DNA from: Lishizhenia tianjinensis
GTDB taxonomy: Bacteria; Bacteroidota; Bacteroidia; Flavobacteriales_D; Crocinitomicaceae
Reading direction: 5' to 3'
Assembly: GCF_900116425.1 (NCBI RefSeq)
Contig: NZ_FPAS01000001.1
Span: 434,001-498,000, forward strand
DNA length: 64,000 nt
Part shown: piece after piece, positions 1-64,000 of the stretch
Position numbering within the stretch: position 1 is the first letter of the stretch
Layout of the letters: every line of letters begins with the position of its first letter
Program-made: the position numbers and the translations under genes
Notes under the pieces: generated by a model
Databases searched by the model: none
Told to the model about the DNA's origin: nothing
The model's input: the letters and a program-made list of their open reading frames with translations, nothing else

Positions 1-1
1 G

Positions 2-934
2 TATGTGAACCAATACGATAACTTGGCCAATCGTCAGGCACACTACGAACAAACTGGACCAGAAATTTGGGAGCAAACAGAAGGTAAGATTACTCACTTT
101 GTTGTAGGTGTAGGTACTGGAGGAACGATTTCAGGAGTAGGTAAATTCTTGAAAGAACAAAATCCAGACATTAAAATTTGGGGTATAGATACGTACGGTT
201 CTGTATTTAAAAAATACCACGAAACAGGAATTTTTGATGAAAATGAAATCTATCCTTACATCACTGAAGGGATTGGTGAAGATATTTTACCGAAAAACGT
301 AGATTTCGATATCATAGATAAATTTACAAAGGTTACGGATAAAGATGCTGCTATTTACACACGTAGATTGGCACGTGAAGAAGGAATTTTTGTTGGAAAC
401 TCTGCAGGTGCGGCCATCAAAGGTTTGTTGCAGTTACAAGAGGAGTTGACAGAAGATGATGTTGTGGTTGTTTTATTCCACGATCATGGTTCGCGTTACG
501 TAGGTAAAATGTTTAACGACGATTGGATGCGCGAAAGAGGTTTCTTGGAAGAGACAAAAAAGACAGCATTGGATTTAATTGAAAGTCATGCTAACTTACC
601 TTTAGTTTCTTTAATGAGTGAAGAGTTAATTTCTCATGCTGTTTCTAAAATGCGTGATTTCAAGATCTCTCAAATTCCAGTAATGAAAGACGGAGAGTTT
701 GTAGGTTTGGTAGATGATAAAACAATTTTTGAATTGTTAATCGACAACCCAAGCATCGTTGATGATCCTATTTCTTCAGTAATGAAAGATCCTTTACCTG
801 TTGTAGAAGCTTCTGCAAACATTGATAAGATTTCAAAGTTAATCAACAGAGATACTCCAGCAGTATTGGTGAAATTAGACAACGGAAAATACAATATAAT
901 TACTCGTTACGATATCATAGACGCGATAGCATAA
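2..934 (+). CDS. Cystathionine beta-synthase/cysteine synthase with C-terminal CBS domain pair (5' truncated)
   Basis: This is the C-terminal part of a fold-type II PLP enzyme that makes cystathionine or cysteine from serine derivatives in the cytoplasm. The reading frame is open at the window edge: the first codons read YVNQYDN, an internal family motif, so the GTG at position 5 is not the start and roughly 140 residues are missing. The PLP phosphate loop GTGGTISG and the GNSAGAA segment are visible. From about residue 200 two CBS domains follow, with SQIPVM and GLVDD motifs. CBS pairs in this family usually bind adenosyl ligands and regulate activity. The exact reaction (beta-synthase or cysteine synthase) cannot be decided from this part. 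The stop lies 1 nt before the next gene, which suggests co-transcription. Confidence 0.92.
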   Translation, partial: YVNQYDNLANRQAHYEQTGPEIWEQTEGKITHFVVGVGTGGTISGVGKFLKEQNPDIKIWGIDTYGSVFKKYHETGIFDENEIYPYITEGIGEDILPKNVDFDIIDKFTKVTDKDAAIYTRRLAREEGIFVGNSAGAAIKGLLQLQEELTEDDVVVVLFHDHGSRYVGKMFNDDWMRERGFLEETKKTALDLIESHANLPLVSLMSEELISHAVSKMRDFKISQIPVMKDGEFVGLVDDKTIFELLIDNPSIVDDPISSVMKDPLPVVEASANIDKISKLINRDTPAVLVKLDNGKYNIITRYDIIDAIA

Positions 935-935
935 C

Positions 936-1709
936 ATGGAATTTATTGATCAAATGCATAGAACAATCCGCCTGGGCCAAGTGCCTGAGCGGATTGTTTC
1001 GTTAGTGCCCTCACAAACCGAATTGCTCTACGATTTAGGCCTAGGAGATAGAGTTGTGGGGATTACCAAATTCTGCATACATCCAGAGGAGTGGTTCAGA
1101 AATAAAACCCGCATTGGTGGTACTAAAAATGTAAACCTAGAAAAGGTAAAAGCCCTTCAACCTGATTTGATTATCGGGAATAAGGAGGAGAATGAAAAGT
1201 CAGATATTCTTTCGCTCGAAGAAATAGCTCCAGTTTGGATGTCGGATATCTTTAATTTGGAAGATAGTCTTTCCATGATTAATTCCTTCGGGGAAATGCT
1301 TGATGTGAAGCAGAAAGCGGAAGGATTATGTCAAGACATTACCAAAGAGTTTCAAAAGTTAAAACCGCTTCATCTCAACAAAAAGGTGTTGTATCTGATT
1401 TGGAAAGATCCTTATATGGGGGTTGGTCCCAATACCTTTGTCCATCATATTTTGGAAGACCATCTAGGTGCTATAAATATTTTGGAAGAGGAGAGGTATC
1501 CTGTTTTGGAACTTGCTAATTTAATGCCTCAACCAGAAATGATATTGTTGAGTTCAGAACCCTTTCCTTTTAAAGAAAAACACAGCTTAGAGCTTCAAAT
1601 GCTTTTTCCGAAGGCGGAAATATTGTTGGTAGATGGAGAGTATTTTTCTTGGTATGGTTCTCGACTCTTAGGAGCTCCTCAATACTTTCAGCAACTTTTT
1701 AGTGAATAA
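936..1709 (+). CDS. BtuF-like helical-backbone metal receptor, no signal peptide
   Basis: 257 residues related to BtuF/FhuD-type ABC substrate-binding proteins (two Rossmann-like lobes joined by a helix). Family features are PERIVSLVPSQTELLYDLG near the N-terminus, VVGITKFCIHP, and KVKALQPDLIIG. Classical members are periplasmic and bind corrinoid or iron chelates. This one has neither a signal peptide nor a lipobox, so it is predicted to be cytosolic. No permease or ATPase gene is nearby. The start codon follows the preceding stop by 1 nt, and the 3' end overlaps the convergent next gene by 11 bp. The ligand is unknown. Confidence 0.8.
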   Translation: MEFIDQMHRTIRLGQVPERIVSLVPSQTELLYDLGLGDRVVGITKFCIHPEEWFRNKTRIGGTKNVNLEKVKALQPDLIIGNKEENEKSDILSLEEIAPVWMSDIFNLEDSLSMINSFGEMLDVKQKAEGLCQDITKEFQKLKPLHLNKKVLYLIWKDPYMGVGPNTFVHHILEDHLGAINILEEERYPVLELANLMPQPEMILLSSEPFPFKEKHSLELQMLFPKAEILLVDGEYFSWYGSRLLGAPQYFQQLFSE

Positions 1710-3036
1710 AAGAGAGTAGGTACTTTACCAGTTGTACACTCGCTTCTTGTTGGTTTTTAAATCGAAGTTCTCCTTCAATTCTCAACTGATTATTTTCTAC
1801 CTCATGGGCACAGATTTCGAAATGCTCTACATTGTCCAGGAGAGTGCGAGAGTTTTTATACAAAGGGAAGTTGTTGAGTATGCCCAACATAAAGGGATCT
1901 GTATCCACCGTCAATAAATCTTTAATATCTCCTTTTAACTCAAACTCCTTGGGTTTAGGAGTGCTAATAATTTCAGGGTTTTCATCCATCCCTATATAGA
2001 GTTCGTTGGCACTTAAATGCAGTACATAAAAGTATTCGCCGAGAACTTTTAGAGGAGGAAATTCCATTTTACCAAATTCATCTACAGTTATTCCTTTTGT
2101 TTGAAAATCTTCTACGCGCAAACTATCCTCAAAACGGAATACACCGTTGTATTCTGGTAATAACTTTAACTGCGTGTGATCCGTTTTTAGTTTTACTCCC
2201 TTGTAGTGAAATTGGGTAGAAACGATGTTGGTAGAAGGTATCCCAAGCATTTTTAAGCTGCTGGTAAAGTAGTAATTCAAGGTGTCTGGAAGTTCTCCAG
2301 TAACCGTATTTACCAAGCTTGTATCTTCCTTGATATAATGGAATTTTTGACCTTGCTTTACTTTCACAGGATTCTTTGTACCTATCCCTCGTAGTTCAAT
2401 TTTGTTAGCGATAAGGTTAACCGCAGAAATACTTTCTTGAACATTACTTTCCAAATCTCCAGAAATATATACCTGTATTTGATCTTCCTTATTTTTTGCT
2501 TGAACAAATTTACTGCGAGCGGGAGATTTTATGAGGTCTTGTACCAGTAAATTATCTATGTGTTGTCTAATTTCTTGTGTAAATTCTACATCATTGGTGT
2601 CAGAAATCACCAAGCAGGCTAAGTCGTTATGAAAGCTTATGTAGTAGGGGAAGTCTTTAATTTCGGCTATTTCTGAAGGTGGTGTTTGTGGCTTAAATAA
2701 AATGGCAGTTATAAACTTGTCGTTCCATTTTTCCTGAAATAGTAAAAGTTCATTTTTTGGGAAAAGATGTTTCATCACATCGTTGAAATCACCTTTTTCT
2801 GATTTGTCTAGTTTAATAAGGTCCTTGCGTCTTAGTTTTTGCTTGAAAATAATGTCGCTGATTACAGGACCTAATAACTTTTTATTGTTGACTTTTAATG
2901 CGAAGTAAGTGTCTTGAGGTAAATGATTCTCCAATTTTTCTGGAGTATAGGCCTTGATTTCTTTGAAAACATAAAGTGAGATCCATGAAAAGGAAATCAG
3001 GCTCAGTACAACAAGTAAGTTTTTGATCTTCTGCAT
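1699..3036 (-). CDS. Hypothetical protein with one N-terminal membrane anchor
   Basis: 445 residues with no recognised family. A hydrophobic segment at residues 6-24 (LLVVLSLISFSWISLYVF) is an uncleaved anchor or signal peptide. The remainder is soluble, rich in beta-strand-like stretches and charged residues, so it probably faces the periplasm. It is transcribed convergently with the upstream BtuF-like gene and overlaps its 3' end by 11 bp. It is divergent from the acyltransferase gene, with 141 bp between the two starts. No catalytic motif was recognised. Confidence 0.7.
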   Translation of the reverse strand: MQKIKNLLVVLSLISFSWISLYVFKEIKAYTPEKLENHLPQDTYFALKVNNKKLLGPVISDIIFKQKLRRKDLIKLDKSEKGDFNDVMKHLFPKNELLLFQEKWNDKFITAILFKPQTPPSEIAEIKDFPYYISFHNDLACLVISDTNDVEFTQEIRQHIDNLLVQDLIKSPARSKFVQAKNKEDQIQVYISGDLESNVQESISAVNLIANKIELRGIGTKNPVKVKQGQKFHYIKEDTSLVNTVTGELPDTLNYYFTSSLKMLGIPSTNIVSTQFHYKGVKLKTDHTQLKLLPEYNGVFRFEDSLRVEDFQTKGITVDEFGKMEFPPLKVLGEYFYVLHLSANELYIGMDENPEIISTPKPKEFELKGDIKDLLTVDTDPFMLGILNNFPLYKNSRTLLDNVEHFEICAHEVENNQLRIEGELRFKNQQEASVQLVKYLLSFIH

Positions 3037-3145
3037 TGCTTGTTCTTGTAATTACAAAAATAGCCAAATATTCGGGGCGTAAAGGGAATTTAAAGCTTTA
3101 GTTTAAATAACTTATTTCCTGTTTTGATGTTGATTTTTTAACTCC

Positions 3146-3173
3146 TTGAAACACTGAAAAAAATGTACATTTG
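3146..3173 (+). promoter_or_regulatory. Bacteroidota-type promoter, TTG-N17-TACATTTG
   Basis: TTG at 3146-3148 and TACATTTG at 3166-3173 are separated by 17 bp and match the -33/-7 pattern of the Bacteroidota major sigma factor. The -7 box overlaps the in-frame ATG at 3163, which argues against that ATG as start. Only 4 nt separate the box from the ATG at 3178, so the mRNA may be leaderless. Confidence 0.7.
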
Positions 3174-3177
3174 TGCT

Positions 3178-3735
3178 ATGTCATTTTGGAATGGAATATT
3201 AAGGTTAGCAGGATGGGATGTAGACAAAACAGCTCCTGTTGGTGTAAAGAAAATGGTGATTGTGGTGGGGCCACATACTTCGAATTGGGATTTTGTAATC
3301 GGGTATTTAGCGCTGCGTTCCTACAAGGTTAAGGCTAAGTTTCTCATTAAAAAAGAGCTTTTTGTTGGTCCGCTAGGATGGTTTTTAAAAAGAGCAGGAG
3401 GAATCCCTGTGGATAGAAAAAACAAGAACCATAATTTTACCGATCAAGCGGTGCGTTATTTTACGGACAATGAAGAGATGTTCCTGATTTTTACTCCAGA
3501 GGCAACCCGTAGCTATAACCCGAATTGGAAATTAGGCTTCTATTATATCGCTAAAAGAGCAAAGGTTCCTATTTACATTTGTTATTTAGACTACAAGAAC
3601 AAAAAAGGGGGCTTCTTAAAACCTTTTGAAATGACAGAAGACGTCGATGCTGATATCGCAGAAATCAAAGCTACCTTAAGCCAATTTGAAGGTAGATTTC
3701 CTGAAAACGGAATACGCAGGGTAGAAGAGGAATAA
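3178..3735 (+). CDS. 1-acyl-sn-glycerol-3-phosphate acyltransferase-like protein (PlsC family)
   Basis: 185 residues of the lysophospholipid acyltransferase fold. The catalytic H-x4-D motif is PHTSNWDF. A second block, GGIPVDRKN, and a third, FTPEATRSY, match PlsC-family acceptor-binding motifs (the usual EGTRS appears as PEATRS). The protein is shorter than full PlsC and has no strong membrane segment. In Bacteroidota such short paralogues transfer acyl groups to lyso-lipids, but the acceptor here is unknown. ATG 3178 was chosen over ATG 3163 because the latter lies inside the promoter -7 box. It is convergent with the carotenoid desaturase; the stops are 3 nt apart. Confidence 0.85.
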   Translation: MSFWNGILRLAGWDVDKTAPVGVKKMVIVVGPHTSNWDFVIGYLALRSYKVKAKFLIKKELFVGPLGWFLKRAGGIPVDRKNKNHNFTDQAVRYFTDNEEMFLIFTPEATRSYNPNWKLGFYYIAKRAKVPIYICYLDYKNKKGGFLKPFEMTEDVDADIAEIKATLSQFEGRFPENGIRRVEEE

Positions 3736-3738
3736 CTA

Positions 3739-5208
3739 CTAGAGTTTAAAGTCCTTTTTGGCGTATTCTACAGCTAATTTTGCTGCATTTAAAGCAAGTG
3801 GTATTCCACCTCCTGGGTGAACAGAAACACCAGCGAAATAGAGTCCTTTAATGCTCTTGTGTTTGTTGGAGTGTCTATAAAAAGCGGCAAATTTATTGTT
3901 GCTAGCGTTGCCGTAAATTGCACCCATTTTTCCAAAGTAATCTTTTTCTATACTTACAGGACTCATAACATCTTCCACTTCTATAAGTGTGTTAAGGTCC
4001 ACCTTCAACTCTTTGTTCAACCTCGAGATAATAATGTTGCGTAGGGTAGGTATGGCTTCTTTCCAATCTTGTCCTACATTGTGCGGTACATTCACCATCA
4101 CAAACCAATTCTCACAACCTTTTGGGGCATCACCAGGTACCTCTTTAGAGGTGATGTTTATATATATACTTGGGTCGAAATATATTTGTTTATCGTCAAA
4201 AATAGTATTGAATTCATCTCTGTAATCAGAATTGAAAAAGACATTATGTAGCCCCAATTCAGGAAATTCCTTTTTAATTCCCCAATAGAAAACTACAGCC
4301 GAGCTGGACTTTTCTTGTTTTAGGATGTTGCGAGGAATTTTAACCTTGGGCATAAGTTTCTCGTAGGTGAAGTTAATGTCCATATTAGAAACAATGATAT
4401 CGGCGGAATAAAGGCCATTTTTAGTACGTATACCACTGATGTCTTTACCGTTTAATTCTATTTCCTCTACTTTCTCATTTAGGTGAAATTTCACGCCTAA
4501 ATCTTTGCAGAGTTTCCCCAAAGCACTCGAAATTTGTTGCATGCCTTTTTCGGGTAAATAAATACCTTCATTTACCTCAAGGTGGGAAATCATATTCAGC
4601 ATAGCTGGAGCTTTGTAAGGATCACTTCCGTTGTAGGTTGCAAAACGGTTGAAGAACTGAAGCGTTTTAGGATTGAAAAAGAAGTTTTTGTTTTCGCTGT
4701 GCATGGTTTCAGATAAAGCATACTGGCGAATGTTTAGTAAGGCCTTCACTAATTTCCAACCCAACAAACTTTTGAAATTGTGCAATGACTTCTCTATAAA
4801 CAAAGGTGCGATGAGTTTATAATTACGCGCTGCTTTGTCTAAATATTGATTTAAAGTAACAGGGTTTTCACCTAACTTTTCAGAAAGCAAATTTACTTGT
4901 TCTTCTCGTGAGTTGGGAAGGGTAAAGCGTGTTCCATCGGGGTAGAAATACCTGAATCCTTCTCCAATTTTTTTGTAGGGGAGTTGACAGGGTTTGTTGG
5001 CAAAAGCATAAAGGTCTTCAATATAATTAGGTGCTGTAAAAACAGAAGGTCCAGTATCAAACCTATATTCTCCCATCTGTTTGTTGTTTATTTTTCCACC
5101 TATAAAGGGATTGGCTTCAAATAAATCTACACTACAACCAATTTTGGCCAAACGTACTGCTGCGGCCAAACCTCCTATGCCAGAACCTATTACTATTGCT
5201 TTTTTCAT
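3739..5208 (-). CDS. crtD: Carotenoid desaturase, CrtI/CrtD family (probably 1-hydroxycarotenoid 3,4-desaturase)
   Basis: 489-residue FAD-dependent desaturase of carotenoid biosynthesis. The N-terminus carries the dinucleotide-binding motif AIVIGSGIGGLAAAVRLA. The C-terminus has GLYFAGVSVHPGGGIPLAL, the FAD-contacting signature. The GGGIPL form is closer, from memory, to CrtD-type enzymes of flavobacteria than to phytoene desaturase CrtI, so the CrtD assignment is an inference. No crtB, crtI or hydroxylase gene lies beside it. The ATG at 5208 was chosen because the FAD motif begins immediately after it; the upstream in-frame ATG lies before the gcvT terminator hairpin. See the finding on the hairpin next to this start. 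Confidence 0.8.
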   Translation of the reverse strand: MKKAIVIGSGIGGLAAAVRLAKIGCSVDLFEANPFIGGKINNKQMGEYRFDTGPSVFTAPNYIEDLYAFANKPCQLPYKKIGEGFRYFYPDGTRFTLPNSREEQVNLLSEKLGENPVTLNQYLDKAARNYKLIAPLFIEKSLHNFKSLLGWKLVKALLNIRQYALSETMHSENKNFFFNPKTLQFFNRFATYNGSDPYKAPAMLNMISHLEVNEGIYLPEKGMQQISSALGKLCKDLGVKFHLNEKVEEIELNGKDISGIRTKNGLYSADIIVSNMDINFTYEKLMPKVKIPRNILKQEKSSSAVVFYWGIKKEFPELGLHNVFFNSDYRDEFNTIFDDKQIYFDPSIYINITSKEVPGDAPKGCENWFVMVNVPHNVGQDWKEAIPTLRNIIISRLNKELKVDLNTLIEVEDVMSPVSIEKDYFGKMGAIYGNASNNKFAAFYRHSNKHKSIKGLYFAGVSVHPGGGIPLALNAAKLAVEYAKKDFKL

Positions 5209-5213
5209 ACCAT

Positions 5214-5246
5214 AAAAAAACGGGTATTGAAACTTCAATACCCGTT
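5214..5246 (-). terminator. Rho-independent terminator of gcvT
   Basis: On the minus strand an 11-13 bp perfect stem (arms AACGGGTATTGAA and TTCAATACCCGTT, hairpin 5219-5246) is followed by seven T residues (5214-5220). It lies 17 nt after the gcvT stop and 5 nt before the desaturase ATG, so it separates the two genes. Confidence 0.9.
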
Positions 5247-5263
5247 GGTTAATGTACTAAATT

Positions 5264-6346
5264 TTATCCTTTGTAGAAAGGTAATTTTACCACTTTTGCT
5301 TTTACGTTCTTTTTACGAACCGCAACAAAAATTTCCGTATCCAAATCAGCGTTTTCAACGGTAACATATCCTAATCCTATTCCTTTGTTTAAAGAAGGCG
5401 ACATTGTTCCTGAAGTAACTATACCTATTTCGTTTCCTTGAGCATCAACCAATGGGTAGTCGTGTCTTGGAATACCTTTTTCAACCATTTCGAAGGCAAC
5501 TAACTTACGTTTAACACCTGCTTCTTTTTGTTCTTTTAAAGCATCGGCGTTCACGAAATCTTTGGTGAATTTTGTAATCCATCCTAAACCAGCTTCTAAA
5601 GGAGAAGTTGTATCGTTGATGTCGTTTCCGTATAAACAGTATCCCATCTCTAAACGCAAAGTATCACGTGCTGCTAAACCAATAGGTTTAATTCCGAAGA
5701 CAGCCCCAGCTTTAAACACTTCATTCCATACGTGCTCAGCATCTTCGTTTTTGATGTAAATTTCAAATCCTCCTGAACCTGTGTAACCTGTAGCTGAAAT
5801 GATCACATTCTCTCTTCCAGCAAAAGTTCCCTCTTCGAAAGTGTAGAATTTGATGTTTGCCAAATCAGTGTTCGTTAAGCTTTGCATTGCCTCTGCAGCT
5901 TTTGGTCCTTGAATCGCCAATAAAGAGTATTCTTCTGAAGCGTTCGTCATTTTAGCTCCCATAGTATTGTGAGAAGAAATCCAATTCCAATCTTTTTCTA
6001 TGTTAGAAGCATTCACTACCAATAAATATTTTTCAGCGTTGAAACGGTAGATGATTAAGTCATCAACTATACCACCATCATTGTTTGGCATACAGCTGTA
6101 TTGTGCTTTTCCATCTGTTAATTTACTAGCATCGTTTGTTGAGATTTTTTGAATCAACTCTAAGGCTTTGTCACCTTCAATAAAAAACTCACCCATGTGA
6201 GAAACGTCAAAAACACCAACACCTTCTCTAACAGTTTCGTGTTCTACCTTTACTCCTTCATATTGTACAGGCATGTTATAACCTGCAAAAGGAACCATCT
6301 TTGCGTTTAGTGCTTCGTGCACATGTGTTAAAGCTGTATTTTTCAT
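5264..6346 (-). CDS. gcvT: Glycine cleavage system aminomethyltransferase (T protein)
   Basis: 360 residues, the usual GcvT length. It transfers the methylene group from aminomethylated H protein to tetrahydrofolate and releases ammonia. Typical segments are [24 protein letters not shown], the [14 protein letters not shown] motif, the [18 protein letters not shown] folate-binding region, and the C-terminal [16 protein letters not shown]. It has its own promoter, a leader with a hairpin and a strong terminator, so it is a single-gene transcript. No gcvH or gcvP is in the window. Confidence 0.97.
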
Positions 6347-6365
6347 CTCAATCGTGCTTTTTAGG

Positions 6366-6390
6366 GTAAACTATCCCAGTGGGCGTTTAC
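6366..6390 (-). promoter_or_regulatory. Hairpin in the gcvT 5' leader
   Basis: On the minus strand the leader folds as GTAAAC/GTTTAC closing an inner CCC-ACT-GGG hairpin (25 nt). It ends about 20 nt before the gcvT ATG. It does not show the conserved glycine-riboswitch core as I know it. It may be a local translational or stability element. Confidence 0.4.
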
Positions 6391-6429
6391 AATTATAACT
6401 CTAGTTTCTTCGCTTAATAGCCGAGGGCG

Positions 6430-6458
6430 CAAAATTAATAACTTTCGTTAAGCATCAA
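6430..6458 (-). promoter_or_regulatory. gcvT promoter, TTG-N18-TAATTTTG
   Basis: On the minus strand TTG (6456-6458) and TAATTTTG (6430-6437) are 18 bp apart and match the Bacteroidota promoter pattern. The predicted transcript begins near 6425, leaving about 79 nt of leader. Confidence 0.65.
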
Positions 6459-6497
6459 TCAATTTTATTGAAATCCTAACTTTAATTACATTAATTT

Positions 6498-6505
6498 TAT
6501 CTTTG
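6498..6505 (+). promoter_or_regulatory. -7 promoter box TATCTTTG
   Basis: A perfect TAnnTTTG box lies 25 nt before the ATG at 6531. No well-placed TTG -33 element is visible. It probably drives the sugar dehydratase, thioesterase and MORN-protein genes. Confidence 0.55.
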
Positions 6506-6530
6506 CCCACAAGCACTATTTACTTTATTT

Positions 6531-8423
6531 ATGAAATTACCAAGTACGAGTACCCCCAGGTGGATAATCATATTGGGAGATTTATTCATCTCCTTTTTGG
6601 CTCTGGTGATCGCATATTTAATTCGTTTTGATTTCTATTCAGATGTTGTCGAAATAAAAGCAGAGCTTTCCATTGTTGTTTTTTCTCTACCTGTTTTCTT
6701 ATTGATTAAGTATTTGGTTTTTTATACTTATCAGGTTCATAAGGGTTTAGTAAGGTATACTTCAACAGAAGATTTAAAAAGACTGTTTTTAGCCGTGCTG
6801 AGTTCAAGTTTGTTATTTGGCGTAGTGGGCTTGTTTCGATATACCTTAATTGATGAGTACTTTTTATTTCCAACCTCTGTTCTGATTATCGAATTTTTTG
6901 TGTCGCTAGTACTCCTAACAGCAAGTAGGTTTGCCGTAAAAAGTTTGCACCTCGATAAGGTGAAAGACAAACAGAAAATATCCAAACGTGTATTGATATA
7001 CGGTGCAGGAGTTTCTGGTTTAATTACCAAAAGAACCATAGAGAAAGATACTTTGACCGATTATCAAATTATTGGCTTTTTAGATGATAATAAAAAACTT
7101 AAAGGCAATAGGTTAGAGGGTAAAATCATTTACCACACCAGTTCGTTGGAAAAACTCGTGTCAGAGGAAGGGGTGAATGAATTGATTATAGCCATTCAGA
7201 AACCCGACGCCAATAGGAAGAAGGAAATCATTGAAAGAGCGTTAAAGTTGGAGGTGGATGTAGTAAATGTGCCTTCGGTTAAAAGCTGGATAGACGGGGA
7301 GTTTTCTACCAAACAAATTAAAAAGGTGAGGATAGAAGATCTACTCGGAAGAAAACAAATTGTTCTAGATGAGGAGAAGATAAAAGAAGATATACAAGGA
7401 AAAGTTGTGTTAATTACTGGAGCTGCAGGGTCTATTGGTAGCGGTATGGTAAGACAACTTACAAGGTATGGAGCTGAGAAATTGATTTTGTTAGATCAGG
7501 CCGAATCTCCTTTGTACGATCTTCAAAATGAACTCATCAATAACCTAGATTTTCATGATTTTGAATTGGTAGTAGGAGATATAAGATCTTACCACCGCAT
7601 GGATAAACTTTTCCGTACCCGTAAGCCTCAAATGGTGTATCACGCTGCGGCTTACAAACATGTACCTTTAATGGAAGAGAATCCTTCTGAGGCCATGTTG
7701 ACCAACATTAAGGGAACGCGTAATTTGGTGAAATTAAGCGACCAATATGGTGTAGATAAATTTGTGATGATCTCCACAGATAAGGCCGTCAATCCTACCA
7801 ATGTAATGGGGGCTTCTAAACGTGTTGCCGAGCTCTTTGCTCAAGCCATTAATGTTAACTCTAAAACTCAATTTATTACCACAAGGTTTGGAAATGTTTT
7901 GGGTTCGAATGGTTCTGTAATTCCCTTGTTTAGAAAGCAAATTGATCAGGGAGGACCAATAACGGTGACCCATAAGGAGGTGACGCGTTTCTTTATGACC
8001 ATACCTGAAGCATGTCAATTGGTCTTAGAAGCAGGAACCATGGGGAAGGGTGGAGAAATCTTTGTTTTCGACATGGGTGAATCTGTGAAAATTATGGATT
8101 TGGCCAAGAAGATGATACGTTTAAGTGGTTTAGAGTTAGGTAAAGACATAAGTATAAAAGTTACCGGACTAAGACCAGGTGAAAAACTTTATGAAGAGCT
8201 ACTTTCGAATACAGAGAATACGATAGAAACACATCACCCTCAAATATTAAAAGCCATACTACCTCAGGTAGATATGAACAATATTGAGAAGGTGGAGGAG
8301 TTAATAACCTTATTTGATAACCAGGATAATTACCAAATTGTTGGAAGTATGAAGGCTATAGTTCCAGAGTTTAAGAGTAATAATTCCGAATACGAGAGTT
8401 TAGATAATGATAAAGCCAGCTAA
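6531..8423 (+). CDS. Membrane-bound nucleotide-sugar 4,6-dehydratase, WbpM/CapD family
   Basis: 630 residues, the size of WbpM/CapD enzymes that convert UDP-GlcNAc-type sugars to 4-keto-6-deoxy forms for capsule, O-antigen or glycan synthesis. Four hydrophobic helices occupy about residues 10-130. A CoA-binding-like Rossmann domain (VLIYGAGVSGLI) follows, then an SDR domain with GAAGSIGSGMVRQL. The active-site block is STDKAVNPTNVMGASKRVAE, with S415, M426 and K430. Methionine in place of the usual SDR tyrosine is the known WbpM-type Ser-Met-Lys triad, so this is not a defect. The substrate is not determined. The next gene begins 17 nt inside its 3' end. Confidence 0.92.
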   Translation: MKLPSTSTPRWIIILGDLFISFLALVIAYLIRFDFYSDVVEIKAELSIVVFSLPVFLLIKYLVFYTYQVHKGLVRYTSTEDLKRLFLAVLSSSLLFGVVGLFRYTLIDEYFLFPTSVLIIEFFVSLVLLTASRFAVKSLHLDKVKDKQKISKRVLIYGAGVSGLITKRTIEKDTLTDYQIIGFLDDNKKLKGNRLEGKIIYHTSSLEKLVSEEGVNELIIAIQKPDANRKKEIIERALKLEVDVVNVPSVKSWIDGEFSTKQIKKVRIEDLLGRKQIVLDEEKIKEDIQGKVVLITGAAGSIGSGMVRQLTRYGAEKLILLDQAESPLYDLQNELINNLDFHDFELVVGDIRSYHRMDKLFRTRKPQMVYHAAAYKHVPLMEENPSEAMLTNIKGTRNLVKLSDQYGVDKFVMISTDKAVNPTNVMGASKRVAELFAQAINVNSKTQFITTRFGNVLGSNGSVIPLFRKQIDQGGPITVTHKEVTRFFMTIPEACQLVLEAGTMGKGGEIFVFDMGESVKIMDLAKKMIRLSGLELGKDISIKVTGLRPGEKLYEELLSNTENTIETHHPQILKAILPQVDMNNIEKVEELITLFDNQDNYQIVGSMKAIVPEFKSNNSEYESLDNDKAS

Positions 8424-8799
8424 AATTCAAGTACGTTTTGCCGATTGTGATATGATGGGACATGTAAACAATGCTGTTTACCTCAGTTATTTCGAAATGG
8501 CGCGTATGCATTACTTCGAACAAGTTATTGATCAGAAATGGGATTGGAAAAAACAAGGTATAGTATTGGTTAAAAATACAGTTGAATACCTTGCTCCTGT
8601 TTTTCTGCACGATGAACCGAATATCTTCATTAATGTGAGTCATATTGGTAACAAAAGTTTTACCATGACTTATGATTTACAGGTAAACGGCATTACAAAA
8701 ACCAAAGGAGAATCGATTTTGGTTTGTTTTGATTTTATAGCAAATAAAACAGCTGATGTTTATCCAGAAATGAAGGAAGCACTTACGAAAATGGCATAG
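8407..8799 (+). CDS. Acyl-CoA thioesterase, 4-hydroxybenzoyl-CoA thioesterase-like hotdog fold
   Basis: 130-residue single hotdog domain. The signature FADCDMMGHVNNAVYLSYFEMAR holds the catalytic-type Asp of the 4HBT/YbgC family. Members hydrolyse acyl-CoA thioesters in the cytoplasm; the chain-length preference here is unknown. The gene overlaps the dehydratase by 17 nt and ends 1 nt before the next start, so it sits inside an operon. A second, distinct family member is at 62960-63391. Confidence 0.88.
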   Translation: MIKPAKIQVRFADCDMMGHVNNAVYLSYFEMARMHYFEQVIDQKWDWKKQGIVLVKNTVEYLAPVFLHDEPNIFINVSHIGNKSFTMTYDLQVNGITKTKGESILVCFDFIANKTADVYPEMKEALTKMA

Positions 8800-8800
8800 T

Positions 8801-9916
8801 ATGAAAAGAATTAGTTTAATAGCTCTGGTCGCCTTATTTCAATTCTTAGCCTTTGGGCAAGTGGAGAAATTAGGACAACCTTGTTACCAAAAAACCTTGG
8901 ATAGACAAGAGGCCATGAAGAAAAGTAAATCAAGGTATGTAAGTTGGGAATGTGGAAGAGATCCGGAGATAGTGGATTGTAACCAAGCCCTGCAGTTGGA
9001 TCCTGAAACCGAAAGGGTGTATACCAATGGGAATACAGACAACTTTTCGACGGGTGGACAATTGTTTACTGGGTATTGTGAATCTTGTCATGACAATGGA
9101 ACCAGAAAGCGTTTGGTGTATTTCGAAGAGGGATTGCAGAATGGAAAGGACACTACGTATTACGAATCTGGATGTCCACAAGTTGTAACCAGTTACACTG
9201 CTGGAAAGGAAAATGGAACATGGACCTATTATTTTGATAGCTCGGGTTATGTTGCATGGGAAATCAATTACCTCAACGAAAAGAAGAACGGTAGAAGCAT
9301 CTATTTTGAACAATATCCAAATGGTAAAGATAGAGAGGGTAGACCAAGGTATACCATAGATACGGTTAAGATAGAGAACTTCGTGGATGGAATATTGCAC
9401 GGAAATAAAAAGGAATTCTACAAGGACTCTAAAATTAAGCGTGATGTGAACTACAAAATGGGAGAGTTACACGGAAGTTTTAAAACCTATGGAGAAGATG
9501 GAACCCTTTTGGAAGACCTCAATTTTGAGGAGGGTAAGAAAGAAGGTGAACAGAAATATTACTACGACAATGGAGCGCCTTTAAGAACGGAGAATTGGAA
9601 GAAGTTTCAAAAAGAAGGGACTTTCACAACCTTCTACATTCAAGGTCATGTTCAAAGTACTGAAGTCTACAAAAAAGGACAAAAAAACGGATGGTTTGAG
9701 GAAAGGTTCCCGGATAATTCAATCAAACGCAGAGCTTTGTATGAAAAAGATGTGTTGATTGAAGAGCACGTTTTTGATAAGTATGGGAATGAAATCAAAA
9801 CCTTTGGGGTAGAACAAGATGAAAATGCGGCCGAAGATGACGCCATGCCTACTGAAAAAGGAAAGAAAAAGAAACGTAAGAAGAAAAAAGAGAAGGAAGT
9901 CAACAAAGAAGAATGA
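8801..9916 (+). CDS. Secreted MORN-repeat (YwqK-like) protein with a lysine-rich tail
   Basis: 371 residues. Residues 1-19 form a signal peptide ending in FAFGQ. The body carries at least seven MORN-variant repeats, each built around a G-x-W/F-x-x-Y/F-x-G pattern such as GTWTYYFDSSGYVAWE and GSFKTYGEDGTLLEDL. This repeat type is often called YwqK antitoxin in databases, but a toxin partner is not evident and the signal peptide argues against an antitoxin role. The C-terminus (about 350-371) is almost pure Lys/Arg/Glu. It is the third gene of the dehydratase-thioesterase operon and is followed by a terminator. Confidence 0.8.
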   Translation: MKRISLIALVALFQFLAFGQVEKLGQPCYQKTLDRQEAMKKSKSRYVSWECGRDPEIVDCNQALQLDPETERVYTNGNTDNFSTGGQLFTGYCESCHDNGTRKRLVYFEEGLQNGKDTTYYESGCPQVVTSYTAGKENGTWTYYFDSSGYVAWEINYLNEKKNGRSIYFEQYPNGKDREGRPRYTIDTVKIENFVDGILHGNKKEFYKDSKIKRDVNYKMGELHGSFKTYGEDGTLLEDLNFEEGKKEGEQKYYYDNGAPLRTENWKKFQKEGTFTTFYIQGHVQSTEVYKKGQKNGWFEERFPDNSIKRRALYEKDVLIEEHVFDKYGNEIKTFGVEQDENAAEDDAMPTEKGKKKKRKKKKEKEVNKEE

Positions 9917-9956
9917 GGATATCCACTAAAGATTCAAGTTCTTCCACCGATGAGCT

Positions 9957-9986
9957 TTAAATTCTCAAATCTTTAAATCTTTAAAT
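9957..9986. repeat. AT-rich repeat arm (TTTAAATCTTTAAAT family)
   Basis: The sequence after the MORN gene contains CTCAAATCTTTAAATCTTTAAAT, which matches the arms of the dispersed repeat family seen at 26.1, 27.9, 34.9 and 35.8 kb. Only one arm is recognisable here, so it is a partial copy or a degenerate one. Confidence 0.45.
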
Positions 9987-9989
9987 AAA

Positions 9990-10025
9990 AAGGAAGTTGT
10001 CTTTAAAGACGGCTTCCTTTTTTTG
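9990..10025 (+). terminator. Rho-independent terminator
   Basis: A 13-bp stem with two T-G wobbles (arms AGGAAGTTGTCTTT and AAAGACGGCTTCCT) is followed by TTTTTTT. It terminates the dehydratase-thioesterase-MORN operon. Confidence 0.85.
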
Positions 10026-10098
10026 TCACCTTTATTTAGAACTATTCAATCTTAAAAAATCTAAGTCCAATGCGCTTTTAAATAAGATTCAAATTTGT

Positions 10099-10106
10099 TA
10101 AATTCG
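10099..10106 (+). promoter_or_regulatory. Possible -7 box TAAATTCG for aconitase
   Basis: TAAATTCG differs from TAnnTTTG at one position and lies 33 nt before the ATG at 10140. No clear -33 TTG is present, so this is tentative. Confidence 0.35.
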
Positions 10107-10139
10107 CACATCTTTAAATTTATAAAGCACAAAAAGACT

Positions 10140-12416
10140 ATGGCGTTTGATATAGACATGATTAAAGCTGTATACGACAGATACCCTGAGCGTATTGCGG
10201 CGGCTCGTAAAGTTGTTAATAAACCATTAACGCTTGCTGAGAAAATTTTATACACTCACCTTTGGGAAGGTGAAGCAACACAAGCATTTGAAAGAGGTAA
10301 CTCTTACGTTGATTTTGCTCCAGATAGAGTAGCTATGCAGGATGCAACAGCGCAAATGGCTTTGTTACAGTTCATGCAAGCAGGAAAAGATAAGGTTGCA
10401 GTGCCTTCAACAGCACACGCAGATCACCTTATCCAAGCCAAGTTAGGTGCTTCTAAAGATTTACAAGAAGGAATCAACAAGAACAACGAGGTATTTAACT
10501 TCTTAAGTTCTGTATGTGATAAATACGGTATCGGTTTCTGGAAACCAGGAGCAGGTATTATTCACCAAGTAGTTTTAGAGAACTACGCATTCCCAGGTGG
10601 AATGATGATAGGTACTGACTCACACACTGTAAATGCCGGAGGTTTAGGTATGGTTGCAGTTGGTGTTGGTGGTGCTGACGCAGTAGACGTAATGGCAGGT
10701 ATGGCTTGGGAGTTGAAGTTTCCAAAACTTATCGGTGTTAAGTTAACTGGTAAATTAAACGGGTGGACTGCCCCTAAAGACGTTATCTTAAAAGTTGCTG
10801 ATATCTTAACAGTAAAAGGTGGTACAGGATGTATCGTTGAATACTTTGGAGATGGAGCAGAATCTATGTCTTGTACAGGTAAAGGTACTATCTGTAACAT
10901 GGGAGCTGAGATTGGAGCTACAACTTCTACTTTCGGTTACGATGATTCAATGAGAAGATACTTAAAGTCTACAGGTAGAGCTGATGTTGTTGAATTAGCT
11001 GACCAAGTAGCAGAGCACTTAACAGGTGATGCTGAAGTTTACGCAAACCCAGAACAATACTTCGATCAAGTTATCGAAATCAATTTAGATACTTTAATGC
11101 CTCACTTAAATGGACCATTTACTCCAGACTTAGCGACTGAAGTAGGATCTATGACAGAGAAGGCAAATGCAAATGGATGGCCATTAGACGTAGAGTGGGG
11201 ATTAATCGGATCTTGTACAAACTCTTCTTACGAGGATTTATCAAGAGCTGCATCTATCGCAAAACAAGCCGTAGATAAAGGATTAGTTACTAAGGCGCAA
11301 TTTGGTATTAACCCAGGATCTGAGCAAGTAAGATTTACAGCAGAAAGAGATGGTTTATTGAAAACTTTCGAAGATTTAGATGCTACTATCTTTACAAATG
11401 CTTGTGGACCATGTATCGGTCAATGGGGAAGATACAGCGATCCTAAGAACGCTCCTAAAAACTCTATCGTTCACTCTTTCAACCGTAACTTCGCGAAGAG
11501 AGCTGATGGTAACCCAAATACACACGCATTCGTTGCATCACCAGAAATGGTTGCAGCAATCGCAATCTCAGGAAGATTGGATTTCAACCCAATTACTGAT
11601 ACTTTAACTAACAAAAACGGAGAGGAAGTAAAATTAGATCCACCACACGGTGACGAGCTTCCAACACAAGGATTCGCTGTAGAAGATAACGGATACCAAG
11701 CGCCAGCAGAAGATGGTTCTAACGTTGAAGTAATCGTTAATCCAGAATCTGAGCGTTTACAATTGTTAACTCCTTTCGATGCATGGGATGGTCAAAACAT
11801 CACAGGTGCGAAGTTGTTAATCAAAGCTGAAGGTAAATGTACAACTGACCACATCTCTATGGCTGGACCATGGTTGAGATACAGAGGTCACTTAGATAAT
11901 ATCTCTAACAACTGTTTAATCGGTGCGGTTAACGCATTCGGTGGTGCTACAAACGAAGTAGTAAACCAATTAACGGGAGATAAAGCAGAAGTTCCTGCAG
12001 CAGCAAGAGCTTACAAAGCAGCTGGAGTTCCTACAGTTGTTGTGGGTGACCACAACTACGGTGAAGGTTCTTCAAGAGAGCACGCGGCAATGGAGCCACG
12101 TCACTTAGGAGTGAGAGCGGTAATCGTTAAATCATTTGCACGTATCCACGAAACAAACTTGAAAAAACAAGGTATGTTAGGATTAACGTTTGCCAATGAA
12201 GCAGATTACGATTTAATCAAGGAGGATGATACTTTCAACTTTACTGATTTAGCAGACTTTGCTCCAGGAAAACAATTGACATTAGAAGTAGCACACGCGG
12301 ATGGATCAACAGATACAATTATGTTGAACCATACTTACAATGCGCAGCAAATTGAATGGTTCAAAGCAGGTTCTGCATTGAACTTAATCAAAGCACAAGC
12401 AGCAGCAAACGCATAA
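10140..12416 (+). CDS. acn: Aconitate hydratase, mitochondrial-type
   Basis: 758 residues. It isomerises citrate to isocitrate in the TCA cycle using a [4Fe-4S] cluster. The cluster cysteines are in GSCTNS and CGPCIGQ; other family segments are [14 protein letters not shown] and, in the swivel domain, [18 protein letters not shown]. Length and motifs fit the mitochondrial-type aconitase common in Bacteroidota. ATG 10140 was chosen: the upstream in-frame TTG at 10095 would overlap the possible promoter and add residues unlike the family. Codon use (GGT, TTA, AAC rich) is that of a highly expressed gene. It stands alone with its own terminator. Confidence 0.97.
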
Positions 12417-12439
12417 GCACTTTAGCTTTTTAAAGATGA

Positions 12440-12470
12440 GGGAGGATCAATTTTGGTCCTCCCTTTTTTT
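12440..12470 (+). terminator. Rho-independent terminator of aconitase
   Basis: Stem GGGAGGATC paired with GGTCCTCCC (one wobble), loop AATTTT, then seven T residues, starting 23 nt after the aconitase stop. Confidence 0.92.
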
Positions 12471-12491
12471 ATGTCAAAAATGGCCCGACTA

Positions 12492-12522
12492 TTGCTTTAG
12501 TCGAAAAAGAAACTAATATTTG
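12492..12522 (+). promoter_or_regulatory. Promoter-like TTG-N20-AATATTTG
   Basis: TTG (12492-12494) and AATATTTG (12515-12522) are spaced 20 bp. One mismatch from TAnnTTTG. It lies 16 nt before the barrel-protein ATG. Confidence 0.5.
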
Positions 12523-12538
12523 AATAAATTAAGACATT

Positions 12539-13189
12539 ATGAAAAAAATCTACAGTACCCTTTTACTTTGTGCAGCTTCTTTATTGATGGCATCAAGTGT
12601 TCAAGCACAATCAACTCCTGTTCAAGGAGATATACTCATCAATCCTTATTATGGAGGACCTAATTTTGGGAAAAATCTGTTTTCAGGAGCAGATGTTGCT
12701 ATCAACGGTCAACAAGTTCAAACCGGTAGTGTAAGAACAACAGGTTTGGGACCTTTGGGAATTCGAGGTGGTTACATGATCACAGATAAAGTGTTTTTTG
12801 GATTGGATTTTATTTACAACGGATTTAATGTAGACTACAGTTACACAGATTTTGATGATCAAGGAAATCAACAAGTTTATTTTGGAGAACTTACAATGAA
12901 TAGAATTCGAGTTCATGCAAGATTTAACTTCATGTTTCAAACAAACTCAGAAGTGTTTAAACCTTATTTTGGTGCAGGTCTTGGATACAACGGAAGATTT
13001 ATTTCTATAGTAGATAACGGTCAAGACATTCAGGATGGACAAGTTTCAGGGGTTAACGCAACCTTCCTTCCTGTATCTGCTAGAGTTGCTTTTGGTTCTA
13101 ATTTCTTTGTAACAGATGATATAGCTATTAATGCAGAATTAGGTTTAGGTGGACCATTGGTATCGGGTGGTTTTACTTTCAAATTTTAA
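12539..13189 (+). CDS. Outer membrane beta-barrel protein
   Basis: 216 residues. Signal peptide at 1-23 (LLLCAASLLMASSVQAQ). The mature part has alternating hydrophobic residues typical of 8-stranded barrels, including RIRVHARFNFMFQT, the PYFGAGLGYNGRF turn, and a C-terminal strand GGFTFKF ending in Phe, the usual BAM-recognition residue. It fits the generic porin-family/OmpW-like barrels of Bacteroidota; a transport role is not shown. Single gene between two terminators. Confidence 0.85.
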   Translation: MKKIYSTLLLCAASLLMASSVQAQSTPVQGDILINPYYGGPNFGKNLFSGADVAINGQQVQTGSVRTTGLGPLGIRGGYMITDKVFFGLDFIYNGFNVDYSYTDFDDQGNQQVYFGELTMNRIRVHARFNFMFQTNSEVFKPYFGAGLGYNGRFISIVDNGQDIQDGQVSGVNATFLPVSARVAFGSNFFVTDDIAINAELGLGGPLVSGGFTFKF

Positions 13190-13205
13190 AATATAATTAA
13201 CCACA

Positions 13206-13238
13206 AAAAAAGGCTGTCGATTTCGACAGCCTTTTTTT
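13206..13238. terminator. Bidirectional terminator between convergent genes
   Basis: A perfect 10-bp stem AGGCTGTCGA / TCGACAGCCT (13211-13232) is flanked by A7 on the left and T7 on the right, so it can stop transcription from both the barrel gene (+) and the DUF1456 gene (-). The T-run overlaps the stop codon of the latter. Confidence 0.92.
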
Positions 13239-13704
13239 ATGCTTTCTTCGGACCATATTTTTTATCTAATCCGTAAATGAAGTTTCTTAAAAATTGATCG
13301 TGACATTCTCTATAATGTTTGTGTCCCGGCTTTCTAAAGAGTGCGTTCAATTCTGCTTTTCCTACGTTCAAGCCCACGAGGGTGAACAAATCTAAAATAT
13401 CAGTATCTGTTAAAGCGTAAGCGATTTTCAACTTTTTAAGGATAAGGTTATTGGTTAGTTTTTTTTCCGCAACCGGTAAAGGTCCTTCCTTCTTTCCTCT
13501 TTTGTTGTTGATCACCCCATTTAAAAAGTAAGCCAGGTTTTCATCGTTGATGGCTGCAAATTGCTCATCATCGTCTTTTTTTAACCAATCGCTAACCTCA
13601 CTTCTTGTTACTTCTTTTCCGGCAGAAGCAAAAGTTGCCATCATTTGATCATCTCCGTAGTCGAGTATGTATCTAAGTTTTCTTATGATATCGTTGTTGG
13701 TCAT
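13237..13704 (-). CDS. DUF1456 family protein (YehS-like)
   Basis: 155 residues made of two DUF1456 repeats of about 65 residues. The first begins MTNNDIIRKLRYILDYGDDQ and the second NNLILKKLKIAYALTDTDIL, each with a conserved R/K-x-L-R/K-Y/I-A-L/Y helix and an EV/A-x-W/L-F/L helix. The function of this cytosolic helical family is unknown. Its ATG overlaps the stop of the upstream channel gene by 1 nt (TAATG), which suggests translational coupling. Confidence 0.88.
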   Translation of the reverse strand: MTNNDIIRKLRYILDYGDDQMMATFASAGKEVTRSEVSDWLKKDDDEQFAAINDENLAYFLNGVINNKRGKKEGPLPVAEKKLTNNLILKKLKIAYALTDTDILDLFTLVGLNVGKAELNALFRKPGHKHYRECHDQFLRNFIYGLDKKYGPKKA

Positions 13705-14810
13705 TATTCCTTAATTAAATTGTATTCATTCAAAAGCAACTTCCATTCTAAACTTTCTGTTGCCTTGGTAATTTGTAAAGATATTTTCTTTTTTAGTTCT
13801 GCAGGTATTTCTTTGCGAAAAGCCATGGCGTAAAACTGAGCATTAAAACTAAAGTCAATAAGTTCAAAGCTGTTGGCTTCATCTGTATTGATGACGTGTT
13901 GCAAAATAGGTTGGTCGTAAGCTATATAATCTATCTCTTCGTTTTCAAGGGCTTCGAGCGCTTCCTCAAGGGTCGTATAATAATGCACCTGATTAAAGAA
14001 ATTGTCTTCGAACCATTTTGCGGTTCCAGAATTCTTAACAGTGGCTACATTTTTATTTTTTAAATCTTGGGTAGATGCTATATTGGTACTCATTTCATTG
14101 GTGGTTAAACTAGAGGTAATTCCCGCTGTAAAACCACTGATTATTATAATGGCGGTAAACATCCAGAATAACGCAATAACTCTACCGCCAAGTGTTTTGG
14201 GAGATTTATCACCATATCCCACAGTTGTCATAGTTACAGCACTCCACCAGAAGCCATTCCACAAGCCTTTAATTCCTTCCCCAAATTCCTCATTGTTGTG
14301 TTTGCGTTCAAATAACCAAACGGCAAAGCCAAATATCAAGATAACAAAAGAAAGGGCGCCCAATGCTTTAAAGAAGTTCAAAGAAAAGAAGGATTTGAAA
14401 AACCTCCAACTGCGTTTCCAAGTAGGAATAGATCTTGTTAATAGGGTTGTTTTGGTGGTATAGAAAGGAACAGAAAAATCAAATTTTTCCATGCGTTGAC
14501 TGGTTATGCTCAAGGGCGAAATACAAATGTCTACTTCACCGTTTTCTAAATTGGAGAGAACTTGTTCAAAACTCAAGATTTGTGGTTGTTGGTATAAATC
14601 TATTTCTAGGTTTACTTGTTTCCAAAGCCAAGCACCCGGACCTTGAATATTGTTGTTTTCTACACTCACAAAAGGAGGAGTGATGTGATAGGCAATGTTT
14701 AAGGAGGAATCGGATTGATGATAGGAGCTGTCAGTTTGAGCGAAAGAAATTTTTGATAGAGCAGAAAGCGAAAATACCAAAATCACTATATAGACGAACT
14801 GTTTTGTCAT
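13704..14810 (-). CDS. GluR0-like ligand-gated potassium channel
   Basis: 368 residues. After a signal peptide (1-24) come a first ligand-binding lobe (about 38-125, SBP_bac_3-like, with the ISPLSITSQRMEKFDFSVPF block) and a first membrane helix (147-167). A pore loop follows with TTVGYGD at 195-201, the potassium-channel selectivity filter, then a second membrane helix (212-233) and a second ligand lobe (about 235-345, TVKNSGTAKWF). This order is that of prokaryotic ionotropic glutamate receptors such as GluR0. The ligand is probably an amino acid, by family. The ATG at 14810 was chosen because the -7 box at 14835-14842 overlaps the upstream ATG at 14837. Confidence 0.88.
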   Translation of the reverse strand: MTKQFVYIVILVFSLSALSKISFAQTDSSYHQSDSSLNIAYHITPPFVSVENNNIQGPGAWLWKQVNLEIDLYQQPQILSFEQVLSNLENGEVDICISPLSITSQRMEKFDFSVPFYTTKTTLLTRSIPTWKRSWRFFKSFFSLNFFKALGALSFVILIFGFAVWLFERKHNNEEFGEGIKGLWNGFWWSAVTMTTVGYGDKSPKTLGGRVIALFWMFTAIIIISGFTAGITSSLTTNEMSTNIASTQDLKNKNVATVKNSGTAKWFEDNFFNQVHYYTTLEEALEALENEEIDYIAYDQPILQHVINTDEANSFELIDFSFNAQFYAMAFRKEIPAELKKKISLQITKATESLEWKLLLNEYNLIKE

Positions 14811-14834
14811 ATGCAATTGAACTTTAATGAGGGA

Positions 14835-14842
14835 CAAATATA
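14835..14842 (-). promoter_or_regulatory. -7 box TATATTTG of the channel gene
   Basis: A perfect TAnnTTTG box on the minus strand, 24 nt before the ATG at 14810. A -33 TTG is not evident. Its position rules out the ATG at 14837 as start. Confidence 0.55.
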
Positions 14843-14986
14843 ATGGAAAGCAGGGAGCTTAAAAATGAGGTAATATCTTATCGATATTATGTACCTTAGT
14901 TTTTGTTCTTCTTTTTATGGTCTGAAATGACGTTCAAGCTTTACGATTTCTTAAATTAGCACCCAAAATAATACAATAAAAGGAGA

Positions 14987-16198
14987 ATGACTTACGACGT
15001 AGCTATTATTGGAGGAGGAATTGTTGGAGCAGCAACTTTTTACAAATTGCAAAAGCAAAATCCTGGTTTAAACATCGTTTTGATTGAAAAAGAAAAGCGT
15101 TTTGCAGATCACCAAACGGGTAATAACTCAGGTGTGATTCACTCTGGTTTGTATTATAAGCCGGGTTCTTTGAAAGCAGAGAACTGTGTAAAAGGTAGAC
15201 ACGAATTGGTTGCCTTCGCCAAAGAGCACAACGTTGCCCATGATGTATGTGGTAAAGTGGTTGTAGCTACCAAAGAATCTGAATTGCCTTTCATGGACAA
15301 GATCTTTGAAAACGGTATTGCCAACAATACAGAAGGAATAGAGAAGATTACGGCAGAACAAGTAAAAGACCACGAACCATTTGTAGAGGGTATAGCAGGT
15401 ATCTGGGTACCTTGTACGGGTATTATTGACTTTAGAGGTGCTACCGAAAAAATGGTAGAAATTGCTGAAGGTATGAACGAAGCTTCGAAAGCTATTTTGG
15501 GTGAAGAAGTTATTGCCATTGAAAAAGGTGAGGGGAAAAGTACTGTAGTTTGTGCTTCTACTAAATATGAAGCTAAACATTTGATTTTCTGTGCAGGTCT
15601 ACAAGCCGATAGAATGGCGAAAAAAGATGGGGTTGACTTAAAAGAGAAAGTTGTAGGTTTTAGAGGTGACTACTACGAGTTAACGGATCAAGCGAAACAC
15701 AAAGTAAATAACTTGATTTACCCTGTTCCAAATCCTGACTTTCCTTTCTTAGGTGTACACTTTACACGTATGACAGATGGAGAAATTGAATGTGGACCTA
15801 ACGCCGTGTTTACATTTAAAAGAGAAGGGTACGGTAAAACAGATTTCAGTTTAAAAGATACAGCAGATGCTTTAAGTTATGGTGGAACATGGAAATTGTT
15901 CTTTAATAACATGAAGTTTGGTATAGACGAGTACAGAAGAGCTTTCTCTAAAAAGTTATTCTTAAAAACACTTCAAGGATTGATTCCTTCTTTAACGATG
16001 GATGATATTCGTCCGGGTAGATCTGGAGTAAGAGCTTTGTTATTAGGACAAGACGGTGATACACGTGACGATTTCCGTATAGAATACATGGAAAACTCTA
16101 TACACGTATTGAACGCACCTTCTCCTGCTGCCACGGCATCTTTAGCCATAGGTGGTCAGATTGCAGACAAGGCAGAAAAGCATTTTAATTTGAAGTAG
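14987..16198 (+). CDS. lhgO: L-2-hydroxyglutarate oxidase
   Basis: 403 residues. This FAD enzyme oxidises L-2-hydroxyglutarate to 2-oxoglutarate, a metabolite-repair step linked to the respiratory chain. Visible family features are VAIIGGGIVGAATFYKL (FAD motif), the NNSGVIHSGLYYKPGSLKA block, the KVVGFRGDYYELTDQAK substrate region, and PGRSGVRALLL near the C-terminus. AAAGGAG sits just upstream of the ATG, an unusually good Shine-Dalgarno-like sequence for this phylum. A pair of hairpins follows the stop. Confidence 0.94.
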   Translation: MTYDVAIIGGGIVGAATFYKLQKQNPGLNIVLIEKEKRFADHQTGNNSGVIHSGLYYKPGSLKAENCVKGRHELVAFAKEHNVAHDVCGKVVVATKESELPFMDKIFENGIANNTEGIEKITAEQVKDHEPFVEGIAGIWVPCTGIIDFRGATEKMVEIAEGMNEASKAILGEEVIAIEKGEGKSTVVCASTKYEAKHLIFCAGLQADRMAKKDGVDLKEKVVGFRGDYYELTDQAKHKVNNLIYPVPNPDFPFLGVHFTRMTDGEIECGPNAVFTFKREGYGKTDFSLKDTADALSYGGTWKLFFNNMKFGIDEYRRAFSKKLFLKTLQGLIPSLTMDDIRPGRSGVRALLLGQDGDTRDDFRIEYMENSIHVLNAPSPAATASLAIGGQIADKAEKHFNLK

Positions 16199-16201
16199 AA
16201 A

Positions 16202-16290
16202 AAAATCACCCCTAAAAATTAAAGGGTGTTCTTAATAAAATTAGGTGATTTGTAAAAACACCCCCTTATCAACAAGGGGGTGTTTTTAAT
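16202..16290 (+). terminator. Compound hairpin region ending in a strong terminator
   Basis: The first part holds AAATCACC...TTAGGTGATTT arms (about 11 bp with a 2-nt bulge), which compete with an inner CACCC/GGGTG hairpin. The second part is a long perfect stem, AAAAACACCCCCTT / AAGGGGGTGTTTTT (about 16253-16287), with a T-tract. The second hairpin is a convincing terminator of lhgO. Confidence 0.88.
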
Positions 16291-16307
16291 TTTACGATAA
16301 ATTAATA

Positions 16308-16337
16308 TTGTGTGGAGAACAAAATGGTGTATATTTG
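16308..16337 (+). promoter_or_regulatory. glnN promoter, TTG-N19-TATATTTG
   Basis: TTG at 16308-16310 and a perfect TAnnTTTG at 16330-16337, spaced 19 bp. Transcription would begin near 16342, leaving a leader of about 17 nt before the ATG at 16359. This shows that in-frame codons from 16308 are promoter, not coding sequence. Confidence 0.8.
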
Positions 16338-16358
16338 CCGCAAATTAAATTTTTTCAA

Positions 16359-18542
16359 ATGTCATCTATTAGAAAACAAGCTTATCAAGATGTTCTTCAC
16401 AGAACACCTAAGCACTCAGAACCAGTAACAAGAATCTCTGAGATTTTTGGTGAGAACGTATTCCACTTAGAGGTAATGCGTGAGTATTTACCAGAAGAAG
16501 CATACAAGTCTATCAAAGAAGCGATCAATACAGGAGCGCGTATAGACAGACGTATTGCAGACCAAGTTGCTTCAGCAATGAAAGACTGGGCAATTTCTAA
16601 AGGAGCTACACACTACACACACTGGTTCCAACCTTTAACAGGTGCTACAGCAGAGAAGCACGATGCTTTCTTTAAGCCTGTTGGTCCTGGTAGAGCAATT
16701 GAAAGATTTGACGGTGATTTATTGGTTCAGCAAGAGCCTGATGCATCATCTTTTCCGAACGGAGGTATTCGTAATACTTTCGAAGCAAGAGGTTACACAG
16801 CATGGGATCCTTCATCTCCAGCTTTCGTAATCGGGAGAACTTTATGTATTCCAACGATTTTTATTTCTTACACAGGTGAAGCGCTTGACTTTAAAATGCC
16901 TTTATTAAAAGCATTACACGAAGTTGATAAAGCAGCTGTTGACGTTTGTCAGTACTTTGATAAGAACGTAAATAAAGTAATCGCAACTTTAGGATGGGAG
17001 CAAGAATACTTCTTGATCGACAAAGCATTGTACAATGCACGTCCTGACTTGCAAATGACAGGTAGAGTATTGTTTGGACACTCTCCTGCTAAAGGTCAGC
17101 AATTAGATGACCACTACTTCGGTTCTATTCCAGAGAGAGCAGTTGCTTTCATGAGAGAATTCGAAAACGAAGCAATCCGTTTAGGTATTCCTGTAACTAC
17201 ACGTCACAACGAGGTAGCGCCAAACCAGTTTGAGTGTGCGCCTATCTTTGAAGAGTGTAACTTAGCAAACGACCACAACCAATTGTTGATGGACTTGTTA
17301 GAGAAGATTGCACGTAAGCACGACTTTAGAGTATTGTTACACGAGAAGCCATTCGCAGGATTGAACGGTTCTGGTAAGCACAACAACTGGTCACTTTCTA
17401 CAAACACAGGAGTGAACTTGTTAGCACCAGGTAAGAACCCTAAGAGCAACTTACAGTTCTTAACTTTCTTTGTGAACACGATTAAAGCAATTCACGATAA
17501 TGCTGATTTATTAAGAGCAGCTATCGCATCTGCATCTAACGATCACCGTTTAGGAGCAAACGAAGCGCCACCAGCAATTATCTCTGCTTTCATCGGGTCT
17601 CAGTTAACAAAGGCTTTGGATGATTTAGAAGAAAACGTTAAAGCTGGTAAGATGACACCAGAGGATAAAACGGAGTTGAAATTAAACATCGGAAAAATTC
17701 CTCAAATCTTATTAGATAACACAGATAGAAACAGAACTTCTCCTTTCGCATTTACTGGAAACAAATTCGAGTTTAGAGCGGTAGGTTCTATGGCAAACTG
17801 TTCTCAGTCTATGATCGTATTGAACACGATTATGGCTAACCAGTTGAGATTGTTCAAAGCTTCTGTAGATGCTAGAATCGAAGCTGGAGACAGCAAAGAC
17901 GAAGCAATCTTGAAAGAACTACAAGTGTTGATCAAGGAGTCTAAGAAAATCCGTTTCGAAGGTAATGGTTACGGTGACGAGTGGGTTGCTGAAGCTGAAC
18001 AAAGAGGATTATCTAACTTGAAAGATACACCAAGAGCATTAGCTGTATGGGAGCGTCCTGAGACGATCAAGTTGTTCGAAGACTTGAACATTTTCTCTGA
18101 GCGTGAAGTATTGGCGCGTCAAGAAATTGAATTCGAATCGTACATCATGCGTGTTCAAATCGAGGCGAGAATGATCAATGACTTGGCTCAAAACCACATC
18201 ATTCCTGCAGTAATCAACTACCAAAACAAGTTGATTAAAAATATTCAAGGATTAAACGATGTATTGGGTGCAGATGCTGCAGAGGCTTCTAAAGTTCAAT
18301 TGGGTATGGTAAAAGAAATTTCTATGCACTTGAACAAAATGAAAGCTTTATGTGATGAAATGTTAGAAGCTAGAAAAGTAGCCAACAACATAGCAAACAT
18401 CGGTGACAAAGCAACAGCTTACTGTGATACAGTGAAGGTATTCTTTGACCAAATTCGTTACCACGCTGACAAATTAGAAATGTTAGTTGACGATGAGTTA
18501 TGGCCTTTCCCAAAATTGAGAGAGATGTTGTTTACAAAATAG
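16359..18542 (+). CDS. glnN: Glutamine synthetase type III
   Basis: 727 residues, the size of GSIII and far longer than GSI or GSII. It makes glutamine from glutamate, ammonia and ATP. The N-terminal GSIII domain carries RIDRRIADQVASAMKDWA and THYTHWFQPLTG. The catalytic part contains LGWEQEYFLID, TRHNEVAPNQFE, EKPFAGLNGSGKHNNWS and NRTSPFAFTGNKFEFRAVGS. The start at 16359 is set by the promoter just upstream. Monocistronic, with terminators on both sides. Confidence 0.97.
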   Translation: MSSIRKQAYQDVLHRTPKHSEPVTRISEIFGENVFHLEVMREYLPEEAYKSIKEAINTGARIDRRIADQVASAMKDWAISKGATHYTHWFQPLTGATAEKHDAFFKPVGPGRAIERFDGDLLVQQEPDASSFPNGGIRNTFEARGYTAWDPSSPAFVIGRTLCIPTIFISYTGEALDFKMPLLKALHEVDKAAVDVCQYFDKNVNKVIATLGWEQEYFLIDKALYNARPDLQMTGRVLFGHSPAKGQQLDDHYFGSIPERAVAFMREFENEAIRLGIPVTTRHNEVAPNQFECAPIFEECNLANDHNQLLMDLLEKIARKHDFRVLLHEKPFAGLNGSGKHNNWSLSTNTGVNLLAPGKNPKSNLQFLTFFVNTIKAIHDNADLLRAAIASASNDHRLGANEAPPAIISAFIGSQLTKALDDLEENVKAGKMTPEDKTELKLNIGKIPQILLDNTDRNRTSPFAFTGNKFEFRAVGSMANCSQSMIVLNTIMANQLRLFKASVDARIEAGDSKDEAILKELQVLIKESKKIRFEGNGYGDEWVAEAEQRGLSNLKDTPRALAVWERPETIKLFEDLNIFSEREVLARQEIEFESYIMRVQIEARMINDLAQNHIIPAVINYQNKLIKNIQGLNDVLGADAAEASKVQLGMVKEISMHLNKMKALCDEMLEARKVANNIANIGDKATAYCDTVKVFFDQIRYHADKLEMLVDDELWPFPKLREMLFTK

Positions 18543-18567
18543 TAGACAAAAAATATAGATGATAAGG

Positions 18568-18597
18568 AGAGAGTGTTCGTAAGGGCACTCTCTTTTT
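18568..18597 (+). terminator. Rho-independent terminator of glnN
   Basis: Stem AGAGAGTG / CACTCTCT with a short loop, followed by TTTTTT, 25 nt after the glnN stop. Confidence 0.9.
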
Positions 18598-18601
18598 TGT
18601 T

Positions 18602-18625
18602 TAGATAGCTAGATGGCTAGAGAAG
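18602..18625. repeat. Short 8-bp-period TAGAnnnn tandem repeat
   Basis: Three consecutive 8-bp units, TAGATAGC, TAGATGGC and TAGAGAAG. The same period and core occur at 26070-26107. Confidence 0.45.
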
Positions 18626-18668
18626 GTGATTTAAAATTTATGTAAAATTTCGATTTGAGGGGTTGGTT

Positions 18669-18986
18669 TTAATATCCCATTGATTTTCTTCTCGTTTTGT
18701 GGTATTTGAATGAACTTAAATAAAGATGATATTTAAAACTAATGTTGTGTCCAGAATACTCCTCCAAACGGGGTTTTGAAATAGGGAGTTTATATCCGTA
18801 AAACAAACTCCAAGAACCATAATCGAAACCAAGCTTAGGGTTCAAGTCGAAGTGATTGTTTTCCTTATTTGAGTAAACTGTTCCTTCTAAACCAATAAAA
18901 GTAAAAAGGACACACAATGAAAATGAATTGAAAGTGTTTTGCTTTAGGCTAAATGGAGTATATCTATCATTGGAATAAAGAGTCAA
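18669..18986 (-). CDS. Small orphan reading frame, possibly the C-terminal remnant of a beta-barrel protein
   Basis: 105 codons starting at TTG; no ATG is available and a stop codon lies just upstream in frame. The segment LNPKLGFDYGSWSLFYGYKL and the following alternating aromatic residues look like the last strands of an outer-membrane barrel. It may be the tail of a decayed gene rather than an intact one. It opens the accessory stretch of 18.6-23.6 kb. Confidence 0.35.
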   Translation of the reverse strand: MTLYSNDRYTPFSLKQNTFNSFSLCVLFTFIGLEGTVYSNKENNHFDLNPKLGFDYGSWSLFYGYKLPISKPRLEEYSGHNISFKYHLYLSSFKYHKTRRKSMGY

Positions 18987-19010
18987 GCTGTCATCCTAAA
19001 ACCGAATAAG

Positions 19011-19433
19011 CTACCTTAATTTGTTTTTAAATTTTTCCGTAAAGAATAAGCTGATAAACAGTACGATACCAAGTTCGGTTGTAAAGAAATTAACTGATCT
19101 AACAAGTCTTGGTGTAATTATGTTCTCGAGGGTCATTGGAAGCATAGATTTAGGGTATAGTAGATAATCCTCTCCAGAACAAATGTAATAGTAAATGATT
19201 ATTAAGATTAAGGTTTTGAATAGCTTAGCTTTGTTTTCGAAGTGGTAGTACAAGATAGTTGTAAATGCACCTATTACCATATAGGTTAGGATGATAACTA
19301 ATTCATGAGTCCTGAATTGTCGTAAAAAAAATACAAGTATTAAAAAAATTAAAGCGCCTGTGAATGGAAATAAAACAAATAGAAGTTTGTTTACCCATTT
19401 TGTGTTGCTTATGTACTCTTTGAGATTTGTCAT
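19011..19433 (-). CDS. Hypothetical membrane protein
   Basis: 140 residues with four predicted membrane helices (about 15-35, 43-62, 70-87 and 110-130). No family recognised. It lies 18 nt downstream of the next membrane protein on the same strand, so the two may be co-transcribed. AT-rich and low in preferred codons compared with the core genes. Confidence 0.6.
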   Translation of the reverse strand: MTNLKEYISNTKWVNKLLFVLFPFTGALIFLILVFFLRQFRTHELVIILTYMVIGAFTTILYYHFENKAKLFKTLILIIIYYYICSGEDYLLYPKSMLPMTLENIITPRLVRSVNFFTTELGIVLFISLFFTEKFKNKLR

Positions 19434-19451
19434 TTTGATGATTTGTAAAGT

Positions 19452-19739
19452 TTAGACTAAGGGCCTTTTCATTTTAATAATGAAATATACTATACTTACT
19501 ACTATCCATATGAGAAAAGCATCAAAAATAAAATAATCCATCCTCCAACCACAATTAGGAGCGTCAGCACCTGAAAGCCAAAATTGATAATAGTACTTGT
19601 AAGGAAATCCGATATTAGTAACGGGTTTTGTTAAGGGATTTCCAGCGGAAAGTAGTAGAGAATAAATTACCGAAAAGAATGAAAGTATACAGAATACTAT
19701 CATTGAATAAAAGCTTGATGTTAGCAGTTTCTTGATCAT
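19452..19739 (-). CDS. Hypothetical small membrane protein
   Basis: 95 residues with a hydrophobic segment at about 7-29 and another at 69-88 and a short polar loop containing CGWRMDYF. Function unknown. It sits between a lipoprotein gene (38 nt upstream) and another membrane protein in the same direction. Confidence 0.55.
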   Translation of the reverse strand: MIKKLLTSSFYSMIVFCILSFFSVIYSLLLSAGNPLTKPVTNIGFPYKYYYQFWLSGADAPNCGWRMDYFIFDAFLIWIVVSIVYFIIKMKRPLV

Positions 19740-19777
19740 TTTAGATAAAAAGAGTGTTATTTTTTCCTTTTGTTAAT

Positions 19778-20428
19778 TCAGTCTGCATTAATACTATTCG
19801 CATAATCAAAGCCTTCTAGATAGTCAATTTTGATTTGATTTTTTACGTTTATTACTTTGAAAGTGTAACTCCAATTGTTTGTGTTTAATTCTTTCCAGGT
19901 CCATTTAAATTCACCTTCTTTTTCATTGATTACTTCCACCTTTATGCTGTTCCAACCGTAGTTGTCCTGACACAAGCACCAAGGATTTAAATCACTCGAA
20001 AAATAGAAGGGAGGAAGTTCACCCGGATACCATATAGGATACTCACCATTATTCAGTTTTTTGCTTATCGTTCGAATAATATTTTCGTAATTGTCTATAA
20101 AGTTTTGCGTAAAATATCGACTTGAATTTAGAAGTTCCAAGTTTCTTTCGAGTTGTAGTGTATCGATACTATTAAATACAGAATCATTTTGATTGAAAGT
20201 AAGAAGGTGAAAAGATTGAACAGAATCGCTCCACTGAAGCACGTTTACCATAAGCTCACGAGCTCTCTCTATTTTATCTATGTTGGTTATAGGCTGCAGG
20301 GTATCAACTTTTTCAATGCTTGTTTCAATACCTGCTTCAATTTCAATAGATTGATTTTCGTTAACATTATTTCTGCAACTATTCAAGATGATAACAAATA
20401 AGAGAGAAGTGATAATCGTGTTTTTCAT
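19778..20428 (-). CDS. Hypothetical lipoprotein
   Basis: 216 residues. The signal peptide ends in a lipobox (IILNSC, lipidated Cys18), so the mature protein is anchored to a membrane by lipid. The rest is soluble with a Trp-rich centre (WYPGELPPFYFSSDLNPWC). No family recognised. Confidence 0.65.
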   Translation of the reverse strand: MKNTIITSLLFVIILNSCRNNVNENQSIEIEAGIETSIEKVDTLQPITNIDKIERARELMVNVLQWSDSVQSFHLLTFNQNDSVFNSIDTLQLERNLELLNSSRYFTQNFIDNYENIIRTISKKLNNGEYPIWYPGELPPFYFSSDLNPWCLCQDNYGWNSIKVEVINEKEGEFKWTWKELNTNNWSYTFKVINVKNQIKIDYLEGFDYANSINAD

Positions 20429-20520
20429 TGGTGATGTCTTGTAATAGTGTTGAATTTTAAAATGTGTAAATCGACAAGGTTGTTTTTTTAAAGTAGGTTT
20501 AAATCTAATTATTTCATTCT

Positions 20521-20985
20521 TTAAATCGGATAAATCAATAGTCGAGTTTTCAATCTATTCACATTGACTATTGCAATTTCTTTTTGATACAAAACAGTTG
20601 CGCCTTTTTCCTCAAAGGAAGCCGAAACAAGTTGAACAAAACTAGATCCATTTTTTAGTTTAAATAAAAAGGTCTGTATATAATTCCCTGTTGGTATTTC
20701 TCCCAAATCGTCGTGTGCATAGGTAATTCCACTGAGTTTAGAAATTTTGTTCAACTGATCTTTGGCTATACACTTTTTAATTTTGTTGAGGTATTTCTCG
20801 TCTGCTGAACACCAACCTATTCTATATATGTACTCGATATCCGATTTATTTAGCTTTGGATTGAGTTGGAGGAGTTCACTTGTTGTAAATTTTCGCGTAC
20901 TTAGGTGGGATGTATATTTTTCTCCCAAAACTTTTTTCCGTTTTGAGTGCGTGAAAAATGTGTCAAGCCAATCAATGAATGTCAT
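20521..20985 (-). CDS. Hypothetical cytosolic protein
   Basis: 154 residues without a signal peptide or membrane helix. Beginning MTFIDWLDTFFTHSKRKK, it is rich in Lys/Ser, with a predicted mixed alpha/beta fold. No family recognised. It lies 92 nt upstream of the lipoprotein gene. Confidence 0.55.
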   Translation of the reverse strand: MTFIDWLDTFFTHSKRKKVLGEKYTSHLSTRKFTTSELLQLNPKLNKSDIEYIYRIGWCSADEKYLNKIKKCIAKDQLNKISKLSGITYAHDDLGEIPTGNYIQTFLFKLKNGSSFVQLVSASFEEKGATVLYQKEIAIVNVNRLKTRLLIYPI

Positions 20986-21038
20986 GTGGTTAAATATGAA
21001 TTATTTACTTTTTAGAATCAAGATAGAGATTTTTGGTT

Positions 21039-22172
21039 TTACAAATTCTCCCTAACAAACGCATTCAAATCTTCCTTTTGAATGCCTAGAACCTTTTCTA
21101 GTGCGCTGTAAAATTCTGCTTTACTATTTCCAAAGGAGAGAACTTCTTTTACCTTTTGAGCACCGCCTTTTTCGTAGGCCAATTCAATAAAATATCCACC
21201 AAGTACATATTTGTAACCTGTGAATTCATCCATGTTGAGGAGTTCTGGTGCTTGATTTAGATCGAAATCAGGGTGTTCTAGTAAATAATTTTTGAGCCTT
21301 TCTTTGTGCCAATTTAAATCTTGACCTGTACTTCCTCCAAAGTAGGTGCAAAATCCTTCTATGAACCAAGGATGAGCCTCGGGGTATTCTGGATTTAAAA
21401 AGAGGTGTATGAGTTCATGAGGGAAATATTCACCACCTCCGTAAGTATATGCGATATTGTTTGTTGTATCTGCCTTTCCGAATGGACGCTCATGACCTAT
21501 ATTTTCAAAGTGAAAATCAAAGCCTTTCATTTCATAATAGTTGCTTCTATTCGTTGTAAAGAAATAACGATAATCTTCAAGCATGAAACCAAAGTCTTTT
21601 GCAATTTGCTTGATTTCCTTGTTTTGCTTTTTCGCCAAAGATGTATTGAATTTATAATTGTTTGGATAGATATAGGTGATATTGCCCACTCTTGTTTCTG
21701 TCATATGTAAGCGCTGGTTAATGGGGAAAGGGTTGTAGAGTTTTAATTTATTGGTAACACTTTCAGTTTTGGCATAAACATGAAAAATGAAAGGTGTAAC
21801 ACTCATGCTGTCATTGTAAGCAAAACCAAATTTAGAAGTGATTTTATATAGGGAGTCCTGTTGCGTTATGCTAAGAACAGTAAGTCCATATTGTAGGGTT
21901 TGAATTTTATCACCCATTTCAAAATAGTCCAAGTCTTGCAGCTGAAAATAAGTGCTATCACTAAATTGTTCAACTTCTTGTTGGTTCCAGTAAACAGCAC
22001 CCGATCTTTCGTCTTCGGAATGTAAAAAGTCCAACCATAATTTAAGTGGCTCCCTCAATTTGAACAGTTCTACATTTTGCTGTAAACATAGATCAACATA
22101 GATATTTTGAGCGGAAACATGGTTAGAGAATAAAATGATGTAAGTGGTGATGATAAGTGTGATTCGGGTCAT
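21039..22172 (-). CDS. Secreted gluzincin-like metallopeptidase domain protein
   Basis: 377 residues with a signal peptide at 1-22 (ending HVSAQ). In the second half, EYFPHELIHLF contains HExxH zinc-binding geometry, followed after about 20 residues by WFIEGFCTYFGG, which supplies the third glutamate of the MA-clan gluzincins (M1/M61-like). A role as an exported peptidase is therefore likely, but the substrate and the N-terminal domain are unknown. Its ATG overlaps the stop of the upstream membrane protein (ATGA), so three genes from 23580 to 21039 form one translationally coupled operon. Confidence 0.75.
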   Translation of the reverse strand: MTRITLIITTYIILFSNHVSAQNIYVDLCLQQNVELFKLREPLKLWLDFLHSEDERSGAVYWNQQEVEQFSDSTYFQLQDLDYFEMGDKIQTLQYGLTVLSITQQDSLYKITSKFGFAYNDSMSVTPFIFHVYAKTESVTNKLKLYNPFPINQRLHMTETRVGNITYIYPNNYKFNTSLAKKQNKEIKQIAKDFGFMLEDYRYFFTTNRSNYYEMKGFDFHFENIGHERPFGKADTTNNIAYTYGGGEYFPHELIHLFLNPEYPEAHPWFIEGFCTYFGGSTGQDLNWHKERLKNYLLEHPDFDLNQAPELLNMDEFTGYKYVLGGYFIELAYEKGGAQKVKEVLSFGNSKAEFYSALEKVLGIQKEDLNAFVRENL

Positions 22173-22558
22173 TGTATTGATGTGTTTTGCTTTAAAAATA
22201 ATAAACCAAAGGGCACAAAAACAATCGCAAGTAAGATAATTAAGTTTCTTTTTTCATGTGAAAATGAAAAGCGAGGAATGCTTACTTTGAATAAGAGTAT
22301 AAGTATCCATGCTGTAAGGACTAGAGGAGATATCAACAGTAGGTAGATGAACCAACGAAGAAAGGGTTCTATAGTAATACGAAAAAGTCCTAAGCTGGCT
22401 AGAAGGGGAAGTAAACATGTTAATACAAGCGAAAGAATTAGAAAGGGTCTTAGTCTCACAATGTTTCGCGAAGCTCTTTGATCACCTTTAATATTTAAGG
22501 CCCATATGACAGTAGAAAGGCATTGTAAGAAAAGATATACATCTAGATAAGGAATCAT
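22169..22558 (-). CDS. Hypothetical membrane protein
   Basis: 129 residues with three to four membrane helices (about 2-18, 35-55, 68-90 and 102-122) and a basic inter-helix loop. Function unknown. It overlaps both neighbours by 4 bp (ATGA), which ties it to the gluzincin-like gene and the PH-like membrane protein. Confidence 0.65.
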   Translation of the reverse strand: MIPYLDVYLFLQCLSTVIWALNIKGDQRASRNIVRLRPFLILSLVLTCLLPLLASLGLFRITIEPFLRWFIYLLLISPLVLTAWILILLFKVSIPRFSFSHEKRNLIILLAIVFVPFGLLFLKQNTSIQ

Positions 22559-23580
22559 GATTGTTTCTGTTCTAGGGCTTTATGAATAAGCTGTACAAAT
22601 TCCTCTTTTTGGTCAACATGTAAAGCGAGGGTCTTATATTTTCGTTGTGTACCATAAAGTCCAAACATCGTTTCTGGCTCCTTTAGTTTTAGTATAAGGT
22701 TGTGACTTTCCAACTCACCCAATAGCGACAATTTTTGTGCTTCATCCCCGATTTCTATATCTTTTGATGAAACTTCTATACTCTCGATGTTAGCTAGGTT
22801 TAAGGTAGTTTCCTTCATTATTCCATATCTAAGGTAAAGCGTATTGTTTTTGAGGTAAATGGGTCTTTTAAACATAGCTTTTACAAAACCGAAAATCTGT
22901 ATTCCGGAATAGACACTTAGCAAAGTTAATATCCAAGCGGCCGTTGTACTCCATTTAGAAAGAAGCACGTGAAGTGTAATGGTTTCCAATGCAACAATAA
23001 AAAGCAATGCAAAATAAAGTGTAACAGCACCATTATCTTTATGGTAGGTGAATTCGTTTTCTTTTAACTTTCTTTTTCTCCAATAAATAAATCCATAAAA
23101 GAGAACAGCTATTTCAGTTACAACGGGGTTTACTACTCTTCGCGGAAGTATTTCTGAGCAAGTTAGTTTTAGAGCATCGTAAAAATCAATGGATTCATGT
23201 TTCTTATGCTGGAAACTTTTCACAGCCTTACGGGTCTTGTAGATGAAAAAAGTCAAAACAAATATTTCTACCACGGGCAGTACCCATGATTTGAAAAGGT
23301 TTAAGTAATGCTGATTTTCGACAGGAATAATAAGGGAACAAACTACAATTCCAAGGATAAAAATTGGGACTACAGTAGTGTTGGGTATACTGGTTTTACG
23401 TATGAAGAGAAAATACAATATGGGACCAACGATCAACAAGTCAAAGGTTATACCCATGGCTAAACTATCAGCGTGACTTTGAAAGATATGGGATTGCGCT
23501 AGAAACACCGAAAACCCAATGATCAGAAGGGGGAGACCAAAGATTAATAGTTTTTTTTGTAGTTTGATCGTGGAATGCAT
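22555..23580 (-). CDS. Hypothetical polytopic membrane protein with a C-terminal PH-like domain
   Basis: 341 residues. Seven or so membrane helices are followed by a soluble tail (about 245-341) with the strand pattern of bacterial PH-like domains: PIYLKNNTLYLRYG, LANIESIEVSS, HNLILKLKEP. First gene of the three-gene operon that ends in the secreted peptidase. Function unknown. Confidence 0.65.
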   Translation of the reverse strand: MHSTIKLQKKLLIFGLPLLIIGFSVFLAQSHIFQSHADSLAMGITFDLLIVGPILYFLFIRKTSIPNTTVVPIFILGIVVCSLIIPVENQHYLNLFKSWVLPVVEIFVLTFFIYKTRKAVKSFQHKKHESIDFYDALKLTCSEILPRRVVNPVVTEIAVLFYGFIYWRKRKLKENEFTYHKDNGAVTLYFALLFIVALETITLHVLLSKWSTTAAWILTLLSVYSGIQIFGFVKAMFKRPIYLKNNTLYLRYGIMKETTLNLANIESIEVSSKDIEIGDEAQKLSLLGELESHNLILKLKEPETMFGLYGTQRKYKTLALHVDQKEEFVQLIHKALEQKQS

Positions 23581-23826
23581 AGCTTACGTTTAAAACTTAT
23601 AAATGACGTCTAATGAATAAGGAAACACCTTGGTTTCGAGTATAAATGTAATTCCCCCGAAACCGGTGTTAAGGTAATGATTGTTGGCCGAAATTCAAAA
23701 CAGAGTTGAGAGCTTTTAAGAAGCTTAAATTCCCGAAAACACATAGTATAAATTTGACCAAGTCTAAGTATGCATTATTCCTTGAAAGGTACTTTAAGCT
23801 CCGCCAACATTTACTAGAAAAATGTA

Positions 23827-24648
23827 CTAATTCTGGATAATTAGCTGCTTTGTAATTTCTTGTTCATCAGAGAGAAGCTTGATAAAATAGAGGCCAGCTT
23901 CCAACTGCGAAACATCAATAGATTTTTGATCTACTTCAATTTCTTGAACCAAACTTCCACAGTTATCATAGATAGATATTGATATCATTTCATTGTATAA
24001 GTCGGTTGGAATATCTATATGGACCAAATTTGTAGCAGGATTAGGGTGTACTTTGATCTGTTCATTTTTTATATTTTCACCTATAGAAGCAGTGCTTAAA
24101 GAAGTAACAAATAGATTATCAAACTTAACATCCAGCCAGTTGTTGGTGGTGTAATATTTGAGAGCTAAATAAGAATTACCAGGATGTGTACCTACGGGAA
24201 TCATCAAATGCTCATACCATGTATTGTCTGGAGTGTAGGTCGAATCTGAAAAATTATAAAGAACGGTTTTCGTTGCTAAATCGGGATCTGCTGAACCATT
24301 TAGCAAATATAAAACTATGGAATCCCCTGTCATTGGTGTACCGAATCCGCTGAAGTTATGCCACAAGGTATCTATCCAACCGCCAGCACTGAAGTCAAAT
24401 ACCGGAGAAATGAACCAATTGTCTGTCGGTACTGTTCCACCAACAGGGTAATAATGTGCTAAACAAGAATCCGGACTCACAGATGTAGAAGCATCTTTGT
24501 CCCATTGGTAAAGGCCGATATCACCTTTTTGAATTTGTGTCCATCCTGCATTTTCAGCAGCATTATCCCATCCTGTATAGTAAACATTTTGAGCCTTTGC
24601 TGCAAGAATTGAAACTAGAATTGAAATTGCGAGTAAAATTGATTTCAT
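23827..24648 (-). CDS. T9SS-exported protein with choice-of-anchor-J-like domain
   Basis: 273 residues. Signal peptide at 1-19 (SILAAKAQ). The mature part resembles cleaved-adhesin/choice-of-anchor J jelly-roll domains: WFISPVFDFSAGGW, HPGNSYLALKYYT, DVKFDNLFV. Residues 205-273 form a type A sorting domain of the type IX secretion system: VHPNPATNLVHIDI, then a Tyr/Phe-Ile-Lys strand and a C-terminal KQLIIQN. It should be exported to the cell surface or released. The target it binds is unknown. Confidence 0.88.
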   Translation of the reverse strand: MKSILLAISILVSILAAKAQNVYYTGWDNAAENAGWTQIQKGDIGLYQWDKDASTSVSPDSCLAHYYPVGGTVPTDNWFISPVFDFSAGGWIDTLWHNFSGFGTPMTGDSIVLYLLNGSADPDLATKTVLYNFSDSTYTPDNTWYEHLMIPVGTHPGNSYLALKYYTTNNWLDVKFDNLFVTSLSTASIGENIKNEQIKVHPNPATNLVHIDIPTDLYNEMISISIYDNCGSLVQEIEVDQKSIDVSQLEAGLYFIKLLSDEQEITKQLIIQN

Positions 24649-24965
24649 TATAAGCTTTTCTTTTTATAATGAAGCTCAACGAATAAGGGTTGCAAGTGAA
24701 TTTAAAGATTTAAGCCGAAAGGTTTATTTTGGGTTTAGAAAATTTAAGGAAATGTTGAGATATCTTTTTCAACTGTTCTTCAAGTTATTACTTCAAATAA
24801 CTTTCAAATCCTTCAAATCCTTCAAATCCTTCAAATCCTTCAAATCCTTCAAATCCTTCAAATCTTTCAAATCCGTCAAATCTCTCAAATTTTCAAATCA
24901 TTACTCAGTTTAAGATTAACTCAAAAAAAAGAGCAGGTATTCATTTACCCACTCCTTCAATTCAT
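24649..24965. repeat. Intergenic region with a 9-bp tandem array at 24803-24900
   Basis: No gene is seen. Six perfect copies of TTCAAATCC (24803-24856) are followed by five degenerate copies (TTCAAATCT, TTCAAATCC, GTCAAATCT, CTCAAATTT, TTCAAATCA) to about 24900. The decay runs in one direction, towards the pirin gene. The array lies between the pirin gene and the T9SS cargo gene, both on the minus strand. Confidence 0.9.
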
Positions 24966-25985
24966 TTATCTCACCACTTCGGTACCATCTGCGAACTTGG
25001 CAAATCTACCTTTGTCTTTGTCCCAAACTTGCTCGCGCATGGGCCAGGGCCAGCCTCCAAATTCTGTACGTTGGTAGAGCGACATCGTCTCATGCAATTC
25101 TGCTTGCGTATTGGCAACAAATGGTCCGTACTGTACCACAGGTTCACCTATAGGTTTACCTTGAAGTAGGAGTAGAGAAGTTTCTTTATCTCCATTTACA
25201 ATAGTTGTTGGTGTACTTGGGTTTAATACGATTCTAGTGTTATTCTTAATGTTTTGTCCATCTATGCTTAGTGCATCCCCTTCGTGGAAGTAAACATTTC
25301 TATTTACAGCTGTTTGTGCTGCAGGTAAGGTGAAAGTTGCACCAGCATCTAATTTAAGTGTCAAAATCACAACTTCGTTTGCTGGGTCAGCGGCCCAAGA
25401 ATTTGGGTTGGGATCCAAGGCTTTGGTTCCGTTTAAAGTACCTGCAATTACATTTACTTTGGTTAGCTTTCCATTGTCGTCTTTCGACTCAACTACTGGA
25501 ATATCTTCACTCCAAAGCATTTTATAGTGAGCATCTACCTTTTTACTTTTACTCGGTAAATTCAACCAAATTTGAAAGAGTTCAAAAGGGTTGTCTTTGT
25601 CTGTATGCAAGAGCGGGAACATCTCCGAGTGTTGTACACCATTTCCGGCTGTCAACCATTGAACGTCTCCATTCATAAATCTTCCGGCACCACCTAAAGA
25701 ATCGGAGTGATCAACAGCGCCTTCAACGGCTATAGTTACGGTTTCAAAACCACTATGAGGGTGGTAAGGGAAACCGGGCACATCACTTCCGTGATACATT
25801 CTAAAATCAAGTCTTGGATCAAAATCACTCCCCATGCTATGTCCTTTTAACTGATCTGGGTTTATACCCAGATTTTCATTTCCTTTCGGGTAATGGTCTT
25901 TGTGGTAAGCACAAAACATAAAAGGGTCTTCTGTTCTAAAAGGTGAGCTCAAGGGCTCTGTGCGAAGTATAGATGTTGTATTCAT
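24966..25985 (-). CDS. Pirin family protein
   Basis: 339 residues with two cupin domains. The metal site follows the pirin pattern: HPHSGFETVTIAVEG (His residues) and NGVQHSEMFP with Gln/His/Glu. The end FGGWPWPMREQVWDKDKGRF matches the conserved pirin C-terminus. Some pirins are quercetin-oxidising or act in redox sensing; the role here is not known. The ATG at 25985 (MNTTSIL) was preferred to the upstream ATG at 26036 because the extra 17 residues are unlike the family, but either is possible. Confidence 0.88.
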   Translation of the reverse strand: MNTTSILRTEPLSSPFRTEDPFMFCAYHKDHYPKGNENLGINPDQLKGHSMGSDFDPRLDFRMYHGSDVPGFPYHPHSGFETVTIAVEGAVDHSDSLGGAGRFMNGDVQWLTAGNGVQHSEMFPLLHTDKDNPFELFQIWLNLPSKSKKVDAHYKMLWSEDIPVVESKDDNGKLTKVNVIAGTLNGTKALDPNPNSWAADPANEVVILTLKLDAGATFTLPAAQTAVNRNVYFHEGDALSIDGQNIKNNTRIVLNPSTPTTIVNGDKETSLLLLQGKPIGEPVVQYGPFVANTQAELHETMSLYQRTEFGGWPWPMREQVWDKDKGRFAKFADGTEVVR

Positions 25986-26069
25986 GTATTCTGTAATTAA
26001 TTGTATTGACTTTTGGATAGGTATTCTTCCATCCATTGATAGACCAAAGTATAGAATATTTGGGTATGC

Positions 26070-26107
26070 TAGACATTTAGACCCTTAGACTTTTAGATTG
26101 TTAGAAG
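26070..26107. repeat. 8-bp-period TAGAnnnn tandem repeat
   Basis: Nearly five units in register: TAGACATT, TAGACCCT, TAGACTTT, TAGATTGT, TAGAAG. Intergenic, just upstream of the pirin gene. Confidence 0.6.
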
Positions 26108-26116
26108 AGGTGACAA

Positions 26117-26165
26117 AATTTAAAAATTTAAGTACCACCTTTCGGTCGAAGTTTAAAGATTTAAG
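26117..26165. repeat. Dispersed hairpin-core repeat, copy 1
   Basis: Arms AATTTAAAAATTTAAG and GTTTAAAGATTTAAG flank a core containing CACCTTTCGGTCGAAG. It belongs to the same family as the copies at 27.9, 34.9 and 35.8 kb. Confidence 0.6.
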
Positions 26166-26270
26166 GAAGAAGCTTATGGATGTCTTTGAATCCTTAAACA
26201 AGCGCAATGCGCGTGATTAAATTTTAAATATACTTGTCTAAAACCTTTAACTGATGGCATTACAACTCAC

Positions 26271-26299
26271 AAAAAAAGCCCCACCAAATTGGCAGGACT
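26271..26299 (-). terminator. Terminator of the adenosine deaminase gene
   Basis: On the minus strand AGTCCTGCC...GGTGGGGCT forms a 9-10 bp stem with wobble pairs, followed by TTTTTTT, about 27 nt after the stop at 26326. Confidence 0.7.
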
Positions 26300-26325
26300 C
26301 TTGGTTTGAAAAACGTGTGAAAATC

Positions 26326-27771
26326 TTAGTTCTTGGCCATTATTGCTTCGAATGCAGCGAATTTGGCATCTAACTTTTTGTATTCTCTTTGTTTGTCTTC
26401 TTCCGTTAAGAAAGAATGGATAATACTGTTGTACACATATTGCTTAATTTCAGCATAACTTGGTGCGTACCTGCTTGCCAATAACATGTATTGATTACTC
26501 AAATTGTTTCTTGAAACACCAGAATCATCCGTTGAGATAATCATAGGAACTCCGTATTTTTTGTAAATCAAATAGGGGTGTTCTTGACCTTTTACTCCTA
26601 AAATAAATTCATTACTCGTCAAATTGATTTCAACCACAACTGTGCTGTCTTTCATGTATTGAATCAAATCCATAGATCCGCTTTCGTAAGGGATATCAAC
26701 TCCATGTCCAATACGTTGTGCGTGTGCAATATGAATCGCCTCGTTGATGTGGAAAGTCAAGTTTTTTGGTCTTACCATGCCTAAAGTTAATTCACCAGCA
26801 TGCAAAGCTCTGTGTACAGTAGGGTATTTTCTGTTCAAGTAGTTGAACATCATCATGTGCAGGGTGTAGTCCTCCAAAGCGGTTACATTGTTTTCTGGAG
26901 CAACGATGTTTACTCCAACAATCAAAGGTGTTTTTGTACTCGCTATAAATGCTGCTGATAAATCTGTGTAAACTTCCAAAGGATTCATAACACGCGCTGT
27001 ATAACTTTGGTAACGCAAGGTGAAATCTTCGTCTTCTACCTTTTGGTGTAAGCTATCAACCTCTGCCACAAAATTTGTAATACGACCCGTATAGCTTTCA
27101 TCGCTTTGGTAGTAAGTATCAATTTGTGTCAAAATAGCATCTACTTGCGCTTGGGTTTTAGCAGCTCTTAGATGCGCCACCATAGTGTCTGCATTCGGGT
27201 AGTTTTTACTACTTACACCCACAGAACTTAACATAGTTTCTAAGTACTGTATGTTTTCTTTTTTCGCTCTTTCTTTCAGTAAAGTCAAACCATCCAGCAT
27301 GTATTCATCTGATACGGTTCCGAAATAACCAAAAGTGTTAAAGAAATTCTGGTCTGGAGCTACTTGTTGGTGATAGTGGTTGTCGTAGTCTTTGTCCGAC
27401 CATAAGGTCAATAATTCTCTATACAAAGCATCATTCGCGCGCAATTCAGCAACACTAATTAAATCTGTACCACTTGAAGCCGGTGATTTTTCGATTTTCA
27501 AGGTGGTTTGGTCAATACTCCAATTCTTAGTTTCTACCCAATCCAAGAAAGTTTCTGCATAGATACTTCCCGTATAGTGGTGATGAAGATCTGCACCCTT
27601 GGGCATGTTGCTAAAGAAAAGGTTAAGCAAAGAAATTTGGGCGTCGCCCTCAACTATGCTGTTGTAGTAGTTAGATGTAGCTTTAAAGTTTTTGCTTTTT
27701 ACATCAATGTTTTGCGCATGCAAACCATAGGCACTGATAAGGGTCAGTACCATTAAACTGAGTTTTTTCAT
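26326..27771 (-). CDS. Secreted adenosine deaminase-like protein
   Basis: 481 residues. Signal peptide at 1-19 (ending GLHAQ) places it outside the cytoplasm. Metal and catalytic residues of the adenosine/AMP deaminase family are visible: GADLHHHYTGS (H-x-H), LHAGE, IGHGVD and STDDSGV. The length exceeds cytosolic Add (about 340) and resembles exported or growth-factor-type deaminases. It would convert extracellular adenosine to inosine for purine salvage. Single gene, flanked by dispersed repeats on both sides. Confidence 0.88.
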   Translation of the reverse strand: MKKLSLMVLTLISAYGLHAQNIDVKSKNFKATSNYYNSIVEGDAQISLLNLFFSNMPKGADLHHHYTGSIYAETFLDWVETKNWSIDQTTLKIEKSPASSGTDLISVAELRANDALYRELLTLWSDKDYDNHYHQQVAPDQNFFNTFGYFGTVSDEYMLDGLTLLKERAKKENIQYLETMLSSVGVSSKNYPNADTMVAHLRAAKTQAQVDAILTQIDTYYQSDESYTGRITNFVAEVDSLHQKVEDEDFTLRYQSYTARVMNPLEVYTDLSAAFIASTKTPLIVGVNIVAPENNVTALEDYTLHMMMFNYLNRKYPTVHRALHAGELTLGMVRPKNLTFHINEAIHIAHAQRIGHGVDIPYESGSMDLIQYMKDSTVVVEINLTSNEFILGVKGQEHPYLIYKKYGVPMIISTDDSGVSRNNLSNQYMLLASRYAPSYAEIKQYVYNSIIHSFLTEEDKQREYKKLDAKFAAFEAIMAKN

Positions 27772-27881
27772 TTTTTTGAATAGTGAGTTTCGCCGCCAAA
27801 GAAATGGAATAAATTCAAAATGAAAGATGTTAAACTAAAGATTTCGTGTTTTTCCTATATAGAAAAGGGGCAAGTAGGTTA

Positions 27882-27930
27882 GATTTAAAAATTTAAGTCT
27901 AAACTGCGTTTAGGATTTAAAGATTTAAAG
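27882..27930. repeat. Dispersed hairpin-core repeat, copy 2
   Basis: Arms GATTTAAAAATTTAAG and GATTTAAAGATTTAAAG flank the core CTAAACTGCGTTTAG, a perfect 6-bp stem with a TGC loop. Confidence 0.7.
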
Positions 27931-27950
27931 AAAAGGAGAATGATTGCTTG

Positions 27951-27999
27951 TTAAATCTTTAAATATCCCGATACCATCGGGAGTTTAAATTCTTAAATA
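27951..27999. repeat. Dispersed hairpin-core repeat, copy 3 (opposite orientation)
   Basis: Arms TTAAATCTTTAAAT and TTTAAATTCTTAAAT flank TCCCGATACCATCGGGA, a perfect 7-bp stem with an ACC loop. It pairs with copy 7 at 35811-35859, which has a compensatory change. Confidence 0.75.
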
Positions 28000-28045
28000 T
28001 TCTCCCAACTCACACTCAAACTGATGACTCACACTCAAAACTGAC

Positions 28046-28543
28046 CTACAGCACATCCAACACATCTGCATAGTCCGGTTCATGCGAAACCTCTGGTACT
28101 TGCTGGGTGTATTGAATTTTTCCTTCTTCGTCTATGATAATAACATTTCTAGAAGGAAGTCCTTGCAGGGGGCCATCTATCATTTCTATGCCATAGCTCT
28201 TGGCAAAAGCTCCGCTCTTAAAGTCGGAAAGCATAACCACGTTGTCTATTCCTTCCGCACCGCAAAAACGATCTTGGGTAAAGGGTAGGTCTCTAGATAC
28301 ACAAAGTACTTTGGTATTCTTAAAGGCGGTTGCGCTTTTATTAAATTCTCGTAATTCGGCAGAACACGTAGAAGTGTCTACACTTAAAAAGGTAAGGATA
28401 ATGAGTTGGTGACCTTTAAAATCTGCCAAGGTCTTGGTGCTCATGTCGGTGGCTGTGAGTTCGAAATCTTTAGCTTGATCTCCAATTTTGGGCAAGTCTC
28501 CTGAGGTGTGGACTTTGTTCCCGCTTAATAATACTACTGACAT
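28046..28543 (-). CDS. tpx: Thiol peroxidase, atypical 2-Cys peroxiredoxin (copy 2)
   Basis: 165 residues. Reduces hydroperoxides with thioredoxin as the electron donor. The peroxidatic cysteine is in SVDTSTCSAELREF and the resolving cysteine in RFCGAEGIDNV, the Tpx arrangement. DLPKIGDQAKDFELTATD matches the family N-terminus. It is a divergent paralogue of the adjacent copy and has its own upstream gap after a terminator, so it can be expressed separately. The preceding intergenic terminator belongs to the other copy. Confidence 0.95.
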   Translation of the reverse strand: MSVVLLSGNKVHTSGDLPKIGDQAKDFELTATDMSTKTLADFKGHQLIILTFLSVDTSTCSAELREFNKSATAFKNTKVLCVSRDLPFTQDRFCGAEGIDNVVMLSDFKSGAFAKSYGIEMIDGPLQGLPSRNVIIIDEEGKIQYTQQVPEVSHEPDYADVLDVL

Positions 28544-28592
28544 AACACAAGGTTTTAGTTCAGTATTAAAGGTACGGTATTATCGCTTGAAT

Positions 28593-28624
28593 AAAAAAAA
28601 TCCCCAAGCTTAAACTCGGGGATT
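28593..28624 (-). terminator. Terminator between the two tpx genes
   Basis: Minus-strand stem AATCCCCGAG...CTTGGGGATT followed by eight T residues. It lies 8 nt after the stop of the upstream tpx. Confidence 0.9.
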
Positions 28625-28631
28625 CGTAATA

Positions 28632-29126
28632 CTATGCATTCAATGCTGCTTCGTAATTGGGTTCATCAACGATGTCTGGAACCAATTCTGTATGCTGAAC
28701 AATTCCATTTTCATCCACTACAACTATCGCTCTTGCATGTAAGGCGTAAAGCGCGCCATTTTCAATTTCTAATCCGTAATCCTGACCAAAACTTCCTTTT
28801 GCGTAGTCCGATAACATCTCTACATTTTCAATTCCTTCTGCACCACAAAAACGTTTTTGAGCGAAGGGTAAATCTCTTGAGATACACAACACCTTGGTAT
28901 TGTCTAATTGCGCTGCCTTTTGGTTGAAGGTTCTTACCGAAGTTGCACATGTACTCGTATCCACACTAGGGAATATGTTTAGGATCAAACGCTGACCTTT
29001 GTAATTTTCTAAAGTTTTGCGTGATAAATCTCCTGCTATCAATTCAAAGTTTGGAGCCGCAACCCCAACTTCTGGTAGGTTTCCTGAAGTTACTACTTCA
29101 TCACCTTTTAATTTTGTTATCGCCAT
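28632..29126 (-). CDS. tpx: Thiol peroxidase, atypical 2-Cys peroxiredoxin (copy 1)
   Basis: 164 residues, Tpx family. Peroxidatic cysteine in SVDTSTCATSVRTF, resolving cysteine in RFCGAEGIENV. It catalyses thioredoxin-linked reduction of peroxides in the cytoplasm. It lies 88 bp upstream of a second, clearly diverged copy, so the duplication is old or one copy was acquired. A strong terminator between them implies separate control. Confidence 0.95.
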   Translation of the reverse strand: MAITKLKGDEVVTSGNLPEVGVAAPNFELIAGDLSRKTLENYKGQRLILNIFPSVDTSTCATSVRTFNQKAAQLDNTKVLCISRDLPFAQKRFCGAEGIENVEMLSDYAKGSFGQDYGLEIENGALYALHARAIVVVDENGIVQHTELVPDIVDEPNYEAALNA

Positions 29127-29206
29127 CTTGTTTTATTTTGATTTGAAAATAGTCTTTTTATTGAAACAAATGACTTGGAGAATTGTTGCGTGGGAAAATT
29201 CTTGAC

Positions 29207-29725
29207 TTAAGCGAAAATGTTTACTTTTCTCTTGTACTCCTTTTCATTTCTGGGGTGCTTAGAGTCTACGGTATAAACTTCTTTGTTATCATCAAAACTC
29301 AACCATTTAGTTGCTTTTTTATGTACTTCTATTGGAACACCATTCTTATACATCAAATTGCAAAGATCTTCGCTCCAAAAGTTATTGTTATGAAATAAAT
29401 ATGTTTTCCCTTCATTTGATGTCATTCGGAATGTAAAATGAGAATATTTGTTACTCCTTGTTACATGTAGCTTTTTTATATCATCGTAGTTCAAAGAAAG
29501 TTTGTTCAGTATACTCTTTATTACTATTTCTTCAGATGAAAACTTGATTTTAATGAGTTCATTAAAAAAGACATATAAGCAGAAAAGTAACATGAAGATG
29601 GTGATGCTAATTTGAAACCAAGACTCATTTTTATTCAATACCTCATTGGCATAAAGCGCTATAGCACTAAAAACTAATAAAGTCGATTTACGTGTTCCAG
29701 TTTTTTCTAAAAGTGGTGTGTTCAT
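29207..29725 (-). CDS. Hypothetical membrane protein, PH-like
   Basis: 172 residues from the ATG at 29725; the earlier in-frame start adds ten residues with no support. Two adjacent hydrophobic segments (about 12-28 and 36-55) are followed by a strand-rich tail with IKFSSEEIVIKSILNKLSL and FHNNNFWSEDL, resembling bacterial PH-like domains. Function unknown. It is divergent from the flavoprotein gene, and their starts are about 100 bp apart. Confidence 0.6.
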   Translation of the reverse strand: MNTPLLEKTGTRKSTLLVFSAIALYANEVLNKNESWFQISITIFMLLFCLYVFFNELIKIKFSSEEIVIKSILNKLSLNYDDIKKLHVTRSNKYSHFTFRMTSNEGKTYLFHNNNFWSEDLCNLMYKNGVPIEVHKKATKWLSFDDNKEVYTVDSKHPRNEKEYKRKVNIFA

Positions 29726-29814
29726 GTTGTTTATTTTCGGTGGCGAATGTAGCAAAAGCCGAGTAAATCTCAGCGTTTTGAACGTTTTTTTCTATGCTAA
29801 GTTTAATAAAAGCG

Positions 29815-29822
29815 TATTTTTG
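29815..29822 (+). promoter_or_regulatory. -7 box TATTTTTG directly before the flavoprotein start
   Basis: A perfect TAnnTTTG box; only CACC separates it from the ATG at 29827, consistent with a leaderless transcript. No -33 TTG at the usual distance is seen. Confidence 0.55.
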
Positions 29823-29826
29823 CACC

Positions 29827-31017
29827 ATGTCCAAACAATCCATTGCAGTTATAGGTTTAGGTCCTGCAGCCTTATTTTTTGCCGCTTTTGTAGATACCTC
29901 AAAATACCAGGTAACCATCTACGAAAAGAAAAAACAAGGAGCACGTAAATTTTTAGTAGCAGGTAAAGGTGGCTTTAACTTAACACACTCAGAGCCTTTG
30001 GATGAATTTATCACCCGTTATACACCCCAAGAATTTTTAATACCCGCGCTTCAACATTTTTCCAATGCTGATTTGCGTTCGTGGTTAAAAGAAATAGGTT
30101 TGCCAACGATTATTGGTAGTAGTAGAAGAGTATACCCCGAAGATCATATCAAACCCATAGAGGTGTTGTCAACCCTTTTGGATGTTATACAAAAACGAGG
30201 TGTTGAGATCAATTATGAACAGGAATGGTTAGGATGGAGTGATTCCCATACTTTGCTTTTTCAAAATGATCAAGAGGTACAAGCGGACAAAGTTGTTTTT
30301 GCCCTTGGAGGTGGGAGCTGGAAGGTAACAGGATCTGATGGTTCATGGCGTGAACCTTTTGAAGCGCAGGGAGTCAATACGCTTCCTTTTCAAGCTTCGA
30401 ATTGTGCTTACACGGTAGATTGGGACAAATCTTTCATCCAACAAAATACGGGAGAGCCTTTGAAAAATTGTACCTATTCTGCTGGGGGACAAACACAAAA
30501 AGGGGAGACGGTTATTACTGAGAAAGGTATAGAAGGGAATGCAGTTTATGCGTTGAGTCCGGATTTAAGAGCCGCCTTAGAGAAGGATGGAAGTGCTCGT
30601 TTAGAAATTGATTTTAAACCGACTTGGTCCAAGAAAAAAGTCATGGATGTGATGCAGAATTCTCGTCTAACGAAAATGACGGACATCCTCAAGAAAGACC
30701 TTCGTTTGAGTAAGGTTCAAATCAATTTGTTGAAAGGGATTACAAGCAAAGAAGAATTCCTGTCTAAGAAACACATGGCCCATTTAATAAAAATTTATCC
30801 TTTAACCGTAACAGGACAAGCTCTATTGGATGAAGCCATTTCAACGGTGGGTGGGGTTGCCCTTGATGCAGTAAAAGATAACTTTGAATTGAAAGCATTG
30901 CCCAAGCATTACTGTATAGGTGAAATGCTCGATTATGACGCGCCTACAGGTGGATACTTGTTGCAATCTTGCTTTAGTATGGGTGCATATTTGGCCCATC
31001 GTTTCAATAAGGAATAA
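29827..31017 (+). CDS. NAD(P)/FAD-dependent oxidoreductase, HI0933-like flavoprotein
   Basis: 396 residues. N-terminal dinucleotide-binding motif IAVIGLGPAALFFAAFV, followed by GKGGFNLTHSE, the hallmark of HI0933-like (TIGR03862-type) flavoproteins. VFALGGGSWKVTGSDG and the C-terminal EMLDYDAPTGGYLLQSCFSMG also match. The reaction is not established for this family. ATG 29827 was chosen because the -7 box lies directly upstream and overlaps the codons before it. Confidence 0.88.
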   Translation: MSKQSIAVIGLGPAALFFAAFVDTSKYQVTIYEKKKQGARKFLVAGKGGFNLTHSEPLDEFITRYTPQEFLIPALQHFSNADLRSWLKEIGLPTIIGSSRRVYPEDHIKPIEVLSTLLDVIQKRGVEINYEQEWLGWSDSHTLLFQNDQEVQADKVVFALGGGSWKVTGSDGSWREPFEAQGVNTLPFQASNCAYTVDWDKSFIQQNTGEPLKNCTYSAGGQTQKGETVITEKGIEGNAVYALSPDLRAALEKDGSARLEIDFKPTWSKKKVMDVMQNSRLTKMTDILKKDLRLSKVQINLLKGITSKEEFLSKKHMAHLIKIYPLTVTGQALLDEAISTVGGVALDAVKDNFELKALPKHYCIGEMLDYDAPTGGYLLQSCFSMGAYLAHRFNKE

Positions 31018-31152
31018 AACCTTTTAGCTCACTTCATATACACTTTTTGTACAATTTGCACAATGATAAATCTCAATATTTTTAATGTGTAAATAAGTTG
31101 TGCCTGAATGAATTAGGTTGTAACTTTTTCTTTGCTAATAAAACGAAAAGTT

Positions 31153-31563
31153 ATGTCACTGATTAAACATGAATGGCCAACGTTGTCAGATTTATTTGAT
31201 GAATCATGGATGAAAAGTAGATTCTCAAATACAAGTTGGTCGCCCGCGGTAAACGTGGTGGATAATGCAGAAAATTATGAAATCGAAATTGCCGCTCCAG
31301 GCTTAAAAAAGGATGAATTTTCTGTTTCTTGTGAAAATGGGGTTTTGAACATTTCTGGTCAAACCCAAAAAGAGGAAGAAGAGAAAAAGAAAAATTATAC
31401 CCGTAAGGAATTTAGCTCTAAATCTTTTTCAAAATCATTTACACTTCCCGAAAATGTAGACGCCGATCACATAGAAGCCAAATATGATGACGGTGTTTTG
31501 AAATTAACCTTGTATAAGGTGGATAAAGAACTTCCGCCCAAAAAAGAAATCACCATTGCTTAA
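31153..31563 (+). CDS. Small heat shock protein Hsp20/alpha-crystallin
   Basis: 136 residues. ATP-independent holdase chaperone of the cytoplasm. The alpha-crystallin domain spans about 27-128: AVNVVDNAENYEIEIAAPGL, FSVSCENGVLNISGQ and the C-terminal GVLKLTLYK (GVL motif). The tail PPKKEITIA supplies an I-x-I motif used in oligomer assembly. The ATG at 31153 fits family length; the upstream TTG does not. Followed by a terminator, then by a coiled-coil protein, a DnaJ-like protein and a small protein in the same direction. Confidence 0.93.
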   Translation: MSLIKHEWPTLSDLFDESWMKSRFSNTSWSPAVNVVDNAENYEIEIAAPGLKKDEFSVSCENGVLNISGQTQKEEEEKKKNYTRKEFSSKSFSKSFTLPENVDADHIEAKYDDGVLKLTLYKVDKELPPKKEITIA

Positions 31564-31573
31564 AGTTCAACAC

Positions 31574-31604
31574 GAAAGAGTAGGCCTACTGCTCTTTCTT
31601 TTTT
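31574..31604 (+). terminator. Terminator after hsp20
   Basis: Stem GAAAGAGTAG / CTGCTCTTTC (one wobble) followed by a T-rich tract. It separates hsp20 from the following three genes, perhaps only partly. Confidence 0.8.
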
Positions 31605-31623
31605 ACAACTAAACGAAAACAAA

Positions 31624-32064
31624 ATGAGACTAAGACCAAAAAGTGATTATCTCCAAAAAGCATCTTGGGTTAATCTGTATGTATTGACAAAGTATTGGGA
31701 ATCTGATATAGCCTTTTACAAGGATGAAATTAGATTCTTGTATGGATTAATTGATAGGTATTTCATTTGGATGACCCAAGATGAACATATAGAAAAAGTA
31801 AGTGCATTGAGCGCAGAACTTAACCAGCTTGATAAAACCTTTAATAGCTTGTCCGAACGCATGGTCAAACACAGATCGAGAATGGTTTTGTTACTGGAAA
31901 ATGCTTTTGTACAAGAGGAGGAAGTGTTTAGAGCAGAACATGAGGTGCTAGAGGATGATTTCAAAAGAGCTTCTGTGGACTTTAGAATTTTGAAGCGCAA
32001 ATTGTTTGAGGTTACTGAAACCGTTATGGATGAGGAAAAGTTACAACATTTGTTAACCCGTTAA
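31624..32064 (+). CDS. Hypothetical coiled-coil protein of the DnaJ operon
   Basis: 146 residues, all predicted helix. Two long amphipathic segments (about 28-58 and 65-135) with heptad spacing of Leu/Val/Phe, for example VSALSAELNQLDKTFNSL. No family name recognised. It lies 6 nt upstream of the dnaJ-like start, so co-translation is likely. A role as an adaptor in stress response is suggested by context only. Confidence 0.65.
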   Translation: MRLRPKSDYLQKASWVNLYVLTKYWESDIAFYKDEIRFLYGLIDRYFIWMTQDEHIEKVSALSAELNQLDKTFNSLSERMVKHRSRMVLLLENAFVQEEEVFRAEHEVLEDDFKRASVDFRILKRKLFEVTETVMDEEKLQHLLTR

Positions 32065-32070
32065 ATTCAA

Positions 32071-32994
32071 GTGGACTACAAGGATTATTATAAGGTATTG
32101 GGAGTTGATAAAAAAGCGACTCAGGCGGAAATCAAGAAGGCTTACCGGAAATTGGCGGTGAAATATCATCCCGATAAAAACCAAGGAGATGCTTCAGCAG
32201 AAGAGAAGTTTAAAGAAATCAACGAGGCCTACGAAGTTCTTGGAGATCCTGAGAAGCGGAAAAAATACGAAGAGCTGGGTGCGAATTGGAACCGTTTTCA
32301 ACAAGGTGGCCCTGGTGCTGGGTTTAATCAAAATCAATGGCAATCTGCTGGTGGGGATGAATTTCACTATCAAGGTGATCCTTCTGAAATGTTTGGTGAA
32401 GAGGGTTTTTCAGATTTCTTCGAACGCATTTTTGGCCAACAAGGGGCTAATAATTATAGGAGACAGCGGTCTTTTAAGGGAAGTGACTATCAAGGAGAAA
32501 TTGAATTGAGTTTGTCTGAGGCCTATCACGGAGCGAGTAGGATTATACAATTGGAAAACCAGAAAATTAGAATCAACACCAAACCTGGAACTAGAGATGG
32601 GCAAACTTTGAAGATAAAAGCAAAAGGAGCACCGGGAATTAATGGTGGAGAGTCGGGAGATTTGTATGTGAAAATTCATGTTTTACCCCATCCCTCAATT
32701 AAAGTTGAAAATGACAATTTAATACAGTATCTTAATGTTGACTTATTTACAGCTGTTTTAGGAGGTGAGATACAATTGAAAACACTAGCCGGGGAATTGA
32801 AAATAAAAATTCCTCAAGGTGCTCAGAACGGACAAAAACTACGCTTGAAAGGTAAGGGGATGCCTGTTTATGGCAAGAATGCCTTTGGTGATTTATTCGT
32901 TGTTTTAAATGTAATCCTCCCAGAACACTTAAGTCCCGAAGAAAAAGAGCTTTTCTTGAAATTGAAAAGCATGAACACGGTAGAGGTGAATTAA
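32071..32994 (+). CDS. DnaJ-type co-chaperone, CbpA-like
   Basis: 307 residues. The J-domain spans 1-65 with YHPDKN (HPD motif that stimulates DnaK). A Gly/Phe/Gln-rich linker follows (about 70-125), then the DnaJ C-terminal substrate-binding domains (about 140-300), with [19 protein letters not shown] and [17 protein letters not shown]. The zinc-finger region of true DnaJ is absent, so it is CbpA-type. The only usable start is GTG, 6 nt after the upstream stop; no in-frame ATG precedes the J-domain. Confidence 0.93.
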
Positions 32995-33009
32995 TTAAAA
33001 CTTATTACA

Positions 33010-33348
33010 ATGCATATTATACTATATAACTCGGTGAATACCAATGTAGATTTAAATGATTTGGAGGAACATTTAATCGATATTGATTTGCGTTACAGAG
33101 CAACGGAATTGGTAACTACTGGTCACATGGGCTTTGAAGAAATGCAACAAGCCGTAAAGCGTGCCATGAATATTTGTAAAGTAGCAGGGGTTGAGGTGCG
33201 TAAACATTTCAAGGCTATTTACCTGTGTAGAGAAGGGATACTACTCAGAGATTGGCGTTTGTCTGCTTTGGCCCGTAAACTCGTTGTCATCAATGGAGAC
33301 CCAAATAATCTTTATGTGGCCAAGGTACAAATAGATTTGTTCCAGTAA
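33010..33348 (+). CDS. Small hypothetical protein with a DinD/BRO-like motif
   Basis: 112 residues. Last gene of the chaperone module, 15 nt after dnaJ-like. The segment DWRLSALARKLVVINGDPNN resembles the Y-x-L-x-x-A-x-x-L-I-x-x-NGDP block of DinD (DNA-damage-inducible) and phage BRO/KilA proteins. The rest, including a GHMGFEEMQQAVKRAMNICK helix, was not matched. Assignment to that family is an inference from one block. Soluble, no signal peptide. Confidence 0.65.
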   Translation: MHIILYNSVNTNVDLNDLEEHLIDIDLRYRATELVTTGHMGFEEMQQAVKRAMNICKVAGVEVRKHFKAIYLCREGILLRDWRLSALARKLVVINGDPNNLYVAKVQIDLFQ

Positions 33349-33352
33349 TCCT

Positions 33353-34831
33353 TTAATTCAATTTGTTCAAAAATGTTTGTGCCGCCTCTAAATGTGCGGC
33401 TTTTTGCTCATTACTTTGTTTCCTATAATTAGCTAAAATGAAACCGGTTCTGTGATTTTTCGCAAAGAAATCCTCGTGTTGGGCGATAAAGTTCCAAAAA
33501 AGTCCGTCCCATGTTTGTTGCCAATCACCTTTGGAATAATTACTCATTTTTAAGATGTAATTGGAAGAGGATAAGTAAGGTTTGGTAGCAAAAAGTCCAC
33601 CGTCTGCAAACTGACTCATACCGTAAACATTCGGTACCATCACCCAATCGTAAGCATCTATAAATAACTCCATAAACCAACGGTACACTTCATCGGGGTC
33701 GAATTGACAAAGCAGCATGAAGTTTCCTAAAACCATGAGTCGCTCTATGTGGTGACAATACCCTGTTTTCAATACCTTCTTGATGGTCTCATCTATGGGA
33801 GGAATGCCTGTTTCCCCCGTGTAAAAGGAGGGAGGTATAGGTCGGGTAAACTTCCAAAAGTTTTGGGTTCTTGAAGAAACACCATGACTCACATACAAAC
33901 CTCTTATAAACTCGCGCCAGCTAATAATTTGACGAACAAATCCTTCCAAAGAATTAATAGGAACTTGATTCTTTTTGGCAAAGTCTATACTGGTGTTGAT
34001 TACATCCATAGGGAGAAGAAGTCCTACATTTAGCAAGGGAGAAAGTAAACTATGGTTGAGCACACTTTCTTCTCTAACGATGGCATCTTCATACACACCG
34101 AATTCGTGGAAACGATAATCTAAGAATTGTTGGAACCACGCTTCAGCCTCTTGAAAATTTAAAGGATAATGACTGTTGGGTTGAAGTTCTCCTGGATTCT
34201 CGGAAAAATAGTTATCTACATAAATGATCGCTTCTTCCCAAGCCTTATCAGCACTTGGAAAACTTGTTGGAGGTGGGGTTTTACCTTTGGGATATTTCTT
34301 TCGGTTATCGGCATCAAAACTCCATTGTCCACCTTCAGGCTCTCCCTTTTCATCTAAAAGTAATTGGAAGCGTTGTCTTTGCTTCTTGTAAAAGGTAGTT
34401 TGAAAAAAGGATTTGCGCGAGCTTTTGAATTCTTTTCCTATATCAGCTCTACTCAATACGAAAGAAGGGGTGTCATAGACTTCAAATTTTACTTTACCCT
34501 TAAATGCAAACAAGCGTTTTTCCAACCAATTATCCACTAGGTGTAAAAGATGTATGGTGTCAATTTCTCCGAGGTTCAAGAGAATATCCAATTCACGTAT
34601 ATCTGAACCTTTATCCTGACTAGAAATGTAGTGTACGTTCAATCCTTTGGCTTCCAGGTAGCTTTTGTACGCCTGCATAGATGCGCGATGAAAAGCTATC
34701 TTTTGTTTGTGGAATTTGTACAATTTGAAAAAAAGAAACTCTTCTATGATATAAACGTCTACACCCAGGTCCAATAGTTTACTCTCTTTGAACAATTGAT
34801 GCGGAAATACAAGGGCTATGGATGTTTTCAT
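33353..34831 (-). CDS. FeS-BCP-type prokaryotic (6-4) photolyase/cryptochrome lacking most cluster cysteines
   Basis: 492 residues of the photolyase-related family to which bacterial (6-4) photolyases such as PhrB belong. The N-terminal Rossmann domain is followed by the FAD-binding helical domain. Typical blocks are FVRQIISWREFIRGLY, HHIERLMVLGNFMLL and NVYGMSQFADGGLFATKPY. In FeS members four cysteines bind a [4Fe-4S] cluster. Here one candidate remains (Cys359 in GYCHHIERLM), and the region that normally carries three (429-448, MSNYSKGDWQ...) has none. Repair of (6-4) photoproducts is expected from the family. It is convergent with the DinD-like gene, 4 nt between stops. Confidence 0.85.
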   Translation of the reverse strand: MKTSIALVFPHQLFKESKLLDLGVDVYIIEEFLFFKLYKFHKQKIAFHRASMQAYKSYLEAKGLNVHYISSQDKGSDIRELDILLNLGEIDTIHLLHLVDNWLEKRLFAFKGKVKFEVYDTPSFVLSRADIGKEFKSSRKSFFQTTFYKKQRQRFQLLLDEKGEPEGGQWSFDADNRKKYPKGKTPPPTSFPSADKAWEEAIIYVDNYFSENPGELQPNSHYPLNFQEAEAWFQQFLDYRFHEFGVYEDAIVREESVLNHSLLSPLLNVGLLLPMDVINTSIDFAKKNQVPINSLEGFVRQIISWREFIRGLYVSHGVSSRTQNFWKFTRPIPPSFYTGETGIPPIDETIKKVLKTGYCHHIERLMVLGNFMLLCQFDPDEVYRWFMELFIDAYDWVMVPNVYGMSQFADGGLFATKPYLSSSNYILKMSNYSKGDWQQTWDGLFWNFIAQHEDFFAKNHRTGFILANYRKQSNEQKAAHLEAAQTFLNKLN

Positions 34832-34870
34832 GTTCTCGTTTATTCTTTGTTTCTACTAGGCTTTAAGGGG

Positions 34871-34917
34871 GATTTAAAGATTTAATTCTTCGCAGGCTCA
34901 GGATTAAAAATTTAAAG
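34871..34917. repeat. Dispersed hairpin-core repeat, copy 4
   Basis: Arms GATTTAAAGATTTAA and GATTAAAAATTTAAAG flank CTTCGCAGGCTCAG, the same core as in copy 5 at 35752-35797. Confidence 0.7.
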
Positions 34918-34972
34918 AGAAGGCAATTGTTAACATTACTTTCTTTAATCTTAGAATTCCATCTCTAACGGT

Positions 34973-35608
34973 CTAAAAATCTTCTTTCTTTGGAATTTCA
35001 TGCGTTCGGACGTAAGGGTAAGTTTCTAATTTTTCCAGTTTGTAGTAGGTGTTTAAACCGCCTATACCCACGGTTTTGTTGTGCGCTAAATCAATTTGTC
35101 CTAATTCATTTACAGCCTCTTCGGGAAGATCTATGTGTACAATTTCACCGATAATAAAAGAGCAGTCGTTCGGCAAAGGAATACTGTGTAGGTGCTTCAT
35201 ACCCAGTTTAACCGGACTTTCTTTCACAAAAGGTGCTGGGAAGTTCTTTAAGTAAACAGGAGCAATGTTCATGCGTTCAAACTCGGAAACACCACGTTCC
35301 AGTTTAGCCGAAGTGTAATGCGCATTTTTGTGCAAATGTTCGGGAATGTGATTGATGGTATAAACACCCGTTTCCAGAATATTGGCGTAGGTGTCACGCG
35401 GTTCATCTCCTTGTGGACGAAGTACAAAGCCCAATTGTGCTGGGTTGGACCCTAAGTGAACCACAGAGCTGAAAATTGCTACGTTTTCTTTCCCATCCTT
35501 TGATTTTGTAGCAATCAAATTTGCAGGTTTTATCCCTGAAATGGAGTTGATAAGATTGAGTCTGTATTTGCGGTCTAGTTGTGTTAATTCGTACTGTGTA
35601 AATTCCAT
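34973..35608 (-). CDS. Flavin reductase family protein (split-barrel flavoprotein)
   Basis: 211 residues. FMN-binding split-barrel fold of the DIM6/NTAB flavin reductase family. N-terminal SISGIKPANLIATKSKDGKE and the SSVVHLGSNPAQLGFVLRP flavin-binding region are visible. Probably reduces flavin with NAD(P)H. It sits between the (6-4)-photolyase-like gene and the DUF2256 gene and starts 4 nt after the stop of the latter, so it may supply reduced flavin to the repair proteins; this is an inference. ATG 35608 is chosen because the upstream extension overlaps DUF2256. Confidence 0.85.
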   Translation of the reverse strand: MEFTQYELTQLDRKYRLNLINSISGIKPANLIATKSKDGKENVAIFSSVVHLGSNPAQLGFVLRPQGDEPRDTYANILETGVYTINHIPEHLHKNAHYTSAKLERGVSEFERMNIAPVYLKNFPAPFVKESPVKLGMKHLHSIPLPNDCSFIIGEIVHIDLPEEAVNELGQIDLAHNKTVGIGGLNTYYKLEKLETYPYVRTHEIPKKEDF

Positions 35609-35612
35609 GTAT

Positions 35613-35741
35613 TTATTTGTTTCTTCTACAGCGTTCACTGCAATATTTTACTTCGTCCCAATTTTTCTCCCATTTCTTACGCCAGGAAAAGGGACGCTTA
35701 CATACAGGACAAATTTTAGTAGGTAAATGTTCTTTTTTCAT
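35613..35741 (-). CDS. DUF2256 small zinc-ribbon-like protein
   Basis: 42 residues, too short for most ORF callers. Two cysteine pairs ([10 protein letters not shown] and YCSERCRR) separated by [12 protein letters not shown] form the DUF2256 pattern, probably a zinc ribbon. DUF2256 genes are typically found beside cryptochrome/photolyase genes. Here it lies 4 nt upstream of the flavin reductase ATG and between two photolyase genes. Molecular role unknown. Confidence 0.85.
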
Positions 35742-35751
35742 CTTAAGAATT

Positions 35752-35797
35752 ATTTAAAAATTTAAGTCTTCGCAGGCTCAGGATTTAAAAATTTAAG
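35752..35797. repeat. Dispersed hairpin-core repeat, copy 5
   Basis: Arms ATTTAAAAATTTAAG and GATTTAAAAATTTAAGG flank CTTCGCAGGCTCAG, identical in core to copy 4. Confidence 0.75.
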
Positions 35798-35810
35798 GAA
35801 TTAATTACTT

Positions 35811-35859
35811 CTTAAATCTTTAAATCTCTCGATACCATTGAGAGTTTAAATTTTTAAAT
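35811..35859. repeat. Dispersed hairpin-core repeat, copy 6/7 (paired with copy 3)
   Basis: Arms TTAAATCTTTAAAT and TTTAAATTTTTAAAT flank TCTCGATACCATTGAGA. Compared with copy 3 a C-G stem pair has become T-A, and a G-C has become G-T. Confidence 0.75.
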
Positions 35860-35898
35860 CCCTCCAAGTCTCAATCTCTCAAACCATCAAGCTCACGC

Positions 35899-37347
35899 TC
35901 ACGACTGCCTCACATGAGTTGCTACAATGCGTCTGGCCTCAGCTTTAACCTTTGGGTGTTTTCTATGTCCCCAAATCTTTTCTCTTGCTTTACGTGCTGT
36001 TTCCTCCAAATCCATGTTTAACACGGGGTAGGTAAAGGGTTCTTTAAAATCGGCCAACTCGAAAAGTGTCATTTTCCAAGGTTCGTGGATAAATGCAACA
36101 GGTACTTCTTTTAATTCCGGAACCCATTTTTTGATGAATTCTCCTTGAGGGTCATGGTCTTTGGATTGTTTAACTGGGTTGTAGAGTCGGACAGTATTTA
36201 CACCCGTTGTACCTGCCTGCATTTGTATTTGCGGATAATGAATACCGGGTTCATAATCCAAGAACAATTGAGCAAGATGATAAGCACCTTTTTTCCACGA
36301 AACATCAAAGTGAAGACAAAGTATAGAAACCAACATGGCGCGCATTCTAAAGTTGATCCAGCCCGTTTGGGTTAAACAGCGCATACAGGCATCTACAATA
36401 GGAATTCCCGTTCTTCCTTCTTTCCATTTTTGAAGAAGTACTTCGTTGTTACTGTATACCAATTCTTCATAGCCTTTATTGATACACAGCGTTTCATAAC
36501 TGCATTCTACTTCAAATTTTTGAATGAAATGACAGTGCCAATGCAAACGGGTAATCATGCCGTTAAAAGGACGCTTGTATCTCTCATAATTGGGGTGTGT
36601 CTTTATAAATTGGTAGGCTTGACGTATACTGATGTTTCCCCAAGCCAAATAAGGTGAAATACGCGCACATGAATGTCGACTTTCTGCCGGTTTTGATATG
36701 TACTTGTTATAGTTTTTTCCTCTATCCGCGCAAAAGGAAATCAAGTATTTCCAAGCATAGTGTTCTCCAGGTTTTTGATAGGATTCAGGGTAGATTTTTA
36801 AGTCTTGTTCAAATTCTTTCGGTAAAGCAAAGGGATGATCCAATTTCGGAAGTTGAGAAGGGGTGAAGCCATTTTTTAACATAGGGGCATGCATAACACG
36901 GTACCAGGCTTTGTCCCATTTTTCTCTATTCTTTATACCACGCAAAATGCCATCACGTTGAAATTCTATCCATGTAATATTTTGTGTTGCAAACCATTTC
37001 GTACAAGCCTTGTCTCGCTCCCACGTCAATTGAATTCCACTTTCTTGGTAAGAAAAAACTTTATTAATGTTATACTTTTGATTGATGTGATTAAATGCTT
37101 CTAAAGCAGAAGAGTAGGTAGTGGTTATTTCTCTATTTACTTCGTGAAGTTTTCCCTTCATTTCTTCCAAAGAATGATAGATAAACTGGAGGTGACGCAA
37201 AGAGGTATCTGTGTGCGCGATGAGCTTGGGTTCAAAACAATAGAGGATGATGTAGTCCAACTCTTCTTGTTCTGCATGGAAGAAAGGTGCGTGATCGTTA
37301 AGACGTAAATCTCTCTTCAACCAAACTACATTTACCGATTTATTCAT
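35899..37347 (-). CDS. Cryptochrome/photolyase family protein
   Basis: 482 residues, standard order: Rossmann antenna domain ([18 protein letters not shown]) then FAD-binding domain. The FAD region has [44 protein letters not shown] and the [19 protein letters not shown] segment. The last of these resembles animal-type cryptochrome/(6-4) photolyase relatives more than class I CPD photolyase, but the lesion repaired cannot be inferred safely. Its ATG lies 8 nt inside the 3' end of the permuted paralogue upstream, so the two are co-translated. Confidence 0.9.
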
Positions 37348-38434
37348 AGCTCAATTCCTTTTTGGCCTTGTTCCAAAATTTGAAAAAGGAAGGAAAGTCA
37401 CCCTTGATGCTAGTCATCCAATCTCTTTCTAGTCGGTTCCCTTTAAAATGTTGGTGTGTTGGATGCTCTTTAAAGATGATGTTTTCCTCTCCCAATAGTT
37501 CTAAAAGCTCATCAAATGCACCGACAAATATTTTAATGCCATCCATATTTTTAGCCAATTTTAGGGTGAAATCTATACAATGCTGAGTTACCGGATAACG
37601 TTTGAAATGTTCGGGTTCTAATAAAAGTATGTTTTGAATTTGCTTAGTTTTATTCTTTTGGTAATCAATGTTGTAGTAAGTGTGAATTAAACTTAGGGTA
37701 GAAGGAGTGATATCGTCTGTTTCAAGGTGACTCAAGTCCGTTTTAAGTTCAAATTCAGACCTTTCCGCCAAGACATCTGGAAGTTCCATGTTAGGTAAGG
37801 CATCATAACTGGTATCTAAAAAAGTACCACTTTGATCTGTACCGAAGAACTTGTTGATGTTCTCTTGGTTGGCGTAGTATTTTTTGTTGGAATTTGTACC
37901 TGCTACCCATTGCCAACTTAAGTAGTTACTAGCCAAATCTCCATCTAAAAGTTGACTATACATCCAATCTGCTCCAACTTTCCAATGCGTTTGGGCAATG
38001 TTACAAACAATGGAAGCCACGTACATGCGCATGTGGTTGTGCATATAGCCTGTTTCTTTTATCGTAATCAAAGCCTCATCTATAGCCTTTATGCCTGTTT
38101 TCGCCTCCAAGATAGCCCTTGGCATAGCATGACTCATTACAGGACTCTGTTTGTGCTTTAAATCCTTGAAGATTGCATTCCCTTTTACCAACCACAGCAA
38201 TTGCCAATAGTCTCTCCAAGCAAGTTCTTGTAAGAATTTCTCTGCGGCATGAAAACTCGCTCCAGATGCTTTAATGTTGTCGTAAACGAATTTTGTTGAA
38301 ATAATCCCTCTAGATATGTAGGGACTCAGGTTACTAACCGCTCCATTTTTGAAATTCCTTGTTCGGCCGTAAGCTTCTACATCTATTTGTTCTATGCGTT
38401 CTAGTATTTCAGAATAAGAAGTAGGAAAATTCAT
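37340..38434 (-). CDS. Photolyase-related FAD-binding protein with a C-terminal Rossmann-like domain (permuted domain order)
   Basis: 364 residues from the ATG at 38434 (the earlier TTG is unlikely). Residues 1-240 match the FAD-binding helical domain of photolyases: [57 protein letters not shown] and [13 protein letters not shown]. The usual N-terminal Rossmann domain is missing. Instead residues 261-364 ([48 protein letters not shown]) look like a Rossmann-type domain moved to the C-terminus. Comparable flavobacterial proteins exist, from memory, but their function is not known to me. It is the first gene of the cryptochrome pair. Confidence 0.85.
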
Positions 38435-38497
38435 ATTGCTTTGCTTTAAAGGCAAAACAAATGGAAGAAAGAAAGGTTCGATGGTTGAGAAGTGGTT

Positions 38498-39097
38498 CTA
38501 AAAATTTATGATTTCACCATTCCTTTTAAAAACTGTGTATTCTTCTTCGTTTAAGCATTTCTGCAGAGTTTTATACGTCATTTTACCAGAAAAAATAACA
38601 TGGTCAACATCAGCATGTTCCAAACTGTCTTTGCTTACGGTTACACTGTTTTTTTTGTAATAGGCTTGGCTAACTTTTAAGTGAGGATCAGTGAGTAATA
38701 GGTTTAAATTCAAAGGGTCTACATATTTTATATCACCATTTTCTAGAACTTGAATTATACTTATTTTCCACATGTTATCCTCCCTACAATTCAACATGTA
38801 AACATCTTTTTTCTTTCTTAGTTGAACACTGTCTGAAAGTCCGTAATATCTACGTTTTATCTCAAGTTTTTCTGTGTTTTCGACTACAAATCCATGTGCA
38901 TCCACACCAATGTGAAAGGTTTCAGAAGTATCTCCATCTTTCAAGTATACATCATACCAATCTCCTTGTAATTCTTTCGGGAATTCCTGTAAATTTTTGG
39001 ACAGAAAAGGTTGAGGGCTGGTGTACTCAATGTTTAAACAAGAGGTGAAAACAAGTACCAAACTTAAACAGGTAATACCGAATCTCAATTTACTCAT
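38498..39097 (-). CDS. Hypothetical lipoprotein
   Basis: 199 residues. SPII signal peptide with lipobox (VFTSC, Cys20). The mature part is soluble, with DWYDVYLKDGDTSETFHIGV and an HIGVDAHGFV stretch that suggests a lipocalin-like strand pattern, but no family was recognised. Single gene between the cryptochrome pair and the SQR promoter region. Confidence 0.6.
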   Translation of the reverse strand: MSKLRFGITCLSLVLVFTSCLNIEYTSPQPFLSKNLQEFPKELQGDWYDVYLKDGDTSETFHIGVDAHGFVVENTEKLEIKRRYYGLSDSVQLRKKKDVYMLNCREDNMWKISIIQVLENGDIKYVDPLNLNLLLTDPHLKVSQAYYKKNSVTVSKDSLEHADVDHVIFSGKMTYKTLQKCLNEEEYTVFKRNGEIINF

Positions 39098-39266
39098 ATC
39101 TACTTTTTTTACTCCCTCAGCTATATACGCTACGAATGGTTCTTTGCCAATTTGTTATAATAAAAATAGGTATTTCATCTGGAATGTTAAGTGATTGATT
39201 CCGAGGTTGAAATGAAGGTGGTTTCTTAATCCATTATTCAAGCTATTGATAGTTGTAGGAAGTATA

Positions 39267-39282
39267 ATTGACAATTGTCAAT
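39267..39282. promoter_or_regulatory. Perfect 16-bp palindrome ATTGACAATTGTCAAT, probable CRP/FNR-type operator
   Basis: A perfect inverted repeat with TTGAC-N4-GTCAA half-sites, the layout bound by CRP/FNR-superfamily regulators including HcpR-type proteins. Its centre (39274.5) is about 41.5 bp upstream of the predicted start of sqr transcription, the classical class II activator position. Confidence 0.7.
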
Positions 39283-39303
39283 GGGTAACTCTTGTTACAG
39301 ATT

Positions 39304-39311
39304 TACTTTTG
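39304..39311 (+). promoter_or_regulatory. -7 box TACTTTTG of the sqr gene
   Basis: A perfect TAnnTTTG box, 34 nt before the ATG at 39346. No -33 TTG at the usual distance is present, which suits an activator-dependent promoter. Confidence 0.6.
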
Positions 39312-39345
39312 GAAGTGAGCTAACTTGCTTACAAAAACAAGATAT

Positions 39346-40587
39346 ATGCACTACGAAATCATAATAATTGGAGGAGGAACAGGAGGGTTAATGTTGGCTG
39401 CGCAAATGCAACGACAAGGTGTGAGTCAGCAGATTGCTCTTGTAGATCCTTCAGAACACCACTATTACCAGCCTGCTTTTACGCTCGTTGGGGCTGGAGA
39501 TTACAGCTTGGCAAAGACAAAGCGCTCCATGGCTTCACTTATACCTAAAGGGGTGAAATGGATACAAGACAGTGCCATAGAAATTAAAGGTGCTGAAAAC
39601 ACGGTGAAAACAGCCAAAAGTGGATCTTTTACTTATGATTTTTTAGTCCTATCTCCAGGATTGGTATATGATTTAAGTTTGGTGGAAGGATTGGAAGATG
39701 CTTTGGGAAAGGGTGTGGTATGTAGTAATTACACCAACCCGGAACACACCTGGGAGGTTTTGCAAAATTTTAAGGGAGGAACAGCCTTGTTTACCCAACC
39801 CACAACTCCTATTAAGTGTGGTGGTGCACCTCAAAAAGCTACCTATTTAGCGGATGCTTACTTTAAAAAGAAAGGAATAAAAGACCAAACAAATGTGGTT
39901 TTGGCCATGCCAGGTTCTACAATTTTTGGAATACCAGAAATAAAGAAAACACTGCAGGCCGTAGTGGATAGAAAGGAGCTCAATGTGAAATTTGGTCATG
40001 AACTGGTTAAAATAGATGGAGAAAAGAGAATTGCTTGGTACAGAATGAATAAACATGAGGGAGAAGTGCACCCTAAGGATCTTAAAATGGAGAAAGATGG
40101 TGATTTGACAGGAATACATTACGATATGTTGCATACGGCGCCTCCTTCTGTTACTCCCGCTTTTTTGCGTTATTCAGAATTAGTAAATGAGGGAGGATGG
40201 TTAGACGTAGACATACATACGCTACAACACAAGAAATACCCGAACATCTTTGGTATTGGAGATGCGGCGGCGTTGCCAACGGCTAAAACAGGAGCTGCTA
40301 TTCGTAAACAAGTACCTGTGGTCATAGAAAATATTAAAGCCCTCAAAGCCAATGGTGGTTTGGGGACTAAAAAATACAACGGTTACTCTTCTTGTCCGAT
40401 AGTTACAGAATATGGAAAGATGGTCTTGGCCGAATTTGACTACGACAACAACTTTATTCCAGATCCTAAACTAAAAATGATGTTCATCCGTGATTCTTCC
40501 CAAGAACTTTGGCGTTTGTGGATGCTCAAGAAATATGGATTGCCTTTTATGTATTGGAATATGATGCTGAAAGGAAAGGATATTTAA
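39346..40587 (+). CDS. sqr: Sulfide:quinone oxidoreductase
   Basis: 413 residues. Oxidises sulfide to sulfane sulfur and passes electrons to quinone through FAD at the inner membrane face. The FAD motif is EIIIIGGGTGGLMLAAQM. The three cysteines of SQR are all present: Cys126 (VVCSNY), Cys158 (IKCGGAPQKA) and Cys350 (SSCPIVTEYG). IFGIGDAAALPTAKTGAAI is the FAD second-half motif. The C-terminal RLWMLKKYGLPFMYW helix fits the monotopic membrane attachment. ATG 39346 is used because it directly precedes the FAD motif. Confidence 0.92.
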   Translation: MHYEIIIIGGGTGGLMLAAQMQRQGVSQQIALVDPSEHHYYQPAFTLVGAGDYSLAKTKRSMASLIPKGVKWIQDSAIEIKGAENTVKTAKSGSFTYDFLVLSPGLVYDLSLVEGLEDALGKGVVCSNYTNPEHTWEVLQNFKGGTALFTQPTTPIKCGGAPQKATYLADAYFKKKGIKDQTNVVLAMPGSTIFGIPEIKKTLQAVVDRKELNVKFGHELVKIDGEKRIAWYRMNKHEGEVHPKDLKMEKDGDLTGIHYDMLHTAPPSVTPAFLRYSELVNEGGWLDVDIHTLQHKKYPNIFGIGDAAALPTAKTGAAIRKQVPVVIENIKALKANGGLGTKKYNGYSSCPIVTEYGKMVLAEFDYDNNFIPDPKLKMMFIRDSSQELWRLWMLKKYGLPFMYWNMMLKGKDI

Positions 40588-40624
40588 ATGATAAAGCGCA
40601 AATCTACTGAATTGGGCTTTTGTT

Positions 40625-41035
40625 TTATTTAAAGAAGGGTATACTCAAAGGGTATTTATAAAATTGACCATTACTGGCTTTTACGGCTCCAATTATAGCA
40701 AATATTAGTCCTAGTCCTCCCAGAATTATTAGGAAAATAAGTCCAATAAAAATAATACTTAATAAATAGGATAAGGTGAAATAGATGATTAAACTGATCA
40801 TCCAGTTGAGAATGTTTTTACCATGCTTATCTATCGTTTTACTTTGATTTTTTTGTGTACTCCACATGATAATAGGGAGGGCTATACCTACAAATGAGAA
40901 TAGGATAGAGGTTAATGGCGATAAATGCATAAGCATGGAGTATTGATTGATGGACATACCCCAAGGTTTATAGTTTTTATCTTCGTTTTCGAGATCAAGT
41001 AGTTCATCGTCTAAATAAAGATTATCATTTTCCAT
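40625..41035 (-). CDS. DUF4870 domain membrane protein
   Basis: 136 residues. An acidic N-terminus is followed by three membrane helices (about 35-57, 76-100 and 104-124). SMLMHLSPLTSILFSFVG and HGKNILNWMISLIIY are the DUF4870 signatures. Function unknown. Last gene of a run with a methyltransferase and a YD-like protein on the same strand. Confidence 0.85.
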   Translation of the reverse strand: MENDNLYLDDELLDLENEDKNYKPWGMSINQYSMLMHLSPLTSILFSFVGIALPIIMWSTQKNQSKTIDKHGKNILNWMISLIIYFTLSYLLSIIFIGLIFLIILGGLGLIFAIIGAVKASNGQFYKYPLSIPFFK

Positions 41036-41059
41036 GTGAATGATTTTAAAGTGAAGGTA

Positions 41060-41656
41060 TTAATAACTTAGCTTGTCAAGCTGCTCTAAGCAATAAATCT
41101 TAATCACAGGATCAAAAGTATCTATACACCTATATTCCAGGTTTTCAATTGAATTGAGAAGACCTTCCATGTATCCAAAGTTTTGATATTCCTTAAAGTT
41201 TTTGAAATGACCACTAAACCTTTGGTCTAACCAAAGAAGAAAAGACTGTTTACTTGAAGAAGGTGCGCTAAACCCACAAATAATAACTGTTTTTGCATGT
41301 TTGAGTTGAAGTTTCAAGAGGTTTATTGCTGTCTCCTTTGGCATAACATGGTAAAATAAACTTGCAATGGAGTAATCACTACAAGGTGCCTCTGTTGACT
41401 GACTCAGGTCTGAGCATTCAAAACTAATATGCTTTAAGTTAAGTGTTTTAGATTTTTCTTTGGCATAGGTGATAAGTTGCGGGTTATTATCATAACCTAT
41501 TCCTTGATTAATTTTAGAGGAGAGATGAAAAAGTAAATCACCATTTCCACAACCTAATTCTACAACGGAGGAATTACTCCCAATAAGATCAACAATTTGT
41601 TTGCGAATAGGTAGGAGGTACTTATCTACTGTGTTAGCTTTAATTTTACCCTTCAT
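41060..41656 (-). CDS. Class I SAM-dependent methyltransferase
   Basis: 198 residues. Motif I VVELGCGNGDLLFHL and the acidic loop GIGYDNNPQL indicate a Rossmann-type methyltransferase. The acceptor is unknown. It begins 10 nt after the stop of a putative 45-residue ORF and ends 24 nt before the DUF4870 gene, so it belongs to an operon. Confidence 0.8.
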   Translation of the reverse strand: MKGKIKANTVDKYLLPIRKQIVDLIGSNSSVVELGCGNGDLLFHLSSKINQGIGYDNNPQLITYAKEKSKTLNLKHISFECSDLSQSTEAPCSDYSIASLFYHVMPKETAINLLKLQLKHAKTVIICGFSAPSSSKQSFLLWLDQRFSGHFKNFKEYQNFGYMEGLLNSIENLEYRCIDTFDPVIKIYCLEQLDKLSY

Positions 41657-41666
41657 AAAACTCTAT

Positions 41667-41804
41667 TTAAACATCACTAATTTTTACAGGCCACATCATG
41701 ATAGGCGTACAAATTCTTTTTGGAGTTTCACACCTTGAAAAATCAATTTTCCAATAAACTTTATTGGTGTTTCTTAATTGAAAATGGACACTTTCCACTT
41801 TCAT
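41667..41804 (-). CDS. Putative 45-residue protein coupled to the YD-repeat-like gene
   Basis: ATG overlaps the TGA stop of the upstream gene (ATGA), a common coupling arrangement in this genome. It encodes MKVESVHFQLRN... with TPIMMWPVKISDV at the end and no recognised family. It fills the gap before the methyltransferase gene, with 10 nt to spare. Length and lack of homology leave it uncertain. Confidence 0.4.
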   Translation of the reverse strand: MKVESVHFQLRNTNKVYWKIDFSRCETPKRICTPIMMWPVKISDV

Positions 41805-42598
41805 TTTTTAAACTCATATTCAAAAAGTACTTTCATTTCATCTTGAGAAGTGTTTCGATCACAATCATCGCAATCTAAGTATTGCAGTGGAAAACCTTTT
41901 TCATCGTAAGTTATGATGTAGGCGCTTTGACTATATTTTGTTTTTAAATATCCCCCAACGCGAAAGTTATTTTGGTAATAGAATTCGTGGTTAAGGGAAA
42001 TCTCACTACCACTCTTTTGAAGAAAGTTGATAAGTAAACCATTTTCATTGTATATAAATTGTGTGTTTTTAGAACCTTTTGTTGTTCCTTCATATTCTAA
42101 TCTACCTTGATCGTCATATTGATAATACCAAGTGATTTCGTAGTTATTCTTTGAGTTGACACGTGCTTTGTGGGATTCAATACACAATCCACCTTTGTAT
42201 TTATTTTCTTTAATGTAGGTAATTTGAGTGCTATCGCGCACTACTTCTTTGGTGAGATATCCTTTCTTGTTGTAATAAAACTCCGTGAGTTCATAAAAAT
42301 CTATCGTGGCGGCATATTGTTCTTGCTGAATAAGTTGATTGTCTGAGTTGTAAGTGAAACGCGTCCATTCTTCAGTTTCTGGACGGAGAATTTCTATGAT
42401 GTTACCTATGCTATCAAAATTCACTTGCTCTAATAAAAAACGTGATCCATCTGGTTTTACTTTGTATTGATAGCTGCTCTTGACTTTGTATTTTACAATG
42501 GAATCAAGGTTGTAGTATCTATCGGTAGAATATTGTGCAAATGTCAACGAGGTAAAAAAGGTGATTAGTAGAGTAGAAAGCGTTATTTTTAGATGCAT
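41801..42598 (-). CDS. Secreted YD-repeat-like protein
   Basis: 265 residues. Signal peptide at 1-21 (ending LTFAQ). At least five repeats of the RHS/YD type follow, with Tyr/Phe-Asp/Asn-x-x-Gly patterns: FTYNSDNQLIQQEQ, FYYNKKGYLTKEV, YQYDDQGRLEYEG, FIYNENGLLINF. These YD repeats form beta-sheet shells in RHS proteins, but this protein is far too short for a toxin-delivery RHS shell. Its role is unknown. First gene of the run ending in DUF4870. Confidence 0.7.
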   Translation of the reverse strand: MHLKITLSTLLITFFTSLTFAQYSTDRYYNLDSIVKYKVKSSYQYKVKPDGSRFLLEQVNFDSIGNIIEILRPETEEWTRFTYNSDNQLIQQEQYAATIDFYELTEFYYNKKGYLTKEVVRDSTQITYIKENKYKGGLCIESHKARVNSKNNYEITWYYQYDDQGRLEYEGTTKGSKNTQFIYNENGLLINFLQKSGSEISLNHEFYYQNNFRVGGYLKTKYSQSAYIITYDEKGFPLQYLDCDDCDRNTSQDEMKVLFEYEFKK

Positions 42599-42670
42599 GG
42601 TTTCTTGTTTTGTTGAATTTGAACCAAAATAAGAATTTTAATCTAAAAAGTAACCAAAGTCTTTTGCTAC

Positions 42671-42765
42671 GGCTTAGGGATAGTAGCGGCAGCTCCCCAA
42701 GCCGCTTGGGGACTATAGCGGAAAGCCCGACGCAAGCGGACATAGTTAGCTTGGGGAAGCCCCAA
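42671..42765. ncRNA. GC-rich structured intergenic element (candidate Flavo-1-like motif)
   Basis: An outer stem GGCTT/AAGCC (42671-42675 with 42723-42727) closes an internal loop with AGCGG on both sides (TAGTAGCGGCAG and CTATAGCGGAAAG). The inner stem is CCCCAAG/CTTGGGG with loop CCG. A second hairpin TTGGGG-AAG-CCCCAA lies at 42751-42765. The stretch is much more GC-rich than its surroundings. I recall comparable elements between genes in Flavobacteria, possibly the Flavo-1 RNA of Rfam, but I could not compare the sequence. Strand is undecided. Confidence 0.5.
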
Positions 42766-42823
42766 ATTATACAAGTCCAAGTGATGGACCAAACAATAGG
42801 TGGAGACTAAGTGTTTTTAAATC

Positions 42824-44242
42824 ATGAACATACTACTTACTGGAGTTACGGGATATATTGGTCGACGCTTATTGCCTTTGTTGGTAGCCGATGGACACAC
42901 GGTGTATTGCTGTACGCGTGATAAGGATAGGTTTGAGGTAGAGGATTCTTTACGCGCAAACATAGAAGTAGTTGAAATTGATTTTTTAACGGGGGATAAA
43001 CCTGCCAATTTTCCGGAGAAGATAGACATCGCTTACTACCTCATCCATTCCATGTCAACGGGTAAAGATTATGCGAAATTAGAAGAGCGGGCGGCCCTGA
43101 ATTTTGTTCAAATTTTAGAGGAGCGTCAGACAGAGCGCGTAATTTACTTAGGTGGAATAGCCAATGACAAGCAACTTTCCAAACATTTGAAGTCGCGCAA
43201 ACGCGTGGAGGAGATATTGATGGAGGGAGCTTTTAATACCTTGGTTTTTAGAGCGGGGATTATCATAGGATCGGGGAGTGCGAGTTTTGAAATTATTAGA
43301 GATTTGGTAGAGAAGCTGCCTTTTATGATCACCCCAAAATGGTTAAATACGCGTTCGCAACCTATCGCAATATCTAATGTGTTAACCTATTTAAAAAAGG
43401 CCATACACCTACCTTTTGTGGAGGATAGAGTCTTTGATATAGGCGGACCAGATGTGTTGACCTACAAAGAGATGTTGTTACATTTTTCCAAGGTTAGAAG
43501 ATTGAAACGCACCATAATTACTCTGCCGGTGATGACGCCCAAACTGTCGTCGTATTGGCTTTATTTTGTGACCTCCACTTCTTATCCTTTGGCCAGTGCT
43601 TTGGTGGAAAGCATGAAGGTGGAAGTCGTGTGTAAAAACCAGGATATACGTTTGTTTATTAAGCAAGATTTGCTCAGTTATGACGAGGCTTTACAACGTG
43701 CTTTTGATAAAATAAGTCAACACGAAATTGTATCGAGTTGGAAGGATGCCTTTGCCAGTGGTCACCTCAACTTTAAAATATCAGATTTTATTACCGTTCC
43801 CCGCTACGGTTGTTTTAGAGACGTACGCAGCATGCGCGTTGATGATGAGAAGAGTAGTAGAGAAAAGATTTGGCAAATTGGAGGAGAAAGGGGATGGTAT
43901 GCCGCCAATTTTTTGTGGCGTATGCGCGGACTTTTGGACAAATTTGTAGGTGGTGTGGGCTTGAGAAGGGGGAGAACCCACGAAAACAAAATAGATGTTG
44001 GAGATGCCATAGATTTTTGGCGTGTACTCTATGCCGATAAGGAAGAGTGCAGACTGCTCTTGTTTGCCGAAATGAAATTACCTGGCGAGGCTTGGTTGGA
44101 GTTTAAGATAGTCAATGGAAGACTGGTGCAAACGGCAACTTTTCGTCCGCGTGGACTCATGGGCCGACTCTATTGGTATGCTGTTTTACCCTTCCACGGA
44201 GTTGTGTTTAGCAAGATGTTGAAGGGCATAGCCGAAGATTAA
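42824..44242 (+). CDS. SDR-fold NAD(P)-binding protein fused to a DUF2867 domain
   Basis: 472 residues. N-terminal Rossmann domain starting NILLTGVTGYIGRRLLPLL (NAD(P) motif), with IAYYLIHSMSTG and VFDIGGPDVLTYKEML, of the atypical SDR NmrA-like type. DUF2867 follows from about residue 320: YAANFLWRMRGLLDKFVGG and DAIDFWRVLYADKEECRLLL, then EMKLPGEAWLEFK and FRPRGLMGRLYWYAVLPFH. The two-domain layout matches YbjT-type proteins. Substrate unknown. It overlaps the AraC gene by 4 bp at the 3' ends (convergent). Confidence 0.9.
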   Translation: MNILLTGVTGYIGRRLLPLLVADGHTVYCCTRDKDRFEVEDSLRANIEVVEIDFLTGDKPANFPEKIDIAYYLIHSMSTGKDYAKLEERAALNFVQILEERQTERVIYLGGIANDKQLSKHLKSRKRVEEILMEGAFNTLVFRAGIIIGSGSASFEIIRDLVEKLPFMITPKWLNTRSQPIAISNVLTYLKKAIHLPFVEDRVFDIGGPDVLTYKEMLLHFSKVRRLKRTIITLPVMTPKLSSYWLYFVTSTSYPLASALVESMKVEVVCKNQDIRLFIKQDLLSYDEALQRAFDKISQHEIVSSWKDAFASGHLNFKISDFITVPRYGCFRDVRSMRVDDEKSSREKIWQIGGERGWYAANFLWRMRGLLDKFVGGVGLRRGRTHENKIDVGDAIDFWRVLYADKEECRLLLFAEMKLPGEAWLEFKIVNGRLVQTATFRPRGLMGRLYWYAVLPFHGVVFSKMLKGIAED

Positions 44243-45123
44243 AGGGCAGCTGCTTTGTTGGATCCCATTCTGAGTCTGTAAGCACTCGGAGATACCTGCA
44301 CATGCTTTTTAAAGAAACGACTGAAGTAAAAAGGATCTTCATAGCCCAATTCATAGGCAATTTCTTCTACGGTTTTATTGGTCAAGTACAATTCTCTTTT
44401 GGTTTCTATAATGATGCGTTCGGCGATGAGCTGAGAGGGTGTTTTTCCATAATTGGCTTTTACAAATTTGCTCAATGCGTTGGGAGAAATATGCAGTAAT
44501 TCGGCGTAATCCTTAGGCGCGTGTAAGTTTTTATAGTGTTGTTCTATGGCTCCCTTAAAGCGGTGTAAGAGTTCGTTTTCTTCTACAATTGATGCTGGAT
44601 CAGATTGAGGTTCTTGAGTTTCTTGTTTTATTCTAGAGCATTGAATAAGTATGAGCTTTAAATAAGACAAAATAGCATCCTGTGTGGCCAATTTATCGGC
44701 GCAAACATTGTTTTTCATGCCTTCAATCAGCCAAGATAATTGTTGTACATCTTCAGTTGTTATTTCAACAAAAGGATGCTCGTAGACATTATTAAACAAG
44801 ATGCCATCGCAGGCAATTTCTGAATGGTGTTTGTGAATGCAAAAGAAGTTGGGGTGGAAATGAAGTACCACGCCCTTGCTTTCCATTTGAGGAGCAAACA
44901 TAAAGGGTTGAAAAGGGGAACAAGCAAAAAGTGTGTTTGCTTCGTAGTTGTATACTTCTGTATCTATCAAGGCTTTGCCCTTTCCACTTTGTATCCAAAT
45001 GATGGAATAATAGGGCAGCCGCTGTATATGATCAAATTGATGAAGGCTTTCAAACGTATATAGTTTGAAAGCCAATTCACCATTTTTTTCATCCAGCAAA
45101 GTATATGTATTGTTTGCTATCAC
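44239..45123 (-). CDS. AraC family transcriptional regulator
   Basis: 294 residues. A cupin-like sensing domain (about 1-170, [18 protein letters not shown]) is followed by two helix-turn-helix motifs (about 195-290), with [21 protein letters not shown] and [22 protein letters not shown], typical of the AraC DNA-binding domain. It is the last gene of a three-gene operon and begins in the 4-bp overlap (ATGA) with the NTF2-like gene, so it is likely to control its own operon. Confidence 0.95.
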
Positions 45124-45548
45124 AGTAATCTGTCGTTTTTATTTATGTGGATGTCATTAATACTTGCAAAGCGTTTTTGCATGAGTCCGTTAGAAGCAAA
45201 TTCCCACATCTCGTTGCCGTAGGCTCTAAACCATTGCTCTTCTTTGGTTCGGTATTCATAGAAAAACCTTACAGCAATGCGGTTAAAATTATAGCTCCAG
45301 AGTTCTTTTTTAAGTTTGTAATCAAGTTCACTTTCCCATTTCTGCGTTAGAAATTCTTCAATTTCTTGCCGACCGCGTAAGAATTGATTTCTATTTCTCC
45401 ACAAGCTATCTGGAGTATAGGCCAACGCTACTTGCTGTGGGTTTTTACTGTTCCAAGCCTCTTCTGCCAATTGAACTTTTAATGTGGCACTTTCATAATC
45501 AAATGGCGGAAGTGGTGGACGCTTTTCTACTTTACCATTAAAGCTCAT
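45120..45548 (-). CDS. NTF2-like protein, DUF1348
   Basis: 142 residues of the SnoaL/NTF2-like fold, DUF1348 type. [37 protein letters not shown] and [18 protein letters not shown] are family segments. Members are small cone-shaped domains; catalytic role uncertain. It overlaps the CMD gene by 11 bp upstream and the AraC gene by 4 bp downstream. Confidence 0.85.
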
Positions 45549-46068
45549 CTGCCAAAGGAAAATCTATTTCAATTTGCGATAAGTTGTGCAAGTAATTCAT
45601 GATGATTTTATCTCCAATTTGAACGATTACATCTACCAAGCTTCCGTGGTTGTAGCCTTGTGCGTAGAAGTTTTCTAGATGAGCATCAGATACTCTTCCT
45701 TTGTTTAAGGTAATGTCTTGGGCAATTTTAACCAAAGCATTGAGTTTAGCATCAGAAGCACTTCCTTTTCTAAGCTTCAGAATTTCATCCTCTGCGAATC
45801 CATTCATTTTACCTAAGGCCGTGTGTGCACTTTGACAGTAACGACAATTGTTGCTTTCACTCACTACAAGGTTAACGGCTTCTTTTTCTTTGTTGCTCAA
45901 AGATGATTTTCCTCCTTGAAAAGTCAAGTATCTATCCAAGGCAGTTTCAGAATGCGCCATGGCAGCGTAAAGGTTAGGTACAAAACCTAAAGAACTTTTA
46001 AGGTTATCAAAAATGGCTTGGTTGTTTGCATTTACTTCCTCTCTTGTGGGTACATTTAAATTTTTCAT
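45538..46068 (-). CDS. Carboxymuconolactone decarboxylase family protein (AhpD-like)
   Basis: 176 residues, all helical. The active-site motif is [14 protein letters not shown], with the CxxC-x3-H arrangement of AhpD/CMD-type peroxidase-linked proteins. Probably a redox enzyme acting on peroxides or a quinone-like compound. First gene of the AraC operon, which suggests it is the main regulated target. Confidence 0.88.
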
Positions 46069-46214
46069 TTTACAGTGTTTAAATTGTTTGTCATTATCGA
46101 CACTGCAAAGTTGGGAAGACTAGTCCCCTGAGAGAATAGACAGATTATGCCAAGGCATGGACAATTTTACTTATGTGATTTATTTGCCTTCTTATTTCAG
46201 AAAGAGGAGTTGTT

Positions 46215-46892
46215 TTATTTTTCCGCAGATTCTTCTTCCTTTTTATGTAAAATAAGTTGTTCTCCTTGGTTCATTAAGAAAAATACATTGTCTGGTTTTT
46301 CTTCGGGCAAGACTTGGGTAGGATAGAAGTGGTAGAGGGCGTAAAAGTCCGTATCTATCTTTATTCTTTCGCGCTGTAATTTCATAAATAGCCAAGGGTT
46401 GATAAAGGCCCAGTCTATGTTTTCGAGTGTGCTCACTTCCTTAGTACTGGCTGTATCTCCCGAAAAATAAAAGCGTTTGCCATGCCAAGTCACCACGTAA
46501 GAATAGTGTTTCATGGAGAAACGGTGTGAGGTTTTTATGGCTTCTATTGTAAAGGTTTCCTTTAAACTGTCGAGTTCTCCAGCATTCCAATTACCAAACA
46601 CTTTACCTCCCTTGGCTTGTTTGGTTTTGCGCATCAGTTTTCTAGAATAATGATCGGAATGATGATGGGTGAAAAGGAAAATGGCATTTTCCTGTATGCT
46701 GTCTAATTCGCCAGCGTCATACTCCATGTATTTGTGTGCCCCTGATTTGTAGGGAAAATCTATGTATAAATGCGAGTGACCATCGGTTAGGTAGAGTCCG
46801 CAATTACCAATGAATTTAGCGGTAATAGTAGTGTCTTGAGCCTTCATGGTGAAGGAAAGACAAAGTAACAGCATGGTGAATAGTAGCCTCAT
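46215..46892 (-). CDS. Secreted metallo-beta-lactamase-fold hydrolase
   Basis: 225 residues. Signal peptide at 1-19 (SFTMKAQ). The zinc motif is FLFTHHHSDHYSRKL (HxHxDH-type), and a YFSGDTAS segment supplies the second metal-binding Asp. Related to UlaG-like metal-dependent hydrolases. The substrate is unknown. Same strand and 42 nt downstream of the barrel protein gene. Confidence 0.85.
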   Translation of the reverse strand: MRLLFTMLLLCLSFTMKAQDTTITAKFIGNCGLYLTDGHSHLYIDFPYKSGAHKYMEYDAGELDSIQENAIFLFTHHHSDHYSRKLMRKTKQAKGGKVFGNWNAGELDSLKETFTIEAIKTSHRFSMKHYSYVVTWHGKRFYFSGDTASTKEVSTLENIDWAFINPWLFMKLQRERIKIDTDFYALYHFYPTQVLPEEKPDNVFFLMNQGEQLILHKKEEESAEK

Positions 46893-46934
46893 GAATTCGT
46901 GTTTAAAAATAGAAGGTAGCAGTTATTTTAAATT

Positions 46935-47567
46935 TTATAAGCCCTTATTGAATCGAAGGTTCCAACCCAAGGAAATACCAAAACCTAGAGCAGATAATTT
47001 TTGTCTACCTAAATTATACCAAGGTTCATCGTCTTGAAGATCATTGAAAGAGCGCATGTAGGAAATTCTACATTGTAACATAAAGGCGCCATTGAAGCGC
47101 GTATAACCTAAAAATCCTCCATAGGTTCCTCCAGCGAAATTACCTGTAGATACACTCCAGTCGAGGTCTTCCCAATAATATAAGCGCACGTATTTTAGAT
47201 CTAATCCTGCTGTAAAATAATTGTTGTAAGATCCCCTGTTGTAGGCCATTCCCACGGTGCTGTAGAAATTAGACCCTTCTTCAATTTTAAATCCCCGGTT
47301 TCCTACAGAAATAAAAGTCGACACAAAAGAATGATTGGGAAGGAGCTCTTCATTGTTGTAGTAAGATATACCGGTAACCGCACGGTTAAACACACCGCTT
47401 TCAACACAAAGGTAATGGGGATGTATTTCTATGCCTCCTTTAGGTCTATTCATTAAGCGAATAAGGCCAAATTGTGCGTGTAGAGCATTGCTCAAGCAAA
47501 GTGTAAGTAATAAAAGTCCTAGTTTAAGGATGTAAGGGGAATGATATTTTTGAAAGTGAGATGTCAT
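46935..47567 (-). CDS. Outer membrane beta-barrel-like protein
   Basis: 210 residues. A long N-terminal region contains the signal peptide (LLLLTLCLSNALHAQ, ending about residue 32). The mature part shows alternating aromatic residues and ends in ISLGWNLRFNKGL, a strand-like tail. The family is not recognised. Its ATG overlaps the stop of the upstream small ORF (ATGA). Confidence 0.65.
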   Translation of the reverse strand: MTSHFQKYHSPYILKLGLLLLTLCLSNALHAQFGLIRLMNRPKGGIEIHPHYLCVESGVFNRAVTGISYYNNEELLPNHSFVSTFISVGNRGFKIEEGSNFYSTVGMAYNRGSYNNYFTAGLDLKYVRLYYWEDLDWSVSTGNFAGGTYGGFLGYTRFNGAFMLQCRISYMRSFNDLQDDEPWYNLGRQKLSALGFGISLGWNLRFNKGL

Positions 47568-47725
47568 GTTTTTTCCTCTAACATTAATTGAAATATGTAA
47601 AGGTAGGCATCAGCGTAATTCGGGTACTTCTCCTGTAGGTCATGCCCTGCCTCTATGACTTTTTCATATTCTTCTTCAGCGTAGAAGTTCCAACCTTTTC
47701 CTTGTTTTACCTCTGAAAAATACAA
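47564..47725 (-). CDS. Small protein (53 residues), TTG start
   Basis: It reads YFSEVKQGKGWNFYAEEEYE... and ends AYLYIFQLMLEEKT, an acidic helical pattern. No ATG is available; TTG at 47725 is the only start after an in-frame stop. Its TGA overlaps the ATG of the barrel gene, which suggests coupling. A fragment of a decayed gene is the alternative. Confidence 0.4.
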   Translation of the reverse strand: MYFSEVKQGKGWNFYAEEEYEKVIEAGHDLQEKYPNYADAYLYIFQLMLEEKT

Positions 47726-47749
47726 AGATTAAAGGATAAAATATAGAAG

Positions 47750-48166
47750 TTAATTTTCAGAAGTAGAATTTTTAATGTTTGCTATGAACTTTTTTCGTGC
47801 TCTTCCCACTGGGGTAATTTTACTCCATGCCACGATCATCACATCTACCTTGAGTTCTTCACGTTCTTCAGGTGTAAGTACAAGAACAACCAGACTCATA
47901 GATAATTCTGCCTCTGTTCTCGGTTTACAATACGTGTTGAAAAATGCCGACTTACTCAGATGCTTTGCACCCCAGTTATTAGCAGCGAAGTGTATACGCT
48001 GGTTTTCCAAAGTAGGAACACTATCATGTTTGCTTAACAACTCTTTTAAGTAGAGTACCTCGTGCGTATTTAGTAGGATATCGTCGTTCAATCCTATACT
48101 GTCTAGCTTGTACTGTGCTAAAATTCCGAAAGGAAAAAGCAGGAGGGTAATTAGTAAATGTTTCAT
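47750..48166 (-). CDS. Hypothetical secreted protein
   Basis: 138 residues from the ATG at 48166; the signal peptide (KHLLITLLLFPFGILAQ) directly follows it, so the upstream in-frame ATG is rejected. The mature part contains FAANNWGAKHLSKSAFF and ends in a basic tail. No family recognised. Same strand as the small ORF 24 nt downstream. Confidence 0.6.
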   Translation of the reverse strand: MKHLLITLLLFPFGILAQYKLDSIGLNDDILLNTHEVLYLKELLSKHDSVPTLENQRIHFAANNWGAKHLSKSAFFNTYCKPRTEAELSMSLVVLVLTPEEREELKVDVMIVAWSKITPVGRARKKFIANIKNSTSEN

Positions 48167-48238
48167 TCTCAATGTTGTTGATTTGAAGTTTAGACCTTCC
48201 AACATTCAAAAGGTTTAACACGGAAGTTTAATATTCAT

Positions 48239-48784
48239 TTAGAGCTCTTTTCCGGTGATGGCATAGCACAAGCAGGGCTGTAATTTAGGGTGAGCTTGAA
48301 GGAAAGGGTGATCAAACCTGCCTTTAAGTTGCATGCCAATTTTCTGCATAACGCGTTCGGAAGGAGTATTTACCGCAGGACAAATCGCAATTACCTTCTC
48401 TAGGTTTAACTCCTGAAAAGCATATTCCAAACATCGCTTAGCACCTTCTGTTGCATATCCTTTTCCCCAAGCAGCGGGTTTGAGTCGCCAACCTATGTCT
48501 GTTGCTGGAGTAAAAGGTGATTCAAAATCTTTCCAACTCAAACCTATGAAACCAATGAATTCGCCACTTCCCAATTCATCTACGGCGTAATAAGTGTAGC
48601 CTATATCATGAAGTTGTTGCTTAAATCTTTCCACACTTGCTTCACTTTCTTCTGGAGTTAAAAGTGTAGGGAAGAAGCGCATAACCTCCGCATTTGCATT
48701 CATTGCTGCAAAAGGAGTGAGGTCGGATGCTTTCCAGTTTCTAAAGCCTAAGCGTGAGGAAGTAAAGAGGTATGCTGTGTTCAT
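48239..48784 (-). CDS. GNAT family N-acetyltransferase, RimJ/RimL-like
   Basis: 181 residues. Acetyl-CoA-binding signature DIGWRLKPAAWGKGYATEGA (GNAT motif A), with FIGFIGLSWKDF and VNTPSERVMQKIGMQLKGRF (motif B). Members acetylate ribosomal or other proteins or small amines. Substrate unknown. Confidence 0.93.
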   Translation of the reverse strand: MNTAYLFTSSRLGFRNWKASDLTPFAAMNANAEVMRFFPTLLTPEESEASVERFKQQLHDIGYTYYAVDELGSGEFIGFIGLSWKDFESPFTPATDIGWRLKPAAWGKGYATEGAKRCLEYAFQELNLEKVIAICPAVNTPSERVMQKIGMQLKGRFDHPFLQAHPKLQPCLCYAITGKEL

Positions 48785-48837
48785 TGTCTATAAAATATTG
48801 GGACTAAATTAGTGAATATCATAAAAGTTGAACACAA

Positions 48838-48869
48838 AAAAACACAGTACCCTAAAGCACTGTGTTTTT
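48838..48869 (-). terminator. Terminator of the monoheme lipoprotein gene
   Basis: AAAAACACAGT / ACTGTGTTTTT, an 11-bp perfect stem with a 9-nt loop and poly-T on the minus strand, 19 nt after the stop. Confidence 0.85.
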
Positions 48870-48887
48870 GGAAGTATATGTAAACAA

Positions 48888-50324
48888 TTACTGTTTGGTG
48901 TGGGCTTTAAACCCTGTGGTATCTATGTTTCCTTGTATAGACCATGCAAAATCTAACAACAACTGGCCCTTAAATAAACTGTCGTTTCTACTGATGTAGG
49001 CATTTCCTACGTAAGGAGTTTTAGAATTGTGTTGTGTTCCTAAAGCTTCTGGATTTACGGTAGCCATACGGTGACAACTCATACAGTTGGTTTTTACTCC
49101 GAGGTAAGTGGTATTAATTTTACCTGTAGAATCTGTAAAGCGACTCAAAGTAGTGTCAAAAGTACTCGGGCCAAAACCAGCTTCTAGATACGGGTTGTAG
49201 GCATATAAACCAGGACCTACCACATCTTTTCCTGAATAGGGCTCTTTTGGTGCTACCATGTAATAGGCAACTGCCATGGCGTAGTGACGCGCGGCTCCTT
49301 TTAATTCCTTTGGACGCATGTCTGCAATCGCTTTGCTACTTGGCAACTCTGGGTTGTCTGGTGTATCTTCCCACCAGAAGGTTTGCCAGGTCCAATTTGT
49401 AATTTCACGGGTTCCTACGTGCATACCTACCAATACGGCGATATCACCTGCCTTTGCCTTCATTTTATTCTCTGAGTTTTCTGTAAATTCTTTGTTGAAG
49501 AAATGTGCATCCTCCTCATTAAGGGTGTAGTGAATAAAATCTTCTAGTGGGTAAACAGAACCCTCTTGTTTGGCATTCTTAGAGATATCTATGGTTACGT
49601 AAGAAGCCCAATCTTGCTCTGGGTAACCTGTTGGCGTATCCTTTGGTCCGTTCCAAGCGGTGATGTGGAATTTATTATCTCCGTTTGACGCAGGTAACAC
49701 TTTAAATACTGGTTTAATGGTTACGGCATTGTTGGGGAAGAAAGTAACTTCATCTTGACCATTTTGAGCCATGTCATATAAACTAGTCGCCATAAATATC
49801 TTGTTGTCTATGGCAAATTGAGCTGCGGCTGGGTTGTAAGAAACCGACTCGTGTATACTGTCGTTTATGGTTTGGTTGAGGGAAGCAAAGTGGGTAAATT
49901 GATGGGGTCGTTTTAAGTTGGCACGGTTAGATCGCGTGCTAGAACGGTAAAGTTTAGGATTCGTTTTGATGGCCTCTATCATTTCTTCAGGTGTCATCCA
50001 CGTTTCAAATACACGCAAGAAATCTTTATCGCCATCTGCTTTGATGTTTGTTTTACTGGTTAATCCAGCCCAAATTCCCCAACCGTGTAAATAGATACTA
50101 TCGGTTTGGTCTGCTTTGATCCACTTGTTCAAGGTTGTTGAATCTTGTGGGAAGTTAAAGCCCTCAATGTTTAAATCGGGCATAGGAGTGGGGGTGATGG
50201 CCTGGTACTGGAATTTTAGCTCCTGACCTTCATCCGTTTTCGTAATAGGAGTGGTTTCACCGCCACAAGAACTCATCATTCCTGCCAACGTAAGTACTCC
50301 TAGTGCATACGTGTGTTTTTTCAT
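48888..50324 (-). CDS. Lipoprotein with a single C-terminal heme-binding CxxCH motif
   Basis: 478 residues. SPII signal peptide with lipobox (MMSSCGG, Cys20). Near the C-terminus TNCMSCHRMAT (Cys414 to His418) is a c-type heme attachment site, with a nearby Met420. The large remainder has no recognised domain; TWMTPEEMIEA, NWTWQTFWWED and PGLYAYNPYLEAGFG stand out. A role in electron transfer at the cell envelope is likely from the motif only. Similar proteins have been seen in environmental Bacteroidota, from memory. Single gene with terminator. Confidence 0.75.
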   Translation of the reverse strand: MKKHTYALGVLTLAGMMSSCGGETTPITKTDEGQELKFQYQAITPTPMPDLNIEGFNFPQDSTTLNKWIKADQTDSIYLHGWGIWAGLTSKTNIKADGDKDFLRVFETWMTPEEMIEAIKTNPKLYRSSTRSNRANLKRPHQFTHFASLNQTINDSIHESVSYNPAAAQFAIDNKIFMATSLYDMAQNGQDEVTFFPNNAVTIKPVFKVLPASNGDNKFHITAWNGPKDTPTGYPEQDWASYVTIDISKNAKQEGSVYPLEDFIHYTLNEEDAHFFNKEFTENSENKMKAKAGDIAVLVGMHVGTREITNWTWQTFWWEDTPDNPELPSSKAIADMRPKELKGAARHYAMAVAYYMVAPKEPYSGKDVVGPGLYAYNPYLEAGFGPSTFDTTLSRFTDSTGKINTTYLGVKTNCMSCHRMATVNPEALGTQHNSKTPYVGNAYISRNDSLFKGQLLLDFAWSIQGNIDTTGFKAHTKQ

Positions 50325-50529
50325 TGTAGTGTGTTTATCATTTTCACCGCAATGTAAACTATTAAATCTTTAGTTGAAAAAGATATAACTTGTTGAAACT
50401 CAAATAGGGGAGTTTTCCTAAGGGAGTTTTAGGGAGATAGGTAGAGAAAAGCGTTTTTAGAAGGGTTATAGGTGCACGAAAATAAACTATACATTCAACA
50501 ATTCTATAAAACTATTGTTTTGAACAAGT

Positions 50530-51174
50530 CTATTTTTCATCCAATAATCGAATAAACTCACCCTCAATCAAAAATTCTAAAACAAAATTATCCGTGTAAT
50601 ATTCCTTTACTGCCAGGTCTACAAAATCAACTTCTGACTGGATGGTTATGGTATCTCCATTTTGTTTCATTTTCAAAAAATTGAGTCCTCTCTGTACTGT
50701 GGCGGTGGTTGGAACGCAATAACATTTGTCTTTCGTAATTCTTTTCAAGTTCTTATCATCCTTTGCGAAATATTTACGCAAAAAATCAAGGTGTTGTTCA
50801 GAACATTGATAACCAATATCTAAGGTTTGGGTTAATTTACACAAAAGGTTGCTTTTGTCGACATTGGCCTCGCCATCCCATTCACAATCAGAACCAACGT
50901 AGGTAGCTGCATAGGCGAGCGCCGCTTTGGCTTGTGGCCGAAGGTTTTCTATATACTCTTTGTTCACCACCGCTTCAAGTACACAATCCTGTATATCTTC
51001 ATCAAAGCTTTCTTCCCAATTAAAAACAGTATGTAAACTATCTGCATCGACATTTTCTTCCTTTGGAATTTTTTTACCTGGTTCCAATTTGACAACCGGA
51101 ATCTTAAGAGGCTCTATATCCCTTGTGCAAGAGAAAATGATGAGAGAAACGATAAGGAAAGGTAGGGTTTTCAT
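50530..51174 (-). CDS. Hypothetical lipoprotein
   Basis: 214 residues. Lipobox VSLIIFSC (Cys16). Mature part is soluble, with LRPQAKAALAYAATYVGSDC and a paired-Cys arrangement (CDCV-like spacing around CYCVPTTATVQ). No family recognised. Leads an operon-like run with two more minus-strand genes. Confidence 0.6.
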   Translation of the reverse strand: MKTLPFLIVSLIIFSCTRDIEPLKIPVVKLEPGKKIPKEENVDADSLHTVFNWEESFDEDIQDCVLEAVVNKEYIENLRPQAKAALAYAATYVGSDCEWDGEANVDKSNLLCKLTQTLDIGYQCSEQHLDFLRKYFAKDDKNLKRITKDKCYCVPTTATVQRGLNFLKMKQNGDTITIQSEVDFVDLAVKEYYTDNFVLEFLIEGEFIRLLDEK

Positions 51175-51186
51175 GTTTGTGTTTTT

Positions 51187-51789
51187 TTAATACATCGCGA
51201 AAATAACTACCATAATTGTTCCTGGAAGTACGAAAACCAAGGAAATAATTCGGGCAAAAACAAACCACGGACTCTTTCTTTTAAAGATGAAAGTGAACAA
51301 AGGAATGAGCAAGAAGATTTGCAACCAAGGGAACCAATTAAAGATGGAACGATACCTCCATTCTACATGGTGTCTAGTCGTGTTTTCGTCTATTTTGATT
51401 TCGTAGCTGAGTTTCTTTCCCGTTTTGAAAATGGGAGTATAGGTGATTTCTAAGGTGTTTTCGACGTGATCAAACCAATCTGACATTAAAGGGGCGAAGA
51501 TATAGTCTTCCACATCCAATATTTGGTGCCAAGTCCATTCCCAATCTCTGTTGATTTTCCAATCCTCCTCGGTGAGGGTTTTGGTAGGACCATCCACGAA
51601 AGTTTCTATGGTAAAGACGATGGACATCAAGGTACAGATCACCACTACCACTTTGAACAGTAACCACTGTTTTCCACTGGTTATGCGCTCGTAAAATGCA
51701 TTACTCTCGCGTTCTTCGCGCTCTTTTTTTAACCTTATTTTTTCTGCAGCCCTGCGTTTTGCTTCTTGTCTATCGTAACTATTGGTCAT
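51187..51789 (-). CDS. Hypothetical membrane protein
   Basis: 200 residues. A basic N-terminus (KRRAAEKIRLKKEREERE) is followed by a membrane helix (about 44-62), a periplasmic-like middle (DWEWTWHQILDVEDYIF) and two more helices at the C-terminus. Function unknown. Gaps of 12 and 23 nt to its neighbours suggest co-transcription with both lipoprotein genes. Confidence 0.6.
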   Translation of the reverse strand: MTNSYDRQEAKRRAAEKIRLKKEREERESNAFYERITSGKQWLLFKVVVVICTLMSIVFTIETFVDGPTKTLTEEDWKINRDWEWTWHQILDVEDYIFAPLMSDWFDHVENTLEITYTPIFKTGKKLSYEIKIDENTTRHHVEWRYRSIFNWFPWLQIFLLIPLFTFIFKRKSPWFVFARIISLVFVLPGTIMVVIFAMY

Positions 51790-51812
51790 GTATTATCTTC
51801 CTTAGTTGATTC

Positions 51813-52457
51813 TTATTTCATTTTAATTTTATTCAACACCTTGTATAGTTCGCTTTTTTCTTCTTCTGTAGAATAGGAAAGGGTAAAGAGCAAACTAAAG
51901 CCATTTTTAACGGTTGAAATATACTCTTGGGTAATGCTTTTTCCAACGTAGCTGAGTTCGGCTTCCAAAATATGATAGCTAGTGTTGTTGATGATCTTTT
52001 CATAGACTGGCTTGTTAAAGCTATAATTCATCGGAGTTTGCTTTAACGTTTTTTTTGCTTCAACCAAGTAATCTCCACCATCTTTAATACGAGAGAAGTT
52101 TTTGGTATTCTCAGCAATGATCATAAAAGAAGGATTGAATTCTACAGGCGTTCCAACCTCATATTTGAAAACAGTGAGCAAATAAGCTGTATTTACTTTC
52201 GAAGCCTCAATGAGTTTCTTCATTTCCTCATCACCTTCAGAAACCAACTCATTTCCCATTTCAATCAAATTGTTCATTTCCTCTTTGTTTTGAACCGCCC
52301 AATTAGGGTCAAAATGAACTTCCATTTCAAAGTAATCGTTGGTATAGAGACCGTTTGAGACTTGTCCAAAGTCAAAGTTTTCGGGAATTTTGTTTTGGTT
52401 GTTACAACTCAAAAGAGTGATTAGGGCGATGGCCAGTAGGGGCATGAATTTTTTCAT
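51813..52457 (-). CDS. Hypothetical lipoprotein
   Basis: 214 residues. Lipobox ITLLSC (Cys18). The mature part resembles small lipoproteins with a Tim44/DUF-like mixed fold: FGQVSNGLYTNDYFEMEVHF, LEAELSYVGKSITQEYIS. No family recognised. First gene of the 52457-50530 run. Confidence 0.6.
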   Translation of the reverse strand: MKKFMPLLAIALITLLSCNNQNKIPENFDFGQVSNGLYTNDYFEMEVHFDPNWAVQNKEEMNNLIEMGNELVSEGDEEMKKLIEASKVNTAYLLTVFKYEVGTPVEFNPSFMIIAENTKNFSRIKDGGDYLVEAKKTLKQTPMNYSFNKPVYEKIINNTSYHILEAELSYVGKSITQEYISTVKNGFSLLFTLSYSTEEEKSELYKVLNKIKMK

Positions 52458-52591
52458 AGTGATTAGTATTTGATTTTGTTATTGCAGAGCAATATACGGT
52501 TTATAAATTTTTATTTCAAAGTGGGTAAATACTATTGCGATTTTTTTAATCTTCTTAGCGCCGAAGAAAATAAGTTAATATTTTAGCTTAA

Positions 52592-53206
52592 ATGGAAAAT
52601 TTTCAAATAAAGATTATCTCATTGCAAACAAATCCGAGATTTTTTTTTCGTATGAATGTTGCTTTTACAAAAATGTTAGAGAAGGAATTAAATCGATCCT
52701 TTAAACATAAGTTAAGTGAGTATTCTATTATTCTTTCGGTTCAAGCGGATTTAGTCGATAACGTGCAAATAAAAGAATCCTTTTTAAATAGGAAAACGAA
52801 GGAAAAAACATTTGTAATTGTATTTCCTGAAAAACATATCGTTGAAATAGATGGTTTGGATTGGGATGTGGATAAACAGTTTGTCTTTCAACATTCAAAT
52901 TATCTTAAAACAATTCCGGTGGAAGTTTATCTTGAATTGATTTTAATAGCGATAGAAATGACTGAGTTAGGAGAAGGTGTTGATATTGACGGTTTTAATA
53001 CTGTTAAAGAGAATCTGGGATTAATTATTGGAGGGTCAAATGATAGTTTTTTATTAAAATCACAAGAGGAGGATTTTCTAATTTTTATTAAATCAAAAAA
53101 TGGAAGGGATTGGCTTAAAACGCATGATGGTAAAGATTGGTTAAAATCGAAAACTGGAGAACTTTTGATGAACTATATTGATCCAAATAGAAAACCCTCA
53201 ATTTAA
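52592..53206 (+). CDS. Orphan protein with C-terminal GK/RDWLK repeats
   Basis: 204 residues, cytosolic (no signal peptide or membrane helix). The C-terminus carries two near-identical units, GRDWLKTHDGKDWLKSK, then a third partial GELLMNY. The N-terminal part is mixed alpha/beta, including KTFVIVFPEKHIVEIDGLDW. It is the only plus-strand gene of the region between 50.5 and 59.4 kb. Not recognised; an immunity-protein-like role would be speculation. Confidence 0.55.
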   Translation: MENFQIKIISLQTNPRFFFRMNVAFTKMLEKELNRSFKHKLSEYSIILSVQADLVDNVQIKESFLNRKTKEKTFVIVFPEKHIVEIDGLDWDVDKQFVFQHSNYLKTIPVEVYLELILIAIEMTELGEGVDIDGFNTVKENLGLIIGGSNDSFLLKSQEEDFLIFIKSKNGRDWLKTHDGKDWLKSKTGELLMNYIDPNRKPSI

Positions 53207-53233
53207 TGCTTACAATTTGGATAACGATATAGA

Positions 53234-53791
53234 TTATGATATTGATCGAGTTTCATATTTGACAATTATCCACCGATTATTTTCTTTTTTTAAGAATTGA
53301 ACTCCCGTTTCACCGCATAAAGGACCACAGAGATAAGTGCAATAGACAATTGCATTTTTGCCGTTTACTGAAACTATGGGAAATGAAATATACGCCATGG
53401 GCGTCTTCCTTTTTCGTGTTAAATACTCTTTATTTGCTTTGGCTTTGAACTTTGAGTTATTCTTTTTTTCTAGTCTTTCATCAGAACAATAAATCACTTC
53501 AATTCCTTCAAAGTCAAACTTCATACTATCATTGAAAAAATCAATTTGTCGATCTTTTGAAAGGGTATCTTCTTTAATCTTTTCCCTATCTAACCATTCT
53601 ATAAACAAGTTTAGCTTTGAGTCTTCTAGTTCTTTAATCAGTGATGAATTGACATACTTGTTATAAACTTTTATTGAATCTTTCGCATAGTTATTTACCA
53701 AAACTTGGGTTATCTGTTGAACATCTTCTTTCGACTGCGAGAAACCTATTATTGAAATAAGTATAGCTGAGATATATGTGATTGTTTTCAT
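53234..53791 (-). CDS. Hypothetical secreted protein
   Basis: 185 residues. Signal peptide at 1-18 (ILISIIGFSQ). The mature part ends in a beta-rich region with KNAIVYCTYLCGPLCGETGV (three Cys). No family recognised. AT-rich, same strand as the next two membrane proteins. Confidence 0.6.
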   Translation of the reverse strand: MKTITYISAILISIIGFSQSKEDVQQITQVLVNNYAKDSIKVYNKYVNSSLIKELEDSKLNLFIEWLDREKIKEDTLSKDRQIDFFNDSMKFDFEGIEVIYCSDERLEKKNNSKFKAKANKEYLTRKRKTPMAYISFPIVSVNGKNAIVYCTYLCGPLCGETGVQFLKKENNRWIIVKYETRSIS

Positions 53792-53822
53792 TAATTTATG
53801 GCTAAACCGGGGATGATGTCAT

Positions 53823-54308
53823 TTAAATTGTATCCTTAAAATACTTTATATCTTTTAAAATCAGTAAGGCCATAATGACGTACTTCAAGGTCCAAACTGG
53901 TGTGTCGATGGCAAAACTTTGCACGGCATAATGTTCTCTTAGGCCTTCATAGTACGTCTGTTTTAAGTTATAATACATTTCGGTTAAATACAGACTTGAA
54001 ACCATAGGTTGTAAAAAGCTTAGAACTTGGGTAAAGATAAAGGCGATAAGAAATGTCCAGAAAACTCGCTTAAGAGATGGTGGTTGATCTAAATCGATTT
54101 TCTTAATCCGTTTTAAAGCATAAACGAAAAGGAGCAGTTCGAACAATAATGTTCCGTAAGCTGAAATTCCATATATCAACATGGGACTTAGTGGGCTAAA
54201 CAGAAGAATTTCTTCCAATATCGTGAAGGATAAGAAGGAAAAGCCTTGAAGTGTTAGACATAAGAAAATCCCTGTTCCGAGTAATCCGATTGTTTTGTTT
54301 GGGGTCAT
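53823..54308 (-). CDS. Hypothetical membrane protein
   Basis: 161 residues with four membrane helices (about 8-28, 38-62, 85-105 and 135-152). Function unknown. Located 31 nt upstream of the secreted protein gene. Confidence 0.55.
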   Translation of the reverse strand: MTPNKTIGLLGTGIFLCLTLQGFSFLSFTILEEILLFSPLSPMLIYGISAYGTLLFELLLFVYALKRIKKIDLDQPPSLKRVFWTFLIAFIFTQVLSFLQPMVSSLYLTEMYYNLKQTYYEGLREHYAVQSFAIDTPVWTLKYVIMALLILKDIKYFKDTI

Positions 54309-54339
54309 AGAATGTTTAGCGTTATGTATAAACTATATT

Positions 54340-54858
54340 TTAAGGCATTTTATACCTTTTTCTTTTTATCAAAATTGATATTATTAACGTCGTAATTCCA
54401 AAACTGGTTAACATTAATAAGTTCAACCTTGATCTTTGAGAATAAGATGGACATAAAAATGATTGTTTTAAAATATATTCATTGGTGTGCGGATGAATAT
54501 GGTCTTCAAAGGAATTCGAATGCTTAAATAAACATGGCAGAAAATCATATAACGCTAAAACTAATGATGTCAATATTAAGAGAGTTGAGCCGACAATCAA
54601 ATAATCATTGAGTTTATTTTGTAACAGGTAATAAATTAAAAGAATCAAACCTGAACTTACCATAAATAGCATGGAATAAAAGTCTACAGGTGCTAGGAGC
54701 TCTGATATTTCTGGGTTGTAGAGACTATTTGTAGTTGTATAGATAAATGTTTTTAATGCATAAGATGAGAAAAAAAGAAGCAGTAATAATTTAATAGCAT
54801 TTGGACTATTCACGATTACATTGAAGCTATCTTTCATTGATGTGTACGATTCTCTCAT
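54340..54858 (-). CDS. Hypothetical membrane protein
   Basis: 172 residues with four membrane helices (about 19-36, 52-72, 85-105 and 145-165). A short extracytoplasmic loop contains CLFKHSNSFEDHIHPHTNEY. Function unknown. 31 nt upstream of the previous membrane gene, in the same direction. Confidence 0.55.
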   Translation of the reverse strand: MRESYTSMKDSFNVIVNSPNAIKLLLLLFFSSYALKTFIYTTTNSLYNPEISELLAPVDFYSMLFMVSSGLILLIYYLLQNKLNDYLIVGSTLLILTSLVLALYDFLPCLFKHSNSFEDHIHPHTNEYILKQSFLCPSYSQRSRLNLLMLTSFGITTLIISILIKRKRYKMP

Positions 54859-54937
54859 TGCAATATTTTTGGTAATGGTCTAACTTTGGTGTGTATCCCA
54901 CTGGGTATTCACCAAACATTTTGTTGGGGCACGTTTT

Positions 54938-56098
54938 TTATATTTTTCTTTTTATTATGTTATAGGGTAAGTTCTGAGTCATAATATTCATCTTTCTCAG
55001 GCCATAAACTCCCAAATTTCTTGTATTATCATTTTTATCAATTGATTGTGTGACTAAGCACTTTTCAAAAAAAGTTCCGAATTCATCTCCATTTAGGTTA
55101 GACCCTAAAATGACTTTTCCGTCTATGATATTTATTTCAGTTTGTAATTCTTCAGTTGCTTTTAGGGTCTCATCAATCGCACAAACTACCTTTCCGTTTG
55201 GATAACAAGTTATTTCAAGTAGAAAGAAATTGTCAATTTTATCTTTGATGTCAACAACAATAGTCTTTTTAGAATTTGCAGTTGATACCTTTGAAATAAG
55301 TTTTGTTTTTTGCTGCCAAATAGAAATTCTCAAATTGTCATTTTTTCTATGACCATAGGACAAAATGAAATTCTTAGTATGACTTTCACTCAACTTAATC
55401 TCAATGCAAAAACGAATTCCTTTATTTCTTTTTGCTCTAATAGGAAATTGCATGTATGCTCTTTCAAAAAATATTCCGTCTAGCATTTTACCTTGGTCAA
55501 CAATTTTTGCTTGATAGTTGATATTTGGTGAATGACCATTATTATCTCCAACAGTAAGACTATGCAGCTCATCATAAATATTTAGAAGGACTTTTGAAAT
55601 TGACATCGTTATATCAAAGCAGAAATCGGGTTGTTCGAGAAAAAGTGTTTCGTAAAGAAGGTTTACTTTATCAACATTATTATCAGGAATCATATGAATC
55701 CCACCATTGTACCCCAAGGTCATAATGAACTCCTGAACGGTGAACTCCTCCTTTTTATACTTCAGGATATTGCTGTTGAAGAATTCATCAAGTTTGATTT
55801 CGAGGATATCCTTTTTAGAGTTTGGTGTAATTCTTTTATATTCGAAGTTGGCAATTTTTATTGGTTGATATACATTAAATTTTGCTGATAAAGTAGCTAA
55901 ACGGATAAAATCAAATCGATTGATTTCATTGACCCAAGGGTTGGGTTGATCTAAATACATTATTCGGTAAAAGAGAGGTAAGCTATTAAAAAGTCTATCT
56001 GACTTCTTTTCATAGTCACTTTTGAAATGGAGATAATGATTAATTCCCCTTGTTTTTCTATTTAAGTCCTTTTTCATTTTTTTAATGTACCCTAACAT
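54938..56098 (-). CDS. Orphan protein with a possible LamG-like C-terminal domain
   Basis: 386 residues, no signal peptide. An N-terminal helical part (RKTRGINHYLHFKSDYEKKSD) is followed from about 215 to 355 by a jelly-roll-like region with IRFCIEIKLSESHTKNFILS, LLEITCYPNGKVVCAIDE and GKVILGSNLNGDEFGTFFE, resembling concanavalin/LamG-like domains. Such domains are normally secreted, so a cytosolic one is unusual. Start could also be Met8. Function unknown; AT-rich accessory gene. Confidence 0.55.
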   Translation of the reverse strand: MLGYIKKMKKDLNRKTRGINHYLHFKSDYEKKSDRLFNSLPLFYRIMYLDQPNPWVNEINRFDFIRLATLSAKFNVYQPIKIANFEYKRITPNSKKDILEIKLDEFFNSNILKYKKEEFTVQEFIMTLGYNGGIHMIPDNNVDKVNLLYETLFLEQPDFCFDITMSISKVLLNIYDELHSLTVGDNNGHSPNINYQAKIVDQGKMLDGIFFERAYMQFPIRAKRNKGIRFCIEIKLSESHTKNFILSYGHRKNDNLRISIWQQKTKLISKVSTANSKKTIVVDIKDKIDNFFLLEITCYPNGKVVCAIDETLKATEELQTEINIIDGKVILGSNLNGDEFGTFFEKCLVTQSIDKNDNTRNLGVYGLRKMNIMTQNLPYNIIKRKI

Positions 56099-56162
56099 TT
56101 TCGCGCAATGAAAAGAAGACTTTTTTCTTGAGAATTGTTACGGCCTTTTTTTATAGAGCGTA

Positions 56163-56879
56163 TTATACGCATTGTTCATTGGCGCTTATTACCTTTTTTA
56201 ATATACACACTGATTCTTTAATGAGGAGAAACATACTTTTCCAATTGTATCTTATAACTTCTTTATGTTTAAACTCAATTTTATATCCATCTTTTTCAAA
56301 TTCTCTATCTAGAATTCCTAGTAGTGGCTCGCCACCATTATTCCAATTGCTTTTATGAATCGTATGGAATCCCCTACTATGAAATGAATTACGAATACTT
56401 GCTAAACATTGTAATGAATTTTGATATTGTTCTTTTTCACTTTGTTCTTCTAAAACTTTCACCATTCTATTGTAAAACCCTGTCTTAGGTTCATTTAGCG
56501 ATGAACAAACTTCACCAAAATAAGAATCAATTTGAAAATGTACCATAGTCACTAAGGATTCGATTGGGAATTTGTATACTAAGCCTTTCTCCATTTGATC
56601 AACTGTAACTCCTAAATTCAAAACCTTCAGAAACTCTTCAGTATTGTTTATTCTTCTTTGTAGATCCATGAATCCTCTAATGTATCCGCTCAGCGATAAT
56701 AGTATTTGCTGAATACTATCCAAGGTTATAAATCTGATATCATTAGTAGGAGTAATAAGCTTCACACCTTCTTCAGAATATGGTATATCTTGGTCTTCAC
56801 ATAATTTCTTTTTGAACATTCCTATTTCGTTTGAAAGGTCTGTGAAATCGTTCGTTGCATCTAATATTGAATAAGGCAT
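56163..56879 (-). CDS. Orphan helical protein with a weak HEPN-like RN-x-x-H segment
   Basis: 238 residues, soluble and mostly helical. SIRNSFHSRGFHTIHK at 161-176 resembles the conserved helix of HEPN-type domains (RN-x-x-H), but spacing differs from the usual R-x4-6-H. VYKFPIESLVTMVHFQIDSYFGEV is a second helix. It lies 22 nt upstream of nothing on its own strand except a gene remnant (56897-57022), and 64 nt from the LamG-like gene. Possible defence-related function is speculative. Confidence 0.55.
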   Translation of the reverse strand: MPYSILDATNDFTDLSNEIGMFKKKLCEDQDIPYSEEGVKLITPTNDIRFITLDSIQQILLSLSGYIRGFMDLQRRINNTEEFLKVLNLGVTVDQMEKGLVYKFPIESLVTMVHFQIDSYFGEVCSSLNEPKTGFYNRMVKVLEEQSEKEQYQNSLQCLASIRNSFHSRGFHTIHKSNWNNGGEPLLGILDREFEKDGYKIEFKHKEVIRYNWKSMFLLIKESVCILKKVISANEQCV

Positions 56880-56896
56880 AATTATTTAATTGAGTA

Positions 56897-57022
56897 TTAC
56901 AACTGTACACCTACAATTGCATTCATTCTAGTTAATTCTTCATTGCATTCACCTACCAAATCAGCAGATAAAACACAGCTTCTCCAATATTCTAATCCAC
57001 CTATAAATTTCTGAAAATTGAT
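56897..57022 (-). pseudogene. C-terminal remnant of a gene (no start codon)
   Basis: A 41-codon open frame reads KFIGGLEYWRSCVLSADL...AIVGVQL before TAA. It has no plausible start and is preceded by an in-frame stop at about 57025. The regular pattern of charged and hydrophobic residues suggests real protein, so it may be the truncated 3' end of a gene. The stop is 18 nt before the HEPN-like gene. Confidence 0.35.
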
Positions 57023-57356
57023 CTACGGTGGTCTCGAAAAGGAGAGGGCGGACTAAAACTAATAAATTAATAGCAGAGTGGGTGAGTTGGTGGATAAAAA
57101 GAAGTTCACAAAAGAGGGGTGGGAATGTGAACTTCTTTTGGGAGGTGGTCCGTTCGTTAACCTCTCGATTTTTACTCTCAATACTGTCCTAAGACTTTTA
57201 GACAGATAGAATCATATTTAGATATCTAGATTTTTTTTGAAAAGCTAGAGGATGTACTAAGCTCTTTATTGTGTTAGAAATTTCTTTATGAGCTCTGTGA
57301 AAATCTTTGCTTCCCTTGTGGTTAAAACGTTCTACGCTCATTCCTCACACCACTTC
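57023..57356. other. Intergenic region without a recognisable gene
   Basis: Beyond the remnant, this stretch holds the hairpin at 57092-57139 and irregular TAGA-type repeats (57194-57230). The rest is AT-rich without coding signal or conserved RNA features that I can see. Confidence 0.6.
57092..57139 (-). terminator. Long hairpin, probable terminator of the DUF4386-like gene
   Basis: Perfect 14-bp stem AAAAGAAGTTCACA / TGTGAACTTCTTTT with a 15-nt loop. On the minus strand five T residues follow. It lies about 220 nt after the stop at 57357, unusually far for a terminator. Confidence 0.6.
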
Positions 57357-58466
57357 TCAATACTCTCTACTCACACTCTCTACTGATTTCCCTCCTTTAA
57401 CCAACATCCAAAGTGCAAAACCAATTTCACCCAAGATCATAAAGACAATGAAAAGACTTTCTATGGTGGTACTTATGATTAATTGTTGGGGGAAAAGGAA
57501 GTAAGTGGCGTACTGTAAAACATAACCCAAGCCACCGAGAAAGAGGGCTATGGACAAGGCAATGTTTAACCATTTTTTGCTTGTGTCTGCTTTGAATAAA
57601 AAGGCCAATACCATGAGGTGAATTCCAATAACGATGAGTCCGGCATTCCAAAGGGTAAAGAAACTTGATAGCGATTGATGGGCAAGTAGAGCAGTACCGG
57701 CACTGTAACTTCTAAACAATTGAAGGATGGCAACACCCAATACAAGGGAATAAATCAATCTCAGAAGTCCAGAAATTTTGGCTTTGCCTTCGTCGCTTTT
57801 TTGGTAGTATTTGAAAACACCCCACGCTACCAAAAGATCGAGTAGAAATATGCCTATCCATCCGAATAGAGATCCTAAAAAGCTGGACTTGTTGACACCT
57901 ATTTGCGTAAAAGTAGTAAGAGGTGAGGTGGGAGAGAACACCTTGTTTAAAATAGGCACGGAGAGTCCAGCTAAAATTGCCATGAGTAAAAGTGAAAGCC
58001 CTATGATAATCGCTAGTTTTCTGGCGTTGTTTGTCTTTGTTTTAGCTGTTTTTAGGTCTTCGGTTTGAGTACTCTTTTTTGTGGGTTGTTTTGAGTTTAA
58101 ACTTATTTTTTTTGGGGTGTTTTTTTCAGGAGTAGAATTTATTCTTCCCACGCTGTTTTTGAGTGTTGGTGACTTTTTTGTAGTTCTTGATTGAGTGGAT
58201 GAATTATTCTTTTCAAGCGCATTATACTCTCGACTGATTCTATCATGTGGAATTTGAGACAAGCTTTGTAGCGTGGTGTCTGTATTATAGTCCAAGTTGA
58301 GAACAAGCTCTTTTTCTTTCTTTTTCGTAGAGAAAACCTTGCCTTTAAAGGAATTGCTGATGTGATAACCGGGTCTATGTACCCTTTTGTGTAGGGTACA
58401 AGAAGCAAGGAGAACGGTGCTTATTAAAACAAGGATAGTGCACCCTATAAAATGTAATCGTTTCAT
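57357..58466 (-). CDS. Lipoprotein-like N-terminus fused to a DUF4386 membrane domain
   Basis: 369 residues. Residues 1-23 form an SPII signal with lipobox (LLASC), and TLHKRVHRPGYHISNSF follows, a pattern seen in small Bacteroidota lipoproteins. A Lys/Ser/Thr-rich linker (about 75-145) leads into six membrane helices (about 150-365). These match DUF4386: LLLMAILAGLSVPILN, LFGWIGIFLLDLLVAWGVF, LWNAGLIVIGIHLMVLAFLF and LGGLGYVLQYATYFLFP. The fusion is odd, because DUF4386 proteins usually stand alone. Function unknown. Confidence 0.75.
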   Translation of the reverse strand: MKRLHFIGCTILVLISTVLLASCTLHKRVHRPGYHISNSFKGKVFSTKKKEKELVLNLDYNTDTTLQSLSQIPHDRISREYNALEKNNSSTQSRTTKKSPTLKNSVGRINSTPEKNTPKKISLNSKQPTKKSTQTEDLKTAKTKTNNARKLAIIIGLSLLLMAILAGLSVPILNKVFSPTSPLTTFTQIGVNKSSFLGSLFGWIGIFLLDLLVAWGVFKYYQKSDEGKAKISGLLRLIYSLVLGVAILQLFRSYSAGTALLAHQSLSSFFTLWNAGLIVIGIHLMVLAFLFKADTSKKWLNIALSIALFLGGLGYVLQYATYFLFPQQLIISTTIESLFIVFMILGEIGFALWMLVKGGKSVESVSREY

Positions 58467-58594
58467 GACGCTAAGCTTTATTGACGTAAAATTAGCGCGG
58501 GTGCATATGGAATCTATTGACTTAAGTTAAGACTTTGACGGAAGGGTAAAAAAGTCTCAGCTAAAAGTTGGCTTACTTAAATTATTTGTGTGTT

Positions 58595-59350
58595 TTAATT
58601 GGTGAAAAAGAGAAAATGAGAGTAGGAAGTATTTAGACCGTCAACGAAATATTTATACGATTCATGCGCCGGGTAATTGTTTCCACAAGGTGGAACATTG
58701 GCATTTGTTTTTAATACTTTGTGTGCAGAATCTTCTTCAAAAGCAAGGGCATTTGGAAAAAGAAAGCTGTAACCATAATATTTATTACCAGTTCCTACAT
58801 TCATAAAAAGGATAGGGAATTCCAATCCGTCTATGGTATTGTACCCAATACTATCTATAAGAATGGACCTACTTAATGAGTCGATGTGGTGCGCAACATC
58901 ATAGCTTTCACCTACCTCTAAATTGAAATCCATCACCTCTGTCGGGTGTTCAAAGTCTTCATTCCTATAAACAAAGGACTTTTTATTTGCCCAGTCGTAT
59001 CTGTATAGGAAATTAATCTCCTCCCAATCAGAGATATATAGATATTCATAGGGTCCAGTGTCACCGGGTGACTTAAAATATTCAGTTGTTTTACATTGAA
59101 CTTTATAATAATATTGATTGTCCTTTGCATAGCCTTCTACCATTCTATAATTTCTTTCATAATGATAATGGTCTGGATCAGTAGAGTTTTCAAAGGCACA
59201 ATAATTATCCAGCCTTGTGTATATTATGTATTCACTAATGGCACTTATAAATCTCTCTTGAACATCTGGTTCTTTAGTGATGGGAGGAATTTCTTTTTTA
59301 CAAGCCGTAAATAAGAGGAATAGCGTAAAGCTTGAAAAGAGTAGTTTCAT
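58595..59350 (-). CDS. Hypothetical lipoprotein
   Basis: 251 residues. Lipobox FLLFTAC (Cys17). The mature part is rich in Tyr and Asp, with YRYDWANKKSFVYRNEDFEH and a NYPAHESYKYFVDGL tail. No family recognised. Single gene. Confidence 0.6.
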   Translation of the reverse strand: MKLLFSSFTLFLLFTACKKEIPPITKEPDVQERFISAISEYIIYTRLDNYCAFENSTDPDHYHYERNYRMVEGYAKDNQYYYKVQCKTTEYFKSPGDTGPYEYLYISDWEEINFLYRYDWANKKSFVYRNEDFEHPTEVMDFNLEVGESYDVAHHIDSLSRSILIDSIGYNTIDGLEFPILFMNVGTGNKYYGYSFLFPNALAFEEDSAHKVLKTNANVPPCGNNYPAHESYKYFVDGLNTSYSHFLFFTN

Positions 59351-59679
59351 GATTTAAAGTGTTGATGTTGAAATGATAACGGGGGAATCTTTCGTAGATT
59401 GTGTTCGAAAGCAAAGAATAAATTCAAGCTGAGCTTATGCTTTTGAAAAGGGGACTCAAAACAAAAATGCCTAACCCACTCGTGAATTAAGCATTCTTGT
59501 TTATGATTAGTTAGCGTGTATAGAATAAACGCAGTAACTCTTTAAAAGGTTGTTTTTGTGAGGTTTAGTTATGTGATTGTTCGGAAGTATGTACGGTTTG
59601 TGAAATTCAATCATGATTTCTACGCTCTTGTTTTGTTAAGTTTACGCGACAACACTTATCTTCGCCGCAAAGCAGAATT
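59351..59679. other. Intergenic region upstream of trmL
   Basis: 329 bp. It holds the trmL promoter (59634-59665) at its right end. No ORF, tRNA or conserved hairpin was recognised in the rest. Confidence 0.7.
59634..59665 (+). promoter_or_regulatory. trmL promoter, TTG-N21-TATCTTCG
   Basis: TTG (59634-59636) and TATCTTCG (59658-59665, one mismatch to TAnnTTTG) are 21 bp apart. The ATG at 59680 lies 14 nt after the box. Confidence 0.55.
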
Positions 59680-60135
59680 ATGGCCTTAAACATTGTACTT
59701 TTTGAACCAGAAATACCCAACAACACAGGGAACATAGGAAGACTCGCTTTAGGAACGGGATGTAACTTACATTTGGTAAAACCCTACGGTTTTGAGATTT
59801 CTGATAAAAAGCTCAAACGTGCAGGTTTGGATTATTGGCCACATATCAACTTAAGGGAATACAACTCCGTAGAAGAGTTTTTTGCTCAACATCCAGAAGC
59901 GAAGTTTGCTTTTTTTAGTAGCAAGGGAGAAAAGTCTTTCTGGGAAATACCTTACCAAGATGATTTATTTTTAGTCTTCGGAAAAGAATCCAAAGGTTTG
60001 GATGAATGGATTACAGATAAGTATGCGCGTGATACCTATCAAATTCCTATGTTTTCTGATAAAATTAGAAGTTTCAACATTGCCAATGCCGTAGCTATAG
60101 CTGTTTATGAAGGAATAAGAAGGTTAAAAGACTAG
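59680..60135 (+). CDS. trmL: tRNA (cytidine(34)-2'-O)-methyltransferase
   Basis: 151 residues, the usual TrmL (YibK) length. It 2'-O-methylates the wobble nucleotide of certain tRNA-Leu isoacceptors with SAM. SPOUT signatures are FEPEIPNNTGNIGRLALGTG, LVFGKESKGLDEWI and IRSFNIANAVAIAVYEG, the trefoil-knot motifs 1 to 3. Convergent with the SirB1-like gene; stops 3 nt apart. Confidence 0.96.
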   Translation: MALNIVLFEPEIPNNTGNIGRLALGTGCNLHLVKPYGFEISDKKLKRAGLDYWPHINLREYNSVEEFFAQHPEAKFAFFSSKGEKSFWEIPYQDDLFLVFGKESKGLDEWITDKYARDTYQIPMFSDKIRSFNIANAVAIAVYEGIRRLKD

Positions 60136-60138
60136 TTA

Positions 60139-61020
60139 TTATTTATCAAAGAGATTCTTCAATTCTGTAAGTTCATCTACTTTATCCGCATTTCCTTGTT
60201 GTTGATAACCTACAATAAGGTTGGTTAACATGCGCTTGATGATGGTTGTATTTGGACAAGGCTCGAAATATTCTCTTTTCTCGTCGATTTTCAGTTTCTT
60301 CAAGAAGTCTTTAATTTCCTTTCGGTTAAAAGCAGCTCCTTTGCTGAAAACATTGATGTAAAACAGTACTCCAGAATTATCGTCTTCCTCATTCAGGTTC
60401 AAGTAATTCTTATGTTTATCTACATAGGCCAACACAAAATGGTTGGGTAAATTCACCCCATAAATAGGTAAATCTAAAGATTGCGCAATGATGCTATAGA
60501 GTATGCTTAAACTCAAAGGGTTTCCTCGACGTGTTTCAAGTACCACGTTCAAATAAGAGTTCAAAGGAGAATGATAGTTCTTTGTGTTCCCCTGAAAACC
60601 ATGTATCCTGTAAAACACCTCATTAAAAGCCTTGATTTGCTCAAAGATGGTTTGTTGGGTATTGATCTCTAGCCAAATATCTTTACGTATGTTAAGGATT
60701 TCATTCTTCAAGGTATCTAGCTCCAAATCGGGGAACTGATATTTGGCAATGATGTAAGCTCCTTCCAAAAGGTTTTTTTCATCGCTTTCTAACCACTGTT
60801 TTAAATTGTCTTTGGTGGCAAGAAACTGTATGTCATGAATGATTTCCTCTATACGCGTTTGAAAGAGTAAACCATAATCATCCTCTTCCCAAGATGATTC
60901 CAACAAAGGAATGGCATCTGTTCCAAGGTTCAATATTTCTTTACGCACTTGTAAAAAGATAGCGTCGTCTGGATCATCTATCAATTTAATGAGTGCACTT
61001 ATGGAAGAGTAATTAGACAT
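60139..61020 (-). CDS. SirB1/transglutaminase-like family protein
   Basis: 293 residues from the ATG at 61020. A central SirB1/transglut_core2 domain has RGNPLSLSILYSIIAQSLDLP and YGVNLPNHFVLAYVD, typical of this family; the catalytic Cys of transglutaminases is not evident, as expected in SirB1-like proteins. An N-terminal helical region (PDDAIFLQVRKEILNLG) precedes it. Function is not settled. 134 nt downstream of dnaA, separated by a terminator. Confidence 0.85.
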   Translation of the reverse strand: MSNYSSISALIKLIDDPDDAIFLQVRKEILNLGTDAIPLLESSWEEDDYGLLFQTRIEEIIHDIQFLATKDNLKQWLESDEKNLLEGAYIIAKYQFPDLELDTLKNEILNIRKDIWLEINTQQTIFEQIKAFNEVFYRIHGFQGNTKNYHSPLNSYLNVVLETRRGNPLSLSILYSIIAQSLDLPIYGVNLPNHFVLAYVDKHKNYLNLNEEDDNSGVLFYINVFSKGAAFNRKEIKDFLKKLKIDEKREYFEPCPNTTIIKRMLTNLIVGYQQQGNADKVDELTELKNLFDK

Positions 61021-61100
61021 ATACACTACAAAGGTAGGGGGAGAACTCCCATGTTTTAAACGTGCATAATCGTTTTTATGAAAAGGGTAATGTTAATTAC

Positions 61101-61133
61101 AAAAAAAATGTCCCTCCAGAAAGGAGAGACATT
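61101..61133 (-). terminator. Rho-independent terminator of dnaA
   Basis: Minus-strand stem AATGTCTCTCC / GGAGGGACATT with a 5-nt loop, followed by eight T residues, 21 nt after the dnaA stop. Confidence 0.92.
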
Positions 61134-61153
61134 GCATTTTATCTGTTTGATTC

Positions 61154-62584
61154 TTATTGAATCGATAATTTCTTTTCCAAATCATCCAAGTAGCTTTTGA
61201 ATTGCTTGTCTGTTTCTGAAAGGTTGTTAACCGTTCTACAAGCGTGCAATACTGTAGCGTGATCTTTTCCTCCACAGTGAGCACCAATGTTTGCTAACGA
61301 TGACTTTGTCATTTTCTTAGAGAAGAACATGGCAATTTGACGCGCCTGTACAACTTCTCTTTTTCTTGTTTTAGATTTCAACAACTCAATCGGTAAGTCG
61401 AAGTAATCACAAACTACTTTTTGTATGTATTCGATAGAAACTTCACGTGCTGTATTTTTCACGAACTTGTCTATCATTTGTTTTGCTAAATCTAGGGTAA
61501 TTGCCTTCTTGTTTAATGAAGCTTGTGCCAATAAAGAAGTCAGTGCACCTTCCATTTCTCTAATGTTGGTGTTGATGCTGTATGCAAGGTATTCAACAAC
61601 TTCTCTTGGAAGGTCTATACCGTTACCGTACATCTTGTTTTCTAGGATGGCAATTCTTGTTTCTAAATCAGGAGCCTGTAAATCTGCTGATAATCCCCAT
61701 TTGAAACGCGACAATAAACGCTGTTCCATACCTTGCATTTCTACCGGAGCTTTATCAGAAGTTAAAATGATTTGCTTTCCGTTTTGGTGCAAGTGGTTAA
61801 AGATGTGGAAGAATACATCTTGCGTTTTCTCTTTTCCACTAAAGAATTGAACATCGTCAATGATCAACACATCCATCATTTGGTAGAAGTGAATAAAATC
61901 ATTGGTTGTCTGGTTCTTAATGGCATCAATAAATTGGTGTGCAAACTTTTCAGAACTTACGTAAAGCACTGTTTTGTTTGGGAATTGATTTTTAATACCT
62001 ATTCCTATAGAGTGCGCAAGGTGGGTTTTACCTAGACCAACACCACCATAAATTAATAAAGGGTTAAAGGCAGTTCCTCCTGGCTTTTTAGCTACAGCAT
62101 AACCTGCTGATCTTGCCAAACGGTTACAGTCTCCTTCAACAAAATTCTCAAAAGAGTAAGACGGATTTAAGTTTGAATCTACATTTACTTTCTTCAACCC
62201 TGGTATAATAAAAGGGTTTTTGATTTGTTTTTCGCTCGCATGCAAAGGCATAGTTACAGGTGAGTTGTGCAACGAACTTTTGTTAGATGCAGGCAACTTT
62301 ACTGTATAAGGTGTTGAGTTGGTTTGGTTTTTCTCCATAATAATAGAGTATTCCAACCTACCGTTTTGACCTAATTCTTTTTTGATGACTTTTTTAAGCA
62401 GCGAGATGTAGTGTTCTTCCAACCACTCGTAAAAGAAGTGAGAAGGAACTTGGATCGTCAATACACTGTCTTCTAATTTAATAGGAGTAATGGGTGAGAA
62501 CCATGTTTTAAAAGCTTGAATCGAGATGTTGTCTTTGATTACCTTTAAACAGGCTTCCCATTTTTCTTCGTGTAATGCACTCAT
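61154..62584 (-). CDS. dnaA: Chromosomal replication initiator protein DnaA
   Basis: 476 residues. ATP-dependent initiator that melts oriC. Domain I is at about 1-85 (WEACLKVIKDNI). A short Ser/Asn-rich domain II follows to about 130. Domain III holds Walker A GGVGLGKT (180-187), Walker B VLIIDDVQF, and the sensor II region NIREMEGALTSLLA. Domain IV binds DnaA boxes through GGKDHATVLHACRTV. The protein is a standard length for Bacteroidota. Confidence 0.98.
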   Translation of the reverse strand: MSALHEEKWEACLKVIKDNISIQAFKTWFSPITPIKLEDSVLTIQVPSHFFYEWLEEHYISLLKKVIKKELGQNGRLEYSIIMEKNQTNSTPYTVKLPASNKSSLHNSPVTMPLHASEKQIKNPFIIPGLKKVNVDSNLNPSYSFENFVEGDCNRLARSAGYAVAKKPGGTAFNPLLIYGGVGLGKTHLAHSIGIGIKNQFPNKTVLYVSSEKFAHQFIDAIKNQTTNDFIHFYQMMDVLIIDDVQFFSGKEKTQDVFFHIFNHLHQNGKQIILTSDKAPVEMQGMEQRLLSRFKWGLSADLQAPDLETRIAILENKMYGNGIDLPREVVEYLAYSINTNIREMEGALTSLLAQASLNKKAITLDLAKQMIDKFVKNTAREVSIEYIQKVVCDYFDLPIELLKSKTRKREVVQARQIAMFFSKKMTKSSLANIGAHCGGKDHATVLHACRTVNNLSETDKQFKSYLDDLEKKLSIQ

Positions 62585-62959
62585 TGATGTAGACTTTATT
62601 AATTTTTTGTGTTTAAAACTTTTTCTAGTTATTAAAACGCTGTAAACAACGTAGTTAACTTTCTGAGTTACGAGCGGAACAAATATTTACAGAAAAAAGT
62701 TAAAAAAAAAGTCAAATCGCTCTTGATTTTATAGTTTTTTTTACAGTAAAATTTAGTTTATTCCTTCCGAAAATTTAATCTAGAATAAAGTTTGAATTGT
62801 CAGTTTTTATTCTATTTTAAAAATGAATCAAAAGTGCTGTAACCTAGTGATATCAATAGTTTCGACAACTATTTACTGGCAAAGTTGTTTGAAAGTTACA
62901 AAAATTGAAACATATTTTTTCTTTTTTTACATCTTTGTTTTTTACCAAATTAGAACAGA
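62585..62959. other. AT-rich intergenic region upstream of dnaA
   Basis: 375 bp, very AT-rich, holding the dnaA promoter region and, on the other side, the leader of the thioesterase gene. No clear cluster of TTATCCACA-like DnaA boxes was found, so an origin is not supported here. A TACATCTTTG-like sequence before the thioesterase may be its promoter. Confidence 0.6.
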
Positions 62960-63391
62960 GTGAATTACGATTTTGAACATAGTACAACTTTACGTGTTAG
63001 ATACGGAGAAACGGACCAAATGGGATATTGTTATTACGGTAATTATGCCCAATATTTTGAGGTAGGAAGGGTAGAAGCACTGCGTGCAATTGGAATGTCA
63101 TACAAACGCATGGAAGAAGAACACGTGATGTTACCCGTAAGTGAATACAATGTGAAATATATTCGTCCTGCTTTATATGATGATAAATTAACTATTATTA
63201 CAAAAATTGCCAGGGTGGAAGGTTCTAGAATTTACTTTAATTATGCCATAGAAAATGAAGAAGGTAAAGTTTTGAGTAAAGCGAGTACCACTTTGGTTTT
63301 TGTAAGTAAAGAAAATATGCGTCCGATTCAGCCACCGGTTGCATTTTTAGAAGCCATTGCTTCTTATCAAGTGAATGAGAATGAAAAGTAG
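62960..63391 (+). CDS. Acyl-CoA thioesterase, YbgC-like hotdog protein
   Basis: 143 residues. The signature RVRYGETDQMGYCYYGNYAQYFEVGR contains the catalytic Asp region of YbgC/4HBT-type thioesterases. It would hydrolyse acyl-CoA or acyl-ACP in the cytoplasm. The start is GTG; an in-frame TAG lies 9 nt upstream and no ATG is available. The next gene starts 11 nt (or 17 nt) inside its 3' end. Confidence 0.9.
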   Translation: MNYDFEHSTTLRVRYGETDQMGYCYYGNYAQYFEVGRVEALRAIGMSYKRMEEEHVMLPVSEYNVKYIRPALYDDKLTIITKIARVEGSRIYFNYAIENEEGKVLSKASTTLVFVSKENMRPIQPPVAFLEAIASYQVNENEK

Positions 63392-64000
63392 AGAAGAGAA
63401 TTTTATTTATACGCCTTACACTTCAGAGGAGTTGTTGAATATGGTGTCCTTACGTGAAGGCGAAAAGCGTTTGGGTGAAAATGTAGTCAGTGAGGAACAA
63501 AAGAAGTTTGTCATTTTTGGTATAGAGGAATCTGTTGGCCCCGTTGCGAATTTAGGTAAGCCAGGTGCTGAGGGTGGTTTTGCGCCTTTTGTATCTACCT
63601 TTTTGAACATACAAGCCAATCGTTTTCTTTTGGGGAAAGGAGTGAAAATAGCGGGAAGAATCTCTGCGTTGAATCGCTTTTCGGATTTGAAGAAGAACAG
63701 AGTCTTGGTGGAAGAGTTGGATGATTTTGTACTTGAAGTACTTAATAAACATGTAGGGCCTAATCAAATTCCTATCGTAATTGGTGGGGGACACAACAAT
63801 GCTTTCCCATTAATGAAATTCTCTGCACAACGTTTAAAGAAGGGTATTAATGTAGTGAATCTAGATCCGCATGCGGATTATAGAAAACACGAGGGACGTC
63901 ACAGTGGTAATGCTTTTAGTTATGCTTTTCAACAAGGTTACCTCGAGAAATACCATGTGATAGGTCTACACGAGAATTATAACTCAGAGGAAATGTTGTC
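63381..64000 (+). CDS. Arginase/formimidoylglutamase family hydrolase (3' truncated)
   Basis: 206 residues up to the window edge. Ureohydrolase family enzymes cleave guanidino or formimidoyl groups with a binuclear Mn site. Metal-binding segments seen are VIGGGHNNAFPL and NLDPHADYRKHEGRHSGNAF, the latter a variant of the DAHxD motif. The N-terminus (FIYTPYTSEELLNMVSLREGE) resembles the long formimidoylglutamase-like proteins of Bacteroidota. It overlaps the thioesterase gene; the ATG at 63381 or 63375 may start it. Confidence 0.85.
   Translation, partial: MKSREENFIYTPYTSEELLNMVSLREGEKRLGENVVSEEQKKFVIFGIEESVGPVANLGKPGAEGGFAPFVSTFLNIQANRFLLGKGVKIAGRISALNRFSDLKKNRVLVEELDDFVLEVLNKHVGPNQIPIVIGGGHNNAFPLMKFSAQRLKKGINVVNLDPHADYRKHEGRHSGNAFSYAFQQGYLEKYHVIGLHENYNSEEML

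Follow-up and report, generated by a model that had tools for sequence, protein, structure and literature searches.

The window analysed here, a stretch of 64,000 nucleotides from Lishizhenia tianjinensis, carries a gene for an inverted-topology photolyase, with the catalytic FAD domain ahead of the alpha/beta domain. The protein is a member of the known NewPHL/SPL kind, within a distinct Bacteroidota-type clade, and we consider it likely that it performs light-driven repair of cyclobutane pyrimidine dimers (CPDs) and belongs to a probable photorepair cluster. The swapped order itself is already published. Inverted-topology photolyases have been in print since 2020: NewPHL (Emmerich 2020) was followed by SPL (Xu 2021), and Phr7 and Phr4/5/6 of cyanobacteria have been published as such as well. 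PMC13274461 presents NewPHL topology as a catalytic N-terminal FAD domain followed by a small C-terminal domain. The gene and its two domains are located as follows:

37340–38434, minus strand: inverted-topology photolyase gene (open frame, FAD_binding_7 match, 55 full-length relatives, confident model)
37760–38434, minus strand: N-terminal catalytic FAD-binding helical domain, residues 8–232 in the 371-residue numbering (Pfam, VIA-align, residue map)
37340–37726, minus strand: predicted C-terminal shortened photolyase-type alpha/beta domain, residues 244–371 in the same numbering (VIA-align, profile link)

The coordinates in the original prediction are correct, and the strand, which it did not give, is minus. 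The frame of 364 amino acids runs from an ATG at 38434 to a stop at 37340, and the plus-strand reading of the same interval contains many stops. An alternative TTG start at 38455 would add 7 residues, giving 371 amino acids, and residue numbers in this longer scheme equal those used originally plus 7. The ATG is favoured because the starts of aligned relatives fall near the motif M.FPT. Full-length alignment is obtained with 55 relatives at 49–56% identity, and invariant columns are present in both halves of the protein. Because these relatives keep the arrangement over their full length, this is a normal conserved gene. The same grounds rule out a frameshift, fusion by chance, and an artefact of assembly or annotation.

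Catalytic domain and active site

The FAD-binding helical domain lies first, as originally proposed. Pfam recovers FAD_binding_7 at residues 74–215 (E 3.8e-25; 371 numbering) and no other family above its cut-off in the whole protein, and matches in a PDB sequence search are restricted to the FAD domain. The AlphaFold2 model of the whole protein, built with 56 sequences, has a pLDDT of 93.3 and a pTM of 0.91. In this model, residues 1 to about 235 superpose on the C-terminal FAD-binding part of solved photolyases (VIA-align Z about 13–17), and Foldseek matches of this part to photolyases reach E-values down to 1e-7. The claim of a domain order opposite to that of standard photolyases is thus supported by Pfam, the AlphaFold model and VIA-align.

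Functions of the active-site residues in E. coli PhrB are well established. In the alignment, its CPD pocket (E274, W277, M345 and W384) corresponds to E77, W80, M144 and W183 of the window protein, the asparagine next to flavin N5 (N378) to N177, and the electron-transfer tryptophans W382 and W359 to W181 and W158. The third tryptophan, W306 of PhrB, aligns to a gap, which in the sequence alignment leaves a tryptophan dyad. Across 56 relatives, all of the corresponding residues show little or no variation. At sites aligned to the Fe-S proteins of loci L087, L160, L173 and L174, described below, the window protein has none of the cluster cysteines. A tryptophan dyad has also been described for the NewPHL of Dinoroseobacter shibae (PMC8948257), and the flavin asparagine is conserved in NewPHL according to PMC12083526. 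Four Fe-S cluster cysteines are reported for some SPLs and not for all.

The C-terminal domain and its counterparts

The second half of the proposed architecture, a Rossmann-like domain placed last, likewise stands: the two motifs originally quoted for it lie in the last 110 residues, and the model of this part falls on photolyase N-terminal domains. It occupies the position of the "Z-domain" of Phr7/NewPHL. The last 128 residues, modelled alone, form an alpha/beta structure with five short strands (pLDDT 88.5), in which no helix is predicted between strands 1 and 2 or between strands 4 and 5. Ranks 1–10 of the VIA-align comparison are all N-terminal (antenna) domains of photolyases or cryptochromes, with Z scores of 5.7–6.9, values that are modest by VIA-align's own yardstick. 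These ten rows align 117–120 of the 128 residues, the helix after the sheet among them, and on the target side they span from chain residues 2–6 to about 164–173, with a few extending beyond. The list also contains unrelated alpha/beta proteins, such as universal stress proteins, HAD phosphatases and glycosyltransferases, and these align over 84–100 residues. It is on this near-complete coverage, and on recurrence across independent members of one family, that the assignment to the photolyase domain is based. Pfam and NCBIfam place the C-terminal part in no family. With the same model, no Foldseek match falls below E 0.001 and none of the matches listed is a photolyase, a result that excludes nothing.

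A further link is provided by SPL genes with Fe-S cysteines. In all six loci of this kind examined here the FAD domain has no alpha/beta domain ahead of it, and an alpha/beta domain follows directly behind. In L087 (Deinococcus QL22 plasmid), L119 and L160 this second domain has a reading frame of its own, which overlaps or adjoins the first; in L173, L174 and L175 (Deinococcus plasmids) it is fused to the FAD domain. The SPL genes with the alpha/beta domain behind them lie at:

L087, 2839–4130
L160, 947–2181
L119, about 960–2300, minus strand
L173, 1104–2474
L174, 1116–2534
L175, 1104–2477

Hosts of these loci are Deinococcus plasmids, Pseudomonadota and one Bacteroidota genome, and their arrangement is that of cyanobacterial phr4/phr5 and phr6. 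A search of 148 other Bacteroidota genomes did not find the split-off partner domain seen in L160.

Profile comparison indicates that the SPL partner domain is clearly a classical photolyase domain (P 4e-11, a score reached by 0 of 120 column shuffles), and Pfam DNA_photolyase matches it at E 2e-4 to 0.02, under the curated cut-off. The C-terminal domain of the window clade in turn aligns collinearly with the SPL partner domain over 103 columns, as far as the FF.FWK motif (P 6e-4, reached by 0 of 120 shuffles). Compared directly with the classical N-terminal domain, it gives a weak match (P 0.02, reached by 1 of 120 shuffles), and the comparison between Bacteroidota and alphaproteobacterial C-terminal domains is not significant (P 0.29). 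The profile evidence thus connects the C-terminal domain to the classical N-terminal domain by way of the SPL partner domain.

Could the C-terminal domain instead be an unrelated Rossmann-type domain gained by fusion? Such an origin would accord with the missing Pfam and significant Foldseek matches, the modest Z scores and the weak direct profile match. We nevertheless regard it as improbable, given that photolyases and cryptochromes take all ten leading VIA-align ranks with clearly longer alignments than other proteins, that the match to the SPL partner domain is collinear up to FF.FWK and unequalled in shuffles, and that the Z-domain of Prochlorococcus Phr7 has been described as an atypical short photolyase domain. 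Structure, together with the SPL partner domain as an intermediate, supports homology, and the C-terminal domain is best read as related to the alpha/beta domain at the N-terminus of classical photolyases, but shortened. As modelled, it appears too short for a normal antenna-chromophore domain; binding of an antenna chromophore is doubtful because of the two missing helices. The suggestion of a permuted antenna-domain enzyme thus survives as regards a swapped domain of antenna type, which is shortened and probably not a working antenna.

Neighbouring genes and proposed function

Three genes follow the inverted photolyase gene in the direction of transcription, all on the same strand:

35899–37347, minus strand: cryptochrome/photolyase-like gene of standard order, 482 amino acids (PF00875 then PF03441; 8-nt overlap)
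34973–35638, minus strand: flavin-reductase-like gene (PF01613, E 3.4e-18)
33353–34831, minus strand: prokaryotic (6-4)-type photolyase homologue with DPRP and FAD domains (PF04244, E 2.5e-54; PF03441)

The cryptochrome-like gene was originally placed upstream; it is in fact downstream, in the standard order already ascribed to it. Its ATG lies within the end of the inverted photolyase gene, the two sharing ATGAATAA (8 nt). This overlap fits the proposed co-translation, in the sense of translational coupling between the two genes, without proving it. Among 68 loci of relatives with at least 3.6 kb of downstream sequence, the cryptochrome-like gene is directly behind in 13, a flavin-reductase-like gene is found downstream in 19 and a (6-4)-type photolyase homologue in 40. 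In the window all three follow on one strand. These observations support a photorepair cluster, and the inverted photolyase is probably expressed together with its three neighbours for the repair of UV damage. Matches to a guessed regulatory palindrome were fewer than expected by chance.

Some features of the neighbours deserve mention in their own right. Inside a photolyase cluster, the flavin-reductase-like protein could supply or reduce flavin. Of the four Fe-S cysteines usual in such proteins, the (6-4)-type homologue lacks two. The C..C motif expected in the stretch after KMS occurs in none of 45 related proteins. The homologue is reminiscent of PromaPL, a prokaryotic (6-4) photolyase without an Fe-S cluster. 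The cryptochrome-like neighbour falls into a separate clade (100/100) whose branch is very long, and it scores far under the curated cut-off of every photolyase model in NCBIfam; it may represent an undescribed class. An alphaproteobacterial relative of it adjoins a NewPHL-like gene in locus L113.

On the strength of its conserved residues and its relatives, the inverted photolyase most likely functions in light-dependent CPD repair. FAD would be held in the N-terminal domain and reduced to FADH- through the two-tryptophan chain of W181 and W158. On absorbing blue or near-UV light, FADH- would pass an electron to a dimer flipped into the pocket of E77, W80, M144 and W183, and the dimer would split. 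The substrate would probably be a CPD in single-stranded DNA, a specificity taken by analogy from the characterised NewPHLs alone. The C-terminal domain probably packs on the FAD site and closes it; in NewPHL, according to Emmerich, this domain reportedly seals the site.

The original prediction also raised a separate light-sensing family, and a cryptochrome-like sensor, which instead of repairing DNA would act with the overlapping cryptochrome-like protein as its partner or input, has to be weighed against repair. Overlap of the two genes and their direct adjacency in 13 loci agree with a sensor, and loss of the third tryptophan could alter redox behaviour. We judge this unlikely, and less likely than DNA repair, because the CPD-pocket residues are all kept and are invariant among relatives; moreover, most relatives have no adjacent cryptochrome-like gene, and related NewPHLs are reported as repair enzymes. 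Activity on (6-4) products is suggested by the related reversed-domain Phr4/5/6, for which it has been predicted (PMC9426592), but the Fe-S cysteines underlying that prediction are absent here, the Glu/Trp/Met/Trp pocket is of CPD type, and the cluster already holds a (6-4)-type homologue. We therefore consider a (6-4) photolyase very improbable, and CPD repair remains our preferred reading.

Distribution, ancestry and relation to known photolyases

The window clade is patchily widespread in Bacteroidota: of 59 genomes from the same family and order, about 17 carry a full-length copy, and across the phylum 17 of 296 genomes do. Genes of Bacteroidota type were also seen on metagenome contigs that bear the labels Gammaproteobacteria, Akkermansiaceae and Verrucomicrobia (L059, L063, L067 and L006), which may reflect horizontal transfer or mis-binned contigs. 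Among viral contigs, no relative came up with the alphaproteobacterial query; the alignment of Bacteroidota proteins gave one partial match of 42 residues (38%) at a contig end (L177:3001–3126), too short to judge.

In a tree built from 66 FAD domains, the window clade (100/99), the alphaproteobacterial NewPHL-like clade (100/100) and the Fe-S SPLs (98/95) are each recovered, and they split from class I, DASH and cryptochrome-like proteins at 100/99. The three join at 93/82, slightly below the strong threshold and with long branches. In the comparisons made here, the alphaproteobacterial relatives are stand-ins for the biochemically studied NewPHL sequences of Dinoroseobacter shibae and Methylobacterium mesophilicum (Emmerich et al. 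2020).

A published proposal derives all photolyases and cryptochromes from short photolyases that lack an alpha/beta domain, and the window clade and the split or fused SPL genes bear on this proposal. NewPHL and SPL may instead descend from a two-domain enzyme whose alpha/beta domain persisted downstream of the FAD domain, initially encoded by the following gene, later fused and finally shortened, with the Bacteroidota clade the most reduced. We put this forward tentatively, at somewhat less than an even chance, because only six SPL loci underlie it and the question is an unrooted one. If true, it would weaken the idea that short photolyases never had an alpha/beta domain. The window clade shows how far the second domain can shrink with the repair pocket intact.

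The closest resemblance is to NewPHL and Phr7, which share with the window protein the FAD domain placed first, a short alpha/beta-type domain placed last, the tryptophan dyad, the flavin asparagine and the absence of Fe-S cysteines. The window protein differs from NewPHL in belonging to its own clade (100/99), apart from the alphaproteobacterial stand-ins, than which it is about 25–45 residues shorter overall, with a C-terminal domain of about 125 residues compared with about 160. Fe-S SPLs (Xu et al. 2021) and the picocyanobacterial Phr4/Phr5 and Phr6 also have an N-terminal FAD domain and an alpha/beta domain behind it, there as the next gene or fused, and SPLs group with the window clade at the 93/82 node; unlike the window protein, these proteins have four Fe-S cysteines, and their alpha/beta domain is fuller. 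Classical photolyases and cryptochromes (class I/III, DASH) share the fold of the FAD domain and the pocket residues, whereas their domain order is opposite, their antenna domain full and their electron-transfer chain a tryptophan triad, and they lie on the far side of the 100/99 branch.
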